This document shows positions 1 through 64,000 of a DNA stretch of 64,000 bases, in pieces. A program made the translations under genes and the position numbers. Below the pieces are notes generated by a model, which saw only the letters and a list, made by a program, of their open reading frames with translations, had not been told where the DNA came from and made no database searches. Each line of letters opens with the position of its first letter. Within the stretch, counting starts at the first letter, position 1. Source of the DNA: Sphingomonas carotinifaciens (lineage in GTDB: Bacteria > Pseudomonadota > Alphaproteobacteria > Sphingomonadales > Sphingomonadaceae); the NCBI RefSeq assembly GCF_009789535.1, contig NZ_WSUT01000005.1, forward strand, positions 558,001 through 622,000, in the 5' to 3' direction.

Positions 1-416
1 CTGACGCCCATCGGCAATTGGTCCAGGATCGCGTAGCCGCCCGGTGCTTCCTTGGGCAGGCCCTGACCCGCCAGCAGCATCCGCGCCTTGGAATAATCCT
101 CCTCGCTCACCGTCAGCGCGCCGGTCGCATCGTCGATGCGGCTGGCGATGTTGCCGGTGGACAGCGCGGTGGTTACCGCCTGCTTGTCCGCGTCCGACAA
201 ATTGCTGAACAGCGTCTTTTGCGGCGGGGTGGACAGGCTCATCCAGGCGAGTGCCGCCGCCGCGATCAGGCCGATCAGCAGCGCCATCGGCGCGGAACGG
301 CGCACGGCGGGCTGCGCCAGCACGCCCTTGATCTGGCGCAGCGGGTTCGCGAAGCGTTCGGGGAGTTGCGGGCCGCCCGGCGTGGCGGGGTTGGCGGGTG
401 TCAGCGCTGTGCTCAT
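1..416 (-). CDS. fliF: Flagellar M-ring protein FliF (N-terminal part; runs off the window)
   Basis: FliF forms the MS-ring in the inner membrane on which the flagellar basal body is built. Only the first 138 or so codons are present. A polar, Pro/Ala-rich cytoplasmic start is followed by one hydrophobic membrane segment (about residues 42-60). The beginning of the first periplasmic ring domain comes next, with the family signature ARMLLAGQGLPKEAPGG near residues 112-128. The ATG lies one base after the fliE stop codon, so fliE and fliF are translationally linked. The family assignment is secure from this piece; the rest, including the C-terminal FliG-binding tail, lies outside the window. 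Confidence 0.93.
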   Translation of the reverse strand, partial: MSTALTPANPATPGGPQLPERFANPLRQIKGVLAQPAVRRSAPMALLIGLIAAAALAWMSLSTPPQKTLFSNLSDADKQAVTTALSTGNIASRIDDATGALTVSEEDYSKARMLLAGQGLPKEAPGGYAILDQLPMGV

Positions 417-417
417 G

Positions 418-788
418 TTACACCGGCATGCTCATGATGTCCTTGTAGGCGGACAAAAGTTTATTTCTCACTTGCAGCGTCGCCTCGAACCCGACCGAGG
501 CCTGCTGGCGCGCCAGCATCACCTTGGCGATGTCCATGGTTTCGCCGCGCTCATAGCTTTCGGACAGCTTGGCGGCCTGTTGCTGGCTGTCGTTGACGCT
601 TTTGACCGCCTCGTTCAGCGTGTCGGCAAAGCTTGCCGGCTGTGCGCTGGCCGCCGCGGCTGCACCCTCGGCGGCCTGTGCGCCACCGGTCTGTGCCGCG
701 GCCTTCAGCGCCTGGTTGCGCTCCAGGATCTGCGCGCGCAGCGCCATCACCCGGTCGACGCCCATGGCGCCGTTGACGCCCCCGATAC

Positions 789-792
<4 letters not shown>
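418..792 (-). CDS. fliE: Flagellar hook-basal body protein FliE
   Basis: FliE is the small periplasmic adaptor between the MS-ring and the proximal rod. The 124-residue product has an Ala/Gln-rich N-terminal half and the conserved C-terminal half with FADTLNEAVKSVNDSQ, then ARQQASVGFEATLQVRNKL and a terminal AYKDIMSMPV. Length and C-terminus are normal for the family. Its start codon overlaps the stop codon of the upstream sigma-54 regulator (ATGA), and fliF begins one base after its stop. The three genes are therefore read as one unit towards the left edge. Confidence 0.95.
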
Positions 793-2066
<1,274 letters not shown>

Positions 2067-2268
2067 CGGAGGGACATTCCTTTCGCCGTCCCCAATGCTC
2101 GATTCGTCCCCAAAAAAAGGTTAATTCGGCCGCTTGCCGGCAAACTATTTCCGGGCGCGTCGCCCCCGTGCGTGAGCACGCGCGCGCAGGCCCGCATCGC
2201 GCCCGCGCGAAGAGCGCCCCGGCGGCAACCAAACCGGCAAGACCGGCAAGATTTTTCCGACATCCGGC

Positions 2269-2295
2269 TAAAACCTGCCGCCGCCTTGCCGTTTC
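2269..2295 (+). promoter_or_regulatory. Sigma-28 (FliA)-type promoter of the first flagellin gene
   Basis: TAAA at 2269-2272 is followed after exactly 15 bases by GCCGTTTC at 2288-2295. The enterobacterial sigma-28 pattern is TAAA-N15-GCCGATAA. The same arrangement with the same spacing occurs upstream of the second flagellin gene. Predicted transcription would start near 2302, leaving a leader of about 60 bases before the ATG. Confidence 0.6.
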
Positions 2296-2364
2296 TCCAC
2301 TTGGCGGCTCGGTGATCCGATGGGGATCGGAAAGGTTCGCCGAGCAAGAGATGGAGTTTTCGAC

Positions 2365-3216
2365 ATGACCGTTATTGCCAGCAACATCAGCGCGCTGCGC
2401 GCCACCGCCGCTTCGACCTCCGCACAGAACGCGCTCGGCAGCTCGATGCAGCGCCTGTCCACCGGCAAGCGCATCAACTCGGCCAAGGACGATGCCGCCG
2501 GCCTCGCCATCTCGGCCTCGATGACCGCGTCGATCAAGGGCATGGCGCAGGGCATCCGCAACGCGAACGACGGCATCTCGATGGCGCAGACCGCCGAAGG
2601 CGCGCTCGATGAGGTGAGCAACATGCTCCAGCGTATGCGCGAACTGAAGGTTCAGTCGCAGAACGGGACCTATTCGGACGATGACAAGGCAAACATCACC
2701 GCGGAGCAGACCGCTCTCGCCGAACAGATCAGCTCGGTCGTCCAGAACACGCAGTTCAACGGCACCGCGCTGTTTACTGGTCTCGACAAGAGCATCCAGA
2801 CCGGCGCAACGAGCAACGATACGGTCAGCATCAAGATGCGCGACCTGACGGCTGCCGCCGCCGGAACGGGTGCCACGGCAACCGGCTCGGCTTTGAGCGC
2901 CGTTATCGATTTCGCTCCAACAGGCACGGCCACTGCTCTCAAGGCCGATACCCTTGCCGGCTATGACGCGGCAATCAAGGACGTCGCCAATGTTCGCGCC
3001 GGTCTCGGCGCCACGCAGAACCGCCTCCAGTCGGCGGTGAACAACGCCACCTCGAACCTGACCAACCTGTCCGAAGCCCGCAGCCGCATCGAGGACACCG
3101 ACTTCTCGGAAGAAACGACCGCACTCGCCAAGGCACAGATCCTCAGCCAGGCATCGACCGCAATGCTCAGCCAGGCGAACCAGTCGCAGCAGGGCGTGCT
3201 GAAGCTGCTCGGCTAA
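2365..3216 (+). CDS. Flagellin (first of two tandem copies)
   Basis: Flagellin is exported through the flagellar secretion channel and polymerises into the filament. The 283-residue product has a conserved N-terminal D0/D1 part ([17 protein letters not shown], then [19 protein letters not shown] and [21 protein letters not shown]). The central region (about 140-205) is short and Thr/Ala-rich and replaces large D2/D3 domains. The C-terminal D1/D0 part carries [20 protein letters not shown] and ends QGVLKLLG. The start is set by the ribosome site around 2347-2356 and by alignment with the second copy. A strong terminator follows. It is closely related to the gene at 3409 in both terminal domains and differs mainly in the middle. 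Confidence 0.96.
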
Positions 3217-3265
3217 CCGGCCCGATCACCCGCCCCGGTTCGACCGGGGCGACAGGCTTCGATAA

Positions 3266-3297
3266 CCCGGCCTTCCACTTGCGAAGGCCGGGATTTT
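3266..3297 (+). terminator. Rho-independent terminator of the first flagellin gene
   Basis: Perfect 10-bp stem, CCCGGCCTTC (3266-3275) with GAAGGCCGGG (3283-3292), 7-base loop, then ATTTT. It lies between the two flagellin genes, so each copy is probably transcribed separately. Confidence 0.85.
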
Positions 3298-3318
3298 GGG
3301 GCTGGGAATCTTTTTTCC

Positions 3319-3345
3319 TAAAGGTGGCGGCTCACCGGCCGTTTT
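3319..3345 (+). promoter_or_regulatory. Sigma-28 (FliA)-type promoter of the second flagellin gene
   Basis: TAAA at 3319-3322, 15 bases, then GCCGTTTT at 3338-3345. It is the same box pair and spacing as upstream of the first flagellin gene, although the 15-base spacers differ. That conservation of boxes but not spacer supports a real promoter. Confidence 0.6.
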
Positions 3346-3408
3346 TCCGTCGTGACAGCTCGACCTTCGCCGTGGGGGCGCGGAGAGCTTTCGAGACGGA
3401 GAATGACC

Positions 3409-4257
3409 ATGACGGTTATTGCAAGCAACATCAGCGCACTTCGCGCGCAGGCGGCGTCCACCAACGCCACCAACTCGCTCAGCACCTCGATGCAACGCCT
3501 GTCCACCGGCAAGCGCATCAACTCGGCCAAGGACGATGCCGCCGGTCTCGCAATCGCCGCGTCGATGAGCGCGCAGATCAAGGGCATGAACCAGGGCATT
3601 CGCAACGCCAATGACGGCATCTCGATGGCGCAGACCGCCGAAGGCGCGCTCGACGAGGTCAGCAACATGCTCCAGCGCATGCGCGAACTGGCGGTGCAAA
3701 AGGCCAACGGCACCTATTCCACCGATGACAAGGCCAACATCACCGCCGAGCAGGATGCACTGGCCGCGCAGATCACCAACATTCTGCGCAACACGCAATT
3801 CAATGGACAGAAGCTGCTCGATGGCACCGCCGGCGCAGCGGCGGATGGCAAGGTATCCATCCAGGCGGGCGCGAACACCAATGATGCGGTCGTGATGACG
3901 TTCGGCAATCTGACCGCCGACGCCAATCTGACCGCAGTCGTCACCTTGGGTACGGACACGGTTCCCGCAGCGATCAAGGCGACCGCAACGCTGGAGAATT
4001 TCGACAAGGCGATCGGCTCGGTCGCCAATGTCCGCGCCGGTCTCGGCGCGACGCAGAACCGTATCCAGTCGGCGGTCAACAACCTGACCGCCAACGTCAC
4101 CAACCTGTCGGACGCGCGCAGCCGGATCGAGGACACCGATTTCTCGGAGGAAACGACCGCGCTCGCCAAGGCGCAGATCCTCAGCCAGGCATCGACCGCG
4201 ATGCTCAGCCAGGCGAACCAGTCCACGCAAGGCGTGCTCAAGCTGCTCGGGCAGTAA
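3409..4257 (+). CDS. Flagellin (second of two tandem copies)
   Basis: This is a 282-residue filament protein, paralogous to the gene at 2365. The N-terminal D0/D1 segment ([17 protein letters not shown]) and the C-terminal block through [20 protein letters not shown] are nearly the same as in the first copy. The central stretch (about 135-205) differs in sequence and length. An earlier in-frame ATG at 3403 exists, but the GGAG at 3398-3401 is correctly spaced (7 bases) only for the ATG at 3409. That start also matches the first copy. The gene has its own sigma-28-type promoter and terminator. Two flagellins may allow filaments of mixed composition. Confidence 0.96.
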
Positions 4258-4337
4258 TCCGCCCGAAGCCCCGGCGCCGCGCCCCCACTCGGGTGCCGGG
4301 GCCGACCGACGCTGTTCCAGCACGGGTCGCAAGGGAA

Positions 4338-4366
4338 CCCCGGTGGCGTGCAGCCACCGGGGTTTT
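4338..4366 (+). terminator. Rho-independent terminator of the second flagellin gene
   Basis: Perfect 10-bp stem CCCCGGTGGC / GCCACCGGGG (4338-4347, 4353-4362) with a 5-base loop followed by TTTT. Confidence 0.85.
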
Positions 4367-4411
4367 GCGCGTCGCCCCTATATAAAGATTCGCGCGCGCG
4401 GGATCGCCCGT

Positions 4412-5041
4412 TCAGCGCAGGCTGGCCGTCACCCCGTCGATTACGAACTGCACCGCCAGCGCGGCGAGCAGCACACCGAGCAGCCGGGTGATCACCGCCT
4501 CGATCTTGGCGCCCATCAGCCGCATCAGCGGCCCGGCCATCAGCAGCGCGATCAGCGTCAGCACCAGGATCGACACCATCGCCCCCAGCACCACCAGCGA
4601 CCGCTCGATCCCGCTGTTCCGGCTCATCAGTAGCATCACCGACGCGATCGATCCCGGCCCCGCGATCATCGGCATCGCCATGGGGAAGATCGACACGTCC
4701 TCGACCTCCGGATCGTCCGCCACCTTGGCCGCCCGGTCCTCCCGCCGCTGCGTCCGCTTCTCGAACACCATCTCCAGCGCGATCAGGAACAGCATGATCC
4801 CGCCCGCGATGCGGAACGAGGGCAGGCCGATGCCCAGACCGTGGAGCAGCGCCTCGCCGAACAGCGCAAAGACGAACAGGATCGCCGCCGCCACCGCCAC
4901 CGCGCGCACCGCCATCGCGCGGCGATGCGTCGCCGTCGCGCCGGCCGACAGCCCGGCATAGATCGGCGCACAGCCTGGCGGGTCGATCACCACGAAAAAG
5001 GTGACGAGCGACGAGAAATAGAGTTCGACCAGCCCGTTCAC
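4412..5041 (-). CDS. MarC-family integral membrane protein
   Basis: This 209-residue polytopic inner-membrane protein belongs to the MarC (UPF0056) family, whose biochemical role is unknown. It has about six hydrophobic segments. The family motif [16 protein letters not shown] lies near the start of the second segment, and [18 protein letters not shown] lies in the middle. I place the start at the GTG at 5041, which overlaps the folD stop (GTGA) and gives a normal family length. It is last in a run of four tightly packed genes (yggT, DUF167, folD, marC). The N-terminal half of the family often carries the NPxG-like PP motif; here it is DPPG. Confidence 0.85.
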
Positions 5042-5913
5042 AGCAGGGTTTCGTCGATCGACACGCCCATCCGACGCCCGGCGGACACCAGCGTGTTGCG
5101 CAGCAGCACCGCGATGGTCATCGGGCCGACGCCGCCCGGCACCGGCGTGATCGCACCGGCAACCGCCCGCGCACCCTCGAAATCCACGTCGCCGACCAGC
5201 CCGGTCTCGGTACGGTTGATGCCGACGTCGATCACCGTTGCACCCGGCTTGATCCAGCCGCCCTCGATCAGCTTGGGGATGCCCACCGCCGCCACGACGA
5301 TATCGGCCGCGCGCACCTTGGCGGGCAGGTCGCGGGTGCGGCTGTGCGCGATCGTCACGGTGCAGCTTTCCTGCAGCAACAGTTGCGCCATCGGCTTGCC
5401 GACGATGTTGGACCGGCCGACCACCACCGCATCGAGCCCGGCCAGTGTGCCATGCACATCGCGCAGCAGCATCAGGCAGCCCAGCGGCGTGCACGGCACG
5501 AAGCCCGGCAGGCCCGTCGCCAGCCGCCCGGCATTGACCGGGTGGAAACCGTCGACGTCCTTGTCCGGATCGATCGCCTGGATCACCGCCTGTGCATCGA
5601 GATGCGCAGGCAGCGGCAGTTGCACCAGGATGCCGTCCACCGCCGGATCGGCGTTCAGCGCGGCGACCAGGGCCATCAGCGTCGCCTGGTCGATATCGGC
5701 GGACAGGCGATGCTCGAAGCTTTCCATCCCCGCCTCGCGCGTCGCGCGGCCCTTGGACCGCACATAGACGCTGGAGGCCGCATCCTCACCGACCAGCACC
5801 ACCGCCAGTCCGGGGGCGCGGCCGGCCGCCGCCTTGAAGGGTTCGACCTGGGTGGCGATGCGGGCTCGCAGGCCCGCGGCATAGGCTTTGCCGTCGATGA
5901 TCGTAGCGCTCAT
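5038..5913 (-). CDS. folD: Bifunctional methylenetetrahydrofolate dehydrogenase / cyclohydrolase FolD
   Basis: FolD interconverts 5,10-methylene-, methenyl- and 10-formyl-tetrahydrofolate in the cytoplasm, supplying one-carbon units for purines and fMet-tRNA. The 291-residue length is normal. Y50 and K54 in YVRSKG are the catalytic pair; [27 protein letters not shown] (NADP-binding) and [12 protein letters not shown] are all intact. Its ATG overlaps the stop of the DUF167 gene (ATGA), and its stop overlaps the marC start, so it is translated from a polycistronic message with both. Confidence 0.97.
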
Positions 5914-6212
5914 GCCCCAGTGCCATAAAGCGCGGCGGCGGTGCGCGCCAGCGTCTCCGCGTCCCCATCCAGATGCAGGCGCTTCAACCGCGCCGTCTCA
6001 CCCGCGACCAGCCGCACCGCCCCTCGCCGCAGGCCGAAGGCCTTGGCTACCAGCGCGATCAATGCCGCATTGGCCGCACCATCGACCGGTGCCGCCGCCA
6101 GCCGTGCGGCCAGATGGTCGGTCGTCCCCGCTGCAAGCATGTCGCGCCCGGCGCGCGGCGTCACCCGGACGGCGATCTGCAACCCGCCCTCCCGCGGGGT
6201 CCATGCCGGCAC
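5910..6212 (-). CDS. DUF167 (YggU-type) small conserved protein
   Basis: This is a 100-residue basic protein of the DUF167/YggU family, function unknown. The conserved core reads [10 protein letters not shown] near residues 16-25, then [21 protein letters not shown], the family hallmark. The only suitable start is a GTG at 6212 (the visible nearby ATG is out of frame). It sits 9 bases after yggT. A yggT-yggU neighbourhood is common in Gram-negative bacteria, which supports both calls. Confidence 0.85.
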
Positions 6213-6221
6213 GGCCGCGGA

Positions 6222-6527
6222 TCAGCCGACCACGACGCCGTAGCTTTGCTGCATGATCGCCGTGCCCACCAGCCGGTCCAGGATGATGATCGCCAGCAGC
6301 ACGACCATGGGCGACAGGTCCAGCGCCCCGAAATCGGGCAGGATGCGCCGTACCGGCCGGTACAGCGGATCGGTCATCCGCTGGAGCGCGTACCAGATCG
6401 TCCGCACCATGTCGTTCGACGTGTTGATGACGTTGAACGCGATCAGCCACGACAGGATCGCCTGCACGATGATGATCCACCACGCGACGTTGAGCAGAAT
6501 CTGGAGAATCTGGAGGATGTAGATCAA
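6222..6527 (-). CDS. YggT family membrane protein
   Basis: This 101-residue protein has two hydrophobic segments (about residues 3-32 and 72-94) separated by the signature NTSNDMVRTIWYALQRMTDPLYRPVRRILP. YggT proteins sit in the inner membrane; links to osmotic stress and septum placement are known for homologues, but no reaction is established. The start is a TTG at 6527, since no ATG or GTG is in frame and GGAG lies 8 bases upstream. It heads the yggT-DUF167-folD-marC run. It could also be co-transcribed with argB, 164 bases upstream. Confidence 0.88.
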   Translation of the reverse strand: MIYILQILQILLNVAWWIIIVQAILSWLIAFNVINTSNDMVRTIWYALQRMTDPLYRPVRRILPDFGALDLSPMVVLLAIIILDRLVGTAIMQQSYGVVVG

Positions 6528-6636
6528 CGCACGCGCTCCGTTTGGATGATGCCCGTTTATCTAGGCCCCATGCGCTGGCCCGGCAACGCCTGCGGTATAT
6601 TTCGGGCCGTGGTGCCGGCGCCTCAAAGGCTTTTTG

Positions 6637-6660
6637 GAAATTGGCGAAAGAGCCAATTTC
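6637..6660. repeat. Inverted repeat between argB and yggT
   Basis: Perfect 9-bp arms GAAATTGGC and GCCAATTTC around a 6-base loop. Neither strand has a run of T after the stem, so it is not a classical terminator. The rest of the argB-yggT gap shows nothing recognisable. Confidence 0.5.
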
Positions 6661-6691
6661 GGGCGCCCACAGCGCATTTCTAAACGGACTC

Positions 6692-7591
6692 TCAGCGCCG
6701 GACCAGCGTTCCCGCGCCGCGCCGGGTAAAGATCTCCAGCAGCATCCCGTGCGGCACGCGTCCGTCCAGGATCACCGCGGCATCCACGCCCGCCTCGACT
6801 GCCGATACGCAGGTCTCCAGTTTGGGGATCATGCCCCCGGAAATCGTGCCGTCGGCGCGCAGCGCGGCGATCGCTTGCGGGTTCAGGTCGGTCATCAGCT
6901 CGCCCTGCTTGTCCAGCACGCCCGCCACGTCGGTCAGCAGGAAGAAGCGCGATGCGCCCAGCCGTGCGGCGATCGCACCCGCCATGGTGTCGGCATTGAT
7001 ATTGTAGGTATGGCCATCGGTACCGATCGCGATCGGCGCGATGACGGGGATGATGCCGTCCGCCGACAGGCTGTGGATCAGTCGCGGGTCGACCGATACC
7101 GGCTCGCCGACGAAACCGAGGTCGACATGCCGCTCGATCCCCTGTTGCGGATCGGCCTCGCGCCCCCGCACCTTTTCCGCGGTGACCAGGCTGGCGTCCT
7201 TGCCCGAGATGCCGACCGCACGGCCGCCGGCCGCGGCGATCCAGCTGACGATTTCCTTGTTGATCGATCCGGCCAGCACCATCTCGGCGATGTGCGCGGT
7301 TTCCTTGTCGGTCACGCGCAGGCCGTTGACGAACTGCGACTCGACGCCCAGCCGCTTCAGCATCGCGCCGATCTGTGGTCCGCCGCCATGCACGACGACT
7401 GGATTGATCCCCACCGCCTTCAACAACACGACGTCTTCGGCGAAGTCGCGCTGGCGCTCGGGGTCGCCCATCGCATGGCCGCCATATTTCACCACGAACG
7501 TCTTGCCCGCATAGCGCTGCAGATAGGGCAGCGCCTCGGTCAGCGTCTCGGCCTTGGCGAGCAGGGCGGCGTCGGGCGTATGATCGGTCAT
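6692..7591 (-). CDS. argB: Acetylglutamate kinase ArgB
   Basis: ArgB phosphorylates N-acetyl-L-glutamate, the second step of arginine synthesis. The 299-residue product has the kinase motifs VVKYGGHAM (K35), [34 protein letters not shown] and GGMIPKLE, as expected for the amino-acid kinase fold. The start at 7591 is chosen because upstream in-frame codons read into the spacer after yhhQ and homologues begin at this point. It lies 22 bases after yhhQ on the same strand. No other arginine genes are in the window. Confidence 0.96.
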
Positions 7592-7613
7592 GCCGCGCCC
7601 CTTAGCGAAAGGC

Positions 7614-8249
7614 TCAGGCGCGATCCAGCCGCCGGCCCAGTCCGACGAACACATAGATCAGCGGCGGCACGATCAGCGCGGACAGCGCGACCTTGGCGAT
7701 CATCTGCCCCACGATCAGCGGCCCGATCGGAAATTCGCCGTAGAATGCGATGGTGACGAACAGCAGCGTGTCGACCACCTGGCTCAGCATGCTGGCGACC
7801 GCGGCGCGCAACCACAACAGCTTGCTGCCCTCCGCACCTTTCAGCGCGGCAAAGATCGTCACGTTCAGCGTCTGCGAAATGCCATAGGCGACGATCCCGC
7901 CCAGCCAGATGCGCCACGTCGTCCCCAGGATCAGCTGGATCGCGTCGCGATTGGCCGGCACCATCTCGGGCGAGGGCGGCAGGATCCACACCACCCAGGA
8001 CAGGAACAGCGAGACGAGAAGCGGCACGAAGCCCACCTGCACCAGCCGGTTCGCGGTCGCGCGGCCATGCAGCTCGGCCACCGCGCTGGAGGTGACGACC
8101 AGCAGCAGGAAGGCGAAGATGCCCGCCTCCACCGCCAGCGGCCCCAGCGACACCTGCTTGTTGCCCAGCACGCCGGCAATGCAGACCATGCCGCCGTAAA
8201 AGATCGAAAGCGCGAACAGCGAGCGCGACAGCGCGGTGGGTCGGTCCAT
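7614..8249 (-). CDS. yhhQ: VUT-family queuosine precursor transporter YhhQ
   Basis: This 211-residue inner-membrane protein has about six hydrophobic segments and the VUT-family features [27 protein letters not shown] and [15 protein letters not shown]. YhhQ of E. coli imports the queuosine precursors preQ0/preQ1 used for tRNA wobble modification; that function is transferred by family. The ATG at 8249 removes a non-conserved upstream extension. argB follows after 22 bases and may be co-transcribed. No queuosine synthesis genes are near. Confidence 0.85.
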
Positions 8250-8412
8250 GTCCCCTGCTAACGCGTCGCGCGCGAAGGTCAATTCGCGATGGCGTCCCGT
8301 CCCGCCTGTCGGACAATCAGCCTCTAGCCGCCTTGCGCCGGTGCCCCTATGCTATGGTGCCGCGCAGCCGGGGGGCCGCGTCGCCTTGATCCTAAGTCAC
8401 GCCGGGAACAGC

Positions 8413-9672
8413 ATGAATCGTATCGCCATCGGCTTGGCCGGTATTGTCGTTATTCTGGCGATCGCCGTCGCGCTGTCCGCCGATCGCCGGGCGATCCGCC
8501 CGCGCGTCGTGGGGGCCGCCTTCGCGCTCCAGGCCGGCATCGCCGTCCTCGTCCTCTATGTGCCGTGGGGCAAGCGCATCCTGCAATTCCTGTCGGGCGG
8601 CGTCGCGGACCTGCTCGGCTATGCGAATGCCGGCACCAACTTCCTGTTCGGCGCGCTCGCCACCGATCCGCTCGGCCGCAATTTCGCGATCCAGGCATTG
8701 CCGGTGATCATCTTCTTCGCAGCCCTCGTCTCGATCCTCTATTATCTCGGCATTATGCAGTTCGTCGTGCGCTGGCTGGGTGGCGCGATCGAGCGCGTGA
8801 TCGGCGTCTCCAAGGTCGAGTCGCTGTGCGCGGCGGCCAACGTCTTCGTCGGCCAGTCCGAATCGCCGCTCGTCATCCGCCCCTATCTCGCCGGCCTGAC
8901 CCCGGCGCAGCTTTTCACGGTGATGACCAGCGGCATGGCGGGCGTCGCCGGCACCATCCTGGCCGCCTATGCCTCGATGGGTATCTCGATCGAATATCTG
9001 CTTGCCGCCTCGTTCATGGCGGCGCCCGGCGGCATCCTGATGGCCAAGATCATCATGCCCGACCGGATGGAGCCGCCCGCCGGACAGTTGCCGCTCGGCG
9101 ACAATCTGGAGGACGAGCAGATCGCTCTGGCCGAGGCGACGCATGACGAGGAACGCCCCGCCAACATCATCATGGCCGCAGCGCAGGGCGCACAGACCGG
9201 CGTGAAGCTGGCGGTCGCGGTCGGCGCGATGGTGCTCGCCTTTGTCGCGCTGGTCGCGCTGGCCAATGGTCTGCTCGGCGGCATCGGCGGCTGGTTCGGC
9301 CTGCCGGGGCTCAGCTTCCAGGCGCTGCTCGGCTATGTGTTCCAGCCGATCATGTTCCTGCTCAACGTGCCGTGGAACGAGGCGGCGATCGCCGGCGGCC
9401 TGTTCGGCGAGAAGATCGTGCTGAACGAGTTCGTCGCCTATATCGATCTCGGCAAGCAGGCCGCGCAGCTTTCGCCGCGCACCGTCGCGGTCGTCACCTT
9501 CGCGCTGTGCGGCTTCGCCAACTTCTCCTCCATCGCGATCCAGATGGCGGTAACGGGCAGCCTCGCCCCCAACCAGCGCCCGACCATCGCCCGCCTCGGC
9601 ATCCGCGCGCTTGTCGCCGGCAGCCTAGCGAACCTGATGTCCGCGGCCCTCGCCGGATTGCTGATCGTATAA
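8413..9672 (+). CDS. Concentrative nucleoside transporter (NupC/CNT family)
   Basis: This is a 419-residue sodium- or proton-coupled nucleoside importer of the inner membrane. An N-terminal Nucleos_tra2_N segment is followed by the gate region and the C-terminal transport domain. Substrate-site motifs are [13 protein letters not shown] (canonical G-Q-T-E-A-P), [26 protein letters not shown] and [12 protein letters not shown]. The length is normal. It starts at the ATG at 8413, after a 163-base divergent gap from yhhQ. The exact nucleoside specificity cannot be read from the sequence. Confidence 0.93.
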
Positions 9673-9699
9673 GGCCGGCGCGCCGGTTCAGTGCCTGAT

Positions 9700-9756
9700 C
9701 CCTCTCCCACCGGGAGAGGGAGGGAGGCGCGTCAGCGCCGGAAGGGTGAGGGCGGC
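9700..9756. repeat. Dispersed palindromic repeat, CCCTCTCCC family
   Basis: CCCTCTCCC / GGGAGAGGG hairpin (9700-9720) is followed by a GGCGC / GCGCC hairpin (9726-9739) and GGAAGGGTGAGGG. Related copies lie at 19059, 48681 and 50945. It fills the gap between the convergent nucleoside transporter and pncA genes and may also act as a terminator. Confidence 0.7.
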
Positions 9757-9760
9757 CTCT

Positions 9761-10399
9761 TCACCCCAACACCACCCCCGCCGCCGCGAACCCCGCTTCC
9801 GCCACGTCCACCGTCGTGCGACCACCGGAAACCGGCATGCCGATCGCCCGCGCATGGTCCTTCAGCACCACCGCGCCGAACCCCTCGCGCACCGCGTCCA
9901 GTGCCGACCACGCCACGCAGAAGTCGTACGCCAGCCCGACGAACACGCAGCGCCGCACACCCAGATCGCGCAGCGCCCCCGCCAGCCCGGTGCGCGTCAC
10001 CTTGTCGTTCTCGAAAAACGCCGAATAGCTGTCGACCGCCGGGTTGATGCCTTTGCGCAGGATCAGCCGCGCCCGGTCGACTGCCGGGATCACCGCGGGG
10101 TGGAACCCGGCACCGGCCGACCTTTGAATGCAGTGATCCGGCCACAACACCTGCTCGCCATAAGCCATCGTCATGGTGGAAAAGGGCGCCGCCCCCGCAT
10201 GGCTGCTCGCAAAGGAGGAGTGCCCCGCCGGATGCCAGTCCTGCGTCACCACCACGGTGGCGAACGCGGCCGACAGCGCGGCGATCGGCGCCATCACCGC
10301 ATCGCCGTCCGCCACCGCCAGCGCGCCGCCCGGGCAGAAATCGACCTGCGGGTCGATCACCACCAGCGCGTCGCCCGGCTTCACCGCGAATCCGCTCAC
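9761..10399 (-). CDS. pncA: Nicotinamidase (PncA, isochorismatase fold)
   Basis: PncA hydrolyses nicotinamide to nicotinate for NAD salvage. The 212-residue protein shows the cysteine-hydrolase triad D16, K116 and C161 (in GLAYDFCV) and the metal site D54, H56, H60 ([10 protein letters not shown]), with the [15 protein letters not shown] N-terminal motif. The start is a GTG at 10399 overlapping the stop of the upstream dehydrogenase gene (GTGA). Pyrazinamidase activity is usual for the family. Related isochorismatase hydrolases lack this exact metal site, so the specific call is fairly firm. Confidence 0.93.
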
Positions 10400-11265
10400 C
10401 GCGTCGGCACCGGCTCGTCACCCGAATAGTCGTAGAAGCCGCGCCCCGTCTTGCGGCCATACCAGCCCGCCTCGACATATTTCACCAGCAGCGGCGCCGG
10501 GCGGAACTTGGGGTCGCCCGTCCCTTCGAACAGCACGCGGGTGATCTCCAGACAGGTATCCAGCCCGATGAAATCGGCCAGCGTCAGCGGCCCCATCGGG
10601 TGGTTCAGCCCCAACTGGCACGCCGCGTCGATATCCGGGATCGTCGCCACGCCTTCACCCAGCGCGAAGCACGCCTCGTTCAGCATCGGCATCAGCACGC
10701 GGTTGACGATGAAGCCCGGCGCGTCGTTCGCACGCACCACCCGCTTGCCCAGCGTCTGTGCATAGGCCTCCACCGTCGCCACCGTCTCGTCCGACGTGGC
10801 CAGCCCGCGGATCAGCTCGATCAGGCCCATCACCGGCACGGGGTTGAAGAAATGCACGCCGACGAAGCGCGCCGGGTCGGGCGATGCCTGTGCCAGCCGC
10901 GTGATCGGAATGGACGAGGTGTTCGACGCCAGCACCGCATCGGCGCGCAGCACGCGGCCGACATCCTCGAAGATCGCGCGCTTGATCGCCTCGCGCTCGG
11001 TCGCCGCCTCGATCACCAGATCGCAGTCGCCCATTCCGGACACGTCGCCTACCGGCTCGATCCGGCCGAGCAGCGCATCGGCATCGGCGCGCGTCATCTT
11101 CTCCTTGGCGATCTGCCGGTCGAGCTGCTTGGCGATGCCCGCCTTGCCCTTTTCCGCCCGTGCCAGATCGGTATCGGCCAGCAGCACGCGAAAGCCCGCG
11201 CCCGCGGACACCTGGGCGATTCCTGCGCCCATCTGTCCTGCCCCGATCACGCCCACTGCCTGCAT
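10396..11265 (-). CDS. 3-hydroxybutyryl-CoA dehydrogenase
   Basis: This 289-residue cytoplasmic enzyme of the 3-hydroxyacyl-CoA dehydrogenase family interconverts (S)-3-hydroxybutyryl-CoA and acetoacetyl-CoA using NAD(P). The Rossmann motif [11 protein letters not shown] is at residues 8-18. The catalytic region has NTSSIP and GVHFFNPVP (catalytic His), and the C-terminal dimer domain carries [16 protein letters not shown] and [17 protein letters not shown]. The start is the ATG at 11265, 9 bases after AAGGAG; a GTG two codons upstream is too close to that site. pncA overlaps its end. Fatty-acid or PHA metabolism are the likely contexts. Confidence 0.93.
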
Positions 11266-11343
11266 GTCCACACTCTCCTTGGTCGTCGTTGCGCCCGCCC
11301 TACCGGGTTCGGAACGCAGCGGCCAGCGGCGGGTTGAAGGACC

Positions 11344-12459
11344 ATGCACCCGGTCCCGCCCGCCCTGGCCTTCGCGCTCGTGCTCGCCGCCTGCAACCAG
11401 GCGCCGCCCGCCGAACCTTCGCCCGATCCCACCGCGACGCCGGCCACCGCCCCGACGCCTGCCGCCGCCACCGCCCCGGCCGCCGACTCCGGCGTCACCC
11501 CGAAGCTGGCCGATATCCGCGTCTTCCGGGACTGGGCGATCGCCTGCGACAATGGCGGCCTGTGCGAGGCGGCATCGCTCGCCGCGGGCAAGAACGGCGT
11601 GCTCGGCACCGGGCTGATCGTGCGGCGCGAGGGCGGCCCCGACGGCGCCGTCACCGTGCTGCTGCGCAAGGCCGATGGCCAGGTGGATACCGCCGCGGTC
11701 CAGGTCGATGGCAAGGTGGTGGCGCAGGGCCGACCCGATGGCAAGGCGCGCCTGCTCCTGACCGGGGACACCGCACGTCGTCTGGTCGATGCGATGATCG
11801 CCGGCCGCGTCGCCAGCATCCGCGTCGGGGAGCCGGTGGCCCTGTCGCTGTCCGGCCTGTCCGCCGCGATGCGCTATGCCGACGATCGACAGGGCCGCGT
11901 CGGCACCGTCACCGCGCTTGTCGCCAAAGGCGATCGCTCGGCCGACACCGTGCCCGCCGCCCCCGCCCCGCCCGTCGTCCGCGCCGCGAACCTCGCCGGC
12001 GCCCCCGCCGAAACGCCCACCGCCGCCGCCATCGCCAACACGCGCCGCCAACTGGAATGCCCCGCGGACGACTTCGGTCCGGTCAGCCAGGACGGCTACC
12101 GCCTCGACGCGCGCACGACGCTCGTCCTGCTGTCCTGCGGCTCGGGCGCCTACAACTTCATGACCAAGCCGCTGCTGCTCCGAGACGGCAAGCTGGCTCC
12201 GGCGCCGTTCGACATCGCCATGGATTTCGGTGAGCCCAAGCCCGCCGGCACCCCCGCCACGCTGGTCAACGCCGACTGGTCGGCCGACACTGGACGGCTG
12301 ACCAGTTGGGCCAAGGGTCGCGGCCTCGGCGACTGCGGCAGCCTGCAGCGCTTCGCCTGGGACGGCACGCGCTTCCGTCTGGTCGAGGCAAAATCGATGA
12401 CGGAATGTCGCGGCGCGATCGACCTCGTCAGCATCTGGCGCGCCGACGTGACCCGCTAA
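11344..12459 (+). CDS. Putative lipoprotein with DUF1176-like region
   Basis: This 371-residue exported protein starts with a hydrophobic signal ending in LAAC (Cys17), a lipobox. A long Pro/Ala/Thr linker (about 18-50) follows. The mature part begins [18 protein letters not shown] with paired cysteines, as in DUF1176 proteins, and three further pairs of Cys are spread to the C-terminus, suggesting disulfides in the periplasm. A second low-complexity Ala/Pro region lies near 205-235. Function is unknown. It is divergent from the dehydrogenase gene and lies 14 bases before the PEBP gene, with which it is probably co-transcribed. Confidence 0.65.
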
Positions 12460-12473
12460 CAGGAGACAAGGCC

Positions 12474-13097
12474 ATGCTCGAACATCTTCCCGCCTGGCTC
12501 GGCAAGGCTCTCGGCACCGTCCGCGCCGGAGCCGACGGATTGATGATCGCCCGGCCCGACCTGGGTCGCGGTTTCGACACGCTGTCGCTCACCAGCCCCG
12601 CCTTTGCCGATGGGGGCCGCCTGCCGCCACGCTTCACCGCGGATGGCGAAGGCGTGTCGCCGCCGCTCGTCTGGGGCGATCCGCCGGCGGGCACCGCCCA
12701 ACTGGCCCTGATCGTCGAGGATGCGGACGCGCCGACGCCGCAGCCGCTGGTCCATGCCATCGTTTGGGCGCTGCCGCCCGGTGCCGGTCATCTGGAGGAG
12801 GGCGCGATCGTCGCCGATGCCGCGGGCACGACCGATGGCGGCGATGTCGGGCGCAATTCCTATCTGCGGGAGGGCTGGCTGCCGCCCGATCCGCCGTCGG
12901 GGCATGGCGAGCACCGCTATGTCTTCCAACTGTTCGCGCTTGGCGACGATGTGGCGGATCCCGGCGATACGCCCGGGCGCGGTGCGATACTGGATGCGAT
13001 GGTCGGCCATGTGCTGGCGGCCGGGGTCCTCGTCGGCACCTATTCGCGCCAGGAGGAAGCGCCGGTGGGTCCGGTTGGCGCGGTGGCGCCGGGCTGA
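12474..13097 (+). CDS. YbhB/YbcL family (PEBP-like) protein
   Basis: This 207-residue protein has the phosphatidylethanolamine-binding-protein fold: [18 protein letters not shown], then [18 protein letters not shown] (the DPDAP-type ligand loop) and [15 protein letters not shown]. The bacterial family has no settled function. There is no signal peptide, so it is probably cytoplasmic. AGGAGA lies just upstream of the ATG at 12474. The gene follows the DUF1176-like lipoprotein gene closely and is convergent with the two microprotein genes. Confidence 0.88.
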
Positions 13098-13120
13098 TCG
13101 TCCCGTCCGGCGGACAGGCC

Positions 13121-13213
13121 TCAGCCGATCATCAGCTGGGTCTGTCCGGCGATCAGGAGGACGGTGGTGCTGAACGCGGCAAAGCCGATCAGCAAGCTGC
13201 GGGTGATGGTCAT
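13121..13213 (-). CDS. Hydrophobic microprotein 2 (30 aa), unknown
   Basis: A 30-codon reading frame encodes MTITRSLLIGFAAFSTTVLL followed by a short polar end. It is one hydrophobic helix with a positive charge near the N-terminus, typical of a single-pass membrane peptide. AAGGAA lies 8 bases before the ATG. It follows the 35-codon gene at 13240 by 26 bases and is probably its operon partner behind the sigma-54 promoter at 13407. I recognise no family. A short type-I-toxin-like peptide is a possible alternative. Short length means it could be chance, but the ribosome site and the tandem arrangement argue otherwise. Confidence 0.5.
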   Translation of the reverse strand: MTITRSLLIGFAAFSTTVLLIAGQTQLMIG

Positions 13214-13239
13214 CACGATGGTTCCTTTGGCCGGCCGGA

Positions 13240-13347
13240 TCAGGCGATCGGAACGACGGGAACGGCGGCGCTGATCGCGATGGCGGCGAACACGAGCGCA
13301 CCGGCGACCGAGGCGATCTGGTGGCGAAGCGTGGAGAGCTGAAACAT
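13240..13347 (-). CDS. Hydrophobic microprotein 1 (35 aa), unknown
   Basis: A 35-codon frame has an N-terminal polar, basic stretch (MFQLSTLRHQ) and one Ala/Val/Ile-rich transmembrane helix (about 12-33). AAGGAC lies upstream of the ATG with suitable spacing. It is the first gene after a near-consensus -24/-12 promoter centred about 65 bases upstream. No homologue family is known to me. Inner-membrane insertion is inferred from hydrophobicity only. Confidence 0.55.
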   Translation of the reverse strand: MFQLSTLRHQIASVAGALVFAAIAISAAVPVVPIA

Positions 13348-13406
13348 TGGTCTTGTCCTTGGGTTTGCCGATCGAAGGACCATCCGACGATCGATACCCA
13401 AGGCTT

Positions 13407-13423
13407 TGCAGAACCCGTGCCAA
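13407..13423 (-). promoter_or_regulatory. Sigma-54 (-24/-12) promoter of the microprotein operon
   Basis: On the minus strand the sequence reads TTGGCACGGGTTCTGCA. The invariant GG (13421-13420) and GC (13409-13408) are exactly 10 bases apart, and TGGCACG-N4-CTGCA matches the consensus TGGCACG-N4-TTGCA at all but one position. A start near 13396 would give a leader of roughly 50 bases to the 35-codon gene. The sigma-54 activator at 789 shows that the genome uses this sigma factor. Confidence 0.7.
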
Positions 13424-13542
13424 GTACCGAAATCCACGGATTTCAGCCGATTTCCCGAAACCTGCCTGTCGCTATTGGCATAATCCGCCAATGGCCATCG
13501 GCATTTCCCGCCAAGGATCAGCGGAAAAATCAGGCGTGCGCG

Positions 13543-14586
13543 TCAGGCCGCGCAGACCTGATCGCGACCCTGGCTTTTGGCGGTGTAGAGAAGCTGGTCG
13601 GCGCGCACGAAAGCCCCCTCGTGGCTGTCGTCTGCGCGAATCGCGGTAACCCCGGCGGAGAAGGTGACCTGTCCAATGCCTTCCTCCGTGTCCCGCACCC
13701 GAAAGCGCCGCGCCGCCACGTCGGCGCGTGCTGAGTCGAGCAGGGCCGCCGCGTCGGTCAGCGATACGCCGCCGAGCAGGATCGCGAACTCCTCGCCGCC
13801 GTGGCGGCTGACCAGATGCCCCGTGCACGCCTTGGCCAGCATCTGCCCGATCACGCTCAACACCCGGTCGCCGACATGATGGCCATGGCGATCGTTGATC
13901 AGCTTGAACCGGTCGACGTCGCACACCGCGATGCAACAGGGTTCCTCCACCTCGCGGCACGCGGCGAACGCTTCCTCGAACGCCAGCCGATTCGCCAGGC
14001 CGGTCAGCGGATCGCGCCGCGCCGTCTCGCGCGCCTCGGCCAGCTTGGCGCGCAGCGCATCGGCCTCCGCCGTCGCCTGGGCCAGCCGCACCTCGGTATC
14101 GCGAATCCGTGCGATCATCCCGCCGGTCAGCGACGCGATCTGGTCCAGCCCGGCAACCGTCGGCTGGCGCGTAATCGCCGCCGCACTCTCCTCCAGATCA
14201 CGCCCGAAGCCCTGCGTCACCGCGTGCATCACCCGCACCGTTTCCGCAAACCCCTCCACCTGGCTCTGCGTCGCCGCCACCAATGCATCCGACCGCGCCT
14301 CGGGCGAGGGTTCGAACGTCCGCACCGGGGCCGGTGCGCTCTGCACGGGCGGGCCGTTCACCACCACGCCGCCCAGCCGGATCACGTCGTCATGCGCCAG
14401 CCGCACGCCTCCGTCGGTCAACGACGCCACCGCACGCGCGGTCGGCCCGTCGGGGTCCGTCATCAGGGCATGGACGAAACTGTAATGCGCCGGGTCCGGA
14501 CTCAACCGGTGATCCGCCAGGAACTGGCCGATCCGATCGAACAGGTCTTCCTTTTCGATCATGTCAGACCGCTTGGCACGAAACAT
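13543..14586 (-). CDS. GGDEF-domain diguanylate cyclase
   Basis: This 347-residue cytoplasmic protein should make cyclic di-GMP from two GTP. Residues 1-150 are an unclassified N-terminal region. A coiled-coil-like helix (about 160-190) leads into a GGDEF domain beginning RRDPLTGLANR. The active-site loop is GGEEF at 263-267, so catalysis is plausible. The product-inhibition RxxD motif expected just before it is absent (CTGH is at that position). No membrane segment is seen. GGGAGG lies 5 bases before the ATG at 14586. The gene lies just upstream of the sigma-54 microprotein operon on the same strand, separated by about 120 bases. Confidence 0.9.
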   Translation of the reverse strand: MFRAKRSDMIEKEDLFDRIGQFLADHRLSPDPAHYSFVHALMTDPDGPTARAVASLTDGGVRLAHDDVIRLGGVVVNGPPVQSAPAPVRTFEPSPEARSDALVAATQSQVEGFAETVRVMHAVTQGFGRDLEESAAAITRQPTVAGLDQIASLTGGMIARIRDTEVRLAQATAEADALRAKLAEARETARRDPLTGLANRLAFEEAFAACREVEEPCCIAVCDVDRFKLINDRHGHHVGDRVLSVIGQMLAKACTGHLVSRHGGEEFAILLGGVSLTDAAALLDSARADVAARRFRVRDTEEGIGQVTFSAGVTAIRADDSHEGAFVRADQLLYTAKSQGRDQVCAA

Positions 14587-14680
14587 TCAACCCTCCCGCA
14601 GGTCGGTACGGTTTAGGGCGGAACGGTTGAGAATGGGTGACCAACATAGTCATTCCGGATCGGTCGCGGTGCGTGCCGGA

Positions 14681-15217
14681 TCAGCGTGGCAGCGCGCGCA
14701 CCGCCGCCAGCGTCGTGGCGACATGCTCGGCCGGGTTCATGTCGTCATGGACAAAGGCGATTCGGCCGTCGCGGCCGATGACGTAGCTGGTGCGCGTCGT
14801 CACGCTGCGACCCTGCACTTCGCGGCCCAGCGCCACGTCATAGCCCTTGACCACCGCCGGCCCGGCGCTCGCCACCGGGAACTTGCCCGCGCATTCGGAG
14901 GCCGAGAAGGGCACCAGCCGTTCCACCGGGTCCGCCGACATGCCGATCACCTGTGCACCCGCGGCACGGAATTCCCCGATCTTGTCGGCAAAGGCGCGCG
15001 CTTCCGCATTGCAGCCGCTGGTGAAGGCGGCCGGGAAGAAATACAGCACCACCGGCCCCTTCTTCAGCTGCTGCGCCAGATGCACCTGGAACGGCTTGCC
15101 CGCCACCGCGCCATGGGTGGTGAAATCAGGCGCCTTGGCACCGGTCTTCAGGCTGGCACCGGCCGGTGCGGCAAGGATGCCGGCGGCCATCATGGCGGCG
15201 ATCAAGGGCAGGCGCAT
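14681..15217 (-). CDS. Exported peroxiredoxin (AhpC/TSA, BCP-like)
   Basis: This 178-residue thiol peroxidase has an N-terminal signal peptide (MRLPLIAAMMAAGILAAPAGA), so it should act in the periplasm. The peroxidatic Cys is C69 in FPAAFTSGC, and a second Cys, C109, could resolve it. The fold markers KAPDFTTHG, VVLYFFPAAFTSGC, GAQVIGMSADP and TSYVIGRDGRI are in order. Most BCP-type proteins are cytoplasmic, so the signal peptide is notable, though exported forms are common in sphingomonads. It reduces hydroperoxides; its electron donor is not evident nearby. Confidence 0.88.
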   Translation of the reverse strand: MRLPLIAAMMAAGILAAPAGASLKTGAKAPDFTTHGAVAGKPFQVHLAQQLKKGPVVLYFFPAAFTSGCNAEARAFADKIGEFRAAGAQVIGMSADPVERLVPFSASECAGKFPVASAGPAVVKGYDVALGREVQGRSVTTRTSYVIGRDGRIAFVHDDMNPAEHVATTLAAVRALPR

Positions 15218-15309
15218 GGGGCAGGTCTCCAGGGTCGTTGCCCTGTCGCTAGGCGTTAACCACGCACCCGTCCATTGCCGTTTTCCGACCATTCTCCTAG
15301 GTCGCGGAC

Positions 15310-16116
15310 ATGGCTGTACATTCTTCCGATATCGCGCTCGCGATGCGCCTCGCCGACGCCGCCGGTGCCGCGATTCGCCCCTGGTTCCGCCGCGCCGATA
15401 TCGGATTGGAAATCAAGGATGACCGCTCCCCCGTCACCCGCGCCGACCGCGAGGCGGAAGCCGCGATGCGCCGCCTGCTCGATGCCGAACGCTCGGGCGA
15501 CGGCGTGGTCGGCGAGGAATATGGCACCAAGGAGGGCGTCACCGGGCGGCAATGGGTGCTGGACCCGATCGACGGCACGCGCAGCTTCACCGTCGGCCGC
15601 CCGATCTTCGGCACGCTGATCGCCTTGGTCGAGGATGGCTGGCCGATCCTCGGCATCATCGACCAGCCGATCGCAGGCGAGCGCTGGCTGGGCGTCGCCG
15701 GCCGCCCGACCACCTTCAACGGCCAGCCCGCCCGCACCCGCGCCTGCCCGCAACTGGACGGCGCGATCATCGCCACCACCAGCCCGCACCTCTTCGCGGA
15801 GGGCGACGTGCCGCACTATATGGCGCTCGTCGCCGCGATCAGCGGTGGCAACCCCCGCCAGGGCCCGGTCTATGGCGGCGACTGCTATAATTACGGCCTG
15901 CTCGCCTCGGGCCACCTCGACATCGTCGCCGAGTCGGGCCTGCAACTCTATGATTTCGCCGCACTCGTGCCGATCGTGGAGGGTGCCGGCGGCCGCATGT
16001 GCGACTGGAACGGCGACCCCCTCACCGCCGCCAGCCCCGGCCACGTCCTCGCGATCGGCGACCCCGCCCGCACCGACGACGTGCTGGAAGCGCTGCACGG
16101 CGTTCACGAGCATTAA
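15310..16116 (+). CDS. hisN: Histidinol-phosphatase (inositol monophosphatase family) HisN
   Basis: This 268-residue Mg-dependent phosphatase has metal-site motifs GEEYG (about 69-73), WVLDPIDGTRSF (about 83-94) and YDFAALVPIVEGAGG (about 218-232). The combination GGDCYNYGLLASGHLDIV and the C-terminal block resemble the HisN branch, which carries out the eighth step of histidine synthesis in actinobacteria and many alphaproteobacteria. Other inositol-monophosphatase activities cannot be fully excluded. It is divergent from the peroxiredoxin gene and convergent with the AsmA gene 12 bases away. Confidence 0.85.
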   Translation: MAVHSSDIALAMRLADAAGAAIRPWFRRADIGLEIKDDRSPVTRADREAEAAMRRLLDAERSGDGVVGEEYGTKEGVTGRQWVLDPIDGTRSFTVGRPIFGTLIALVEDGWPILGIIDQPIAGERWLGVAGRPTTFNGQPARTRACPQLDGAIIATTSPHLFAEGDVPHYMALVAAISGGNPRQGPVYGGDCYNYGLLASGHLDIVAESGLQLYDFAALVPIVEGAGGRMCDWNGDPLTAASPGHVLAIGDPARTDDVLEALHGVHEH

Positions 16117-16128
16117 GGCGCCCCCGCC

Positions 16129-18234
16129 CTAGAAAATACCCAGGAATTTCTTGCGCTGCGCCTTGCGTTCCGGCTCGCTCTGCTTGCCGTCCTTGCTCTT
16201 GGCGGTCGTGCCCTTGCCGACATCCTCGCGCTGCTCGCCATCCTTGGTCTTCTGGGCACTGGCCCGCGCGCCCGCCAGCACCGGGCCGCATGCCGCCGCC
16301 TTGGCATCGCCCACATCGACAAAGGCCAGCACGCCCGCCAGCGGCGTCGCCACCACCGCCAGCCCCAGTCCCGCGCCCGCGCGCGCCAGCAGGTCGCCGC
16401 TGATCGGATTGATCCCGGGCGCCGCGAAGCTGCCGGTCAGCCCGACCGGCGACTGGCCGGAGAACAGGCTGACCCGCTTGCTGTCCGCACGAAACGCCAG
16501 GTCAATCGCCTCGTTGCGGAAGCTGAAGCCGCCGCGCGCCACGATCACGTTCTTGCTGGTGTCGATCAGCACCGGGTCGGCCGCGGCGATCCCGCGCCGG
16601 ACGGTGAAGCCGATCAGCCCGCAATTGATCCGCACCGGCTCCTTCAGCCGCTGCTCGAACATCTTCTGGACAAAGGTGCCCAGATCCAGCTCGGCCAGCT
16701 CGGCGTTACGCGTCCACAGTGTACCCGCCGGCAGGATGAAGGCGATCCGCCCGTTCGCACTGGCCAGCGAATCGTGGATCGTGTCGCCCCGCCCGTTCAG
16801 GTCGACGCGACCCTTCACCACGCCCGACGTGCCCGCCTCCGCCACGCCCCAGCCCGCCAGCAACCGCCCCAGCGGCGTCGGCGCCAGCCGGATGTCATAG
16901 TGCACCGCGCTCGGCCGCGACCGGGTGTCGAACGTCACGTCCGACGCCACGTTGCCGCGCGCCATCGCAAAGGTCAGCGGCGACAGCACCAGCTTGCCCC
17001 GCTCCAGGTCCAGCGTCAGGTCGACATTGCTGATCGGCAGGTTGCGCGACCGCACCCGCCCGATCGTCCATTTCAGGTCCGCGTCGAACCGCTGCATCGT
17101 ATCGATGGGGAAGCGCGCATCTGGTAACAGCCGCTGCCCCCCCGCGCCCGTCGCCGCGGCGGCCGCGACCGCACCCTTGTCGGCGACGATATCGGGATTG
17201 TAGCCGATGAAGGGCGCGGCATCGATGATGTCCAGCGTCCGGGTCGCCAGCGTCGAATCGAGGTGCAGCCGCGCGCCATTGGTGATGGTCAGCGTGCCCG
17301 CCAGATCGGTATCGCCCGCCTTGCCCGTCATCTGGGTGAAGCGGTACACCTCGCCGTCCTTCACCAGCCGGCTGCGCAACTGGTAGGCGCGCGTTTGCGG
17401 GATCGCCACGTCGATGATCGCCAGGAGCGTCGACAGGTCACGCCCGCGCGCGCTCGTGCGAAGCGGCACATTCTCGATATCCGCGATCGACGGCAGCGTT
17501 CCTGCAACATCGACCACATTGCCCGCCGCGCGCATCCGCGCGACCAGCTCGTTCTTGCCGCGGTTGACGGTGGCGTCGGGCGATAACAGCCGCGCGGTCA
17601 CGGTGAACGGTGTGCCGCGGATCAGCCCTTTGCCCTTTACCCCCACCGCCTTGCCGATCCGCGCGTCCTCGGACCGGATATCCTCGATCCCCAGGTCGGC
17701 GAGCAACCGCATGCGCGGATCGACATAGCGCACGCTGGTGCCGCGCACGCTCGCCACGTCGATGCGCGGGAAGTCCAGCGGCTTGCCGCCCTTCTTCTCG
17801 CTGAACGTCCAGCTGTTGGTCGAATGGTCCGGCTTCCACTCCAGGTCGACCGCGCCGTTCTGCAGGTCCAGCCAGTACAGCCGGCGCTTCCCGAAGATCA
17901 GCGACAGGGGCGCGATGCGCGTGTCGATCCGGTCGGCGGTGAACAGGTTCGGCCGGCTCGCCCAGGCCGGATTGGAGATCGACAGCCGTTCGGCATAGAG
18001 CTTGATCCGCAAGGGCGCGAAATAAAGCTGGAAGTCGCCGCCGACGCGCACCGTCCGGTTGGTCAGCCCGCCGACGATCGATTCGAACGGCCGCTTCAGG
18101 AACCGTCCCTTGGTGACGAACAGCACCAGCCACACCGCAAGGATCGCGATCAGGATGCCCGCGCCCACGCGCAACAGGATGCGCCTGCGCCGGGATGTCT
18201 CCGGCGTGCCCGCCGTCGGTGTGGCCGTTTCCAT
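16129..18234 (-). CDS. AsmA family protein
   Basis: This 701-residue protein has one N-terminal membrane anchor (about 18-40) and a long periplasmic part. AsmA proteins are large beta-rich periplasmic bridges that are thought to help phospholipid traffic to the outer membrane. The N-terminal AsmA region has [20 protein letters not shown], and the C-terminal AsmA region has the [23 protein letters not shown] signature and CGLIGFTV. The extreme C-terminus is a Lys/Glu/Ser-rich tail ending KKFLGIF. Start is uncertain: an ATG at 18273 would add 13 residues, and neither site has a good ribosome site. Confidence 0.87.
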
Positions 18235-18399
18235 GCCAGTGCCAAGCGCCCGACGCCCGTTACGGTTCCGCATCGGTTGCAAAGCGCATGGTCCCGCGTT
18301 AAGGGCCCCGCTTCCTCGATCCTGCGCGTGGAACGATGGCCCGGCCAGTATGGGCTGCCGCGGCTGTTATTCGCATGGGGTCAAACCGAAAGGACCAAA

Positions 18400-18603
18400 A
18401 TGCCCAAGCTCAAGACCAAGAGCGGCGTCAAGAAGCGCTTCAAGCTCACCGCCACCGGCAAGCTGAAGCACGGCGTCGCCGGCAAGCGCCACCGCCTCAT
18501 CAGCCACAACGGCAAGTACATCCGCCAGAACCGCGGCACCTCGGTCCTCTCCGACGCCGACACCAAGACCGTGAAGGCCTGGGCGCCTTACGGCCTGAAC
18601 TGA
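18400..18603 (+). CDS. rpmI: Ribosomal protein bL35
   Basis: This 67-residue basic protein of the large subunit begins [20 protein letters not shown] and ends [11 protein letters not shown], both family signatures. AAAGGACC lies before the ATG. It is the first gene of the rpmI-rplT pair; infC, often upstream in other bacteria, is not adjacent here. Confidence 0.98.
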
Positions 18604-18626
18604 GCGACAAGGGAAGGATTTAGGAT

Positions 18627-18992
18627 ATGGCACGCGTCAAGCGCGGTGTAACCACCCGGGCCAAGCACAAGCGGATTCTCGGTGCAGCCAAGGGCTATTA
18701 TGGTCGCCGCAAGAACACCATCCGCATCGCCCGTCAGGCCGTCGAGAAGGCCGGCCAGTATGCGTATCGCGACCGCAAGGTTAAGAAGCGGACCTTCCGT
18801 GGTCTGTGGATCCAGCGCATCAACGCCGGCGTCCGCGCCGAGGGCCTGAACTATTCGCAGTTCATGCACGGCCTGAAGCTGGCGGGCATCGACCTGGACC
18901 GCAAGGTCCTGGCCGACATCGCCATGCACGAGAGCGCGGCCTTCTCCGCGATCATCGCGCAGGCTAAGGCGGCGCTTCCGCAGGCTGCCTGA
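18627..18992 (+). CDS. rplT: Ribosomal protein bL20
   Basis: This 121-residue protein binds 23S rRNA and is needed early in 50S assembly. The start [18 protein letters not shown] and the stretch [12 protein letters not shown] are typical. It begins 23 bases after rpmI and is followed by a strong terminator. Confidence 0.98.
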
Positions 18993-19019
18993 CGGCACCG
19001 GTCGAAGCGACAGGAAACA

Positions 19020-19053
19020 GGGCGTCGGTGGCAACACCGGCGCCCTTTTCTTT
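19020..19053 (+). terminator. Rho-independent terminator of rpmI-rplT
   Basis: An 11-bp stem GGGCGTCGGTG / CACCGGCGCCC with a GCAA tetraloop and one G-U pair is followed by TTTTCTTT. Confidence 0.9.
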
Positions 19054-19058
19054 GCGCG

Positions 19059-19083
19059 CCCTCTCCCCCCCACGGGGAGAGGG
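19059..19083. repeat. Short copy of the CCCTCTCCC palindromic repeat
   Basis: CCCTCTCCCC / GGGGAGAGGG arms around a 5-base loop, placed between the rplT terminator and pheS. Only the first hairpin of the family is present. Confidence 0.6.
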
Positions 19084-19134
19084 AAAGAAGGCCACTCTTT
19101 CGCTTTCGCCCCTCCGCCGCTAGGGCTCCTGCGC

Positions 19135-20256
19135 ATGGTGACCGACACACATGAACTGGACCAGCTTCGAGCCCACCTGCTCGTCGCGATCGAAGCCGCC
19201 ACCGCGCTCGACGCGCTCGACACGGTACGCGTCGACGCCCTCGGCAAGCAGGGCCGCATCACCGGCCTGCTGAAGACCCTCGGCAAGATGACCCCCGAGG
19301 AGCGCCAGCAACAGGGCCCCGCGATCCACGCCTTGCGCGAATCCGTCACCGAGGCGATCGCCACCCGCAAGGCGGCACTGGAAAAGGCCGCGCTCGACGC
19401 CAGGCTCGCGGCCGAAACGCTCGACATGACGCTGCCCGTCGATGCCGTCGCCCCCGGCACCGTGCACCCGGTTTCCCAGGTCATGGACGAACTGGCCGAA
19501 ATCTTCGCCGATCTCGGCTTCGCGGTCGCCACCGGGCCGGAGATCGAGGACGACTGGCACAACTTCACCGCGCTCAACATCCCGGAATCGCACCCTGCGC
19601 GCGCGATGCACGACACATTCTACTGCGAGGAACCGAGCACGGCCGGCGGCGGCTTTGCCGACGCCGCCGGCCGCGCGACGCGGATGCTCCTGCGCACGCA
19701 CACCAGCCCCGTGCAGATCCGCACGATGCTGGAGCAGAAGCCCCCGATCCGCATCATCGCGCCCGGCCGCACCTACCGTTCCGATTCGGACGCCACCCAC
19801 ACCCCGATGTTCCATCAGGTCGAAGGGCTCGTCATCGACAAGGGCATCACGCTCGGCCACCTGAAATGGACGCTGGAGACCTTTCTCAAGGCGTTCTTCG
19901 AGCGTGACGACATCGTGCTGCGCCTGCGCCCCAGCTATTTCCCCTTCACCGAACCCTCGGCGGAGGTCGATGTCGGCTTCTCGATGGTGAAGGGCAAGCG
20001 CGTGATCGGCGGCGCCGAAGGCTGGATGGAGGTGCTGGGCTCCGGCATGGTCCATCCCAAGGTCATCGCCGCCTGCGGGCTCGACCCGAACGAGTGGCAG
20101 GGCTTCGCTTTTGGCTGCGGCATCGACCGGCTCGCCATGCTGAAATACGGCATGGACGACCTGCGCGCCTTTTTCGACGGCGATATTCGCTGGCTGAAGC
20201 ATTACGGCTTCGCCGCTCTCGACGTTCCCACGCTGTCCGGAGGGGTCGGCGCATGA
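19135..20256 (+). CDS. pheS: Phenylalanyl-tRNA synthetase alpha subunit
   Basis: This 373-residue catalytic subunit of the alpha2-beta2 enzyme charges tRNA-Phe. An N-terminal helical coiled-coil (about 1-90) that contacts tRNA is followed by the class II core: [13 protein letters not shown], motif 2 around [30 protein letters not shown] and motif 3 [14 protein letters not shown] one codon downstream is an alternative start. The stop overlaps the pheT start (ATGA), so the two subunits are coupled. Confidence 0.98.
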
Positions 20257-22640
20257 AGTTCACGCTGTCCTGGCTCAAGGACCATCTCGACACCGCCGCC
20301 ACCCTCGACCAGATCGTCGACGGCCTGACCCGCATCGGGCTGGAGGTGGAGGGCGTCCACAATCCCGGCGAGGCGCTGGCGCCCTTCCGCGTCGCCAGGG
20401 TCCTCTCCGCCGAGCGCCATCCGCAGGCGGACAAGCTGCAGGTCCTGTCGGTCGATGCCGGCGATGGCCCGCTCCAGGTCGTGTGCGGCGCCCCCAATGC
20501 CCGCGCGGGCCTCGTCGGCGTGTTCGGCGCGCCCGGCGCCTATGTCCCCGGCCTCGACGTAACGCTCAAGGTTGCGGCGATCCGCGGGGTCGAATCGAAC
20601 GGCATGATGTGTTCGCTGCGCGAGCTCGAACTCGGCGAAAGCCATGACGGCATCATCGAGCTGCCGGCCGACGCCCCCGTCGGCACATCGTACGCGGATT
20701 ATGCCGGCCTGACCGACACCGTCATCGACGTGTCGATCACCCCCAATCGTCAGGATTGCATGGGCGTGCGCGGTATTGCGCGCGACCTTGCCGCCGCCGG
20801 CCTCGGCACGCTCAAGCCGCTGGATGTCGCGCCGGTCCCGGGTGAAGGCCCCGGCCCCGATGTCCGCACCCAGGACACCGCCGGCTGCCCCGCTTTCTAT
20901 GCGCAAGGGGTCAGCGGCGTCATGAACGGCGCCTCGCCCGAATGGCTGCACCGCCGCCTGACCGCCATCGGGCAGAAGCCGATCTCCGCACTGGTCGACA
21001 TCACCAACTATGTCACGGTCGATCTCGGCCGCCCGCTCCACGTCTATGATCGCGCAAGACTGCAGGGCGGCCTCGTCGCCCGCAAGGCGCGCGACGGGGA
21101 AACCGTCGAGGCGCTGAACGGCAAGACCTATACGCTGAGCGGCACGATGACCGTCATCGCCGACGACGTCGCGGTGCACGACATCGGCGGCATCATGGGC
21201 GGCGAGCATTCGGGCGTCTCGGACGCGACCACCGACATCATCGTCGAATGCGCGTATTTCGATCCCGACCATATCGCTCGCACCGGCCAGGCGCTGGCAC
21301 TCACCTCGGACGCGCGCCAGCGGTTCGAACGCGGCGTCGACCCCGCCTTCCTCGATGACGGCCTCGCCATCGCCACCCGCATGGTCCTCGACCTGTGCGG
21401 CGGCACCGCCAGCACCGTGACGCGTGCCGGCGAGCCCCCGCGCGACGCGCGCAGCTACGCCTATGATCCCGCGCTCGCCGAAACGCTGGGCGGTCTCGCC
21501 GTTCCCGCCGACCGGCAGCGCGCGATCCTCGAATCGCTCGGCTTCACCGTCGCCGACGACTGGCAGGTCACCGCCCCCAGCTGGCGCCGCGACGTGGACG
21601 GCCCCGCCGATCTGGTCGAGGAAGTGATCCGTATCGACGGCATCGACAAGGTCGCCCCCGTCGCCCTCCCCCGCGCCCCCGGCGTCGCCCGCCCCACCGC
21701 GACCGCGCAGCAGAAGCTGGAACGCCGCGTCCGCCGCGCCGCCGCCGCCCGCGGCCTGGACGAAGCGGTGACGTGGAGCTTCATCGCGGACACGCAGGCC
21801 GCGCCCTTCGGTGGCGGCGCCTGGCGCCTCGCCAATCCGATCAGCGAAGACCTCAAGGTCATGCGCCCCTCGCTCCTCCCCGGCCTGCTCGCCGCGACCG
21901 AGCGCAACCTGAAGCGCGGCGCCACCACCATCCGCCTGTTCGAGATCGGCCGCCGCTACCTCGCCGATGCCGAGCGCCCGACGCTGGGCGTGGTTCTGGC
22001 CGGCGACAAGCGTGCACGCGGCTGGCAGGGGGGCAAGGCGGCCGCCTTCGACGCGTTCGATGCCAAGGCGGAGGCGCTGGCCCTGCTCGCGCAAGCCGGT
22101 GCGCCGGTCGACAACCTGCAAGTCATGCCCGTCGCGGACGGCGCCGAAGGAAACGCCTGGCATCCCGGCCAGTCCGCCACGCTGCGCCTGGGGCCCAAGA
22201 CGGTCCTTGCCGCATTCGGCATCGTCCACCCCTCCGTGTGCAAGGCGTTCGACCTCGACGGCCCCGTCGCCGCGGTCGAGATCTATCTCGATGCGCTGCC
22301 GCCCAAGCGGGCGCCGAAGGATGGGGGCGGCTTCATGCGCCCCGCCTACACGCCGCCGGCCTTGCAGGCTGTCCGCCGCGACTTCGCCTTCCTCGTGCCC
22401 GATACGCTTGCGGCGGACAGCCTGGTCCGCGCGGTCAGGGGCGCGGACAAGAGCGCGATCGTCGCCGCCCGCGTCTTCGACCTGTTCGTCGGCACCGGCG
22501 TTCCCGAAGGCAGCAAGTCGATCGCGGTCGAGATCGTTCTTCAGCCGGCGCACAAGAGCTTCACCGAAGACGAGTTGAAGGCCATCGCCGACAAGGTCGT
22601 CGCCGCCGCCGCCAAGCAGGGAGCACAGCTACGTGGCTGA
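20253..22640 (+). CDS. pheT: Phenylalanyl-tRNA synthetase beta subunit
   Basis: This 795-residue subunit contains, in order, an EMAP-type tRNA-binding domain (about 40-150, with [13 protein letters not shown]), the B3/B4 editing domain (about 210-375), the B5 DNA-binding-like domain (about 400-475), the catalytic-like core, and the ferredoxin-fold anticodon-binding domain (about 700-795, starting [14 protein letters not shown]). Editing removes Tyr-tRNA-Phe. It overlaps pheS by four bases at its start and the epimerase gene by eight at its end. Confidence 0.98.
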
Positions 22641-23505
22641 GGACTGGATCACGATCCGAAGCGGATCGCTTGCCGCCGCGATCAACCCGCTCGGTGCCGA
22701 ACTGTCCTCGCTCACCGACGCGGACGGCCGCGAATTGATGACCGATGCCGATCCCGCCTTCTGGACCGGCCGCGCGCCCCTCCTCTTCCCCGTCATCGGG
22801 CTGACGCAGGACGGCATCCGCATCGACGGGCAACGCTACGCCATCCCCAAGCACGGCTTCGCCCGCCACAGCCGCTTCACCCTCGTTTCGCACGACGAAG
22901 CGCAGGCGGTGTTCGCGCTGGAGGATTCGGCGGAAACCCGCGCGGTTTACCCTTACGCCTTCCGGCTGGAGGTCACCCACCGCCTCGACGGCGCGACGCT
23001 GGTGACCGAGGCGCGCATCATCAACCGCGGTGAAGGCCCGATGCTCGCCAGCTTCGGCTTCCACCCCGCCTTCGCCTGGCCGCTCCCTTACGGACAAGAC
23101 CGCGCCGACCACCGCATCGTCTTCGCCGCCGACGAACCGGGCAAGCTGAAGGCGATCACCCCGAACGGCCTGATCGCCGCCGAAGAGCGCGCCAGCCCGC
23201 TCGACGGCCGCACCCTCCACCTCGCCGACGCCCTCTTCACCGACGACGCCCTCGTCTGGTCCCCCGTCCACTCCCGCCAAGTCACCTACGGCGCAAGCTC
23301 CGGCCCCCACCTCGACATAGCCTTCCCCCACACCGACAAACTCGGCATCTGGACCAAACCCGGCGCCGCCTTCATCTGCATCGAACCTTGGCACGGCATC
23401 GCCGACCCGGAAGGGTTCACGGGCGAGTTCAAGGACAAGCCGGGTGTGTTCGAGGTGGCCGAGGGTGGGGAGAAGGTGATCGCGATGTCTATCACGCTGG
23501 GGTGA
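22633..23505 (+). CDS. Aldose 1-epimerase family protein
   Basis: This 290-residue galactose-mutarotase-like protein of the LacX/YeaD type interconverts anomers of hexoses or phosphosugars. Motifs are IPKHGFARHSRFTL, ASFGFHPAFAWPL with the ring-opening His, and CIEPWHGIADP with the catalytic Glu region. The start is a GTG at 22633, inside the end of pheT, so expression is probably coupled. The metabolic link to pheST is not obvious. The exact sugar is unknown. Confidence 0.87.
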   Translation: MAEDWITIRSGSLAAAINPLGAELSSLTDADGRELMTDADPAFWTGRAPLLFPVIGLTQDGIRIDGQRYAIPKHGFARHSRFTLVSHDEAQAVFALEDSAETRAVYPYAFRLEVTHRLDGATLVTEARIINRGEGPMLASFGFHPAFAWPLPYGQDRADHRIVFAADEPGKLKAITPNGLIAAEERASPLDGRTLHLADALFTDDALVWSPVHSRQVTYGASSGPHLDIAFPHTDKLGIWTKPGAAFICIEPWHGIADPEGFTGEFKDKPGVFEVAEGGEKVIAMSITLG

Positions 23506-23525
23506 TCGGCGAGGCTTCGAAAGCC

Positions 23526-23610
23526 TAGAGGCAAAAACGATCAGGACTGCGCGGGTCGAGCCCCTCCCCTGAAAGGGAGGGGTGAGCAAAGCTGATCGCG
23601 TTTGGCTCTA
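23526..23610. repeat. 85-bp palindromic repeat with TAGAG...CTCTA ends (copy A)
   Basis: Left end TAGAGGCAAAAACGATCA (23526-23543) and right end TGATCGCGTTTGGCTCTA (23593-23610) are inverted copies matching at 15 of 18 positions. Between them is a CCCCTCCC / GGGAGGGG hairpin (23561-23582). Related copies are at 51119-51204 and 63501-63564. The remaining 40 bases to the permease gene hold nothing I recognise. Confidence 0.65.
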
Positions 23611-23650
23611 AGTTCAACCGAAAGCCGGTGATCGTTCAAGCGTTCTGAGT

Positions 23651-24883
23651 CTATGTGTACCTCAACACTCTAGCCGGATCGACGCCAGCGGCCCGAACCG
23701 CCGGGTAGAGAGTACTCAGCAACACGCCGATCGACACCAGCACCACAATCCAGGCGATCTCCCCACCAGAAATTGCCAAGGGCAGGGTAAGTAGGACATC
23801 CAATTCAGTCGATGGATGCTTAAAATACATGCGAAGTGCCTCAGTAATCGGATCCTTGCTGGCCTTCAGAATCAATCCGACCCCAAGCCCGGCCGCCTCT
23901 CCCGATAATCCGATAGCAGCACCTACTCCAACAAATACCTTGGCAATCGAGATTCGCGATATGCCCATAGTCCTAAGTATTGCAATTTCACGTGCCTTGT
24001 AGCGAACCAACATACCCATAGAAGACAGGATATTCGACAGGGCAATAATTGTGACCATCGAGATAATGACGGTCATAGCGAGACGTTCCTGGGTCAAAGC
24101 CGAAAATAGTACGTTATTCATGCTCTGCCAAGTCGCGAGCCTGTAGCCGTCGCCGAGGCTATTGTGGATTGCCTTGATTACGGCATTCTGCGCATCCGGA
24201 TCGACAAGCCTGACGTTGACCCTTGTCGCAGAAGATTTCGTGCCCAGTATTACGCGAAGGTTGCCAACGGGCATCATGGCTCGCCGGCTATCGAACGGAT
24301 AAACATCCGTACTTATTATGCTTGATACCGTGAAGTCGTAGTTTGATACGGTAAGAGTATCACGGTCGTTCCTTATCGACGTGATTGCTGCATGATCTCC
24401 AATTCCGACACCAAGACGGGCAGCTAGGTCACTACCAAGCGCAAGCGTTCCTAGCTTCGTCGGCGGTTCACCGATGACCATTGCTGCCTCGCCCCGAAAC
24501 AGTGGAAGCGCACTCATGCTGGAGGGATCGAGTCCTTGCAGATCAGCGGCGAACGATCTGCCATTGACCGATATCAATCCCGTACTGTCCAGCGTTGCCG
24601 TAGCCGCTTCTACGCCGTCGATCTTGGCAATCTTCTGTTGAAGTTGGTCCGGATCCTTGATCCGGAATCGTCCGCCGGTGACAAAGATGTGGCCATCTAC
24701 AGAGGCGATCTGACCTGCCAGCCGGGCTTCCGCACCGTTCATAAAGCTGACGACTAGCACCAGTGAGGCGACACCAATCGTCACCCCTGCGAAACCGATA
24801 GCGGCTATCAGCAAAGCCAAACGTCCGCCCACACCCGGGATCAGGAAGCGGGAGATAAGAAGCCTCTCGTAATTGGTAGGCAT
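23651..24883 (-). CDS. LolC/LolE-like ABC transporter permease (orphan)
   Basis: This 410-residue protein has an N-terminal membrane segment (about 20-48), a large periplasmic MacB-type domain (about 50-265) and three C-terminal membrane segments, the FtsX/LolCE layout. Markers are ISRFLIPGVGGRLALLIA, VVSFMNGAEARLAGQI and SSMGMLVRYKAREIAILRTMGIS. LolCDE extracts lipoproteins from the inner membrane, but no ATPase (lolD) or second permease is nearby. Its coding sequence is visibly richer in A and T and uses more A/T-ending codons than its neighbours, suggesting recent transfer. The role is therefore uncertain; a macrolide-exporter-like permease is an alternative. Confidence 0.75.
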   Translation of the reverse strand: MPTNYERLLISRFLIPGVGGRLALLIAAIGFAGVTIGVASLVLVVSFMNGAEARLAGQIASVDGHIFVTGGRFRIKDPDQLQQKIAKIDGVEAATATLDSTGLISVNGRSFAADLQGLDPSSMSALPLFRGEAAMVIGEPPTKLGTLALGSDLAARLGVGIGDHAAITSIRNDRDTLTVSNYDFTVSSIISTDVYPFDSRRAMMPVGNLRVILGTKSSATRVNVRLVDPDAQNAVIKAIHNSLGDGYRLATWQSMNNVLFSALTQERLAMTVIISMVTIIALSNILSSMGMLVRYKAREIAILRTMGISRISIAKVFVGVGAAIGLSGEAAGLGVGLILKASKDPITEALRMYFKHPSTELDVLLTLPLAISGGEIAWIVVLVSIGVLLSTLYPAVRAAGVDPARVLRYT

Positions 24884-25110
24884 CCCATCCCCTGATCTGA
24901 GCCGCGATATCTAGTTCTAGACCGCGTCTGCTTTCAGGCAAATGCAAATCGGCTGGAAAAGGCCGGGGTTGAGCGATTACGATCACCACCACTGCCCCAC
25001 CCCAACGAGAACAAACGCTGTCCTACACGCCCGTTTTCTGCAACAGGCGACCAAGTGAACGGACACGCGCCCTCCCCCCTTTCCGCCCCTGCCCGGTGCA
25101 GGCTCCGCGG

Positions 25111-25145
25111 AAGTGGACACGGCCGGGGGGACGTAGTGTCCACTT
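25111..25145. promoter_or_regulatory. Perfect 10-bp inverted repeat before prfC
   Basis: AAGTGGACAC (25111-25120) and GTGTCCACTT (25136-25145) flank a 15-base G-rich loop. TTTAACCTTTT follows, and prfC starts 29 bases later. It could be an operator, an attenuator or a terminator guarding prfC. The rest of the gap 24884-25110 shows nothing else. Confidence 0.5.
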
Positions 25146-25173
25146 TTAACCTTTTGCCGATCCGAGTCCGCGC

Positions 25174-26700
25174 ATGACCTCCCCCCGCCGCACCTTTGCG
25201 ATCATCTCCCACCCCGACGCGGGCAAGACGACGCTTACCGAAAAGCTGCTCTATTTCGGCGGCGCGATCCATCTCGCGGGCGAAGTGAAGGCGCGCGGCG
25301 CCAATCGCCGCGCCCGTTCCGACTGGATGAAGATCGAGCAGCAGCGCGGCATTTCCGTCACCTCCTCGGTGATGACGTTCGAACGCGACGGCGTGACCTT
25401 CAACCTGCTCGACACGCCGGGGCACGAGGATTTCTCGGAGGACACCTACCGCACGCTGACCGCGGTCGACTCGGCGGTGATGGTCATCGATGCCGCCCGC
25501 GGTATCGAGGCGCAGACGAGGAAGCTGTTCGAGGTCTGCCGCCTGCGCTCGGTCCCGATCATCACCTTCGTCAACAAGGTCGATCGCGAGGGGCGCCCAC
25601 CCTTCGAGCTGCTCGACGAGATCGCCGACATCCTCGCGCTCGACGTCTGCCCGATGAGCTGGCCCGTCGGCATGGGCGGCGAGTTTCAGGGCATCCTTGA
25701 CCTCACCACCAACCGGGTCAGCCGGCCGGAGGGAGACAGCCGCACCTTCCAGGGCAAGGTGGAGGATGCGCCGACGCTCCCCGATGCGATCGCCGAAGAG
25801 ATCGAACTGGCACAGGCCGGCTATGCCTCCTTCGACAGCGAGGCGTATCGCAATGGTGACCTGACGCCGGTCTATTTCGGGTCCGCACTCAAGGATTTCG
25901 GGCCCTCCGAACTGATCGCCGCACTCGCCGATTTCGCGCCGCCCCCGCGGCCCCAGCCTGCCGAGCCCGCACCCGTCAGCCCCGACGAGAAGGAAGTCAC
26001 CGGCTTCGTCTTCAAGGTGCAGGCGAACATGGACCCGCAGCACCGCGACCGCATCGCCTTCATGCGGCTGTGTTCGGGCACCTTCAAGCGCGGCATGAAG
26101 CTGACGCCGACCGGCCATGGCAAGCCGATCGCGGTCCACTCCCCCATCCTCTTCTTTGCGCAGAACCGCGAAGTCGCGGACGAGGCGTATCCGGGGGACA
26201 TCATCGGCATTCCCAATCACGGCACGTTGCGCGTCGGCGATACGCTGTCGGAGCGCGCCGATATCCGCTTCACCGGCCTGCCCAATTTCGCGCCCGAAAT
26301 CCTGCGTCGCGTCGTCCTGAAGGATCCGACCAAGACCAAGCAGTTGCGCAAGGCGCTGGACGACATGGCCGAGGAAGGCGTGACGCAGGTCTTCTATCCG
26401 GAGATCGGCTCGAACTGGATCATCGGCGTCGTCGGCCAGCTTCAGCTCGACGTGCTGCTCTCGCGCCTCGATGCGGAATACAAGGTGGCCGCCGGGCTGG
26501 AGCCGGCGCCGTTCGACACCGCCCGCTGGGTATCCGCCGAAAATCCGGCCGATCTGAAGGACTTCGCTGACCTCAACCGCTCGGCGATGGCGCGCGACCG
26601 CGACGACAATCCGGTCTTCCTCGCCAAGTCCGCCTGGGAAGTCGGCTATATCGCCGACCGTTATTCCAAGGTCCGCTTCATGGCGACCCGCGAGCGGTGA
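25174..26700 (+). CDS. prfC: Peptide chain release factor 3
   Basis: RF3 is a GTPase that recycles RF1/RF2 from the ribosome after peptide release. The 508-residue product has G1 HPDAGKTTLTEKL (about 13-25), the switch I region with RGISVTSSV, G3 LDTPGHEDFSEDTYRTL and G4 NKVDREGR, then domain 2 (from about 270) and the C-terminal domain 3. Its length is only slightly shorter than the E. coli protein. Its last 23 bases overlap the end of the convergent MFS gene. Confidence 0.96.
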   Translation: MTSPRRTFAIISHPDAGKTTLTEKLLYFGGAIHLAGEVKARGANRRARSDWMKIEQQRGISVTSSVMTFERDGVTFNLLDTPGHEDFSEDTYRTLTAVDSAVMVIDAARGIEAQTRKLFEVCRLRSVPIITFVNKVDREGRPPFELLDEIADILALDVCPMSWPVGMGGEFQGILDLTTNRVSRPEGDSRTFQGKVEDAPTLPDAIAEEIELAQAGYASFDSEAYRNGDLTPVYFGSALKDFGPSELIAALADFAPPPRPQPAEPAPVSPDEKEVTGFVFKVQANMDPQHRDRIAFMRLCSGTFKRGMKLTPTGHGKPIAVHSPILFFAQNREVADEAYPGDIIGIPNHGTLRVGDTLSERADIRFTGLPNFAPEILRRVVLKDPTKTKQLRKALDDMAEEGVTQVFYPEIGSNWIIGVVGQLQLDVLLSRLDAEYKVAAGLEPAPFDTARWVSAENPADLKDFADLNRSAMARDRDDNPVFLAKSAWEVGYIADRYSKVRFMATRER

Positions 26701-27949
26701 CGCCGTCCTCCACCCACCAGTCGCGCCGAAGCGGCCGCACCGCCAGCAATCCCAGCAGCGCGGCAACGAGGTAGAAGCCCAGCGTCCCCACCGCGGCATA
26801 GCGCAGCGCATCCGCCCCGAACCGCACCGTCATCGCATCCGACAGCGCCCCCAGGCCGAGCCCGACAAGGTTGTTGATGAGCAGGAACGAGGCGGAGGCG
26901 GTGGCGCGCATCTCCGCGGGCACCAGATGCTGGATCGCGGTGGTCACCGGCCCCAGCCACAGGATGTTGAGGCCGTGCGGCACCAGGAACAACGCCCAGG
27001 CCAGCGTCGGCGAATCGACCAGCAGCCCGCCTGCGAACAGCGGCACCGTCACCATCCACGCCAGCGCCGGCAACCGTGCGAACCAGCCCCGGTCACGCGC
27101 GCCCAGCCGGTCCCCCAGCCAGCCCCCCGCCAGCACCCCCGCGCTACCCCCGATCAGCAGCAGCGATCCGACAAACTGGCCCACCTGCCCCAGATCGAAC
27201 CCCAGGCTGCGCACCAGTACGGAGGGCACCCAGAAGGCAAGCCCATAGCCGCACAGCGAACTCGATGCCGCGGCAAAGCCGAGCAGCCAGAAACTCGGCT
27301 TGCGCGCCAGGATCGCGAAGACCGCGCCGACCGGCATCCGCACCGGGGTCGCGCGTCGCACCGGCTCACGCACCACCCAGCGAAAGATCGGCGCCAGCAC
27401 GAGGCCGGCCGCGCCCGCCGCGATGAACGCGGTGCGCCAGTCCACCGCCTTGGCCAGCGTTCCTCCGAGCAGCGCCCCTGCCGCCAGCCCCAACGGCACA
27501 CCCAGCGAATAGATCGCGAGCGCCCGCGCCCGCCGCTCCGGCGGAAAGCTGTCGCTGATCATCGCATAGGAGGGCGCCACGCCCCCCGCCTCGCCGACCC
27601 CCACGCCGACCCGGAACGCGAAAAGCTGCCAGAACCCCGTCGCCAGCCCGCACAGCGCGGTAAAGCCGCTCCATACCGCCAGCGATCCGGTCACCACCCA
27701 GCTTCGGCTGGTGCCATCCGCGACGATCGCGAGGGGCACCGCCAGGGTGGAATAGAGCAGCGCAAACGCGATCCCGCCCAGCGCCCCCAGCTGCGTATCG
27801 CTAAGCCGCAACTCCGCCTTGATCGGATGGGCCAGGATGCCCAAGATTTGCCGATCAAGGAAGTTCAGGCTGTAGACGAGCAGCAACATCGCAAGCACGA
27901 CCCATGGACGATTAGGTGCGTGCCGAGGCGATGATGGGGAAGCGGTCAT
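26678..27949 (-). CDS. MFS transporter (spinster-like)
   Basis: This 423-residue inner-membrane carrier has about 12 hydrophobic segments. The N-terminal YSLNFLDRQILGIL and the motif-A-like region, and the later VGEAGGVAPSYAMISDSFPPERRARALAIYSLG, are typical of the Spns/spinster-like branch common in sphingomonads. The substrate is unknown; sphingolipid, organic acid or aromatic transport are possibilities. The gene is convergent with prfC, overlapping by 23 bases, and follows the merR gene by nine bases, so it may be the last member of the rpmF operon. Confidence 0.87.
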   Translation of the reverse strand: MTASPSSPRHAPNRPWVVLAMLLLVYSLNFLDRQILGILAHPIKAELRLSDTQLGALGGIAFALLYSTLAVPLAIVADGTSRSWVVTGSLAVWSGFTALCGLATGFWQLFAFRVGVGVGEAGGVAPSYAMISDSFPPERRARALAIYSLGVPLGLAAGALLGGTLAKAVDWRTAFIAAGAAGLVLAPIFRWVVREPVRRATPVRMPVGAVFAILARKPSFWLLGFAAASSSLCGYGLAFWVPSVLVRSLGFDLGQVGQFVGSLLLIGGSAGVLAGGWLGDRLGARDRGWFARLPALAWMVTVPLFAGGLLVDSPTLAWALFLVPHGLNILWLGPVTTAIQHLVPAEMRATASASFLLINNLVGLGLGALSDAMTVRFGADALRYAAVGTLGFYLVAALLGLLAVRPLRRDWWVEDGVTARGSP

Positions 27950-27958
27950 CCGCCGATG

Positions 27959-28294
27959 CTATCGCGCCTGCATGTCGCACGCCAGCGCGGTTGCCAGTCC
28001 GTGGCGGATGATGCGCAGCGTCGCCACCATGTCCGGCTCCGCCTCCACATCCAGAAGCTGCTGGACACCGCGGATCGTATAGCCCTGCTGGTGCAGCAGG
28101 CGATCGATGCGGCGGACCAGTGCCACATCCTCGGCCCGATAATATCGCCGGTTGCCGGCCCGCTGCAGCGGCTTGAGCTGCGGAAACCGCGTTTCCCAAT
28201 AGCGCAGCATGTGCTGCGGCAGCCCCGTTTCCCTGGCGAGTTCGCCGATCGTTCGAAACGCGCGATCCGCCTTGCCGGAGGACGCGACGGCCAT
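27959..28294 (-). CDS. MerR-family transcriptional regulator
   Basis: This 111-residue protein carries a MerR winged helix-turn-helix (about 13-82): TIGELARETGLPQHMLRYWETRFPQL then RYYRAEDVALVRRIDRLLHQQGYTI. The effector-binding part is almost absent. This short form is typically found directly downstream of ihfA in alphaproteobacteria, as here with a gap of five bases. No metal-binding Cys set is seen, so a metal sensor is unlikely. Its target is unknown. Confidence 0.87.
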   Translation of the reverse strand: MAVASSGKADRAFRTIGELARETGLPQHMLRYWETRFPQLKPLQRAGNRRYYRAEDVALVRRIDRLLHQQGYTIRGVQQLLDVEAEPDMVATLRIIRHGLATALACDMQAR

Positions 28295-28299
28295 CGCCG

Positions 28300-28596
28300 T
28301 CAGCCGGCGATGATGCGATCGCGCATCATCTGGCTGGCGCGGAACGTCAGCACCCGGCGCGGTGCGATCGGCACCTCGATCCCGGTCTTGGGATTGCGCC
28401 CGATCCGCTCGCCCTTATCGCGCAGCACGAACGTGCCGAAGCCGGAAATCTTGACGTTCTCCCCGCGTGCCAGCGCATCGCACATTTCGTCCAGGATCTG
28501 TTCGACCAGCTGCGACGAGTCGGTGCGCGACAGGCCCACCTCGTGATGCAATGCCTCGGCCAGGTCTGCGCGCGTGAGAGTACCCCCAGTCATCAT
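28300..28596 (-). CDS. ihfA: Integration host factor subunit alpha
   Basis: IHF bends DNA and assists sigma-54 promoters, recombination and nucleoid structure. The 98-residue product has the HU/IHF fold, with [20 protein letters not shown] and the arm [22 protein letters not shown] including the intercalating Pro. GGGGATAGG precedes the start. Two consecutive ATG codons make the exact start ambiguous by one residue. The gene follows fabH, as in many alphaproteobacteria. Confidence 0.95.
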
Positions 28597-28656
28597 CCTA
28601 TCCCCAACTATGACGCAACCGCTGCTATCACATAGGTAAAAAGGACCGAAAGGGAA

Positions 28657-28675
28657 TTATTCGTACTATGAATAA
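28657..28675. promoter_or_regulatory. AT-rich dyad in the fabH-ihfA gap
   Basis: TTATTC and GAATAA flank a 7-base centre in an AT-rich stretch (about 28615-28690) that contrasts with the GC-rich surroundings. It lies about 60 bases upstream of ihfA and may hold its promoter and an operator, or a bent region for IHF autoregulation. Confidence 0.3.
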
Positions 28676-28683
28676 AATTTTGT

Positions 28684-29652
28684 TCAGAAACGAACCACTG
28701 CTGCGCCCCAGGTGAAGCCACCGCCCATCGCCTCCAGCACCACGATGTCTTTTTCCCGCACCCGTCCGTCGCGTACGGCCGTATCCAGAGCGAGCGGCAC
28801 GGACGCGGCCGAGGTATTGGCATGCTGGTCCACCGTGACCACCACCTTGTCCGGCGACAGGCCCAGCTTGCGTGCGGTCGCGTCCAGGATGCGCGCATTG
28901 GCCTGATGCGGCACGACCCAGTCGACATCCGCCGAGGTCAGGCCGGCGAGCCCAAGCGATTCCTCCATCACGGCCGCCAGATTGACGACGGCGTGGCGAA
29001 ACACCTCGCGTCCCTTCATGCGCAGCTTGCCGACCGTGCCCGTGGTCGAGGGGCCGCCATCGACATAGAGCAGGTCGTTATGCCGGCCATCGGCATGCAG
29101 CCGGGTCGCCAGGATTCCGCGGCCGCCCTCGGCGTCGCTTTCGCGCCCCTCCAGCACCACCGCACCCGCGCCGTCGCCGAACAACACGCAGGTGGTGCGG
29201 TCTTCCCAGTCGAGGATGCGGCTGAACGTTTCCGCCCCGATCACCAGGGCGCGGGCATGGACGCCGGTGCGCAGCATCGAATCGGCCACCTGCACCGCGT
29301 ACAGGAAGCCCGAGCACACCGCCGCCACGTCGAACGCGACGCAATCGCGGATGCCCAGCATCGCCTGCACCTTGGTGGCGGTCGCCGGAAAGGTCTGGTC
29401 GGGCGTCGCGGTCGCCAGCACGATCAGGTCGATATCCTGCGCCGACAATCCGGCCGCCGCGATCGCTGCCTTGGCCGCATCGGCGGCCAGCGTCGCGGTG
29501 GTTTCCTCCGGCCCGGCGATGTGGCGGAAGCGGATGCCGGTGCGCTCCACGATCCATTCGTCGGAGGTGTCGACTTGCTGCGCCAGCTCGGCGTTGGACA
29601 CGCGCCGCGTCGGCAGGGCCGATCCGGTGCCGGTGACGAGCGAACGGATCAT
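28684..29652 (-). CDS. fabH: 3-oxoacyl-ACP synthase III (FabH)
   Basis: FabH starts fatty-acid synthesis by condensing acetyl-CoA with malonyl-ACP. The 322-residue thiolase-fold enzyme keeps the triad C113 ([10 protein letters not shown]), H249 (VPHQANARI) and N279 (ANTSAAS). Its start overlaps the plsX stop (ATGA). Together with plsX and rpmF this is the conserved lipid-ribosome gene order. Confidence 0.97.
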
Positions 29653-30677
29653 GCCGCGGCCTCGAAGTTGCGCAGGTCCTCGGCGATGCGCCGGGTCAGG
29701 TCGGCGCGCACCATCTTGGCCGCATTGCCGATCGCCGTCGCGACGCCCAGTTCGGTGGCGCCGCCATGGCTTTTCACCACCAGGCCGTTCAGCCCGAGGA
29801 AAACCGCACCATTATGGTTGTTGGGGTCCAGATGGTCGCGCAGCAACTGCGTCGCGGGACGCGAGATCAGGAAACCGATCTTGGATCGCACCGACGAACG
29901 GAAGGCGCGCTTCAACAGGTCCGCGACGAATCGCGCCGTGCCCTCGGCGGTCTTCAGCGCGATATTGCCGGCAAAGCCGTCGCACACGATGACGTCCACC
30001 TCGCCGCGCGAGATGTGGTTGCCCTCGACAAAGCCGGCAAAGGTCAGCGGCAGATGCGTGTCGCCACGCAGTTGCGCCGCCGCCTCGCGAATCTCGTCGG
30101 TGCCCTTCTGGTCCTCGCTGCCGATGTTCAGCAGCGCGACGCGCGGCGAGGACAGGTCCAGGATGGTGCGGGCATAGGCCGCGCCCATTACCGCGAACTG
30201 CACCAGATTGCGGGCATCGCATTCGGTGTTGGCGCCGAGGTCCAGCATCACCACGTCATTGTCGCCCAGCGTCGGCATCGGCGCGGCGAGCGCCGGCCGG
30301 TCGATGCCGGGCAACATGCGCAGCGACAGCTTGGCCATCGCCATCATCGCGCCGGTGTTGCCGGACGAGACCGCCGCGGCGGCGCGCCCCTGCTTCACCA
30401 GATCGATGGCGATGCCCATGGAGGTGCGCTTGGCGCGTCGGATCGCCTGGCTCGGCTTCTCGCTCGATCCCACCACCTCGGGGGCGTGGACGATCTCGGA
30501 CGCCGCGGTCAGGTTCGGATGGGTCTTCAACCCGTCCGCGATCTGGGCCTCGTCGCCGACCAGCAGGAAACGCATGCCTTCGAACTGGCGTCGCGCACGG
30601 GCGACGCCAGCCAGCATCACGGCCAGCCCGTCGTCGCCGCCCATTGCGTCGACGGCGATCCAGGCATTATCGGCCAT
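29649..30677 (-). CDS. plsX: Phosphate acyltransferase PlsX
   Basis: PlsX makes acyl-phosphate from acyl-ACP for phospholipid synthesis by PlsY. The 342-residue protein has the N-terminal [38 protein letters not shown], and [20 protein letters not shown] motifs of the family. It is a peripheral membrane enzyme in other bacteria. Expression is coupled to fabH by overlap and to rpmF, 32 bases upstream. Confidence 0.97.
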
Positions 30678-30709
30678 GATTCATCCTTGAACCTCGAGTC
30701 GGAGAGGAC

Positions 30710-30889
30710 TTAACCCTCGACCGAGATGACCTCGCGGCCGTTGTAATGACCGCACGCGGTGCAAAGATTGTGCGGACGCTTCAGTTCGCCGCAGTTCGGG
30801 CACTCCTGGAACGACTCGATCGACAGCGAGTCGTGGCTGCGGCGCATGCCGCGCTTGGAGGGGGAGGTCTTTCTCTTGGGAACGGCCAT
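30710..30889 (-). CDS. rpmF: Ribosomal protein bL32
   Basis: A 59-residue protein starting [20 protein letters not shown]. It has a four-cysteine zinc-ribbon-like pair, CPNCGELK and CTACGHYNG, so this is the zinc-binding form. It is first in the rpmF-plsX-fabH-ihfA-merR run. The 223-base gap to the divergent M28 gene should contain its promoter; I could not assign boxes. Confidence 0.97.
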
Positions 30890-31112
30890 TGCGGCACCTT
30901 ATTCGATCAAACATGGGTGAAGGCCCCGCCGTCAGCACCCATTGCGCGCCCGGACAAGATGCCCGACCGCGTGAGCACCCCAGCCGGACGCATCGCGAAG
31001 CCCCGCGCCTATAGCGAGATTCGCGCATGTTGCAAGCATATGCGCCCACTGGCAGGACGCTGATCCGGCGTCTTTTCGTCGATCCGCCTGCCCCACGGAG
31101 ATTTTTGCCCGC

Positions 31113-32750
<1,638 letters not shown>

Positions 32751-32760
32751 CCCCCGGCGC

Positions 32761-33423
32761 TTACCCGGCGCCCAGCACCCGGTCCCCGACGAACGGATTG
32801 GACGCGCGCTCGTGCGCAAAGGTGCTGGGCGCCCCGTGCCCGGGAATGAACGCGGTCGCGTCGCCCAGCGGCCACAGCTTGGTCACGATCGAGCGGACCA
32901 GCTGGTCGTGATCGCCGCCCGGCATGTCCGACCGGCCCACCGATCCCTGGAACAGCACGTCGCCGACCAGCGCGAAGTCCGATGCCGGGTGGTGGAAGAT
33001 CACATGCCCCTGGGTGTGCCCCGGCGTCTCGTACACGTCGAGCACCAGTTCGCCGATCGTCACCGTGTCGCCCTCGACCAGCCAGCGCGACGGCTCCACC
33101 ACCTGCGCGGGGATGCCGTAAGCCTGCCCGTCCTCGTCCAGCCGCGCCAGCCAGAAGCGGTCCGCCTCGTGCGGCCCCTCCACCGGCACACCCAGTTCGT
33201 CCGCCAGCGCCTTGGCACCGCCGGCATGATCGATATGGCCATGCGTCAGCAGGATCTTTTCCACGCTCACGCCGGCGCGGGCGATCGCGTCGCGGATGCG
33301 CGGCAGGTCGCCGCCGGGATCGACCACCGCGGCCTTCATCGTGGCCGTACACCAGACGATCGAGCAGTTCTGCTGAAGCGGGGTGACCGGCACGATCGCC
33401 GCGCGCAAAGGGGGGTTCGTCAT
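32761..33423 (-). CDS. MBL-fold hydrolase (glyoxalase II-like)
   Basis: This 220-residue metallo-beta-lactamase-fold enzyme has the metal motif THGHIDHAGG (about 72-81), then PGHTQGHVIFHH and GDVLFQGSVGRSD, and the final His of IPGHGAPST. The layout fits the YcbL/short glyoxalase II group acting on thioesters such as S-lactoylglutathione. There is no RNA- or DNA-processing extension, so it is not the ligase-associated exonuclease. An upstream in-frame extension has no ribosome site, so I use the ATG at 33423. Confidence 0.88.
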   Translation of the reverse strand: MTNPPLRAAIVPVTPLQQNCSIVWCTATMKAAVVDPGGDLPRIRDAIARAGVSVEKILLTHGHIDHAGGAKALADELGVPVEGPHEADRFWLARLDEDGQAYGIPAQVVEPSRWLVEGDTVTIGELVLDVYETPGHTQGHVIFHHPASDFALVGDVLFQGSVGRSDMPGGDHDQLVRSIVTKLWPLGDATAFIPGHGAPSTFAHERASNPFVGDRVLGAG

Positions 33424-33506
33424 GCCCCCGCAGATAGGCCGCCCGGCGCCGTGCAGCAATCGGTGCTTGCCTCCATGTGCATCCGCTGTGCATGGGTTGG
33501 GGTGCG

Positions 33507-35249
33507 ATGACCCTGGCCCATGCGCCCTTCGTGCTTCTCGACGACGCCCGGCCCGGTGGTGCGCCCGCGCGCCTTTATGCCGATCCCGTCCGCATCCTGG
33601 CCGCGCACGACCCCGCCGACATCCCCGCGCTGCTGGCGGCGCTCCGAGAGGCGGGCGCGCAAGGGCTGCACGCCGCGGGCTTCCTCTCCTACGAAGCGGC
33701 CCCCGCGTTCGAGGCCCGCATCGCCCCGCGCCCCGCGCCCCAGCCGCTCGCCTGGTTCGGCCTGTTCGCCGACGCCCGCCCGGTTGACGATGTCGCCGCC
33801 CTCCTGCCCGACCCCGCCGGCGCCTGGATCGGTGCGCCGGTTCCCGAGATCGACGCCGCCGCCTATGCCGAACGCTTCGGCGATGTGCAGGCGCTGATCC
33901 GCGCCGGCGACCTGTATCAGGCCAATCTCAGCTTTCGCGCGGTCGCGCCGATCGCCGGCGATCCCCTCGCCCTTTATGCCGGCTTGCGTGCCCGCGCGCG
34001 TGCCGGCTGGGGGGCGGTGGTCCATACCGGCGACACCGTGCTCCTGTCGCTTTCGCCCGAGCTGTTCTTCGCGCGCGACGGCCGGCGCCTCACCTGCCGC
34101 CCGATGAAGGGCACCGCGCGCGTCGTGGACGACCCCGCCGCCGACCGTGCCGCCGCCGACGCCCTTGCCGCCGATCCCAAGCAGCGGGCCGAGAACCTGA
34201 TGATCGTCGACCTGATGCGCAACGACCTGTCGCGCGTCGCGGTGCCGGGCAGCGTTTCCGTCCCCGACCTGTTCACCATCGAGCGGTATCCGACCGTCCA
34301 CCAGATGGTCTCCACCGTCACCGCCGAGCTGGCGCCCGGCCGCGATACGCTGGACGTGCTGGCCGCGCTGTTCCCCTGCGGATCGATCACCGGCGCGCCC
34401 AAGATCCGCGCGATGCAGGCGATCGGCGAGATGGAGGCGAGCGCGCGCGGCGCCTATACCGGCGCGATCGGCCATGTCGCACCGGATGGCGACGCCGCGT
34501 TCAGCGTCGCGATCCGCACGCTGGTGCTGAACGGCGACCGGGCGACGATCGGCCTCGGCTCGGGCATCGTCGCCGATTCGGATGTCGTGGCGGAATGGGA
34601 CGAATGCCTCGCCAAGGCCGCCTTCCTCCGCCCCGCCCATCCGCCCTTCGACCTGATCGAGACCATGGCCTTCGATCCCATGGAAGGGCTGCTCCATCTC
34701 GAACGCCATCTGTCGCGGATGAAGGCCAGCGCCACCGCACTCGGCTTCGCCTTCGACCGCCACGATGCCCGCAACGAGCTTCAGGCCGCCACCTTCCGCC
34801 TGCGCGCTCCCTCGCGTGTCCGCCTGCTGCTCGCCGCCTCCGGCGCCATCGCGATCGAATGCAGCGCGCTCCCGCCCCCGCTGCTCCAGCCGATGCGCGC
34901 CGCGGTCGTGCCGCTGCCCGTCGCCCCCGGCGATCTGCGCCTCCGCCACAAGACCACGGACCGCGCCTTTTACGATGCCGCCCGCATCGCCGCAGGCACC
35001 GACGAGGTGATCTTCGAGGCCCCCGACGGGTCGCTCACCGAAGGCAGCTTCACCTCGCTGTTCGTGGAGCAGGGCGGCCGTCTCGTCACCCCGCCGCTCG
35101 CCGCCGGGCTGCTCCCCGGCATCCTGCGCGCCGAACTGGTCGACAGCGGCCGCGCGGTCGAGGGGCGGCTGACGCGCAACGATATTGCGCAGGGGGCCTG
35201 GCTCGGCAACGCCCTGCGCGGTTTGATGCGGGCAACGGTTGCGGATTGA
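33507..35249 (+). CDS. pabB: PabB-PabC fusion: aminodeoxychorismate synthase component I / 4-amino-4-deoxychorismate lyase
   Basis: This 580-residue protein joins two steps of p-aminobenzoate (folate) synthesis. Residues up to about 375 form the chorismate-binding domain: CRPMKGTARV, NLMIVDLMRNDLSRV, FPCGSITGAPKIRAM. The remainder (about 385-580) is a PLP fold-type IV lyase: FDLIETMAF, the PLP lysine in RHKTTDRAFYD, and EGSFTSLFVE. The glutaminase partner (pabA) is not nearby. Start is taken at the ATG at 33507, after GGTTGGGGTGCG; ATG codons at 33477 and 33492 are alternatives. Fusions of this kind are common in proteobacteria. Confidence 0.93.
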   Translation: MTLAHAPFVLLDDARPGGAPARLYADPVRILAAHDPADIPALLAALREAGAQGLHAAGFLSYEAAPAFEARIAPRPAPQPLAWFGLFADARPVDDVAALLPDPAGAWIGAPVPEIDAAAYAERFGDVQALIRAGDLYQANLSFRAVAPIAGDPLALYAGLRARARAGWGAVVHTGDTVLLSLSPELFFARDGRRLTCRPMKGTARVVDDPAADRAAADALAADPKQRAENLMIVDLMRNDLSRVAVPGSVSVPDLFTIERYPTVHQMVSTVTAELAPGRDTLDVLAALFPCGSITGAPKIRAMQAIGEMEASARGAYTGAIGHVAPDGDAAFSVAIRTLVLNGDRATIGLGSGIVADSDVVAEWDECLAKAAFLRPAHPPFDLIETMAFDPMEGLLHLERHLSRMKASATALGFAFDRHDARNELQAATFRLRAPSRVRLLLAASGAIAIECSALPPPLLQPMRAAVVPLPVAPGDLRLRHKTTDRAFYDAARIAAGTDEVIFEAPDGSLTEGSFTSLFVEQGGRLVTPPLAAGLLPGILRAELVDSGRAVEGRLTRNDIAQGAWLGNALRGLMRATVAD

Positions 35250-36518
<1,269 letters not shown>

Positions 36519-36551
36519 CGGCGTAACGCCCACCCGACATCCTAACCGTGA

Positions 36552-36581
36552 CATTAACGGCACAGCCACGTGCCGTTAATG
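36552..36581. terminator. Perfect 12-bp inverted repeat after the aspartate aminotransferase gene
   Basis: CATTAACGGCAC (36552-36563) and GTGCCGTTAATG (36570-36581) with a 6-base loop, then CTGTGTTTCT. It probably terminates the aminotransferase transcript, but the perfect AT-rich-ended palindrome could also be an operator for the small gene at 36687. Confidence 0.55.
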
Positions 36582-36686
36582 CTGTGTTTCTATAAACGAT
36601 ATTGCGAGCGTCGCCGGATCATCCCATCTGGCGGCCGAAAGACTGGCTGTTTCCAAGGGGATCAGCCCAAGAATCAAGGGTGATCC

Positions 36687-36824
36687 ATGCGCAGCCTCAT
36701 CAAGTCCAGCTTCCTTTGGCAGTTCGCCGGCGGTTTCGTGCTGGGGGCGATCAGTCTGGCGGCATTCCACACGGCCGAGGCGGTCAACGCACCCACGCGT
36801 GCACCGGTCGAGGCGATCCGCTAA
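36687..36824 (+). CDS. Small single-pass membrane protein (45 aa), unknown
   Basis: A 45-codon frame has a polar basic start (MRSLIKSSF), one hydrophobic helix (about residues 10-31) and a short tail ending APVEAIR. AAGGGTGA lies just upstream of the ATG. The CTGCCGC / GCGGCAG hairpin 10 bases after the stop could end the transcript. It may be an inner-membrane or, if cleaved after AEA, an exported peptide. I recognise no family. Confidence 0.5.
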   Translation: MRSLIKSSFLWQFAGGFVLGAISLAAFHTAEAVNAPTRAPVEAIR

Positions 36825-36956
36825 CATCGACTCTGCCGCCCGACGCGGCAGGCAAAACCCCGCTGACATGATCGCGCGCGGGGGGTGTCCCTGGTGGAAA
36901 AGCACGCTAGGGGACGAACGCTTGGCGCATCCGGCGCCATTCCCCATCTTTCCGGC

Positions 36957-37604
36957 ATGATCCGCATGCTCCTGATCGCCGCCGCCCCGCTGGCGCTCCT
37001 CGCCCTCCCGGCGGGAATCGCCCGCAGCGAGCATGTCGTGCCGCTGCCGCAACCGGCGCTGGACGTACCGCCAACCTCCGCCTCCCAGACCGCGGTGTTC
37101 GCCGGCGGCTGCTTCTGGGGCGTGGAGGCGGTGTTCCGCCAGCTAAAGGGCGTGCGCGGCGTGACGTCCGGCTATGCCGGCGGCACCGCGGCCGATGCCA
37201 GCTATGCAAAGGTCTCCACCGAGCGCACCGGCCATGCCGAGGCGGTGCGGATCACCTATGATCCCGCACGGATCAGCTACGGCACCCTGCTGCGGGTCTT
37301 CTTCGCCATCGCGCACGATCCGACCCAGGTCGGCGGCCAGGGTCCCGATCGCGGTCCCAGCTACCGCTCCGCCATCTTCCCGCAAAGCCCGGACCAGATG
37401 CGCGTCGCCCGCGCCTACATGGCGCAAATCGCGCCTGCCTTTCGCAAACCGCTGACCACGCGCATAGAACAGGGCCGCTTCTTCCCCGCCGAGGCCTATC
37501 ACCAGCGCTTCTTCGACCGGAACCCGACGCACCCCTATATCGTCGCCTGGGACAAACCTAGGGTCGCCGCCCTGCGCACCGGTTTGCCGGCCCTGATCCG
37601 ATAA
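36957..37604 (+). CDS. msrA: Exported peptide-methionine (S)-S-oxide reductase MsrA
   Basis: MsrA reduces S-methionine sulfoxide in proteins. The 215-residue product has an N-terminal signal-like segment (MIRMLLIAAAPLALLALPAG), so it probably acts in the periplasm. The catalytic motif is GGCFWGVE with Cys52, followed by VTSGYAGGTA, GHAEAVRITYDP, HDPTQVGGQGPDRGPSYRSAIF and AEAYHQ. Cys52 is the only cysteine, so no resolving cysteine is available. A second ATG three codons downstream is possible. It stands alone between small intergenic repeats. Confidence 0.92.
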   Translation: MIRMLLIAAAPLALLALPAGIARSEHVVPLPQPALDVPPTSASQTAVFAGGCFWGVEAVFRQLKGVRGVTSGYAGGTAADASYAKVSTERTGHAEAVRITYDPARISYGTLLRVFFAIAHDPTQVGGQGPDRGPSYRSAIFPQSPDQMRVARAYMAQIAPAFRKPLTTRIEQGRFFPAEAYHQRFFDRNPTHPYIVAWDKPRVAALRTGLPALIR

Positions 37605-37635
37605 CGGGAAGTCGACAGGCGCCGCCCACCCCATC

Positions 37636-37700
37636 CCGTTCGTCTCGAGTAACCGTCGAGTAGCGGCAAAGCCGCGTACCGAGACGGTGTATCGAGAGAC
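37636..37700. repeat. 65-bp CGTTCGTCTCGA palindromic repeat (copy 1)
   Basis: It contains a GCGGC-AAA-GCCGC core hairpin within TCGAG/CTCGA-type arms and ends CGAGAGAC. It matches the copy at 56704-56768 at 59 of 65 positions by direct comparison. A diverged relative is at 63419. The remaining gap to pdeM (37701-37813) holds no gene. Confidence 0.75.
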
Positions 37701-37813
37701 AGGTTGGAGCGCGGAGCCATGCCCCGATACAAGCCGGGGATACGCCCGCACCGGGCTACGTGATCTTCCCCCGGCTCGAACGGATAGGGGTCAGCGCCGA
37801 CACGGACCGCCCG

Positions 37814-38476
37814 TCAGGCGGCAACCGGGAAGCGCAGCAACCGGTCCTCCACCGGTACCAGCGCCTGCGCAGCCCCTCCCACCGCCTGCCGGATCGCCGG
37901 ATGCGTCACATCCAGCCCCCCGGTCAGCGCGCCGAACGCCGGCAGGATCAGCTTCGTCCCCGTTGCGACGTAACAGCGCCGCGCCACGCTGCGCCCCCGC
38001 ACCCGCAATCGCAGCTTGGGATGGAAATGCCCCGACATTTCCGGCCGCGACTCGGCCGCCGCCGCCTCGTGGCGCAGCACCACGCCGTCCACCACCATCT
38101 CGTCCGCCACCTCGCCGCCACACCGGTCCAGGATCGCGGGATCGTGATTGCCGGTGATCCACGTCCAGGCGAGATCGCCGGTCAGGCTGCGCAACATCCT
38201 TTGCGCATCGTCCGGCAGGCGGTCGCAACCGCCGACATCGTGGAAACTGTCGCCCAGGCACCACATCTCGCGCGCAGCCGTCCGCTCGACCAGCGCGGTC
38301 AGCGCGGATAGCGTCGCCAGCGAATCATAGGGCGGCAGCATCTGGCCGCGCGCCGCGTACCAGCTGCCCTTTTCCAGATGCAGGTCGGCGACCAGCAGCG
38401 CGCCGCGCGCCGGCCAGTAAAGCGCACCCTCGGCCGTCGCCTGAAATGCATGTCCGCCGAACGAAAGGGGAACCAT
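37814..38476 (-). CDS. pdeM: Ligase-associated metallophosphoesterase PdeM
   Basis: This 220-residue calcineurin-like phosphoesterase has VADLHLEKG (about 30-38), CLGDSFHD, ITGNHD and GHFHPKLRLRVRGRS, giving the dinuclear metal ligands D-H, D, N-H, H and H-H. This set and order match the PdeM endonuclease/phosphoesterase often found with an ATP-dependent DNA ligase, an Lhr helicase and an MBL exonuclease in a DNA-damage response cluster. Here it is alone; the ligase is about 14 kb away and the other two are not in the window. It is divergent from kup. Confidence 0.85.
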   Translation of the reverse strand: MVPLSFGGHAFQATAEGALYWPARGALLVADLHLEKGSWYAARGQMLPPYDSLATLSALTALVERTAAREMWCLGDSFHDVGGCDRLPDDAQRMLRSLTGDLAWTWITGNHDPAILDRCGGEVADEMVVDGVVLRHEAAAAESRPEMSGHFHPKLRLRVRGRSVARRCYVATGTKLILPAFGALTGGLDVTHPAIRQAVGGAAQALVPVEDRLLRFPVAA

Positions 38477-38593
38477 GCCACCGCCCTGCCCGCCATGCGC
38501 GGACAAATCAAGCACGATGCCGCAGTTGCGAAACAACTTGCGTTGGTTTGCAACGGGCGTAAAGCGCCCCGTCCTTTCGACAGGGGGGTGCAA

Positions 38594-40564
38594 GTGGCCA
38601 TCACGGCAGACGCGACCGGCGCGACATCAGGGCGGCACGTGTCGCCCGTCATCGAACGCAGCGGCGACGGCCACCACCGCCCGGCGCTGGCCGCGCTCAC
38701 CATCGGTGCGCTCGGCGTCGTCTTCGGCGATATCGGCACCAGCCCGCTCTACGCCTTTCGCGAGGCGCTGGCCCAGTCGGCCGCCGACGGCATCGACCCC
38801 AGCGAGATCCTGGGCGTGCTCAGCCTCGCGCTCTGGACGCTCATCCTGGTCGTCTCGGTCAAATATGTCACCTTCCTGATGCGCGCCGACAATCAGGGAG
38901 AGGGCGGCGTTCTGGCGCTTGCCGCGCTCGCCCGCCGCGCGCTCGGCATCCGCTCGCGCATCGCGCTGGTGCTGGGGGCGACCGGCGCCTCGCTCTTCTA
39001 CGGCGATGCGATCCTGACCCCCGCTTTGTCGGTCCTGTCCGCGATGGAGGGGCTGCGCACCATTCCCGGCGCCGCCGCGATGTTCGACGAGGGCACCATC
39101 CGCCTGTGCACCATCGCGATCCTGATCGCGCTGTTCCTGATCCAGTCGCGCGGCACCGCACAGGTATCGCGCCTTTTCGGCCCGGTCTGCATCCTGTGGT
39201 TCCTTGCCATCGGCGGGCTGGGGCTGTCGCATATCGCCGACGAACCTTCGATCTTCCGCGTCATCTGGCCCGACTACGGCATCGCCTTTCTCGCCACCCA
39301 CGGCGTCACCGGGCTGTTCGTGCTGGGCGCGGTCTTCCTGACGGTCACGGGGGCAGAGGCGCTGACCGCCGATATGGGGCATTTCGGCAAGCTGCCGATC
39401 CGGCTCGGCTGGTTCCTGCTCGCCTTCCCTGCGCTGACCCTCAACTATCTCGGCCAGGGCGCCTTCGCGCTCGCCGCGCTGGAGCGGGCCCGCGTCGACG
39501 GCACCGCCTTCACCAATCAGGACTGGTTCTTCCTGATGGCGCCCGAATCCCTGCGCGCGCCGCTCGTCATCCTGGCCGGCATGGCAACCGTGATCGCGGC
39601 GCAGGCGGTCATCACCGGCGCCTTTTCGCTCACCCAGCAGGCGATCCAGCTCGGCTTCCTGCCGCGCTTGCGCATCCGCCAGACCTCGGCCGCGTTCCAG
39701 GGCCAGATCTACCTGCCCGCGATCAACTGGCTGCTGCTCGCCGGCGTGCTGATCCTGGTGGTGCAGTTCAAGACATCGTCCGCGATGGCCGCGGCTTACG
39801 GCATCGCGGTGACCGGCACGATGGTGGTCACCACCTGCCTTGCCTATCTGGTCGTCCGCCACCGCTGGAACTGGTCGCGCGGGCTGGCGCTGGCCGCGAT
39901 CCTGCCCTTTCTCGCGCTCGACCTGATCTTTTTCGGCGCCAACATCCTGCGCGTGATCGAAGGGGGCTGGGTGCCGCTGCTCGTCGGGGCCGGCGTCGGC
40001 CTCGTCATCTACACCTGGGTGCGCGGACGCGGCATCGTCGCCGCCTTTGAACGCCGCCAGTCCATCCCCCTCGCCGACCTTGCCGCCGCGCTCGCGAAAC
40101 GCCCCCCCGAACGCGTCCCCGGCACCGCCGTCTTCCTCACCGCCAACGTCGCCGCCGCCCCCGGCGCGCTCCTCCACAACCTCAAGCACAACAAGGTCTT
40201 GCACGCCCGCAACCTGATCGCCACCGTCCGCACCGCCGACCGCCCCGTCGTCCCCCCTGCCGAACGCGTCCGCGAGGAACGCCTGGACGACAATTTCTCT
40301 ACCGTCACCCTCACCTACGGCTTCATGGAGTCGCCCGACGTGCCGCAGGATTTGGGCATCGAAACGCGCGCGCTCGGCCTCGACCCCATGAAGACCAGCT
40401 TCTTCATCGGCCGCAACACGCTGAAGCCGGAGGCGGAGAAGGGCATGCCCCCCTGGCAGGACCGGCTGTTCATGTTCCTGCAGCGCAACGCCGCCGACCC
40501 CACCGAATTCTTGCGGATTCCGCCCGGCAAGGTGCTGGAACTGGGCGAACAGGTCACCGTCTAG
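38594..40564 (+). CDS. kup: Low-affinity potassium uptake protein Kup
   Basis: This 656-residue K+/H+ symporter of the inner membrane has about 12 hydrophobic segments in the first 450 residues and a cytoplasmic C-terminal domain. Family motifs include GALGVVFGDIGTSPLYAFRE, ADNQGEGGVLALAAL, GDAILTPALSVLSAMEG and LTVTGAEALTADMGHFG. The GTG at 38594 has AGGGGG six bases before it; a GTG two codons upstream is too close. Its stop codon and that of the convergent peptidase gene share the palindrome CTAG. Confidence 0.95.
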   Translation: MAITADATGATSGRHVSPVIERSGDGHHRPALAALTIGALGVVFGDIGTSPLYAFREALAQSAADGIDPSEILGVLSLALWTLILVVSVKYVTFLMRADNQGEGGVLALAALARRALGIRSRIALVLGATGASLFYGDAILTPALSVLSAMEGLRTIPGAAAMFDEGTIRLCTIAILIALFLIQSRGTAQVSRLFGPVCILWFLAIGGLGLSHIADEPSIFRVIWPDYGIAFLATHGVTGLFVLGAVFLTVTGAEALTADMGHFGKLPIRLGWFLLAFPALTLNYLGQGAFALAALERARVDGTAFTNQDWFFLMAPESLRAPLVILAGMATVIAAQAVITGAFSLTQQAIQLGFLPRLRIRQTSAAFQGQIYLPAINWLLLAGVLILVVQFKTSSAMAAAYGIAVTGTMVVTTCLAYLVVRHRWNWSRGLALAAILPFLALDLIFFGANILRVIEGGWVPLLVGAGVGLVIYTWVRGRGIVAAFERRQSIPLADLAAALAKRPPERVPGTAVFLTANVAAAPGALLHNLKHNKVLHARNLIATVRTADRPVVPPAERVREERLDDNFSTVTLTYGFMESPDVPQDLGIETRALGLDPMKTSFFIGRNTLKPEAEKGMPPWQDRLFMFLQRNAADPTEFLRIPPGKVLELGEQVTV

Positions 40565-41961
40565 CGCACACCCGCATAGGCCTTCACCAGGTCGAACAGA
40601 TAGTCGCGCCCCGCATAAAGGGCCTTTACCCGGATCCGCTCGTCGCGGCCGTGGATGCCCGACATGTCGCCGTCGATCAGCATCCCCGGCACGCCGTATA
40701 CGGGGATGCCGATCGCCTGGAAGAAGATGCCGTCCGTCGCTCCGGCCGACATCATCGGCACGACCGGCACGCCCGGAAAATGCCGCTTCGCCACCTGCGT
40801 CATCGGCGCCAGGATCGCAGGGTCCGGCGCCAGCGGCACCGCGGTGGGGCGGATCGGCTGGTTCGCGGTCACCACCACCTCCGGCCCCGCAAGGCCGCGC
40901 AGCGTGTCCAGCACCCCCTCCACCGTCTCACCGGGAAACAGCCGGCAGTTGATGTTCGCGGTCGCCCGCTGCGGCAGCGCGTTTTCGGCGTGCCCCGCGC
41001 TCAGCAAGGTCGGCACGCAGGTGGTGCGCAAGGCCGCCTGCAACGTCTTGTCGCGGCTGACGATGGCATCGGCCTCGGCGTCGCCCGCATCGGCGAGCAG
41101 CCGCCTGATCGCCTCCCCCATCTCTGCCCCCGCCCGCTGCGCCATCGCCGCGAAGAACGCCCGCGTCGTCGCCGTGAACGACACCGGAAAGCGATGCTCC
41201 CGAATCGCCTGCACCGCCCCCACCAACGCATAGATCGCATTGTCCCCCGTCGGCTGCGCGCTATGCCCGCCGTTATGGGTCGCGGTCAGCGTGTAATTCT
41301 GCGCGGCCTTCTCGCCGATCTGCACCGCCAGCATATCGGGACGGCCGTTCGCGCCGTAGCGCCCGCCCCCGCCCTCGTTCAGTACGAACCCCGCCGCGAT
41401 GAGGTCGGGCCGCGTTCTGGTCAGCCACTCCGCGCCGTTGAAGGCGAACGTCGTTTCCTCGCCGCAGGTCAGCGCCAGTTTCACCGTGCGGCGCGGCGTC
41501 AGCGGCCGCAGCCGGATCATCGTATCCGCCCAGACCGCGCCCTGCGCCTTGTCGTCGAACGTGCCGCGGCCATAAAAATAGCCGTCTTCTTCGACCAGCG
41601 TGAACGGATCGCGGGTCCAGTCCGCCCGCCTGGCCTCCACCACGTCGAGATGCCCGAGCAGCAACACCGCCGGCAACGCCGGATCGCTGCCCGGCAACAC
41701 CGCCACCACCCCGCCCTCGCGCGGGTGATCGGGCGGCGCGAAGGTCACCACCGCATCGCCCGGAAACCCGGCCGCCCGCAACCGCGCCGCGATCTGCCCG
41801 GCCGCGCGCGTGCAGCTACCCGCCGACGGGGTCGTGTCGGTTTCGACCAGTTCCTTGTAGAGCCTCAGGAACGCCCGCTGATCGGGCCGGTTCTGCGCAG
41901 CGGCGGCGCTGGCGGACAGGGCGCAGATCGCCGCCGCCGCCAACGCCCGCCACCGGTGCAT
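40561..41961 (-). CDS. Exported M20-family metallopeptidase
   Basis: This 466-residue protein has a signal peptide (MHRWRALAAAAICALSASAAAA) and an M20/M25/M40 dizinc catalytic domain: LLLGHLDVVEA (His-x-Asp), GRGTFDDKAQG, GEETTFAFNGAEW (Glu-Glu), and the final His in GIHGRDERIR. A dimerisation lid domain lies in the middle (about 215-330). It should cleave peptides, dipeptides or N-acyl amino acids in the periplasm. It starts inside the alaC stop codon (TGATG), so translation is coupled, perhaps linking peptide breakdown to amino-acid transamination. Confidence 0.92.
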   Translation of the reverse strand: MHRWRALAAAAICALSASAAAAQNRPDQRAFLRLYKELVETDTTPSAGSCTRAAGQIAARLRAAGFPGDAVVTFAPPDHPREGGVVAVLPGSDPALPAVLLLGHLDVVEARRADWTRDPFTLVEEDGYFYGRGTFDDKAQGAVWADTMIRLRPLTPRRTVKLALTCGEETTFAFNGAEWLTRTRPDLIAAGFVLNEGGGGRYGANGRPDMLAVQIGEKAAQNYTLTATHNGGHSAQPTGDNAIYALVGAVQAIREHRFPVSFTATTRAFFAAMAQRAGAEMGEAIRRLLADAGDAEADAIVSRDKTLQAALRTTCVPTLLSAGHAENALPQRATANINCRLFPGETVEGVLDTLRGLAGPEVVVTANQPIRPTAVPLAPDPAILAPMTQVAKRHFPGVPVVPMMSAGATDGIFFQAIGIPVYGVPGMLIDGDMSGIHGRDERIRVKALYAGRDYLFDLVKAYAGVR

Positions 41962-43169
41962 CAGCCCGCCTTGGCGCCCGGCGTATTGACCCCCATGGAT
42001 TGCAGATAGCGCTTCACGTTGCGCGCCGCCTGCCTCAGGCGCTGCTCGTTCTCGACCATGGCGATCCGCACATAGCCCTCGCCATTCTCGCCATATCCCA
42101 CGCCCGGCGCGACCGCGACCTTGGCCTCGGTCAGCAACTGCTTGGAAAATTCCAGGCTGCCGAGATGGGCAAGCGCCGGCGGCAACGGCGCCCAGGCGAA
42201 CATCGACGCGCGCGGCGACGGAATATCCCAGCCCGACCGGGCGAAGCTTTCCACCAGCACGTCGCGGCGCTTGTGATAAAGCTGCCGGTTCTTCTCGACG
42301 ATGTCCTGCGGGCCGTTCAGCGCGGCGCAGGCGGCGGCCTGGATCGGCGTGAACGCGCCGTAATCCAGATAGGATTTCACCCGCGTCATCGCCGCGATCA
42401 GCTTGCGGTTGCCCACTGCGAAGCCGATGCGCCACCCGGCCATGCTGTACGTCTTGGACAGCGAGGTGAACTCCACCGCCACGTCCTTCCCGCCCTTCAC
42501 CTGCAGGATCGACGGCGTCGGATTGCCGTCATAATAGAGCTCGGAATAGGCCAGGTCGCTCAGGATCCACAGCCCCTGGTCCTTCGCGAACGCCACCAGC
42601 CGCTCGTAGAACGCCAGGTCCACCGTCTCCGCGGTCGGGTTGGACGGGTAGTTGACCACCAGCACCGATGGCCGCGGGATGGTGAACTCCATCGCTCGTT
42701 TCAGGCTCTCGAAATAGGCCTCGTCCGGCGTCGTGGGCACCGCACGGATCGTCGCACCCGCGATGATGAAGCCGAAGGTATGGATCGGATAGGACGGATT
42801 GGGCGCCAGGATCACGTCGCCCGGCGCGGTGATCGCCGTGGCGAGACTCGCAAGCCCCTCCTTCGACCCCATCGTCACCACGACTTCCGTCTCGGGATCG
42901 AGGTCGACGCCGAAACGCCGGCCATAATAATTGGCCTGCGCGCGGCGCAGTCCGGGAATGCCCTTGGACTGCGAATAGCCATGCGCGTCGGGCTTGCTCG
43001 TCACCTCGATCAGCTTGTCCAGCACATGCTGCGGCGGCGGCAGGTCGGGATTGCCCATGCCCAGATCGATGATGTCCTCGCCGCGCGCGCGCGCCGCGGC
43101 CCGCATCGCGTTGACTTCGGCGATGACATAGGGCGGCAGCCGGCGGATGCGGTAGAACTCTTCGGACAT
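41961..43169 (-). CDS. alaC: Class I aminotransferase, AlaC type
   Basis: This 402-residue PLP enzyme begins MSEEFYRIRRLPPYVIAEVN. It has DIIDLGMGNPDLPPP, VVTMGSKEGLASLATA, NYPSNPTAETVDL, the PLP lysine in SLSKTYSMAGWRIGF, and YVRIAMVENEQRLRQA. The pattern matches AlaC, which makes alanine from pyruvate and glutamate. The distantly related LL-diaminopimelate aminotransferase is a less likely alternative. The gene is divergent from phaC with a 115-base gap and overlaps the M20 peptidase start. Confidence 0.88.
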   Translation of the reverse strand: MSEEFYRIRRLPPYVIAEVNAMRAAARARGEDIIDLGMGNPDLPPPQHVLDKLIEVTSKPDAHGYSQSKGIPGLRRAQANYYGRRFGVDLDPETEVVVTMGSKEGLASLATAITAPGDVILAPNPSYPIHTFGFIIAGATIRAVPTTPDEAYFESLKRAMEFTIPRPSVLVVNYPSNPTAETVDLAFYERLVAFAKDQGLWILSDLAYSELYYDGNPTPSILQVKGGKDVAVEFTSLSKTYSMAGWRIGFAVGNRKLIAAMTRVKSYLDYGAFTPIQAAACAALNGPQDIVEKNRQLYHKRRDVLVESFARSGWDIPSPRASMFAWAPLPPALAHLGSLEFSKQLLTEAKVAVAPGVGYGENGEGYVRIAMVENEQRLRQAARNVKRYLQSMGVNTPGAKAG

Positions 43170-43284
43170 GGTATCCTCTTTGTTGGGAACTCACCCCCCA
43201 TAGCCGCTTTCCTCTCCCGACGCGACCGGACATGACGGCGCAACATCATTGCGGTATCACGCACGCCAGCAACCAGAGGATGCC

Positions 43285-45051
43285 ATGGCCCAGACCGACG
43301 ACGCGCACGACCCCCGGCCCCCCGGTGGAGGCGCCACGCCCGCCATCCCGACGCTGGAGGAGTTGCAGCACTGGACTTGGGTGATGGGGCGTGCGCAGCA
43401 GATGATGATGGAGCAGGGGATCGCGGCGATGAGGCCGCCGGCGGAGGGCGTGCCGGCGATGCCGGTCGTCCCCGGCTTCAACGATCCCGCCACCATCGAG
43501 CGGGCGCGTGATTTCTGGTCGGAAAGCATGGACTTGTGGCGCCGCTTCCTTGATCCTTCCGCCGCGGCGCCCGCCCCTGCGGCCAAGCCCGACAAGCGGT
43601 TCAAGGCGCCGGGATGGCAGTCGCCGATGTTTGACCTGATCCGGCAAAGCTATGCGCTGGTGGGCGATCACATGTTACGCGGTGTCGACGCGCTGGAGGG
43701 GGTCGAGCCGCGCCAGAAGGAACAGCTCCGCTTCGCCACCCGCGCCTTTGTCGACGCGATGAGCCCGACCAACTTTCCCGCCACCAATCCGGAGGTGATC
43801 GAGAAGACGATCGAGACCAAGGGCGAGAATCTGCTGAAAGGCTTGCAGAACATGCTTGCCGATATCGGCCGTGGGCAATTGACCCATACCCAGGCCGACG
43901 CGTTCCAGATCGGCCGCGACATCGCCGCCACGCCGGGCCAGGTGGTGTTGCGCACCCCGCTCTACGAACTCATCCAGTATCAGCCGACGACCGAAACGGT
44001 CGCGACCACGCCGATCGTGATCTTTCCGCCCTGGATCAACCGCTTCTACATTCTCGACCTGTCGCCGGAAAAAAGCCTGATCCGCTGGGCGCTAGACCAG
44101 GGCTTCACCGTGTTCATGGTGTCGTGGAAGTCCGCCGATGCCACCATGGCGGATATCGCATGGGACGATTACGTCGCCGCGCAGGTGGAGGCGATCGACA
44201 CAATTCGCGATCTGCTGGACGTGCCCGCGGTACACAGCGTCGGCTATTGCGTCGCGGGCACCACGCTGGCCGCGACGCTGGCATGGCTCGCCGCGCGGGG
44301 CGAGGCGGACAAGGTCGCCAGCGCCACCTTCTTCACCGCCCAAGTCGATTTCTCGAAGGCGGGCGACCTCCTGCACTTCGTCGATGACGAGCAACTGGCG
44401 CTGATCGGCACGCTGTCGCCAGAGGGGTTTCTCGACGGGCGCTATCTGGCTGCGACCTTCAACCTGTTGCGCGGGCGCGACCTGATCTGGAACTACGTCA
44501 CCAACAACTATCTGCTGGGCAAGGATTATGTGCCGTTCGACCTGCTCCACTGGAACGGCGACGTCACCAACCTGCCCGCCAAATGGCACCTCAGCTACCT
44601 GACCGACCTGTACCGCGACAATCTGCTGGTGCAGCCCGGCGCGCTGTCGATCGCGGGCGTCCCCCTCGATCTGCGCCGCGTCGCCACCCCCGCCTATGTG
44701 CAGGCCGGTCGCGAGGATCATATCGCCCCGCCGGAGAGCGTGTGGAAGCTGACCGAGCTTTTCCAGGGGCCGCTCCGCTTCGTCCTTGCCGGCTCCGGGC
44801 ACATCGCCGGCGTGGTCAATCCGCCGGCGGCGGGCAAATACCAGTATTGGACCAACGACACGCCCGCCGAGTCGCTCGACGCCTTTGTCGCATCCGCGAC
44901 CGAGACCAAGGGGAGCTGGTGGCCGGATTGGGCGACATGGCTACGCCATCAGGATGACGCGACCACGCCGGCGAACGGTGCCAGGATCCCCGGCAACGGC
45001 AAACTGCCCGCACTGGAGGCTGCCCCCGGCAGCTACGTGGGCACCCGCTAA
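43285..45051 (+). CDS. phaC: Class I poly(3-hydroxyalkanoate) synthase PhaC
   Basis: PhaC polymerises (R)-3-hydroxyacyl-CoA into PHA granules in the cytoplasm. The 588-residue length and presence of a phasin but no phaE or phaR subunit gene fit class I. The catalytic Cys322 lies in SVGYCVAGTTLAA, Asp478 in AGREDHIAP and His506 in GSGHIAGVVNPP. The lipase-like box reads G-Y-C-V-A-G rather than the usual G-x-C-x-G-G. AGAGGA precedes the ATG. A candidate operator region and the phasin gene follow. Confidence 0.95.
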   Translation: MAQTDDAHDPRPPGGGATPAIPTLEELQHWTWVMGRAQQMMMEQGIAAMRPPAEGVPAMPVVPGFNDPATIERARDFWSESMDLWRRFLDPSAAAPAPAAKPDKRFKAPGWQSPMFDLIRQSYALVGDHMLRGVDALEGVEPRQKEQLRFATRAFVDAMSPTNFPATNPEVIEKTIETKGENLLKGLQNMLADIGRGQLTHTQADAFQIGRDIAATPGQVVLRTPLYELIQYQPTTETVATTPIVIFPPWINRFYILDLSPEKSLIRWALDQGFTVFMVSWKSADATMADIAWDDYVAAQVEAIDTIRDLLDVPAVHSVGYCVAGTTLAATLAWLAARGEADKVASATFFTAQVDFSKAGDLLHFVDDEQLALIGTLSPEGFLDGRYLAATFNLLRGRDLIWNYVTNNYLLGKDYVPFDLLHWNGDVTNLPAKWHLSYLTDLYRDNLLVQPGALSIAGVPLDLRRVATPAYVQAGREDHIAPPESVWKLTELFQGPLRFVLAGSGHIAGVVNPPAAGKYQYWTNDTPAESLDAFVASATETKGSWWPDWATWLRHQDDATTPANGARIPGNGKLPALEAAPGSYVGTR

Positions 45052-45063
45052 TCTATGTTGCAG

Positions 45064-45108
45064 TGCACAATAAGCCTTGATTCAGGTCAAATCACCGCTT
45101 ATTGTGCA
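45064..45108. promoter_or_regulatory. Nested dyad operator candidate between phaC and phasin
   Basis: A perfect 12-bp inverted repeat, TGCACAATAAGC (45064-45075) and GCTTATTGTGCA (45097-45108), encloses TTGATTCAGGTCAA (45077-45090). The latter has the Crp/Fnr-type form TTGAT-N4-GTCAA. No T-run follows, so a terminator is unlikely. It sits 25 bases before the phasin start and could bind PhaR or a Crp/Fnr protein. Confidence 0.5.
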
Positions 45109-45132
45109 TCGCAGCGAAATTAGGGGAGTGTT

Positions 45133-45957
45133 ATGTCTATCGACAAGACGAATACGCCCGCGGCTGCCAAGCAGTCCGGCACGAGCCGCAAGCCGCGGCG
45201 TGACGTGAAATCCAGGGCCGCGACGCCGTTGCCCGGCCTGCCCGCGATTCAGGACGCGGCGGCGCCCTCCCCCGCAGCGGCGGTAAAGGCCCTGGTCGCG
45301 GACACGGTCGCCCCGGCGGCGGTCGCCACGCCACTCCCCGTCGAACCGGTCGAGACGCCCGCGCCTGCCGCGGCGGCTCCCGCCCCGACGCCCCCGATCC
45401 CTGTCGTTTCCGCAACCATGGAGACCGACACCCCGTCCGATCCGATTACCAGCGAGCCGGACCAACCGACTCCCCCGACCGCCGCGGTTCCGGCGGACAT
45501 CGAAGCCAAGGAAGTTGTGATGGAAGCGACGATCGAAAACGCCACGAGCAAGACCCAGGCCATGTTCGGCGAGGCCTCCACCCGCACCCAGGCGGCCATG
45601 GACAAGAGCGCCCGGATGCTTGAGGACGCCGCCGCCTTCAACAAGGACAATCTGGAAGCGCTGGTCGAATCGTCGCGCATCGCCGCGCGCGGGTTCGAAC
45701 ATCTCGGCCAGGGCGCGGCCGACTATGCCAAGCGCAGCTTCGAGAGCACGACCCAGGCGTGGAAGACGCTCGCCAGCGCCAAGTCGCCGACCGAGTTCAT
45801 GAAGCTCCAGTCGGACTATGCCCGCACCAGCTTCGACACGCTGGTCGCCGAGACGTCGAAGTCGACCGAGACGATGCTGAAGCTGGCCGGCGAGATCGCC
45901 CAGCCGCTCAGCAACCGCTTCGCGGTCGCCGCCGAGAAGATGAAGATCAGCGCCTGA
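45133..45957 (+). CDS. Phasin family protein
   Basis: This 274-residue granule-surface protein has an N-terminal low-complexity region (about 1-130), rich in Ala, Pro and Thr, of the kind seen in histone-like or disordered tails. The phasin domain (about 135-270) has AAAFNKDNLEALVESSRIAARGFEHLGQ and AYAKRSF-like amphipathic helices, ending EKMKISA. Phasins coat PHA granules and control their number and size. It follows phaC by 81 bases and has AGGGGAG before its ATG. The basic N-terminus (KPRRDVKS) might also tether granules to DNA, as in PhaM-like proteins; that is only a guess. Confidence 0.88.
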   Translation: MSIDKTNTPAAAKQSGTSRKPRRDVKSRAATPLPGLPAIQDAAAPSPAAAVKALVADTVAPAAVATPLPVEPVETPAPAAAAPAPTPPIPVVSATMETDTPSDPITSEPDQPTPPTAAVPADIEAKEVVMEATIENATSKTQAMFGEASTRTQAAMDKSARMLEDAAAFNKDNLEALVESSRIAARGFEHLGQGAADYAKRSFESTTQAWKTLASAKSPTEFMKLQSDYARTSFDTLVAETSKSTETMLKLAGEIAQPLSNRFAVAAEKMKISA

Positions 45958-45990
45958 CGCGGATCGCCCGGGGCCGGCTCCCGGGCAAAG

Positions 45991-46026
45991 GGGCGGTCGT
46001 CCAACCGGACGGCCGCCCTTTTCTTT
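45991..46026 (+). terminator. Rho-independent terminator of the phasin gene
   Basis: A 12-bp stem GGGCGGTCGTCC / GGACGGCCGCCC, one G-U pair, AACC loop, then TTTTCTTT. Confidence 0.9.
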
Positions 46027-46131
46027 GCGGCCGGCGGGCCGGGAATCGTCCTCCGCGCCGGTTCAGCCCCTTGTGCCTGCCCCCGCGCATGCCATATTTT
46101 CAATCCTGTCATGCAGCGGCTTACAACAACC

Positions 46132-46488
46132 ATGGCTGATCGCCGAGATGGCGACGGCACCGACGACGACGGCAATGGTGGCGCCGGGGGCGGCTCCGGG
46201 CTCGGTGTCGCCACGCGCACGCGCACCCGCACCAAACAGCCGACGCCCTACCGCGTCCTGATGCTCAACGACGACTATACGCCGATGGAGTTCGTCGTGC
46301 TGTGTCTCCAGCGCTTCTTCCGCATGAACATGGAGGAAGCGACCCGCGTCATGCTCCACGTCCATCAGCGCGGCGTGGGCGTGTGCGGCGTCTTTTCCTA
46401 CGAGGTGGCCGAGACCAAGGTCGGCCAGGTGATCGATTTCGCCCGCGCCAACCAGCATCCGCTGCAATGCACGCTGGAAAAGGCCTGA
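46132..46488 (+). CDS. clpS: ATP-dependent Clp protease adaptor ClpS
   Basis: ClpS delivers N-end-rule substrates to ClpAP. The 118-residue product has a Gly/Asp-rich N-terminal extension (about 1-33). The ClpS core then follows: [22 protein letters not shown] with the conserved [35 protein letters not shown], and the C-terminal [11 protein letters not shown]. An ATG 7 codons upstream (46111) is an alternative start. clpA, which often follows, is not adjacent here. Confidence 0.94.
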
Positions 46489-46529
46489 CCTGATACCCCC
46501 GCCCTCCCGGCGGGGTCAGGATCGGCCGC

Positions 46530-47264
46530 TCACCGCCCCGGCGGCAGCCATCCCAGGTCGAGCTTGTTGTAGCGATCGACATAATTGGTCTCGCGCGCCA
46601 ACGCCGCTTCGTCGCGGATCACCACGCGCCCCGATTCGCGCGCGATCATGCCGTCTTCCTCCAACTGCCGCAGCATCCGGTTGACGTGCACCGCGGTCAG
46701 CCCGGTGGCATCGCCGATCTCCTCCTGCGTCAGGCGCAAGGGGAAGATCGCATCGATATCCATGTCGGCACGCCGCATCCGGTTGCGCAGGTCGAGCAGC
46801 AGCGTCGCGACCCGCGCGCGCGCCGAGGTCCGCCCCAGCCCCGCCATCCGGTCCGTCGCCGCCACCCGCTCGATCTGGTTCAACACCAGGAGCAGGCATA
46901 ACAGGCGCGGATGCTCCTCCGACAGCCGCGCGATCGTCGGCCGGTCGATCACCGACAGCACCGCCGTCGACAGCGCCACCACCGTGTCCGGCGATCCGCG
47001 ATAAACCAGCGCCGACAGTGCAAAAATATCGCCTGGGAACAGGAAACGCACAATCTGCCGGCTGCCGTCGTCCAGGAGGACATAGGCCATCATCATGCCT
47101 TCACGCACGACGAACAGTTCGTCCATCCGGTCATGTTCGCGCAGCAACACCGCGCCCCGCGACACGGTGCGCGTCCGCTCTTCGACTTGAATCAAAGTGT
47201 TGCGTTCGCCCGGGGTCAATTCGACCATTCGGTGGAAGCGATCGGCGAGGCCGCTGCGTGGCAC
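46530..47264 (-). CDS. Crp/Fnr-family transcriptional regulator
   Basis: This 244-residue protein has an N-terminal cyclic-nucleotide-binding-like barrel (about 15-130) and a C-terminal HTH_Crp domain: LTQEEIGDATGLTAVHVNRMLRQLEEDGMI (about 178-207). The N-terminus lacks the cysteine cluster of FNR, so it is not an iron-sulfur oxygen sensor, and no clear cAMP-contact set is seen. The recognition helix reads AVHVNR rather than the FNR VETISR, so its target may differ from TTGAT-N4-ATCAA. This form is common in alphaproteobacteria. It is divergent from murA. Confidence 0.9.
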   Translation of the reverse strand: MPRSGLADRFHRMVELTPGERNTLIQVEERTRTVSRGAVLLREHDRMDELFVVREGMMMAYVLLDDGSRQIVRFLFPGDIFALSALVYRGSPDTVVALSTAVLSVIDRPTIARLSEEHPRLLCLLLVLNQIERVAATDRMAGLGRTSARARVATLLLDLRNRMRRADMDIDAIFPLRLTQEEIGDATGLTAVHVNRMLRQLEEDGMIARESGRVVIRDEAALARETNYVDRYNKLDLGWLPPGR

Positions 47265-47320
47265 TATTCCTATTCCCCCAATCGGCTCCGAGCCTTAGCC
47301 AAGGAAGGGATTTGCCTGCA

Positions 47321-47334
47321 TTGACATCGATCAA
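47321..47334. promoter_or_regulatory. FNR-type palindrome between the Crp/Fnr gene and murA
   Basis: TTGACATCGATCAA fits TTGAY-N4-RTCAA and differs from the FNR consensus at one position. It lies 57 bases upstream of the regulator and 52 upstream of murA, so it could serve autoregulation or control of the divergent gene. It also has flanking TGCCTG / AGGCAG arms. Confidence 0.5.
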
Positions 47335-47385
47335 GGCAGGACAGGAGCCTTGGCGCTTCGTCATTGCTTGCGCTAGGGACGGGGG

Positions 47386-48669
47386 ATGGATCGCATTCTC
47401 ATTCGCGGCGGACAGCGACTCGCCGGGCGCCTCCCGATTTCCGGTGCCAAGAACGCCGCACTCACCCTCCTCCCCTGCGCACTGCTGACGGACGAACCGC
47501 TCACCCTGCGCAACCTGCCGCGCCTCGCCGATGTCGATGGCTTCGGCCACCTTCTGAACCAGTTGGGTGCCTCGACCGCGATCGAGGGCACGCGCCCCGA
47601 CGAATTCGGCCGGGTGATGACGATCCGCGCCGGCCGCCTGACCTCGACCGAGGCGCCCTATGACATCGTGCGCAAGATGCGCGCCTCCATCCTCGTCCTC
47701 GGCCCCATTCTGGCGCGGGCCGGTGTCGCGCGCGTGTCGCTGCCCGGTGGCTGCGCGATCGGCAACCGCCCGATCGATCTTCACCTGAAGGCGCTGGAGG
47801 CGATCGGCGCCCAGATCGAGCTGACCGCCGGCTATGTCGAGGCGTCCGCGCCCGGCGGCCGGCTGTCGGGTGGCCGCTACACCTTCCCCGTGGTCTCGGT
47901 CGGCGCGACCGAGAATGTGCTGATGGCCGCCGCCACCGCCCAGGGCACCAGCGTGATCGGCAACGCCGCGCGCGAGCCCGAGATCGTCGACCTGTGCAAC
48001 CTGCTTGTCGCGATGGGCGCCCGGATCGACGGCATCGGTACCGAGACGCTGACGATCGAGGGCGTCGATCGCCTGCACGGCGCCACCTATGCGGTGATGC
48101 CCGATCGGATCGAGGCGGGCTCCTATGCCTGCGCCGCGGCGATCACCGGCGGCGACATCGAACTGGTCGGCGCCCACGCCCCCGACATGGAGGCGACGCT
48201 CGCCGCCCTGCGCCAAGCCGGCGTGACCGTGGAGGAGAAGCCCGGCGCGATCCGCATCGCGGCGGACGGCCCGCTCAGGCCGCTCACGCTCTCCACCGCG
48301 CCCTTTCCGGGCTTTGCCACCGATATGCAGGCGCAGTTCATGGCGATGCTCCTGAAGGCGGAGGGCACCAGCGTCCTGACCGAGACGATCTTCGAGAACC
48401 GCTACATGCATGTTCCCGAACTGGCGCGCATGGGGGCCAGCGTGCAGGTGCATGGCCGCACCGCCATGGTGAAGGGCGGCGAGCCGCTGGTCGGCGCCCC
48501 CGTCATGGCGACCGACCTGCGCGCCTCGATGAGCCTCATCATCGCCGGCCTGGCCGCCGAGGGCGAAACCTCGGTCGCGCGCGTCTATCACCTCGACCGC
48601 GGCTATGAGCGGCTGGAGGAAAAGCTCTCCGCCGTCGGCGCCGACATCGAACGCGTCAGCGACGGCTGA
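47386..48669 (+). CDS. murA: UDP-N-acetylglucosamine 1-carboxyvinyltransferase MurA
   Basis: MurA transfers enolpyruvate to UDP-GlcNAc, the first committed step of peptidoglycan synthesis. The 427-residue product begins [26 protein letters not shown] and carries the reactive Cys123 in [17 protein letters not shown], the target of fosfomycin. [17 protein letters not shown] and [10 protein letters not shown] are at the C-terminus. Length is normal for the family. It is divergent from the Crp/Fnr gene and followed by a palindromic repeat. Confidence 0.97.
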
Positions 48670-48680
48670 TCACGGACCAG

Positions 48681-48745
48681 CCCTCTCCCCATACGGGGAG
48701 AGGGAGGGGCCCATCGCGCCAGCGATGGGAGGGTGAGGGGCCGCC
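48681..48745. repeat. CCCTCTCCC-family palindromic repeat (copy 3)
   Basis: A CCCTCTCCCC / GGGGAGAGGG hairpin (48681-48704), a CCCATCGC / GCGATGGG hairpin (48710-48729), then GGGTGAGGGGCCGCC. It shares this architecture with the copies at 9700 and 50945. It probably also ends murA transcription; the remaining 113 bases to katE show no clear promoter to me. Confidence 0.7.
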
Positions 48746-48858
48746 AAACAGCGCAACGTCAATCGTCACCCCGCCCCCCCAACCGCAATCGATTCGCAAC
48801 AGGCTCCATTCGGCATCCCGCTCGTTGAGCGAGGCAAAGCCTTACCTGGAGCAATATC

Positions 48859-50934
48859 ATGGATCATGACGCCCTGAACGCCGGCAACGGCGGCGAGACG
48901 CATCAGCGCAGCGACGCCGACCATCCGGTCCTCACCACCAATCAGGGCGTCGCGATCGCCGACAACCAGAACCAGCTCAAGGCCGGCCTGCGCGGCCCCG
49001 TGCTGCTCGAAGACCATGTCTACCGCGAGAAGATCAACCATTTCGACCACGAGCGTATTCCGGAGCGGATCGTTCACGCCCGCGGCACCGGCGCGCACGG
49101 CTATTTCGAACTGACCGAATCGCTGTCCAACATCACCACCGCCGACATCTTCCAGCGCCCCGGCGAGCGCGTGCCCGTCTTTACCCGCTTCTCCACGGTG
49201 GCGGGCGGCGCCGGATCGGTGGACACCCCGCGCGACGTGCGCGGCTTTGCGGTGAAATTCTATACCAAGCAGGGCAATTGGGATCTGGTCGGCAACAACA
49301 TCCCGGTCTTCTTCATCCAGGACGCGATCAAGTTCCCCGACCTGATCCACGCTGCCAAGATGGAGGCCGATCGCGGCTATCCGCAGGCGGCGACCGCGCA
49401 CGACACCTTCTGGGACTTCATCTCGCTCATGCCCGAATCGACCCACATGATCATGTGGGCGATGTCGGACCGTACCCTGCCGAAAAGCTTCGCGACGATG
49501 GAGGGGTTCGGCATCCACACCTTCCGCTTCGTCAACAAGGCGGGTCAGTCGACCTTTGTGAAGTTCCACTGGAAGCCCAAGGCCGGGCTGCAATCGACCA
49601 TCTGGGACGAGACGGTGAAGATCGCCGGCGCCGATCCCGATTTTCAGCGTCGCGACCTGTTCGAGCGGATCGGCCGCGGCGACTTCCCCGAATGGGAACT
49701 GGGCGTGCAGCTGTTCGACGAGGAATTCGCCAACGCCCAACCCTATGACGTGCTCGATTCGACCAAGATCATCCCGGAGGAAGTGCTGCCGGTAAAGATC
49801 GTCGGCCGCATGGTGCTCGACCGCTATCCCGACAATTTCTTTGCCGAAACCGAGCAGGTCGCCTTCTGCCCCAGCAACGTCGTGCCGGGCATCGACTTCA
49901 CCAACGATCCCCTCCTCCAGGGCCGGCTCTTCTCCTACCTGGACACGCAATTGTCGCGCCTCGGCGGGGTCAACTTCACCCAGATCCCGGTCAACCAGCC
50001 CAAGAACGTCCCCGGCGATCACCCCTTCGCCAATCTGCAGCGCGATGGCCATATGCAGATGCAGGTGTTTAAGGGCCGCGCCAATTACGAGCCCAACAGC
50101 CTGCATCTGGCGGGCGAACCCGGCGGCCCGCGCGAGGACCCGGCGGGCTTCAAGACCTATCCGTCGGAAGAAGAGGGCGCCAAGCTGCGCATCCGTCCCG
50201 AAAGCTTTGCGGATCATTACAGCCAGGCTCGGCTGTTCTTCCGCTCGCTCGACCCCGCCGAACAGGCGCATCTGGCCTCCGCGATCGTGTTCGAGCTGTC
50301 CAAGGTTTCGCTCGAACATGTCCGCATCCAGATGATGGCGAACCTGCGCAACGTGGATGAAACGCTGGCGACCCGCGTCGCCGACGGCCTCGCCATGGAC
50401 CTGCCCGAGGCGTCGCCGACGGCGGCTCCGGTGATCGACATGGACGTATCGCCAGCGCTGCGCATCATCCGTGGCCCGCTGGAAAAGCATACGCTGAAGG
50501 GCCGCACCGTCGGCATCCTCATCGCCGACGGCACCGACGCGGCCGCGTTGAAGACGGTGAAGGCGGGTGTCGAGGATGCCGGCGGCACCCCGATGCTGAT
50601 CGCGCCCAAGGTCGGCGCCGTGCCGCTCTCCGACGGGACAAAGGTCAAGGCCGACGCGCAACTCTTCGGCCAGCCTTCGGTCACCGTCGATGCGATCGCG
50701 GTGATCCTGAGCGAAGAGGCCTGCGCGAAACTGGTCAAGGAAGGCGCCGCGGTACAGTTCGTCATGGACGCCTTCGGCCATCTGAAGGCGATCGGCCACA
50801 ACGCCGCCGCGCAACCCCTGCTCGACAAGGCCGGGGTCCAGCCGGACGAGGGCGTGGTGGATCTCGACGGCTTCGTCAACGCCGCCAAGAAGCGCTACTG
50901 GGACCGCGAACCCAAGGTCCGCACGCTGGCGTGA
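48859..50934 (+). CDS. katE: Large-subunit monofunctional catalase (KatE, HPII type)
   Basis: KatE dismutates hydrogen peroxide in the cytoplasm. The 691-residue protein has the distal heme residues H73 ([14 protein letters not shown]) and N146 ([11 protein letters not shown]) and the proximal Tyr360 in [15 protein letters not shown]. After about residue 530 there is a C-terminal domain with the DJ-1/class-I-glutamine-amidotransferase-like fold ([15 protein letters not shown]), which defines the large-subunit clade. GGAGCAAT precedes the ATG. In other alphaproteobacteria such catalases belong to the general stress response; no promoter box could be assigned here. Confidence 0.96.
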
Positions 50935-50944
50935 TATCCAACCT

Positions 50945-51075
50945 CCCTCTCCCCTCCGGGGAGCATCAGGTGAACAGCGCCCCGCGCTGTTCAGCCCATG
51001 CCGGGGGCATGGGCGACCTGATGCTGGAAGGGGCCCGCTGCCGCAAGGCAGTGGGAAGGGTGAGGGGCCGCCAAG
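50945..51075. repeat. Extended CCCTCTCCC-family repeat with three-way-junction palindrome
   Basis: Within the repeat (ending GGGTGAGGGGCCGCC) lies a nested structure. Outer arms AGCATCAGGT (50962-50971) and ACCTGATGCT (51016-51025) enclose two perfect hairpins: GAACAGCGC/GCGCTGTTC (50972-50992) and CCCATGCC/GGCATGGG (50995-51013). All stems are perfect. It lies downstream of katE, with no gene in it. Confidence 0.7.
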
Positions 51076-51118
51076 CTACGCAAGGTAGCTGACGACGCGC
51101 AACGCAACCCGATAAAAC

Positions 51119-51204
51119 TAGAGGCGAAAGCGATAAGTTTTGTGCTCCCCCTCCGCTTCAGGGGAGAGGCTCGGCCTGTAGAATCTTGATCGCGTTTGAC
51201 ACTA
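51119..51204. repeat. 86-bp palindromic repeat with TAGAG...ACTA ends (copy B)
   Basis: It starts TAGAGGCGAAAGCGAT and ends AATCTTGATCGCGTTTGACACTA; the ends are inverted relatives of each other and match copy A (23526). Its terminal TAG, read on the minus strand, is the stop codon of the LytTR gene. Confidence 0.65.
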
Positions 51205-51966
51205 GATCCACCCCTCCGCCACCAGCGTCGGAACCGCCCCCCGCGCCACCGGTGCCTCGACCCCGCCGGGCAGCACCAGCCGGTAGTTGCGCCCCTCGCG
51301 CCGTACCCGCTCCACCGCATCCCGCGCGACCCACCAGCTGCGATGCACCTGTGCCCCCGCCAGCGGGGCGGTTTCCGCCACCGCATCGCGCATCCGCATC
51401 AGGATCAGCGCCGAGCCATAAGCACCGTGCGCGCGGACATAATGGTCCTCCATCTCCAGCGCGTGCAGCGTCGGCCCGAACCCCGGCGGCAACCGTTCGA
51501 ACAATGCCGGCCCGACCGGCTCGGCCACTACCGGCTCCGGTTCCGACTCCGCCAGCACCAACGCCGCCTCCCGCCGCCGCCGCGCGACCCACAGCATCAC
51601 CGTCCCGATCGCACCCACCAGCCCCACATTGACGTACAGCGCCAGGGCCTGCTCCGGCGTCGGCCAGCGCGTGGTATAGCCGATCCGGCCCACCACCCAC
51701 ACCAGCGCGGTCATCGGCACGCTCGCCACCACACCCGCCGCCGCCCACATCGCCGCCTCGGGCAGCGCCAGCCGCGCCGCCACCCGGCTCGCCGCCATCA
51801 TCGCCGGATGATAGAGCGCATATCCCGCCACCATCAGCGTCACCCAGTAGACCAGCCGAAACGCCACGCTCCCCGCAAACGTCCCGAACGGTCCCATCAG
51901 CGCGAGCAGCAACCCGATCGCGAGCATGATCGACAGATCGATGAGGAAACGGCGGGCCGGCGGCAT
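51202..51966 (-). CDS. Membrane-anchored LytTR-family DNA-binding regulator
   Basis: This 254-residue protein has four hydrophobic segments in residues 8-135 and a C-terminal LytTR DNA-binding domain (about 165-250). The LytTR domain has LHALEMEDHYVRAHG, GSALILMRMRDAVAE, and VHRSWWVARDAVERVRREG. There is no response-regulator receiver, so signals must reach it through the membrane part. LytTR proteins in sphingomonads are often autoregulated with small neighbours. The ATG at 51966 is used; an upstream extension to 52020 is possible. Target genes are unknown. Confidence 0.87.
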   Translation of the reverse strand: MPPARRFLIDLSIMLAIGLLLALMGPFGTFAGSVAFRLVYWVTLMVAGYALYHPAMMAASRVAARLALPEAAMWAAAGVVASVPMTALVWVVGRIGYTTRWPTPEQALALYVNVGLVGAIGTVMLWVARRRREAALVLAESEPEPVVAEPVGPALFERLPPGFGPTLHALEMEDHYVRAHGAYGSALILMRMRDAVAETAPLAGAQVHRSWWVARDAVERVRREGRNYRLVLPGGVEAPVARGAVPTLVAEGWI

Positions 51967-52116
51967 GACGGAGGCGAGTCCTACCGCCCGTTCACGCTTC
52001 GCGAAATGGCAAAGCCGCACGGCTCACGCAGCAGGCGGCCGATCCACGCACCCGCGCTGGCGAACGAACCGTCGGCAGACAGGATGGCCCCGACACCGCC
52101 ATCAAGGATCGCGCCG

Positions 52117-52653
52117 ATGACCAGCCTGCCCCTCCCGATCGCCTTCCCGCCCCGTCGCACGCGTCGCGACCTGTCGCCCGCGATGCGCGCCATGGTGCTG
52201 GTCGCCGGTGGCGGGCTCAGCGCGATGGCGGCCGTGGCGCTCGGCCGTGCCGCCCTCGGCCTCGCGCCCGCCGCCCCGGCGGTTCGCGAGGTGGCGGTGG
52301 CGCTCCACCTCGCCACGGTGCTGCCCGCCCTGCCCCTCGGCCTCTACCTGCTACTCGCCCACAAAGGCGGCCCCCACCACCGCCTGCTCGGCAAGGTCTG
52401 GGTCATGCTGATGCTCGTCGCTGCCCTGTCCGCACTCGGCATTCGCCACCTCAACCATGGCCAGTTCAGCGCGATCCACCTGTTCGTGCCCCTAACCGTC
52501 ATCGGCCTGTGGCGTGCCGTTGCCTCCGCACGATCGGGCTGGATCGCCACGCACCGCACCACCATGATCGCCCTTTATCTCGGCGGACTGATCGGCGCGG
52601 GTGCCTTCGCCTTTGCCCCCGCGCGCATCATGGGCCTGTGGCTGTTCGGCTGA
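52117..52653 (+). CDS. DUF2306 family membrane protein
   Basis: This 178-residue protein has about four membrane helices. Its family pattern is LHLATVLPALPLGLYLLL, GPHHRLLGKVWVMLM, GQFSAIHLFVPLTVIGLWRA, and HRTTMIALYLGGLIGAGAFAF. The conserved histidines in the helices suggest heme or metal binding in related families, but no role is known. AAGGA lies 9 bases before the ATG at 52117. It is divergent from the LytTR gene and convergent with the ligase, only four bases apart. Confidence 0.82.
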   Translation: MTSLPLPIAFPPRRTRRDLSPAMRAMVLVAGGGLSAMAAVALGRAALGLAPAAPAVREVAVALHLATVLPALPLGLYLLLAHKGGPHHRLLGKVWVMLMLVAALSALGIRHLNHGQFSAIHLFVPLTVIGLWRAVASARSGWIATHRTTMIALYLGGLIGAGAFAFAPARIMGLWLFG

Positions 52654-52657
52654 CCGA

Positions 52658-54250
52658 TCAGGTCACCATCCGCCGCAGCGCCTCGATCCGGTCCGCTTCC
52701 GCGGCGGGCTTGTCCAGGCGGATGCGCGCGATCCGGGGAAAGCGCATCGCGATCCCCGATTTGTGCCGCTTCGATTCGTGGATCGAATCGAACGCGATCT
52801 CCAGCACCAGCGTCTTCTCCACCTCGCGCACCGGGCCGAAGCGGTGCACGGTATGGCCGCGCACGAAGCGGTCCAGTTCGCGCAGTTCCTCGTCGGTGAT
52901 CCCCGAATAGGCCTTGCCGACCGGCAGTAGCTCGCCCTCCTCGGTCCAGCAGCCGAAGGTATAGTCGCTGTAGTAACTCGACCGCCGCCCGCTGCCGCGC
53001 TGCGCGTACATCATCACGCAGTCCGCGGTCAGCGGATCGCGCTTCCATTTATACCACAGCCCGGTGCGCCGCCCCGTCACATAGGGCGAGTCGCGCCGCT
53101 TCAGCATCATGCCCTCGATCGCGGCATCGCGCGCGGTGGCGCGCATCGCCTCCAGCGCGGTGAAGTCCGCCGCCTCGATCACCTGGCTCAGATCGAACCG
53201 GTCGGGGTCGAGGGGTGCCGCGAACGCTTCCAGCCTCCGGCGTCGCTCGGTCCATGGCAGGGGGCGCAGATCCTCGTTCCCATCGAACAGGATGTCGTAC
53301 AGGCGGACAAAGGCCGGATATTCCTCCAGCATCTTGCCCGACACCGTCTTGCGCCCGAGTCGCTGTTGCAGCGCGTTGAAGCTGGCCGCGCCCCCGCCAT
53401 CCTCCAGCGTCCCGCCCTGATGCTCGCCCTTGACCAGCAATTCGCCGTCGACCGCGCCGATCCCGGTAAAGGCGGCGGCGACATCGGGAAAGCTGCCCGT
53501 CACATCGTCGCCGGTCCGGCTGTAGAGCCGGGTGGCACCCGCGACATGGACGATCTGCACGCGGATGCCGTCCCACTTCCACTCCGCGGCATAGTCCTTC
53601 AGGTCGACGCGCAGATCCTCCAGCGGATGCGCCAGCATGAACGGCCGGAACACCGGCACGTCCGCGGGCGTCGGCTGCGCGCCGGTACCCTCGGCCCAGG
53701 CGAACAACGCAGCATAGGGCGGCACCAGTCCGTGCCACACCTCCTCCACCGCATCGACATCCAGTCCGAACGCGTCGGCCAGCGCCGTCTTGGCCAGCCG
53801 CGCCGACACGCCGATCCTGAGCGACCCCGTCGCCATCTTGAGCAGGGCGAAGCGTTCCTCGGCATTCAGCCGGTCGAGCATCCCGGCAAGCGCCGCCGGC
53901 GCATCCGATCGTGACAGATGCATCAACCGATCGACCACATCCGCCACAGACAGCGGGGCATTCTCCACTGGCCGGTCGGGCTCTGGCCACAGCAGCGACA
54001 CCGTCTCCGCGGTATCGCCGACATAGTCGCGGCTCATCCGGAAAAGTACGGGGTCGATCCGCGCCTCGATCAGCGCCCGGATCAGTGCGGGCTTCACCGC
54101 CGGCAGGTCCAGGTCGCCGGTCAGCGCCGCCATCGCCCAACCCCGGTCGGGGTCGGGCGTGGCGCGCAGGTAATCGGCGATCAGCCTCAGCTTGGCATTG
54201 CGCGACCGCGTATAGATCAGCGAATCGAGAAGCGCGGCAAAGGCCTGCAT
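52658..54250 (-). CDS. ATP-dependent DNA ligase (cisplatin-damage-response type)
   Basis: This 530-residue enzyme seals DNA nicks using ATP. The N-terminal DNA-binding domain (about 1-200) precedes the nucleotidyltransferase domain with the AMP-accepting Lys225 in AEWKWDGIRVQ, then GSFPDVAAAF, VDGELLV, EGMMLKRRDSPYVTGRR and WYKWKRDPL. The C-terminal OB domain follows. It belongs to the family often encoded with an MBL exonuclease, an Lhr helicase and PdeM. Here the neighbours are unrelated; pdeM is about 14 kb away. Replication uses the NAD-dependent ligase, so this one is for repair. Confidence 0.9.
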   Translation of the reverse strand: MQAFAALLDSLIYTRSRNAKLRLIADYLRATPDPDRGWAMAALTGDLDLPAVKPALIRALIEARIDPVLFRMSRDYVGDTAETVSLLWPEPDRPVENAPLSVADVVDRLMHLSRSDAPAALAGMLDRLNAEERFALLKMATGSLRIGVSARLAKTALADAFGLDVDAVEEVWHGLVPPYAALFAWAEGTGAQPTPADVPVFRPFMLAHPLEDLRVDLKDYAAEWKWDGIRVQIVHVAGATRLYSRTGDDVTGSFPDVAAAFTGIGAVDGELLVKGEHQGGTLEDGGGAASFNALQQRLGRKTVSGKMLEEYPAFVRLYDILFDGNEDLRPLPWTERRRRLEAFAAPLDPDRFDLSQVIEAADFTALEAMRATARDAAIEGMMLKRRDSPYVTGRRTGLWYKWKRDPLTADCVMMYAQRGSGRRSSYYSDYTFGCWTEEGELLPVGKAYSGITDEELRELDRFVRGHTVHRFGPVREVEKTLVLEIAFDSIHESKRHKSGIAMRFPRIARIRLDKPAAEADRIEALRRMVT

Positions 54251-54264
54251 CGCCGGGCCGTTCG

Positions 54265-54450
54265 TCAGTCGATCGCGTTCTTCACCGATTTACCCGCGAC
54301 CAGCCCCAGCACGAGGAAGATCAGGAAGAGGGCCAGGGCGATAAAGAACAGCACCTTGGCAATGCCGACGAACGCACCACCGATCCCGCCGAAACCGAGC
54401 GCACCCAGGATCAATCCGAGGATCAGAAAAGTGACGGCAAGTTTCAGCAT
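54265..54450 (-). CDS. DUF1328 (UPF0391) small membrane protein
   Basis: This 61-residue protein begins [20 protein letters not shown]. It has two hydrophobic helices separated by a Gly-rich turn, the exact family layout. Small DUF1328 proteins are stress-induced in enterobacteria, with unknown function. AGGAGG lies 7 bases upstream of the ATG but is buried in a hairpin. It precedes the ligase gene by 14 bases on the same strand, so the two are probably co-transcribed. Confidence 0.88.
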
Positions 54451-54457
54451 GGTGGTT

Positions 54458-54494
54458 CCTCCTGACGGTTATGCTTCCACAACCGGTCAGGAGG
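54458..54494 (-). promoter_or_regulatory. Hairpin sequestering the DUF1328 ribosome-binding site
   Basis: On the minus strand CCTCCTGAC (54494-54486) can pair fully with GTCAGGAGG (54466-54458), with extra GGTT/AACC pairs after a one-base bulge. The second arm contains the AGGAGG site located 7 bases before the ATG. The arrangement would block translation until the stem opens, as in RNA thermometers or protein-controlled leaders. Confidence 0.55.
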
Positions 54495-54548
54495 TCGTTG
54501 CGTTCCCGATCAGAGATCGGGCTATGGAGAACGCGCCGACGCGCGTTT

Positions 54549-54631
54549 GCGGTACCGGCCCGCTCCCCCACCCGGCCACCCACTTCCGTATGCTTGATGG
54601 GTGGCCGAGTGGGGGAGCGGGCCGGTACCGC
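54549..54631. repeat. Large 34-bp inverted repeat between dps and DUF1328
   Basis: Arms at 54549-54582 and 54598-54631 are inverted copies with one mismatch (33 of 34), each containing GGTACCGGCCCGCTCCCCCA or its complement, around a 15-base loop. It follows dps on the minus strand and precedes the DUF1328 leader. It could terminate dps or be a mobile palindromic element; I saw no other copy in the window. Confidence 0.75.
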
Positions 54632-54669
54632 CTGAAACCTTGCCCTCTTGCGAGTTTTCAAAAAGAGTA

Positions 54670-55167
54670 TCAGCCCTTGCGGCTGGCCTCGAACAGGAAC
54701 CAGGCACGTTCCTCGGCCTGATCGGTCCATTCGTCGACGATGCCGCTGGTCGCATTGTCCTTGGCGTCCTCGGCGGCGTCCTTGACCGCGCGGAACCGGT
54801 CGACCAGCTTCAGATTGTCGTCGCGCAGCTCGGCCAGCATGTCGCCGGCCCCCACGAACTCGCGGTCGTTGTCGGCGATGGTCTGGCGGCGCGCGATGTC
54901 GCCGATCGAACGCAGCGTGACATTGCCCGTCTTGCGCACCCGCTCCGCGATCGCGTCGGTCACGCCCAGGATCTGCGCGGCCTGATCGTCCAGCAACAGG
55001 TGGTAATCCCGAAAATGCGGGCCCGAGACGTGCCAGTGGAAATTCTTCGTCTTCAAATACAGTGCATAGCAATCCGCCAGTGCGCCGTTCAGCGCATCGG
55101 CGACGCTGGCGGTGTCGTTGCGGTTCAGGCTGCTCGGCGTTTCGAGCGCCGGGTTGGTATCGGCCAT
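54670..55167 (-). CDS. dps: DNA-protection protein Dps (ferritin-like)
   Basis: Dps forms a dodecamer that stores iron and shields DNA from peroxide. The 165-residue product has the ferroxidase-site segment NFHWHVSGPHFRDYHLLLDDQA (about 42-63) with its His and Asp ligands, and DIARRQTIADNDREFV in the middle. The N-terminal tail lacks the Lys cluster of E. coli Dps, so DNA binding may be weaker. The C-terminal end EWTDQAEERAWFLFEASRKG is normal. No OxyR site could be identified. Confidence 0.93.
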   Translation of the reverse strand: MADTNPALETPSSLNRNDTASVADALNGALADCYALYLKTKNFHWHVSGPHFRDYHLLLDDQAAQILGVTDAIAERVRKTGNVTLRSIGDIARRQTIADNDREFVGAGDMLAELRDDNLKLVDRFRAVKDAAEDAKDNATSGIVDEWTDQAEERAWFLFEASRKG

Positions 55168-55271
55168 CGGAAAGCTCCCGGATGATGGTTGGAATTTGTT
55201 GCGTGAACGATCCGATGGCCGAATGGCTCCGACGCGTCCACGCGCAAAACCCGCGCTGTTTGATCGACCCG

Positions 55272-55838
55272 CTAGATCAACCGCAATCCGGACAGCCCGA
55301 ATATCACGCCCAGCATCAGGCACAGGACCGCCCCACCCTGCCGGATGCGATCGCGCGGCAGGCGGCACCAGTCCCGCTCGCCCATCACCGCCGCGGCGCC
55401 CAGCACCGCGATCCCGCCCAGCGTCGCACCGACCACCGCCAGCCACGGCATCGTCGATCGGATCGCGATGGCGTCCACCACGAATTGCAACCCGTCGCCA
55501 AAGCACAGGATGAACAGCCCGAGCAGACTGGTCGCAAAGGCGCCCAGCCGCCACCGCGCCAGCCGCTCCGGCGGCTTTTGCGCAAACAGCGCGCCGCCGC
55601 CCTGCAACACCAGCGCCATGGCCAGGAGGAGGTCGCGCGCCGCGGGCGTCAGCATCGCCGCGATCGCCAGTCCCGCCGCCACCGCGATCCCGCTCGCCGC
55701 CGCCAATGCGACCAGCGCGGCCAGCATCACCGTAGCGGGGGCGCGGTATCGGTCGGCCAGGATCGCCGCGAGCCAGGCGGGCCGGTCCCCCGCCTGCACC
55801 ACCAGCGCGGCGACCAGCGCCGCCATCAGTGCGTCCAT
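55272..55838 (-). CDS. Divergent TMEM165/GDT1 (UPF0016) family membrane protein
   Basis: This 188-residue protein has six hydrophobic segments in two repeats. The repeats carry the family motif positions, but in degenerate form: QAGDRPAW (about 16-23) and CFGDGLQF, where the canonical E-x-G-D-[KR]-[TS] has Glu first. The surrounding pattern still fits the family, which exports Mn2+ or Ca2+. Loss of both acidic residues argues for altered ion handling. It follows the 105-residue hypothetical gene by 10 bases. Confidence 0.65.
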   Translation of the reverse strand: MDALMAALVAALVVQAGDRPAWLAAILADRYRAPATVMLAALVALAAASGIAVAAGLAIAAMLTPAARDLLLAMALVLQGGGALFAQKPPERLARWRLGAFATSLLGLFILCFGDGLQFVVDAIAIRSTMPWLAVVGATLGGIAVLGAAAVMGERDWCRLPRDRIRQGGAVLCLMLGVIFGLSGLRLI

Positions 55839-55848
55839 CAGCGACGCA

Positions 55849-56166
55849 TCAGGCGGCCAACCGCACCGAACAGGCCGCGGCAAAGGCATGCGCGGCATCC
55901 AGATCGTCGCGCCCGCTCGCCACCGCCTCGTCCAGCATCGCCAGCCAGCCGTGCAGCAACGGCCCACGCTCGCCGCGTGCCAGCGCATGGTCCAGGAAAT
56001 GCGCGACGGTGACCGCCGGCGCCATGCCATGGCGGTGGGCGATGCGGCGGATGGCGTCCACTTCGGCCGCCATGTCGGACACCGCGGCATAGGGCGCGCG
56101 CACATCCAGCGCCGCGATTCGCGCCGCCAGCTCGATACGGATCATGTCCCGCGATTCGCCCGGCAT
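55849..56166 (-). CDS. Conserved hypothetical protein (105 aa)
   Basis: This is a mostly alpha-helical, Ala/Arg-rich, soluble protein without signal or membrane segment. An AGAGGA site is positioned for the ATG at 56166. The next gene (GDT1-like) begins 10 bases after its stop, implying co-transcription. I recognise no domain. The paired His/Arg residues (RRIAHRHGMAPAVTVAHFLDHAL) give no clear metal site. Confidence 0.6.
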   Translation of the reverse strand: MPGESRDMIRIELAARIAALDVRAPYAAVSDMAAEVDAIRRIAHRHGMAPAVTVAHFLDHALARGERGPLLHGWLAMLDEAVASGRDDLDAAHAFAAACSVRLAA

Positions 56167-56384
56167 CCCACATCCTCTCTCGTCCTGTTATGCTGTGGTT
56201 TATGCCACGAAGCACGTAAAGGGGCGTTTAATCGGAGCGGACCGGCACGGCGAAACACCCCTTGGCGCGTTTAAAGGACCCTCAAAGCTTGACTCATTGC
56301 CCCGCATGCGCCATGCGCCGCGGCTGATAGGAGCGGCGGCGCGTGCTGCCGCTTTCGCATTTTCAAGCTTACAGGATTCAGGTC

Positions 56385-56552
56385 ATGGCAAAGCCGACCA
56401 CCGTCAAGATCAAGCTCGTCAGCTCGGCCGACACCGGCTTCTTCTACGTCACCAAGAAGAACCCGCGCACCAAGACCGAGAAGCTGAGCTTCAACAAGTA
56501 TGATCCCGTCGTGCGCAAGCATGTCGAGTTTAAGGAAGCCAAGATCAAGTAA
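56385..56552 (+). CDS. rpmG: Ribosomal protein bL33
   Basis: A 55-residue protein beginning [20 protein letters not shown] and ending [11 protein letters not shown]. It has no cysteine, so it is the zinc-independent form, in contrast to the zinc-ribbon bL32 in the same window. A terminator follows. The upstream gap (56167-56384) has a TTGACT at 56289 but no clear -10 element. Confidence 0.97.
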
Positions 56553-56601
56553 GCCCCGCCGGGCGGCCCGTCCGCCCGCATGGCTGCCTGACGGCACCGA
56601 C

Positions 56602-56635
56602 AAGCCGCGATCCCGCTTGGGATGCGCGGCTTTTT
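56602..56635 (+). terminator. Rho-independent terminator of rpmG
   Basis: AAGCCGCGATCCC pairs with GGGAT-G-CGCGGCTT (one bulged G) around GCTT, followed by a T run. Confidence 0.8.
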
Positions 56636-56703
56636 GGCGTTCGGTGATGCCCAGCCTTTCTCATGATCGTGAGTTGGATGCCATCGGATCGATCCAACTC
56701 CTC

Positions 56704-56768
56704 CCGTTCGTCTCGAATAGTCGTCGAGTAGCGGCAAAGCCGCGTATCGAGACGACGTATCGAGAGAC
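56704..56768. repeat. 65-bp CGTTCGTCTCGA palindromic repeat (copy 2)
   Basis: Matches the copy at 37636-37700 at 59 of 65 positions, with identical GCGGCAAAGCCGC core and CGAGAGAC end. It lies in the gene-free stretch 56636-57038, which otherwise holds the palindrome at 56836 and the rpoZ terminator. Confidence 0.75.
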
Positions 56769-56835
56769 GCGTCGCGGTGTAAGGCACCGTTCCAATACGA
56801 ACGGATCAAGGTGACGTTATCCTGCTTTCATACCG

Positions 56836-56904
56836 CCGTTCGTCCTGAGCGAAGTCGAAGGGCATGCGAGCCACTTAGCCTTCGACTTCGCTCAAGCCGA
56901 ACGG
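56836..56904. repeat. 26-bp-arm REP-like inverted repeat
   Basis: The left arm (56836-56861) contains CTGAGCGAAGTCGAAGG, and the right arm (56879-56904) is its inverted copy with two mismatches; the loop is 17 bases. This REP-like sequence type is familiar from sphingomonad and other alphaproteobacterial genomes. Confidence 0.75.
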
Positions 56905-56980
56905 ATATTGCTTGGGGTTTCACGCACGATGCCTTGAGCACGTGAAACTCGCCTTCGCCCTTTCATCACACCCACAAACA

Positions 56981-57014
56981 AAAAGGGCCCGGGCACCACT
57001 GCCCCGGCCCTTTT
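56981..57014 (-). terminator. Terminator of rpoZ (possibly bidirectional)
   Basis: AAAAGGGCCCGGGCA and TGCCCCGGCCCTTTT form a stem with one mismatch and a CCAC loop. T-runs exist on both strands (TTTTTGTTTG on the minus strand), so it can serve rpoZ. Confidence 0.8.
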
Positions 57015-57038
57015 CGGTAACCGCATGCAAGGGCTCGA

Positions 57039-57383
57039 TCAGCCCTCGTAATCGGCACCCAGATTCTGGTTGCGCGGCGGCGCGGCCGCGGTCAGGCGCA
57101 GCGCCTCGGCCGAGGCCTGGAGGTTGCCGACCGCATCGACCTCGTCGTCATCGTCCATCTGCACGCGCTGCAGGCCGTTGATGACCGATTCTTCCAGATG
57201 CGCGGGCCGCACCGTTTCCTCGGCGATCTCGCGGAGCGCAACCACCGGGTTCTTGTCGCGATCGCGATCGAGGGTGAGGTCCGCTCCGCCCGAAATCTGC
57301 CGCGCACGCTGCGCGGCGAACAGGACCAGATCGAACCGGTTGGGAATCTTGTCGACGCAATCCTCGACGGTGACGCGCGCCAT
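57039..57383 (-). CDS. rpoZ: RNA polymerase omega subunit
   Basis: Omega helps assemble RNA polymerase and, in many bacteria, binds ppGpp. The 114-residue protein starts [29 protein letters not shown], the family hallmark, and has an acidic middle ([11 protein letters not shown]). spoT, often downstream, is not in the window; the gene stands alone between a terminator and the divergent PLD-type gene. Confidence 0.97.
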
Positions 57384-57502
57384 GCCGTGTCCTTCTTGAA
57401 CAACGATGGGATGAAAGCGCAGCGCTTAGCCCCGTTGCCGGCAAAAGTCAAAGATTGCGCGCCATGCAACGCGGGGGGCCACCGCATCGTTACGCCTTGG
57501 TT

Positions 57503-58708
57503 ATGTCCGACGACGCCGGTTCCTCCTCCGACTCCGCTCCCCAGCCGGTCTTTACCGTGGAGGGAAACCGGCTGACCCTGCTCGATACCGGCCCGCGCCG
57601 GCTGGATGCGGTGCTGGACCTGATCGACCGCGCCCGCCGCTCGCTGCGCATTCTCTACTATATCTATGCCGATGACGATGCCGGCCGCCGGGTCAACGCC
57701 GCGCTGATCGCCGCCGCCCGGCGCGGCGTGGCGGTATCGTTGATCGTCGACGGCTTCGGCAGCGACGATGCGGACGCGGATTTCTTCCAGCCGCTGGAAC
57801 AGGCCGGCATCCAGGTCTGCCGCTTCGAACCGCGGCTGGGGCGCCGCTATCTGCTGCGCAACCACCAGAAGCTGGCCCTGGCCGATGCTGAGGAGGCGGG
57901 GAACGCGCGAATCATCGTCGGCGGCTTCAATATCGAGGATGATTATTTCGGCACGCCTGCCGAACAGGCCTGGCGCGACCTCGGGCTGCTGGTGGAAGGG
58001 GATGCCGCCGCGCGACTGGCCGGCTATTTCGATGCGCTGCAGGATTGGGTTCGCCAGCCGAACGGCAAGATGCGCCACCTGAACCGCGCGCTGGCGCATT
58101 GGAGCGAGCGGCAGGGCGCCCTGCGCTGGCTGATCGGCGGCCCTACCCGCCATCTGTCCCCCTGGGCGCGCACCGTGCGGCACGACATGCGCCGCGGGCA
58201 CCGGATCGACCTGATCGCCGCTTATTTCACCCCCAGCCCGACCATGCTGCGCCGCCTCGACAAGGCGGGGCGGCGCGCCGCACAGGTCCGCGTCGTTACC
58301 GCCGCCAAGTCGGACAATGGCGCCACCATCGCCGCGGCGCGCTTCACCTATGCCGGTTTGCTGCGCAAGGGCGTGCACATCTACGAATATCAGCCGACCA
58401 AGCTGCATACCAAGCTCTACGTCATCGACGATGCCGTCCATATCGGCTCCGCCAATTTCGACATGCGCAGCCTGTTCATCAATCTGGAGCTGATGATCCG
58501 CATCGAGGACGCGGCCTTCGCCGCGCATGTCCGCGGCTATGTCGATGGCGAGATCGCCCGGTCGGAGGAGATCACGCCGGATCTCTACAAGACACGCACC
58601 GGCTGGCTGCAACGCGCCCGCCAGTTCACCGCCTATCTGCTCCTCGCGGTCATCGACCCCAATGTTTCCCGCCGCCTGAATTTCGGCATCGACGGCCAGC
58701 CGGGTTAA
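57503..58708 (+). CDS. Phospholipase D-like cardiolipin synthase family protein
   Basis: This 401-residue protein has two HxKxxxxD (HKD) catalytic motifs. The first is NHQKLALADAEE with ARIIVGGFN (about 134-158), and the second is HTKLYVIDDAVHIGSANFD (about 300-318). Between them is a linker typical of bacterial Cls. No N-terminal membrane anchor is present, unlike ClsA, so it is closer to ClsB/ClsC. It joins phosphatidylglycerol or transfers phosphatidyl groups at the inner face of the membrane. Its stop codon shares TTAA with that of gpsA. The start at 57503 is provisional. Confidence 0.85.
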   Translation: MSDDAGSSSDSAPQPVFTVEGNRLTLLDTGPRRLDAVLDLIDRARRSLRILYYIYADDDAGRRVNAALIAAARRGVAVSLIVDGFGSDDADADFFQPLEQAGIQVCRFEPRLGRRYLLRNHQKLALADAEEAGNARIIVGGFNIEDDYFGTPAEQAWRDLGLLVEGDAAARLAGYFDALQDWVRQPNGKMRHLNRALAHWSERQGALRWLIGGPTRHLSPWARTVRHDMRRGHRIDLIAAYFTPSPTMLRRLDKAGRRAAQVRVVTAAKSDNGATIAAARFTYAGLLRKGVHIYEYQPTKLHTKLYVIDDAVHIGSANFDMRSLFINLELMIRIEDAAFAAHVRGYVDGEIARSEEITPDLYKTRTGWLQRARQFTAYLLLAVIDPNVSRRLNFGIDGQPG

Positions 58709-59688
58709 GCCCCCTCGTCCCGCAATGGTCGCGCCAGCAGGTCGCCGATCACCGTATCCACCGCCTCGCCGCCCAGCAGGCGGCACACCGCATCGGTCAC
58801 CGGCATGTCGACGCCCACGCCCGCCGCCGCCTCGCGCAGCACCGGCGCGGTAAAGGCGCCCTCCGCCACCGTGCGCCGGTCCGCCAGCAGCGCCGCCGCC
58901 GACTGCCCCCGACCAAGTCCCAGCCCCAGCGAGAAATTGCGCGACGCGACCGACGAACAGGTCAGCACCAGGTCGCCCAGCCCCGACAGCCCGGCCAGCG
59001 TCACCGCATCCGCCCCGCGCGCCAGCCCGAAACGCGTCATCTCGGCAAAGCCTCGCGCGATCAGCGCGGCGCGCGCATTCTGGCCCAGCCCCGCCCCCTC
59101 CACGACGCCGCACCCGATCGCCAGCACGTTCTTCACCGCGCCACCGATCTCGGCCCCCACCACATCGGCGCTGGCATAGGGGCGGAACTGCGGCGTCGCC
59201 AGCCACTCGGCCAGTTGCGCGCGCAAGGCGGGCGCGGCACAGGCCAGCGTCACCGCGGTGGGCAGGCCGCGTGTCACCTCATGCGCAAAGGTAGGCCCCG
59301 ACAGCACCGCGATCGGCGAGCGCGGATGCTCCTCGGCCGCCACCTCGCTCATCAACCGGTGGCTGCCCGCCTCGATCCCCTTGGAACACAGCACCAGCGC
59401 CTGGCCATGCGCGGGCAGCGTCGCCAGCACCGATCGCATCGCCTGCGCCGGCGTCACCACCAGATTGACCGGCGCCTGCGCGACATGGGCCAGGTCGCCC
59501 GTCGCCCGGATGCGCGGCGACAGCGGAATGCCCGGCAGATAGGGCGCATTCTCCGCGGTCGCGTTGATCGCCGCCACCAGCGCCGGGTCGCGCGCCCACA
59601 GCCGCACCTCATGCCCCGCGCTCGCCGCGACCTGCGCCAGCGCAGTGCCCCAGGCGCCCGCGCCGATCACGCCGATCGTCTCGCTCAC
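58705..59688 (-). CDS. gpsA: Glycerol-3-phosphate dehydrogenase [NAD(P)+] GpsA
   Basis: GpsA makes sn-glycerol 3-phosphate from dihydroxyacetone phosphate for phospholipids. The 327-residue enzyme has the Rossmann motif [14 protein letters not shown] near the start, [26 protein letters not shown] and the catalytic Lys region [14 protein letters not shown], and [14 protein letters not shown]. It starts at a GTG overlapping the tsaD stop (GTGA). The tsaD-gpsA pair is conserved in alphaproteobacteria. Confidence 0.97.
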
Positions 59689-60710
59689 GCCTTCACCCCC
59701 GCCCCGCGCACCGCCTCGGCATCCGGGTCCAGCGGCCAGCGCGGGCGCGCGGCGACGTCCAGCGGATCGGTCAGCCCGGCGGCGAAGCGCTCCACCCCGG
59801 CCCAGGCAATCATCGCGGCATTGTCGGTGCACAGCCATCCCGGCGGCGCGACGAAGCGCAGGTCATGCTCCGCTGCCAGCGCCTCCAGCGCGCCCCGTAC
59901 CGCGCCGTTCGCCGCGACCCCGCCCGCCACCACCAGCGCGGTCGCCTGCGGCGCCACCGCCAGCGCCCGGCGCGTCCGGTCGATCAGGCACTCGACCACC
60001 GCCAACTGGAACGATGCGGCGATATCGGCGGGGGCATGTCCGCCCACCGCCCGCGCCACCGCGCTTTTCAGCCCTGCAAACGAGAAATGCGGCTCGGCCG
60101 CACCCTTGAGCGGCCGGGGCAGCGGCACCGCGGCGGGGTCGCCTTCCTGCGCCAGCCGCTCCACCGCCGGCCCGCCGGGATAGCCCAGCCCCAGCAGCTT
60201 GGCGGTCTTGTCGAACGCCTCGCCCACCGCATCGTCGATCGTCGTCGCCAGCCGGCGATAGCGCCCGACGCCCTCGACCAGCAGCAACTGGCAATGCCCG
60301 CCCGACACCAGCAGCAGCAGATAGGGAAAGGCCAGGTCGCGGTCGGCCAGCCGCGGGCTCAGCGCATGGCCCTCCAGATGGTTGACCGCGATCAGCGGCT
60401 TGTTCGCCGCATGCGCCAGCGCCTTGCCCGTCACCAGCCCGACCATCACCCCGCCGATCAGCCCCGGCCCCGCCGTCGCCGCCACCGCGTCCACCTCGGC
60501 CAGCGTCACGCCGGCATCGGCGAACGCCGCCTGGATCAGCGGCTCTAGCGCCTCGACATGCGCCCGCGCCGCGATCTCGGGCACCACCCCGCCATAGGGC
60601 GCATGCGCCGCCTCCTGCCCCGCCAGCCGATGCGCCAGCACACGGCCCTCATCGGTAACCAGCGCGGCGGCGGTCTCGTCGCAGGAGGATTCCAGTCCCA
60701 GGATCAGCAT
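59685..60710 (-). CDS. tsaD: tRNA N6-adenosine threonylcarbamoyltransferase TsaD
   Basis: TsaD transfers the threonylcarbamoyl group to A37 of tRNAs that read ANN codons. The 341-residue ASKHA-fold protein starts [18 protein letters not shown] and has the iron-binding motif HLEGH (H111, H115), [11 protein letters not shown], and [13 protein letters not shown]. Overlap with gpsA indicates translational coupling. TsaB, TsaC and TsaE are not in the window. Confidence 0.97.
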
Positions 60711-60794
60711 GCCCGTCCCCTTAACCCTTGCGCGCGCCCGATTCCACCCGCGCCCGCTTGTCGAATCCCCCCTCGCTGCGGCAAGGGGTGCGCC

Positions 60795-61706
60795 ATGGCA
60801 GTGTTCAGGCTCGGCACGCGCGGTTCGCCGCTGGCGCTCACCCAGGCGCGGATGGTGCGCGATGCGCTTCTTGCGGCGCATGGCTGGGGGGAGGATGCCG
60901 TGGCGATCGTCCCCATCCGCACCACCGGCGACCGGGTGCAGGACCGCGCACTGGCCGAGATCGGCGGCAAGGCGCTGTGGACCAAGGAGCTGGACCGCGC
61001 GCTGCTGGCGAACGAGATCGACGCCGCCGTCCATTCGATGAAGGATGTGGAGACGATCCGCCCCGCCGCGATCACCATCGCCGCGATGCTGCCCCGCGCC
61101 GATGTGCGCGACCGGCTGATCGGCGCGCCCGACATCGCGAGCCTGCGTTCCGGCGCCGTCGTCGGCACCAGCAGCCCGCGCCGCCGCGCGCAACTGCTCC
61201 GCCACCGGCCGGACCTCCGCATCGTGCTGTTCCGCGGCAATGTCGAGACGCGCCTCGCCAAGCTGGCCGCGGGCGAGGCCGACGCCACGCTGCTCGCCGC
61301 CGCCGGGCTCGACCGGCTCGGCCGCGACGATGTCGGCACCGCGATCCCCACCGATACCATGCTCCCCGCCCCCGCGCAGGGCGCGGTCGGGATCGAGACG
61401 CGCGCCGACGACCATGATGCCCGCCGCATCGTCGCTGCGATCGACCACGACGATACCAGCGCCTGCGTGCTGGCCGAACGCGCGCTGCTCGCCGGGCTGG
61501 CGGCGGATTGCCATTCGCCGGTCGGCGCGATGGCCTCGCTTGCCGGCGAAACGCTGCGCCTCACCGCCGAACTGTTGACCGAGGACGGCGCGGACAGCGT
61601 CGTCGGCACGGTCGAGGGAGCGATCGACGACGCGCTCGGCGCCACCCTCGCTGCCGACCTGCTGGAGCGGGCACCCCCATCGGTGCGGCGCCTGTTTGGG
61701 GCATGA
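60795..61706 (+). CDS. hemC: Hydroxymethylbilane synthase (porphobilinogen deaminase)
   Basis: HemC joins four porphobilinogens into hydroxymethylbilane. The 303-residue enzyme begins [18 protein letters not shown]. It has the active-site [22 protein letters not shown] and HSMKDV, and the dipyrromethane cofactor is attached at Cys239 in [13 protein letters not shown]. It is divergent from tsaD and overlaps hemD (ATGA). Confidence 0.97.
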
Positions 61707-62374
61707 CGCGCCCGCTCGTGGTCGTCCGGCCGGAACCGGGCGCCACGCGCACCTTGACCGCGCTCGCCGCCGTCGGTCTCGACGCGCGGGCCTGCCCCTT
61801 TTTCGCCGTCGCGCCGGTGGCCTGGGCGCCGCCCCCACCCGGCGATTTCGACGCGCTGTTGCTGACCAGCGCGCAGGCACTGCGCCAAGCCGGCCCAGCG
61901 CTGGCGACGCTCGCCGCGCTGCCCGTCGTCGCGGTCGGCCCGGCAACCGCCGCCGCCGCACGCGACGCTGGCCTTTGTGTCGCGGTGACCGGCGCCGCCG
62001 ATGCCGCCGCCGCGATCGCCGCCGCCCGCGCCCGGGGCCTTGCGCGTCTGCTTCATCTCGCCGGCCGCGACCGGATCGACGGGGGCGAGGCCGTGGTCGC
62101 GATCACCATCTATGCCGCAGAACCGGTTCCCCTTCCCCCCGGCACCGTTCGCGGCTTCGCGGAAATGGACGTCCTGCTCCATTCGGCACGTGCCGCGCGG
62201 CGGCTCGCTGCGCTGGTGGACCGCGATGGCGCCGACCGGGGCCGGATCGGCCTTCTTGCGCTCAGCCCGGCGATTCGGGACGCCGCGGGGCCGGGCTGGC
62301 GATACGCCCTTGCCGCCCCCCGGCCCGATGACGCCGCACTGGTCGCGCTCGCCTTGCAGCGGCTCCACGATTGA
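61703..62374 (+). CDS. hemD: Uroporphyrinogen-III synthase
   Basis: HemD closes and inverts ring D to form uroporphyrinogen III. The 223-residue product shows the weakly conserved family pattern: [45 protein letters not shown], and LHLAGRDR. Identity is supported mainly by position directly after hemC with a four-base overlap. The Ala-rich sequence is typical of the family in GC-rich alphaproteobacteria. Confidence 0.9.
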
Positions 62375-62405
62375 CCGGAGTGACGGCCGGGGAGATAAAG
62401 CGCGC

Positions 62406-63293
62406 ATGAGCGACCCCATGCCGATCGATCGACCGCGCGCGCGCGGCCCCCGTACCGGCGTGCTCGTCGCGCTCGTCCTTCTCGCCTTTGTCGCCGGCCT
62501 GATCCTGATGGGCTATGCGATGAGGAACTTCGATCGCAGCGACGCGCGCACCGCGACACAGGCACCCGTCCAGACCGCCGCCGCCCCTGCCACCCCGGCC
62601 CAGCCGGCGCCCCTTGCCGACCCCGCGACGCTGGCCACCCGCGAGGCCGCACTTGCCGGCCAGCTCGCCGCTCTGGAGGCGCGCACCGCCGCGCTGGACG
62701 CCGATACGAACGCCGCCGGTCGACAGGCGACCCGGGCCGAGGCGCTGCTGGTCGCCTTTGCCGCCCGCCGCGCGCTCGATCGCGGCCAGCCGCTCGGGTA
62801 TCTCGAGGAACAGCTTCGCACCCGTTTCGGCGCGGTCGAGCCGCGCGCGGTCGGCACCGTCATCGCGGTCGCCAGCCGCCCGGTAACGCTGGAGGCCTTG
62901 CGTCAGGGTCTCGACACGCTGGCCTCGCAATTGTCCGTCGACGACAGCCAGGGCTGGTGGGAAGGGGTGCGCCAGGAACTCGCCGGCCTTGTCGTGCTGC
63001 GCCAGGCCAACAGCCCGTCCACCGCCCCCGTCGATCGCCTGACCCGCGCCCGCCACCTGCTCGATGCCGGCCAGGTCGATGCCGCGCGGGACGAGATCGC
63101 GCGCATGCCGGGCGCCGCCCGCGCCACCACCTGGGACCGCGCCGCCTACCGCTACGCCGCTGCCCGCCGCGCCCTCGACACGCTCGAAAACGCCGCCCTG
63201 ATGACGCCCCCCGCCGCACCGCCTGCCGCCCCCGCACCGCAGGCCGCCCCCCCCGTCACCACCACGACCGAAGCGAGCGGCACCCGCGCCTGA
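62406..63293 (+). CDS. Mitofilin/Mic60-like membrane protein of the heme cluster
   Basis: This 295-residue protein has a short cytoplasmic basic N-terminus, one membrane anchor (about 19-40), a Pro/Ala/Thr linker, and a helical region (about 80-110) of coiled-coil type (LATREAALAGQLAALEARTAAL). A C-terminal helical domain (about 110-265) follows, and a low-complexity Pro/Ala tail ends the protein. Bacterial Mic60 homologues of this layout lie in heme-gene clusters of alphaproteobacteria and shape intracytoplasmic membranes; the positional match is the main basis. Sequence similarity is weak by eye, so the call is provisional. Confidence 0.6.
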   Translation: MSDPMPIDRPRARGPRTGVLVALVLLAFVAGLILMGYAMRNFDRSDARTATQAPVQTAAAPATPAQPAPLADPATLATREAALAGQLAALEARTAALDADTNAAGRQATRAEALLVAFAARRALDRGQPLGYLEEQLRTRFGAVEPRAVGTVIAVASRPVTLEALRQGLDTLASQLSVDDSQGWWEGVRQELAGLVVLRQANSPSTAPVDRLTRARHLLDAGQVDAARDEIARMPGAARATTWDRAAYRYAAARRALDTLENAALMTPPAAPPAAPAPQAAPPVTTTTEASGTRA

Positions 63294-63418
63294 GACGATG
63301 ATGATTCCCTCTTTCCCGTTCGTGACGGGTGGAGGTCGAACAGGCTTGCAGAGCCGTTTCAGGAAATCACGTCGATGGACGGCCCCGCACACTGCAGCCG
63401 GATGACATCACCCTGATC

Positions 63419-63495
63419 CGTTCGTGTCGAGTAGAGATCGAGTAGCTTCGCAGGAGCGTATCGAGACAGTGCCAGACGCGGCGACGTGTCTCTCG
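63419..63495. repeat. Diverged 65-bp-family palindromic repeat (copy 3)
   Basis: CGTTCGTGTCGAGTAGAGATCGAGTAG starts it and GTATCGAGACAGTG continues like the copies at 37636 and 56704. The core differs (CTTCGCAGGAG instead of CGGCAAAGCC), and it carries an extra GTGTCTCTCGATATC tail. It occupies most of the gene-free gap 63294-63561. Confidence 0.55.
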
Positions 63496-63500
63496 ATATC

Positions 63501-63564
63501 AGCTTTGCGCCCCCCTCTCCAGGGAGGGGCTCGGCCAGTACAATCTTGATCGCGTTTGACTCTA
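63501..63564. repeat. Partial palindromic repeat (copy C)
   Basis: Its right half, GGCTCGGCC-x-GTA-x-AATCTTGATCGCGTTTGAC-x-CTA, is almost the same as in copy B (51119-51204). The left end is replaced by the 65-bp-family sequence. Its terminal TAG is the stop codon of the DUF72 gene. Confidence 0.6.
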
Positions 63565-64000
63565 ACGCCCACCAAGCCGGTCGATCAGCGCCATCGCGCC
63601 GTGGGGGGCGCGCACCTTGGCGCCGTTGATGAAGAACAGGAACACGTCGCGCGGAACGATCGGTGCTGCTTCACTGCCGATGCAGGTCATCCCCGCCGGC
63701 ACGCCACCTTTGGCCCACCCCGCCGCGGCAGCCCCCCACCCGTCGAGCGCCGCCGGGGCATAGCCGGCCGATTCGTCCTCCACCGCATTCTCCAGCCGGG
63801 CATAGACAAAGTCGCTTGTGGCATCGGGAAAGGTCGGCGCACCCTCGCTGTCGTCGAAGACCACCGCGACGTTCGCCGCGCGGGCCATCGCGACGAAGTC
63901 GGGCGTCTGGAAGCTCTCATGCCGGACCTGCACCGCGTGACGCAGCGCCACCCCGTCATGCTGCTTCGGCAACAGCGCCAGGAACGCGCCGAAATCGTCC
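63562..64000 (-). CDS. DUF72 family protein (C-terminal part; start outside window)
   Basis: Only the last 145 codons are present. They show the TIM-barrel-like DUF72 pattern DDFGAFLALLPKQHDG, RHAVQVRHESFQTPDFVAMAR, AVVFDDSEG and SDFVYARLE. The function is unknown; an iron-sulfur or nuclease link has been suggested for relatives, without proof. The frame is open to the window edge. Its stop codon lies inside the palindromic repeat at 63501-63564. Confidence 0.88.
   Translation of the reverse strand, partial: DDFGAFLALLPKQHDGVALRHAVQVRHESFQTPDFVAMARAANVAVVFDDSEGAPTFPDATSDFVYARLENAVEDESAGYAPAALDGWGAAAAGWAKGGVPAGMTCIGSEAAPIVPRDVFLFFINGAKVRAPHGAMALIDRLGGR

Follow-up and report, generated by a model that had tools for sequence, protein, structure and literature searches.

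A compact operon of two microprotein genes, ORF1 and ORF2, lies wholly on the minus strand of the 64-kb stretch of Sphingomonas carotinifaciens DNA analysed here (hereafter the window), between a diguanylate cyclase gene and a convergent gene of the phosphatidylethanolamine-binding-protein (PEBP) family, both of which are outside it (Table 1). An initial annotation, in which the strand was left unstated, had called it an operon driven by sigma-54 and encoding two hydrophobic microproteins of no known family, and that outline stands: box and frames are conserved among relatives, both frames are under purifying selection, and neither peptide has a Pfam match (E≤1) or an NCBIfam match (E≤0.1). 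Its details were also accurate, in that the box has the exact GG-N10-GC spacing and one mismatch to TGGCACG-N4-TTGCA, and the tandem frames of 35 and 30 codons each follow a ribosome site, purine-rich in both cases. The cyclase, on the same strand, ends upstream of the operon. The C-terminal tail of the cyclase, recognized by its motifs, is upstream in 75 of the 82 loci compared below, and a PEBP-family neighbour, recognized in the same way, is present in at least 44 of them, a lower bound since some stretches end early. Across the whole window, neither a tRNA nor an Rfam match reaching the gathering score was found.

Table 1. Features of the two-microprotein operon and its neighbours in the window, in the order of transcription.
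Feature	Position	Strand	Basis
GGDEF diguanylate cyclase, upstream neighbour, outside operon	13543..14586	-	PF00990, 2.2e-31
Distal PspF-type upstream activating site (predicted), TTGGCGGGAAATGCCGAT	13497..13514	-	psp-trained matrix, 14.8 bits
Proximal PspF-type upstream activating site (predicted), TTGGCGGATTATGCCAAT	13474..13491	-	psp-trained matrix, 22.9 bits
Sigma-54 -24/-12 promoter (predicted), TTGGCACGGGTTCTGCA, expected +1 at 13396	13407..13423	-	Motif and conserved box
Predicted hairpin, 5' end of transcript	13368..13394	-	Fold and family covariation
ORF1, 35-aa microprotein, MFQLSTLRHQIASVAGALVFAAIAISAAVPVVPIA	13240..13347	-	Shine-Dalgarno AAGGA at 13356-13360; profile A1; dN/dS
ORF2, 30-aa microprotein, MTITRSLLIGFAAFSTTVLLIAGQTQLMIG	13121..13213	-	Shine-Dalgarno AAAGGAA at 13222-13228; profile A2; dN/dS
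PEBP-family gene, convergent neighbour, outside operon	12474..13097	+	PF01161, 4.7e-31

Both frames evolve as coding sequence under purifying selection. The in-frame dN/dS is 0.41 in each (pooled pairs 75–99% alike; 337 pairs for ORF1 and 113 for ORF2), against out-of-frame values of 0.91 and 2.41 for ORF1 and 1.32 and 1.73 for ORF2. ORF1 is 35 or 36 codons long in all 82 loci, and two prolines near its C-terminus are invariant in the 21 sequences of its profile (A1). Each peptide does contain the one hydrophobic stretch originally ascribed to it, with best 17-residue Kyte-Doolittle means of 2.46 and 2.14, from which an inner-membrane location is predicted. All 82 ORF1 sequences have R, K or H ahead of the hydrophobic core and lack R, K, D and E beyond it, and therefore, by the positive-inside rule for the orientation of membrane helices, the N-terminus is predicted to lie inside and the C-terminus outside. 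ORF2, sought with a profile (A2) of 16 seeds taken from these loci, follows ORF1 in 66 of the 82 and was not found in the other 16; hence, the pair is not obligatory. In one locus (L023, genome G016) ORF1 is duplicated in tandem behind a single promoter, with one ORF2 after the two copies, and two further genomes (G316 and G381) likewise have two ORF1 matches within 250 nt. Profile comparison gave a probability of 17% (P 0.0015, hhalign) for ORF1 against the leader peptide of the phage-shock (psp) operon, 22% (P about 0.001) for ORF1 against ORF2, and 0.8% for ORF2 against the psp leader peptide; we claim no homology among the three, because hydrophobic helices can give such P values by chance.

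The operon is near-universal in the genus Sphingomonas. Profile A1 matches 176 of 201 genomes at E≤0.1, some of them weakly, and a profile including diverged members recovers 17 of the 20 non-hits listed (25 in all) at E≤1.4e-4, of which 16 carry the box; the latter profile drew on named records that are possibly of the same species as those rescued. Across the order, ORF1 is matched at E≤0.001 in 38 of 296 genomes and six of 79 genera, and the sister-genus set used below comprises nine loci out of 13 matching genomes. There was no ORF1 match in phage or plasmid collections. Named genomes were also searched by the box together with the start of the leader. Eighty of the 109 resulting stretches were read and 44 matched A1, five being longer UrcA-like proteins, so that 39 of the 80 carry ORF1 and at least 33 of these ORF2; carriers include S. 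lenta, S. metalli, S. corticis, S. trueperi, S. leidyi and S. liriopis. The plant-leaf isolates Sphingomonas sp. Leaf339 and Leaf343 each carry ORF1 as well as ORF2. Of the 36 loci that remain, many have psp-leader-like peptides or other genes, or are matches by chance. In Sandarakinorhabdus and in metagenome-assembled genomes of Sphingomonadales and other alphaproteobacteria, the box and a GGCATCGG leader stand before lookalike proteins of about 105–115 residues (L229, L255, L268, L274, L280, L295, L298 and L302); the one tested, from L229, belongs to the UrcA family (TIGR04433). In three further loci (L239, L271 and L296) a sigma-54 box and a leader hairpin of another kind stand ahead of a protein resembling, by eye, the TROVE/Ro type, and these promoters are perhaps controlled by RtcR.

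Detailed comparison was made on 82 loci, comprising 22 of the first 30 together with 60 from the upper part of the profile A1 matches listed, a set that favours close relatives because it was drawn from upper matches. The 22 were picked before the upstream sequence of the relatives was examined. The eight dropped (L041, L042, L044 and L046–L050) match at E 0.2 or worse; two that were kept (L043 and L045) are as weak, and one of those dropped (L046) is a true member by a later profile search. The initial annotation had proposed that box and frames be sought in sphingomonad relatives, where both proved to be conserved. All 22 hand-read loci, the window among them, have a sigma-54-type box ahead of ORF1, and a scripted search placed TGGCA-N7-TGC 66–77 nt ahead of the ORF1 start in 81 of the 82, again including the window; in the remaining locus, L023, it lies ahead of the first of the tandem copies. 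With the diverged genus loci (16 of 17, at 72–78 nt) and the sister genera (nine of nine, at 61–98 nt, one of them at 98 nt), the box is present in 107 of the 108 loci inspected, window included, at 61–98 and mostly 66–77 nt. When 81 boxes are stacked (L023, with its short upstream part, being left out), T, G, G, C, A and T, G, C are invariant, although the rows were picked by that very pattern; columns outside the selection pattern are also conserved (C in 78, G in 78, A in 78 and A in 71 of 81). The bare motif is not above chance in the genome, where the exact form TGGCAY-N6-TGCA occurs 13 times against 10 for the reversed pattern, and it is by its conservation across relatives that the box stands above chance.

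Upstream of the box are sequences that resemble the activating sites of the psp operon. We trained an 18-column matrix only on psp-operon promoters, namely those of the best 30 PspF matches among the 201 genomes, of which 29 have a clear site; the site begins 91–92 nt ahead of the box in 28 of the 30. Over the 150 nt preceding the box, the matrix finds a site at p≤0.05, relative to dinucleotide shuffles, in 78 of the 82 micro-operons, with a mean best score of 13.9 bits against 0.17 in the shuffles; the four loci that miss this level count against control by PspF. The best forward-strand site begins 67–69 or 90–92 nt ahead of the TGG in 71 of the 82 loci. In the window, scanned on both strands, the two highest-scoring positions are the two sites of this promoter, which begin 69 and 92 nt ahead of the TGG, in tandem and 23 bp apart. 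They are the only positions in the 64 kb to reach 14 bits, and the maximum over 847 other overlapping 150-nt segments is 13.5. None of 200 shuffles scores as high as the proximal site, whose score is still 22.9 when the genome's own psp promoter and that of its nearest relative are left out of the matrix.

Control promoters in the same genome behave differently: two sigma-54 promoters before PII-like genes (judged by eye) score 0.0 and -3.4 bits and nine other box matches score at most 9.0, against 24.0 for the promoter beside pspF. With the threshold set at the 95% level of segments in the window (7.2 bits), sites are found at 14 of the 17 diverged loci but at just five of the nine sister-genus loci. 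A combined pattern of site and box gives 30 matches in 37 genomes, several of which look like chance, against four when reversed; it misses this genome's psp promoter because the site there lies further out. The activating site also resembles what we take to be the E. coli PspF consensus, a likeness that we set aside as evidence. We strongly infer from these promoter sequences that the operon belongs to the PspF regulon. Another sigma-54 box of the same genome (C5:1678136; L058 and L075) lies ahead of a gene whose 89-residue product looks secreted; a 5' hairpin is visible by eye and the PspF-type site is weak, at 9.0 bits. This promoter is possibly a third PspF target.

The proteins of the phage-shock response are encoded elsewhere in the genome. 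PspF scores 483.4 bits against TIGR02974 (cut-off 443.55), and 400.4 against a second PspF model, NF008622, which is below the cut-off of 529. PspB and PspC exceed the cut-offs of TIGR02976 and TIGR02978, and the first 141 residues of PspA, the part scanned, score 200.5 bits relative to a cut-off of 242.95 that applies to the whole protein. The pspF gene is divergent from a box that is followed by a 48-codon peptide, pspA, pspB and pspC. This psp operon is at C5:1905287 on the minus strand (L074), pspA, pspB and pspC following the micropeptide, and by eye a conserved, hydrophobic micropeptide of 43–51 residues comes first in 29 of 30 psp loci of the genus (L076–L105). PspF is present in 281 of 296 genomes of the order, and a PspF-type match at E≤1e-60 occurs in all 201 genomes of the genus, including two incomplete ones (G007 and G012) in which the best match, at about 1e-64 to 1e-67, may come from a different activator. 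With PspF this widespread, its co-occurrence with ORF1 carries no statistical power.

The initial annotation had also brought in IHF, and here the family and the window differ. In the 52 nt that precede the box, 38 of the 82 loci have an IHF-like site with no more than one mismatch, against 2.9 expected from a plain base shuffle (11 perfect against 0.4, and 27 with one mismatch against 2.5), whereas the window's own copy has no good site, the best having two mismatches.

Downstream of the box, the expected transcription start falls at a conserved (G)GCATCGGC; a short stem, for example CCGGATGGTCCGG, comes next. Among 72 non-redundant leaders, left after removal of those with three or fewer differences as near-identical, a stem of four pairs forms in 88.2% of cells, and compensatory changes are seen in all four pairs; both sides have changed in 29 cells, against 7.0 in shuffles, and in 36 of 500 shuffles all four pairs likewise show a both-side change. 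When the partner strand is slid by one to three columns all scores drop, except that two counts (pairs with a both-side change, and pair types) tie at +1. The covariation and the sliding test thus favour an RNA hairpin over a DNA operator as the nature of the conserved leader element. Taken alone, the window leader folds no better than its shuffles (z -0.41). By eye, psp leaders look similar to that of the micro-operon.

We weighed this regulatory picture against other sources of control. The operon could be driven by the FlbD/FleQ-like activator encoded in the window itself (789–2066, minus strand), its peptides then regulating flagella or motility, which was one of the roles originally suggested. 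That activator had been described as receiver-less and beside fliE; it has no match to the receiver part of the FlbD model, and it lies beside a flagellin gene (2320–3213, plus strand). The presence of activator and flagellin gene in the same window speaks for a flagellar role, as might the lowered motility caused by PspA or PspG fusions in an E. coli pspF deletion, reported in the accessible text of PMC2763126, although the latter would fit control by PspF as well. We regard a flagellar role as very improbable, given that the sites upstream are of psp type, that nothing else in the window, the flagellin gene included, reaches 14 bits, and that the activator, while FlbD-like in its AAA+ and C-terminal parts, scores only 314.8 against an FlbD cut-off of 750. 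The sigma-54 activator domain is matched at ten places in the genome, in eight cases at E≤1e-22, and some other member of this set, NtrC- or NtrX-like for example, might use the promoter; that is improbable too, since the matrix finds no sites at the PII-like promoters and separates them from the promoter beside pspF.

Other alternatives concern what the operon makes. Peptides of this size with one hydrophobic helix could be membrane peptides resembling type I toxins, or secreted signal peptides, in place of stress effectors, and their charged N-terminus, hydrophobic core and Ala/Pro end have the layout of a signal peptide. A toxin had been among the original suggestions, and nothing in the sequence evidence was found to point to one. 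The operon is near-universal in the genus and keeps the same cyclase ahead of it in most loci, ORF1 has no phage or plasmid match and the window holds no Rfam family, all of which make a toxin or secreted signal unlikely. The covariation of the hairpin, changed on both sides in many more cells than in shuffles, would suit a short leader transcript whose product is the RNA itself and not the peptides. Against this, the dN/dS is far lower in frame than out of frame in both ORFs and the length of ORF1 is held to 35 or 36 codons throughout, and we give such an RNA product very little credence.

The nearest parallels come from enterobacteria. According to the accessible parts of PMC2763126 and PMC3709507, the PspF regulon of E. 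coli consists of pspABCDE and pspG, and the latter reports that pspA has two activating sites and the unlinked pspG one, with IHF assisting PspF. Like PspG (PMC2763126 and PMC3709507, as far as accessible), the microproteins would be small inner-membrane products of an unlinked promoter dependent on PspF and sigma-54, here as read from sequence. PspG, however, has two predicted membrane helices with both ends in the cytoplasm (PMC2763126, accessible text), whereas each peptide here has one hydrophobic stretch, and the micro-operon has two activating sites and two peptides where the pspG promoter has one site. The operon shares with the psp operon the activator-site motif, the -24/-12 box, a leader that by eye is hairpin-like and a first gene for a hydrophobic micropeptide, but it is unlinked and without a psp gene. 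A likeness by description extends to E. coli YohP, one of a group of membrane proteins typically of fewer than 50 residues and up-regulated under unfavourable conditions (PMC12719787, accessible text), from which the operon differs in its proposed control by PspF. The Psp response is widespread, its classical systems being those of E. coli, Mycobacterium and Bacillus (PMC11237479, accessible text); a term search of the accessible main text of two Psp surveys (PMC9239133 and PMC11237479) returned no word beginning 'sphingomon'. We found no title on this operon in the open-licence literature on Sphingomonas with PspF, PspA or the rpoN regulon, and no open-licence paper joining sigma-54, small proteins and Sphingomonadaceae. 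Judged by family models, the peptides do not appear to be members of the PspG family: each has one hydrophobic stretch, and neither matches the Pfam and NCBIfam libraries, which presumably contain a PspG model. By analogy, the micro-operon would occupy the place of pspG in the regulatory plan.

We think it highly probable that these genes form a satellite operon, under PspF and sigma-54, of the envelope-stress response known as phage shock (Psp), encoding two single-span inner-membrane miniproteins; among the roles raised at the outset, the envelope one fits this reading. In E. coli, inner-membrane stress frees the activator PspF from PspA. PspF released from PspA in the same manner would bind the two tandem sites, aided in many relatives by IHF bending, and open sigma-54 RNA polymerase at the promoter (13407–13423). 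The short mRNA would begin with the hairpin, which probably shields it or sets its output, and would yield the two peptides, each predicted to span the inner membrane as a single helix whose positively charged end stays in the cytoplasm. More speculatively, they may act in a membrane-protective arm of the response, by packing into the stressed bilayer or by tuning PspA, PspB or PspC; a membrane-effector role is plausible.

A wider proposition, which is possible but which we hold to be doubtful, is that sphingomonads rely mainly on microproteins for their phage-shock response, namely the leader peptide of the psp operon and two more from a near-universal second promoter, the three families being membrane effectors or feedback ligands of PspB and PspC. 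If so, a systematic survey of frames shorter than about 50 codons would be needed to know what the Psp response is. A conserved arm of two microproteins with a promoter of its own, small enough to be missed readily by gene finders, would offer a direct test of the role of this response in the alpha-proteobacteria, and the operon may serve as a clean model for single-helix membrane peptides made under stress.
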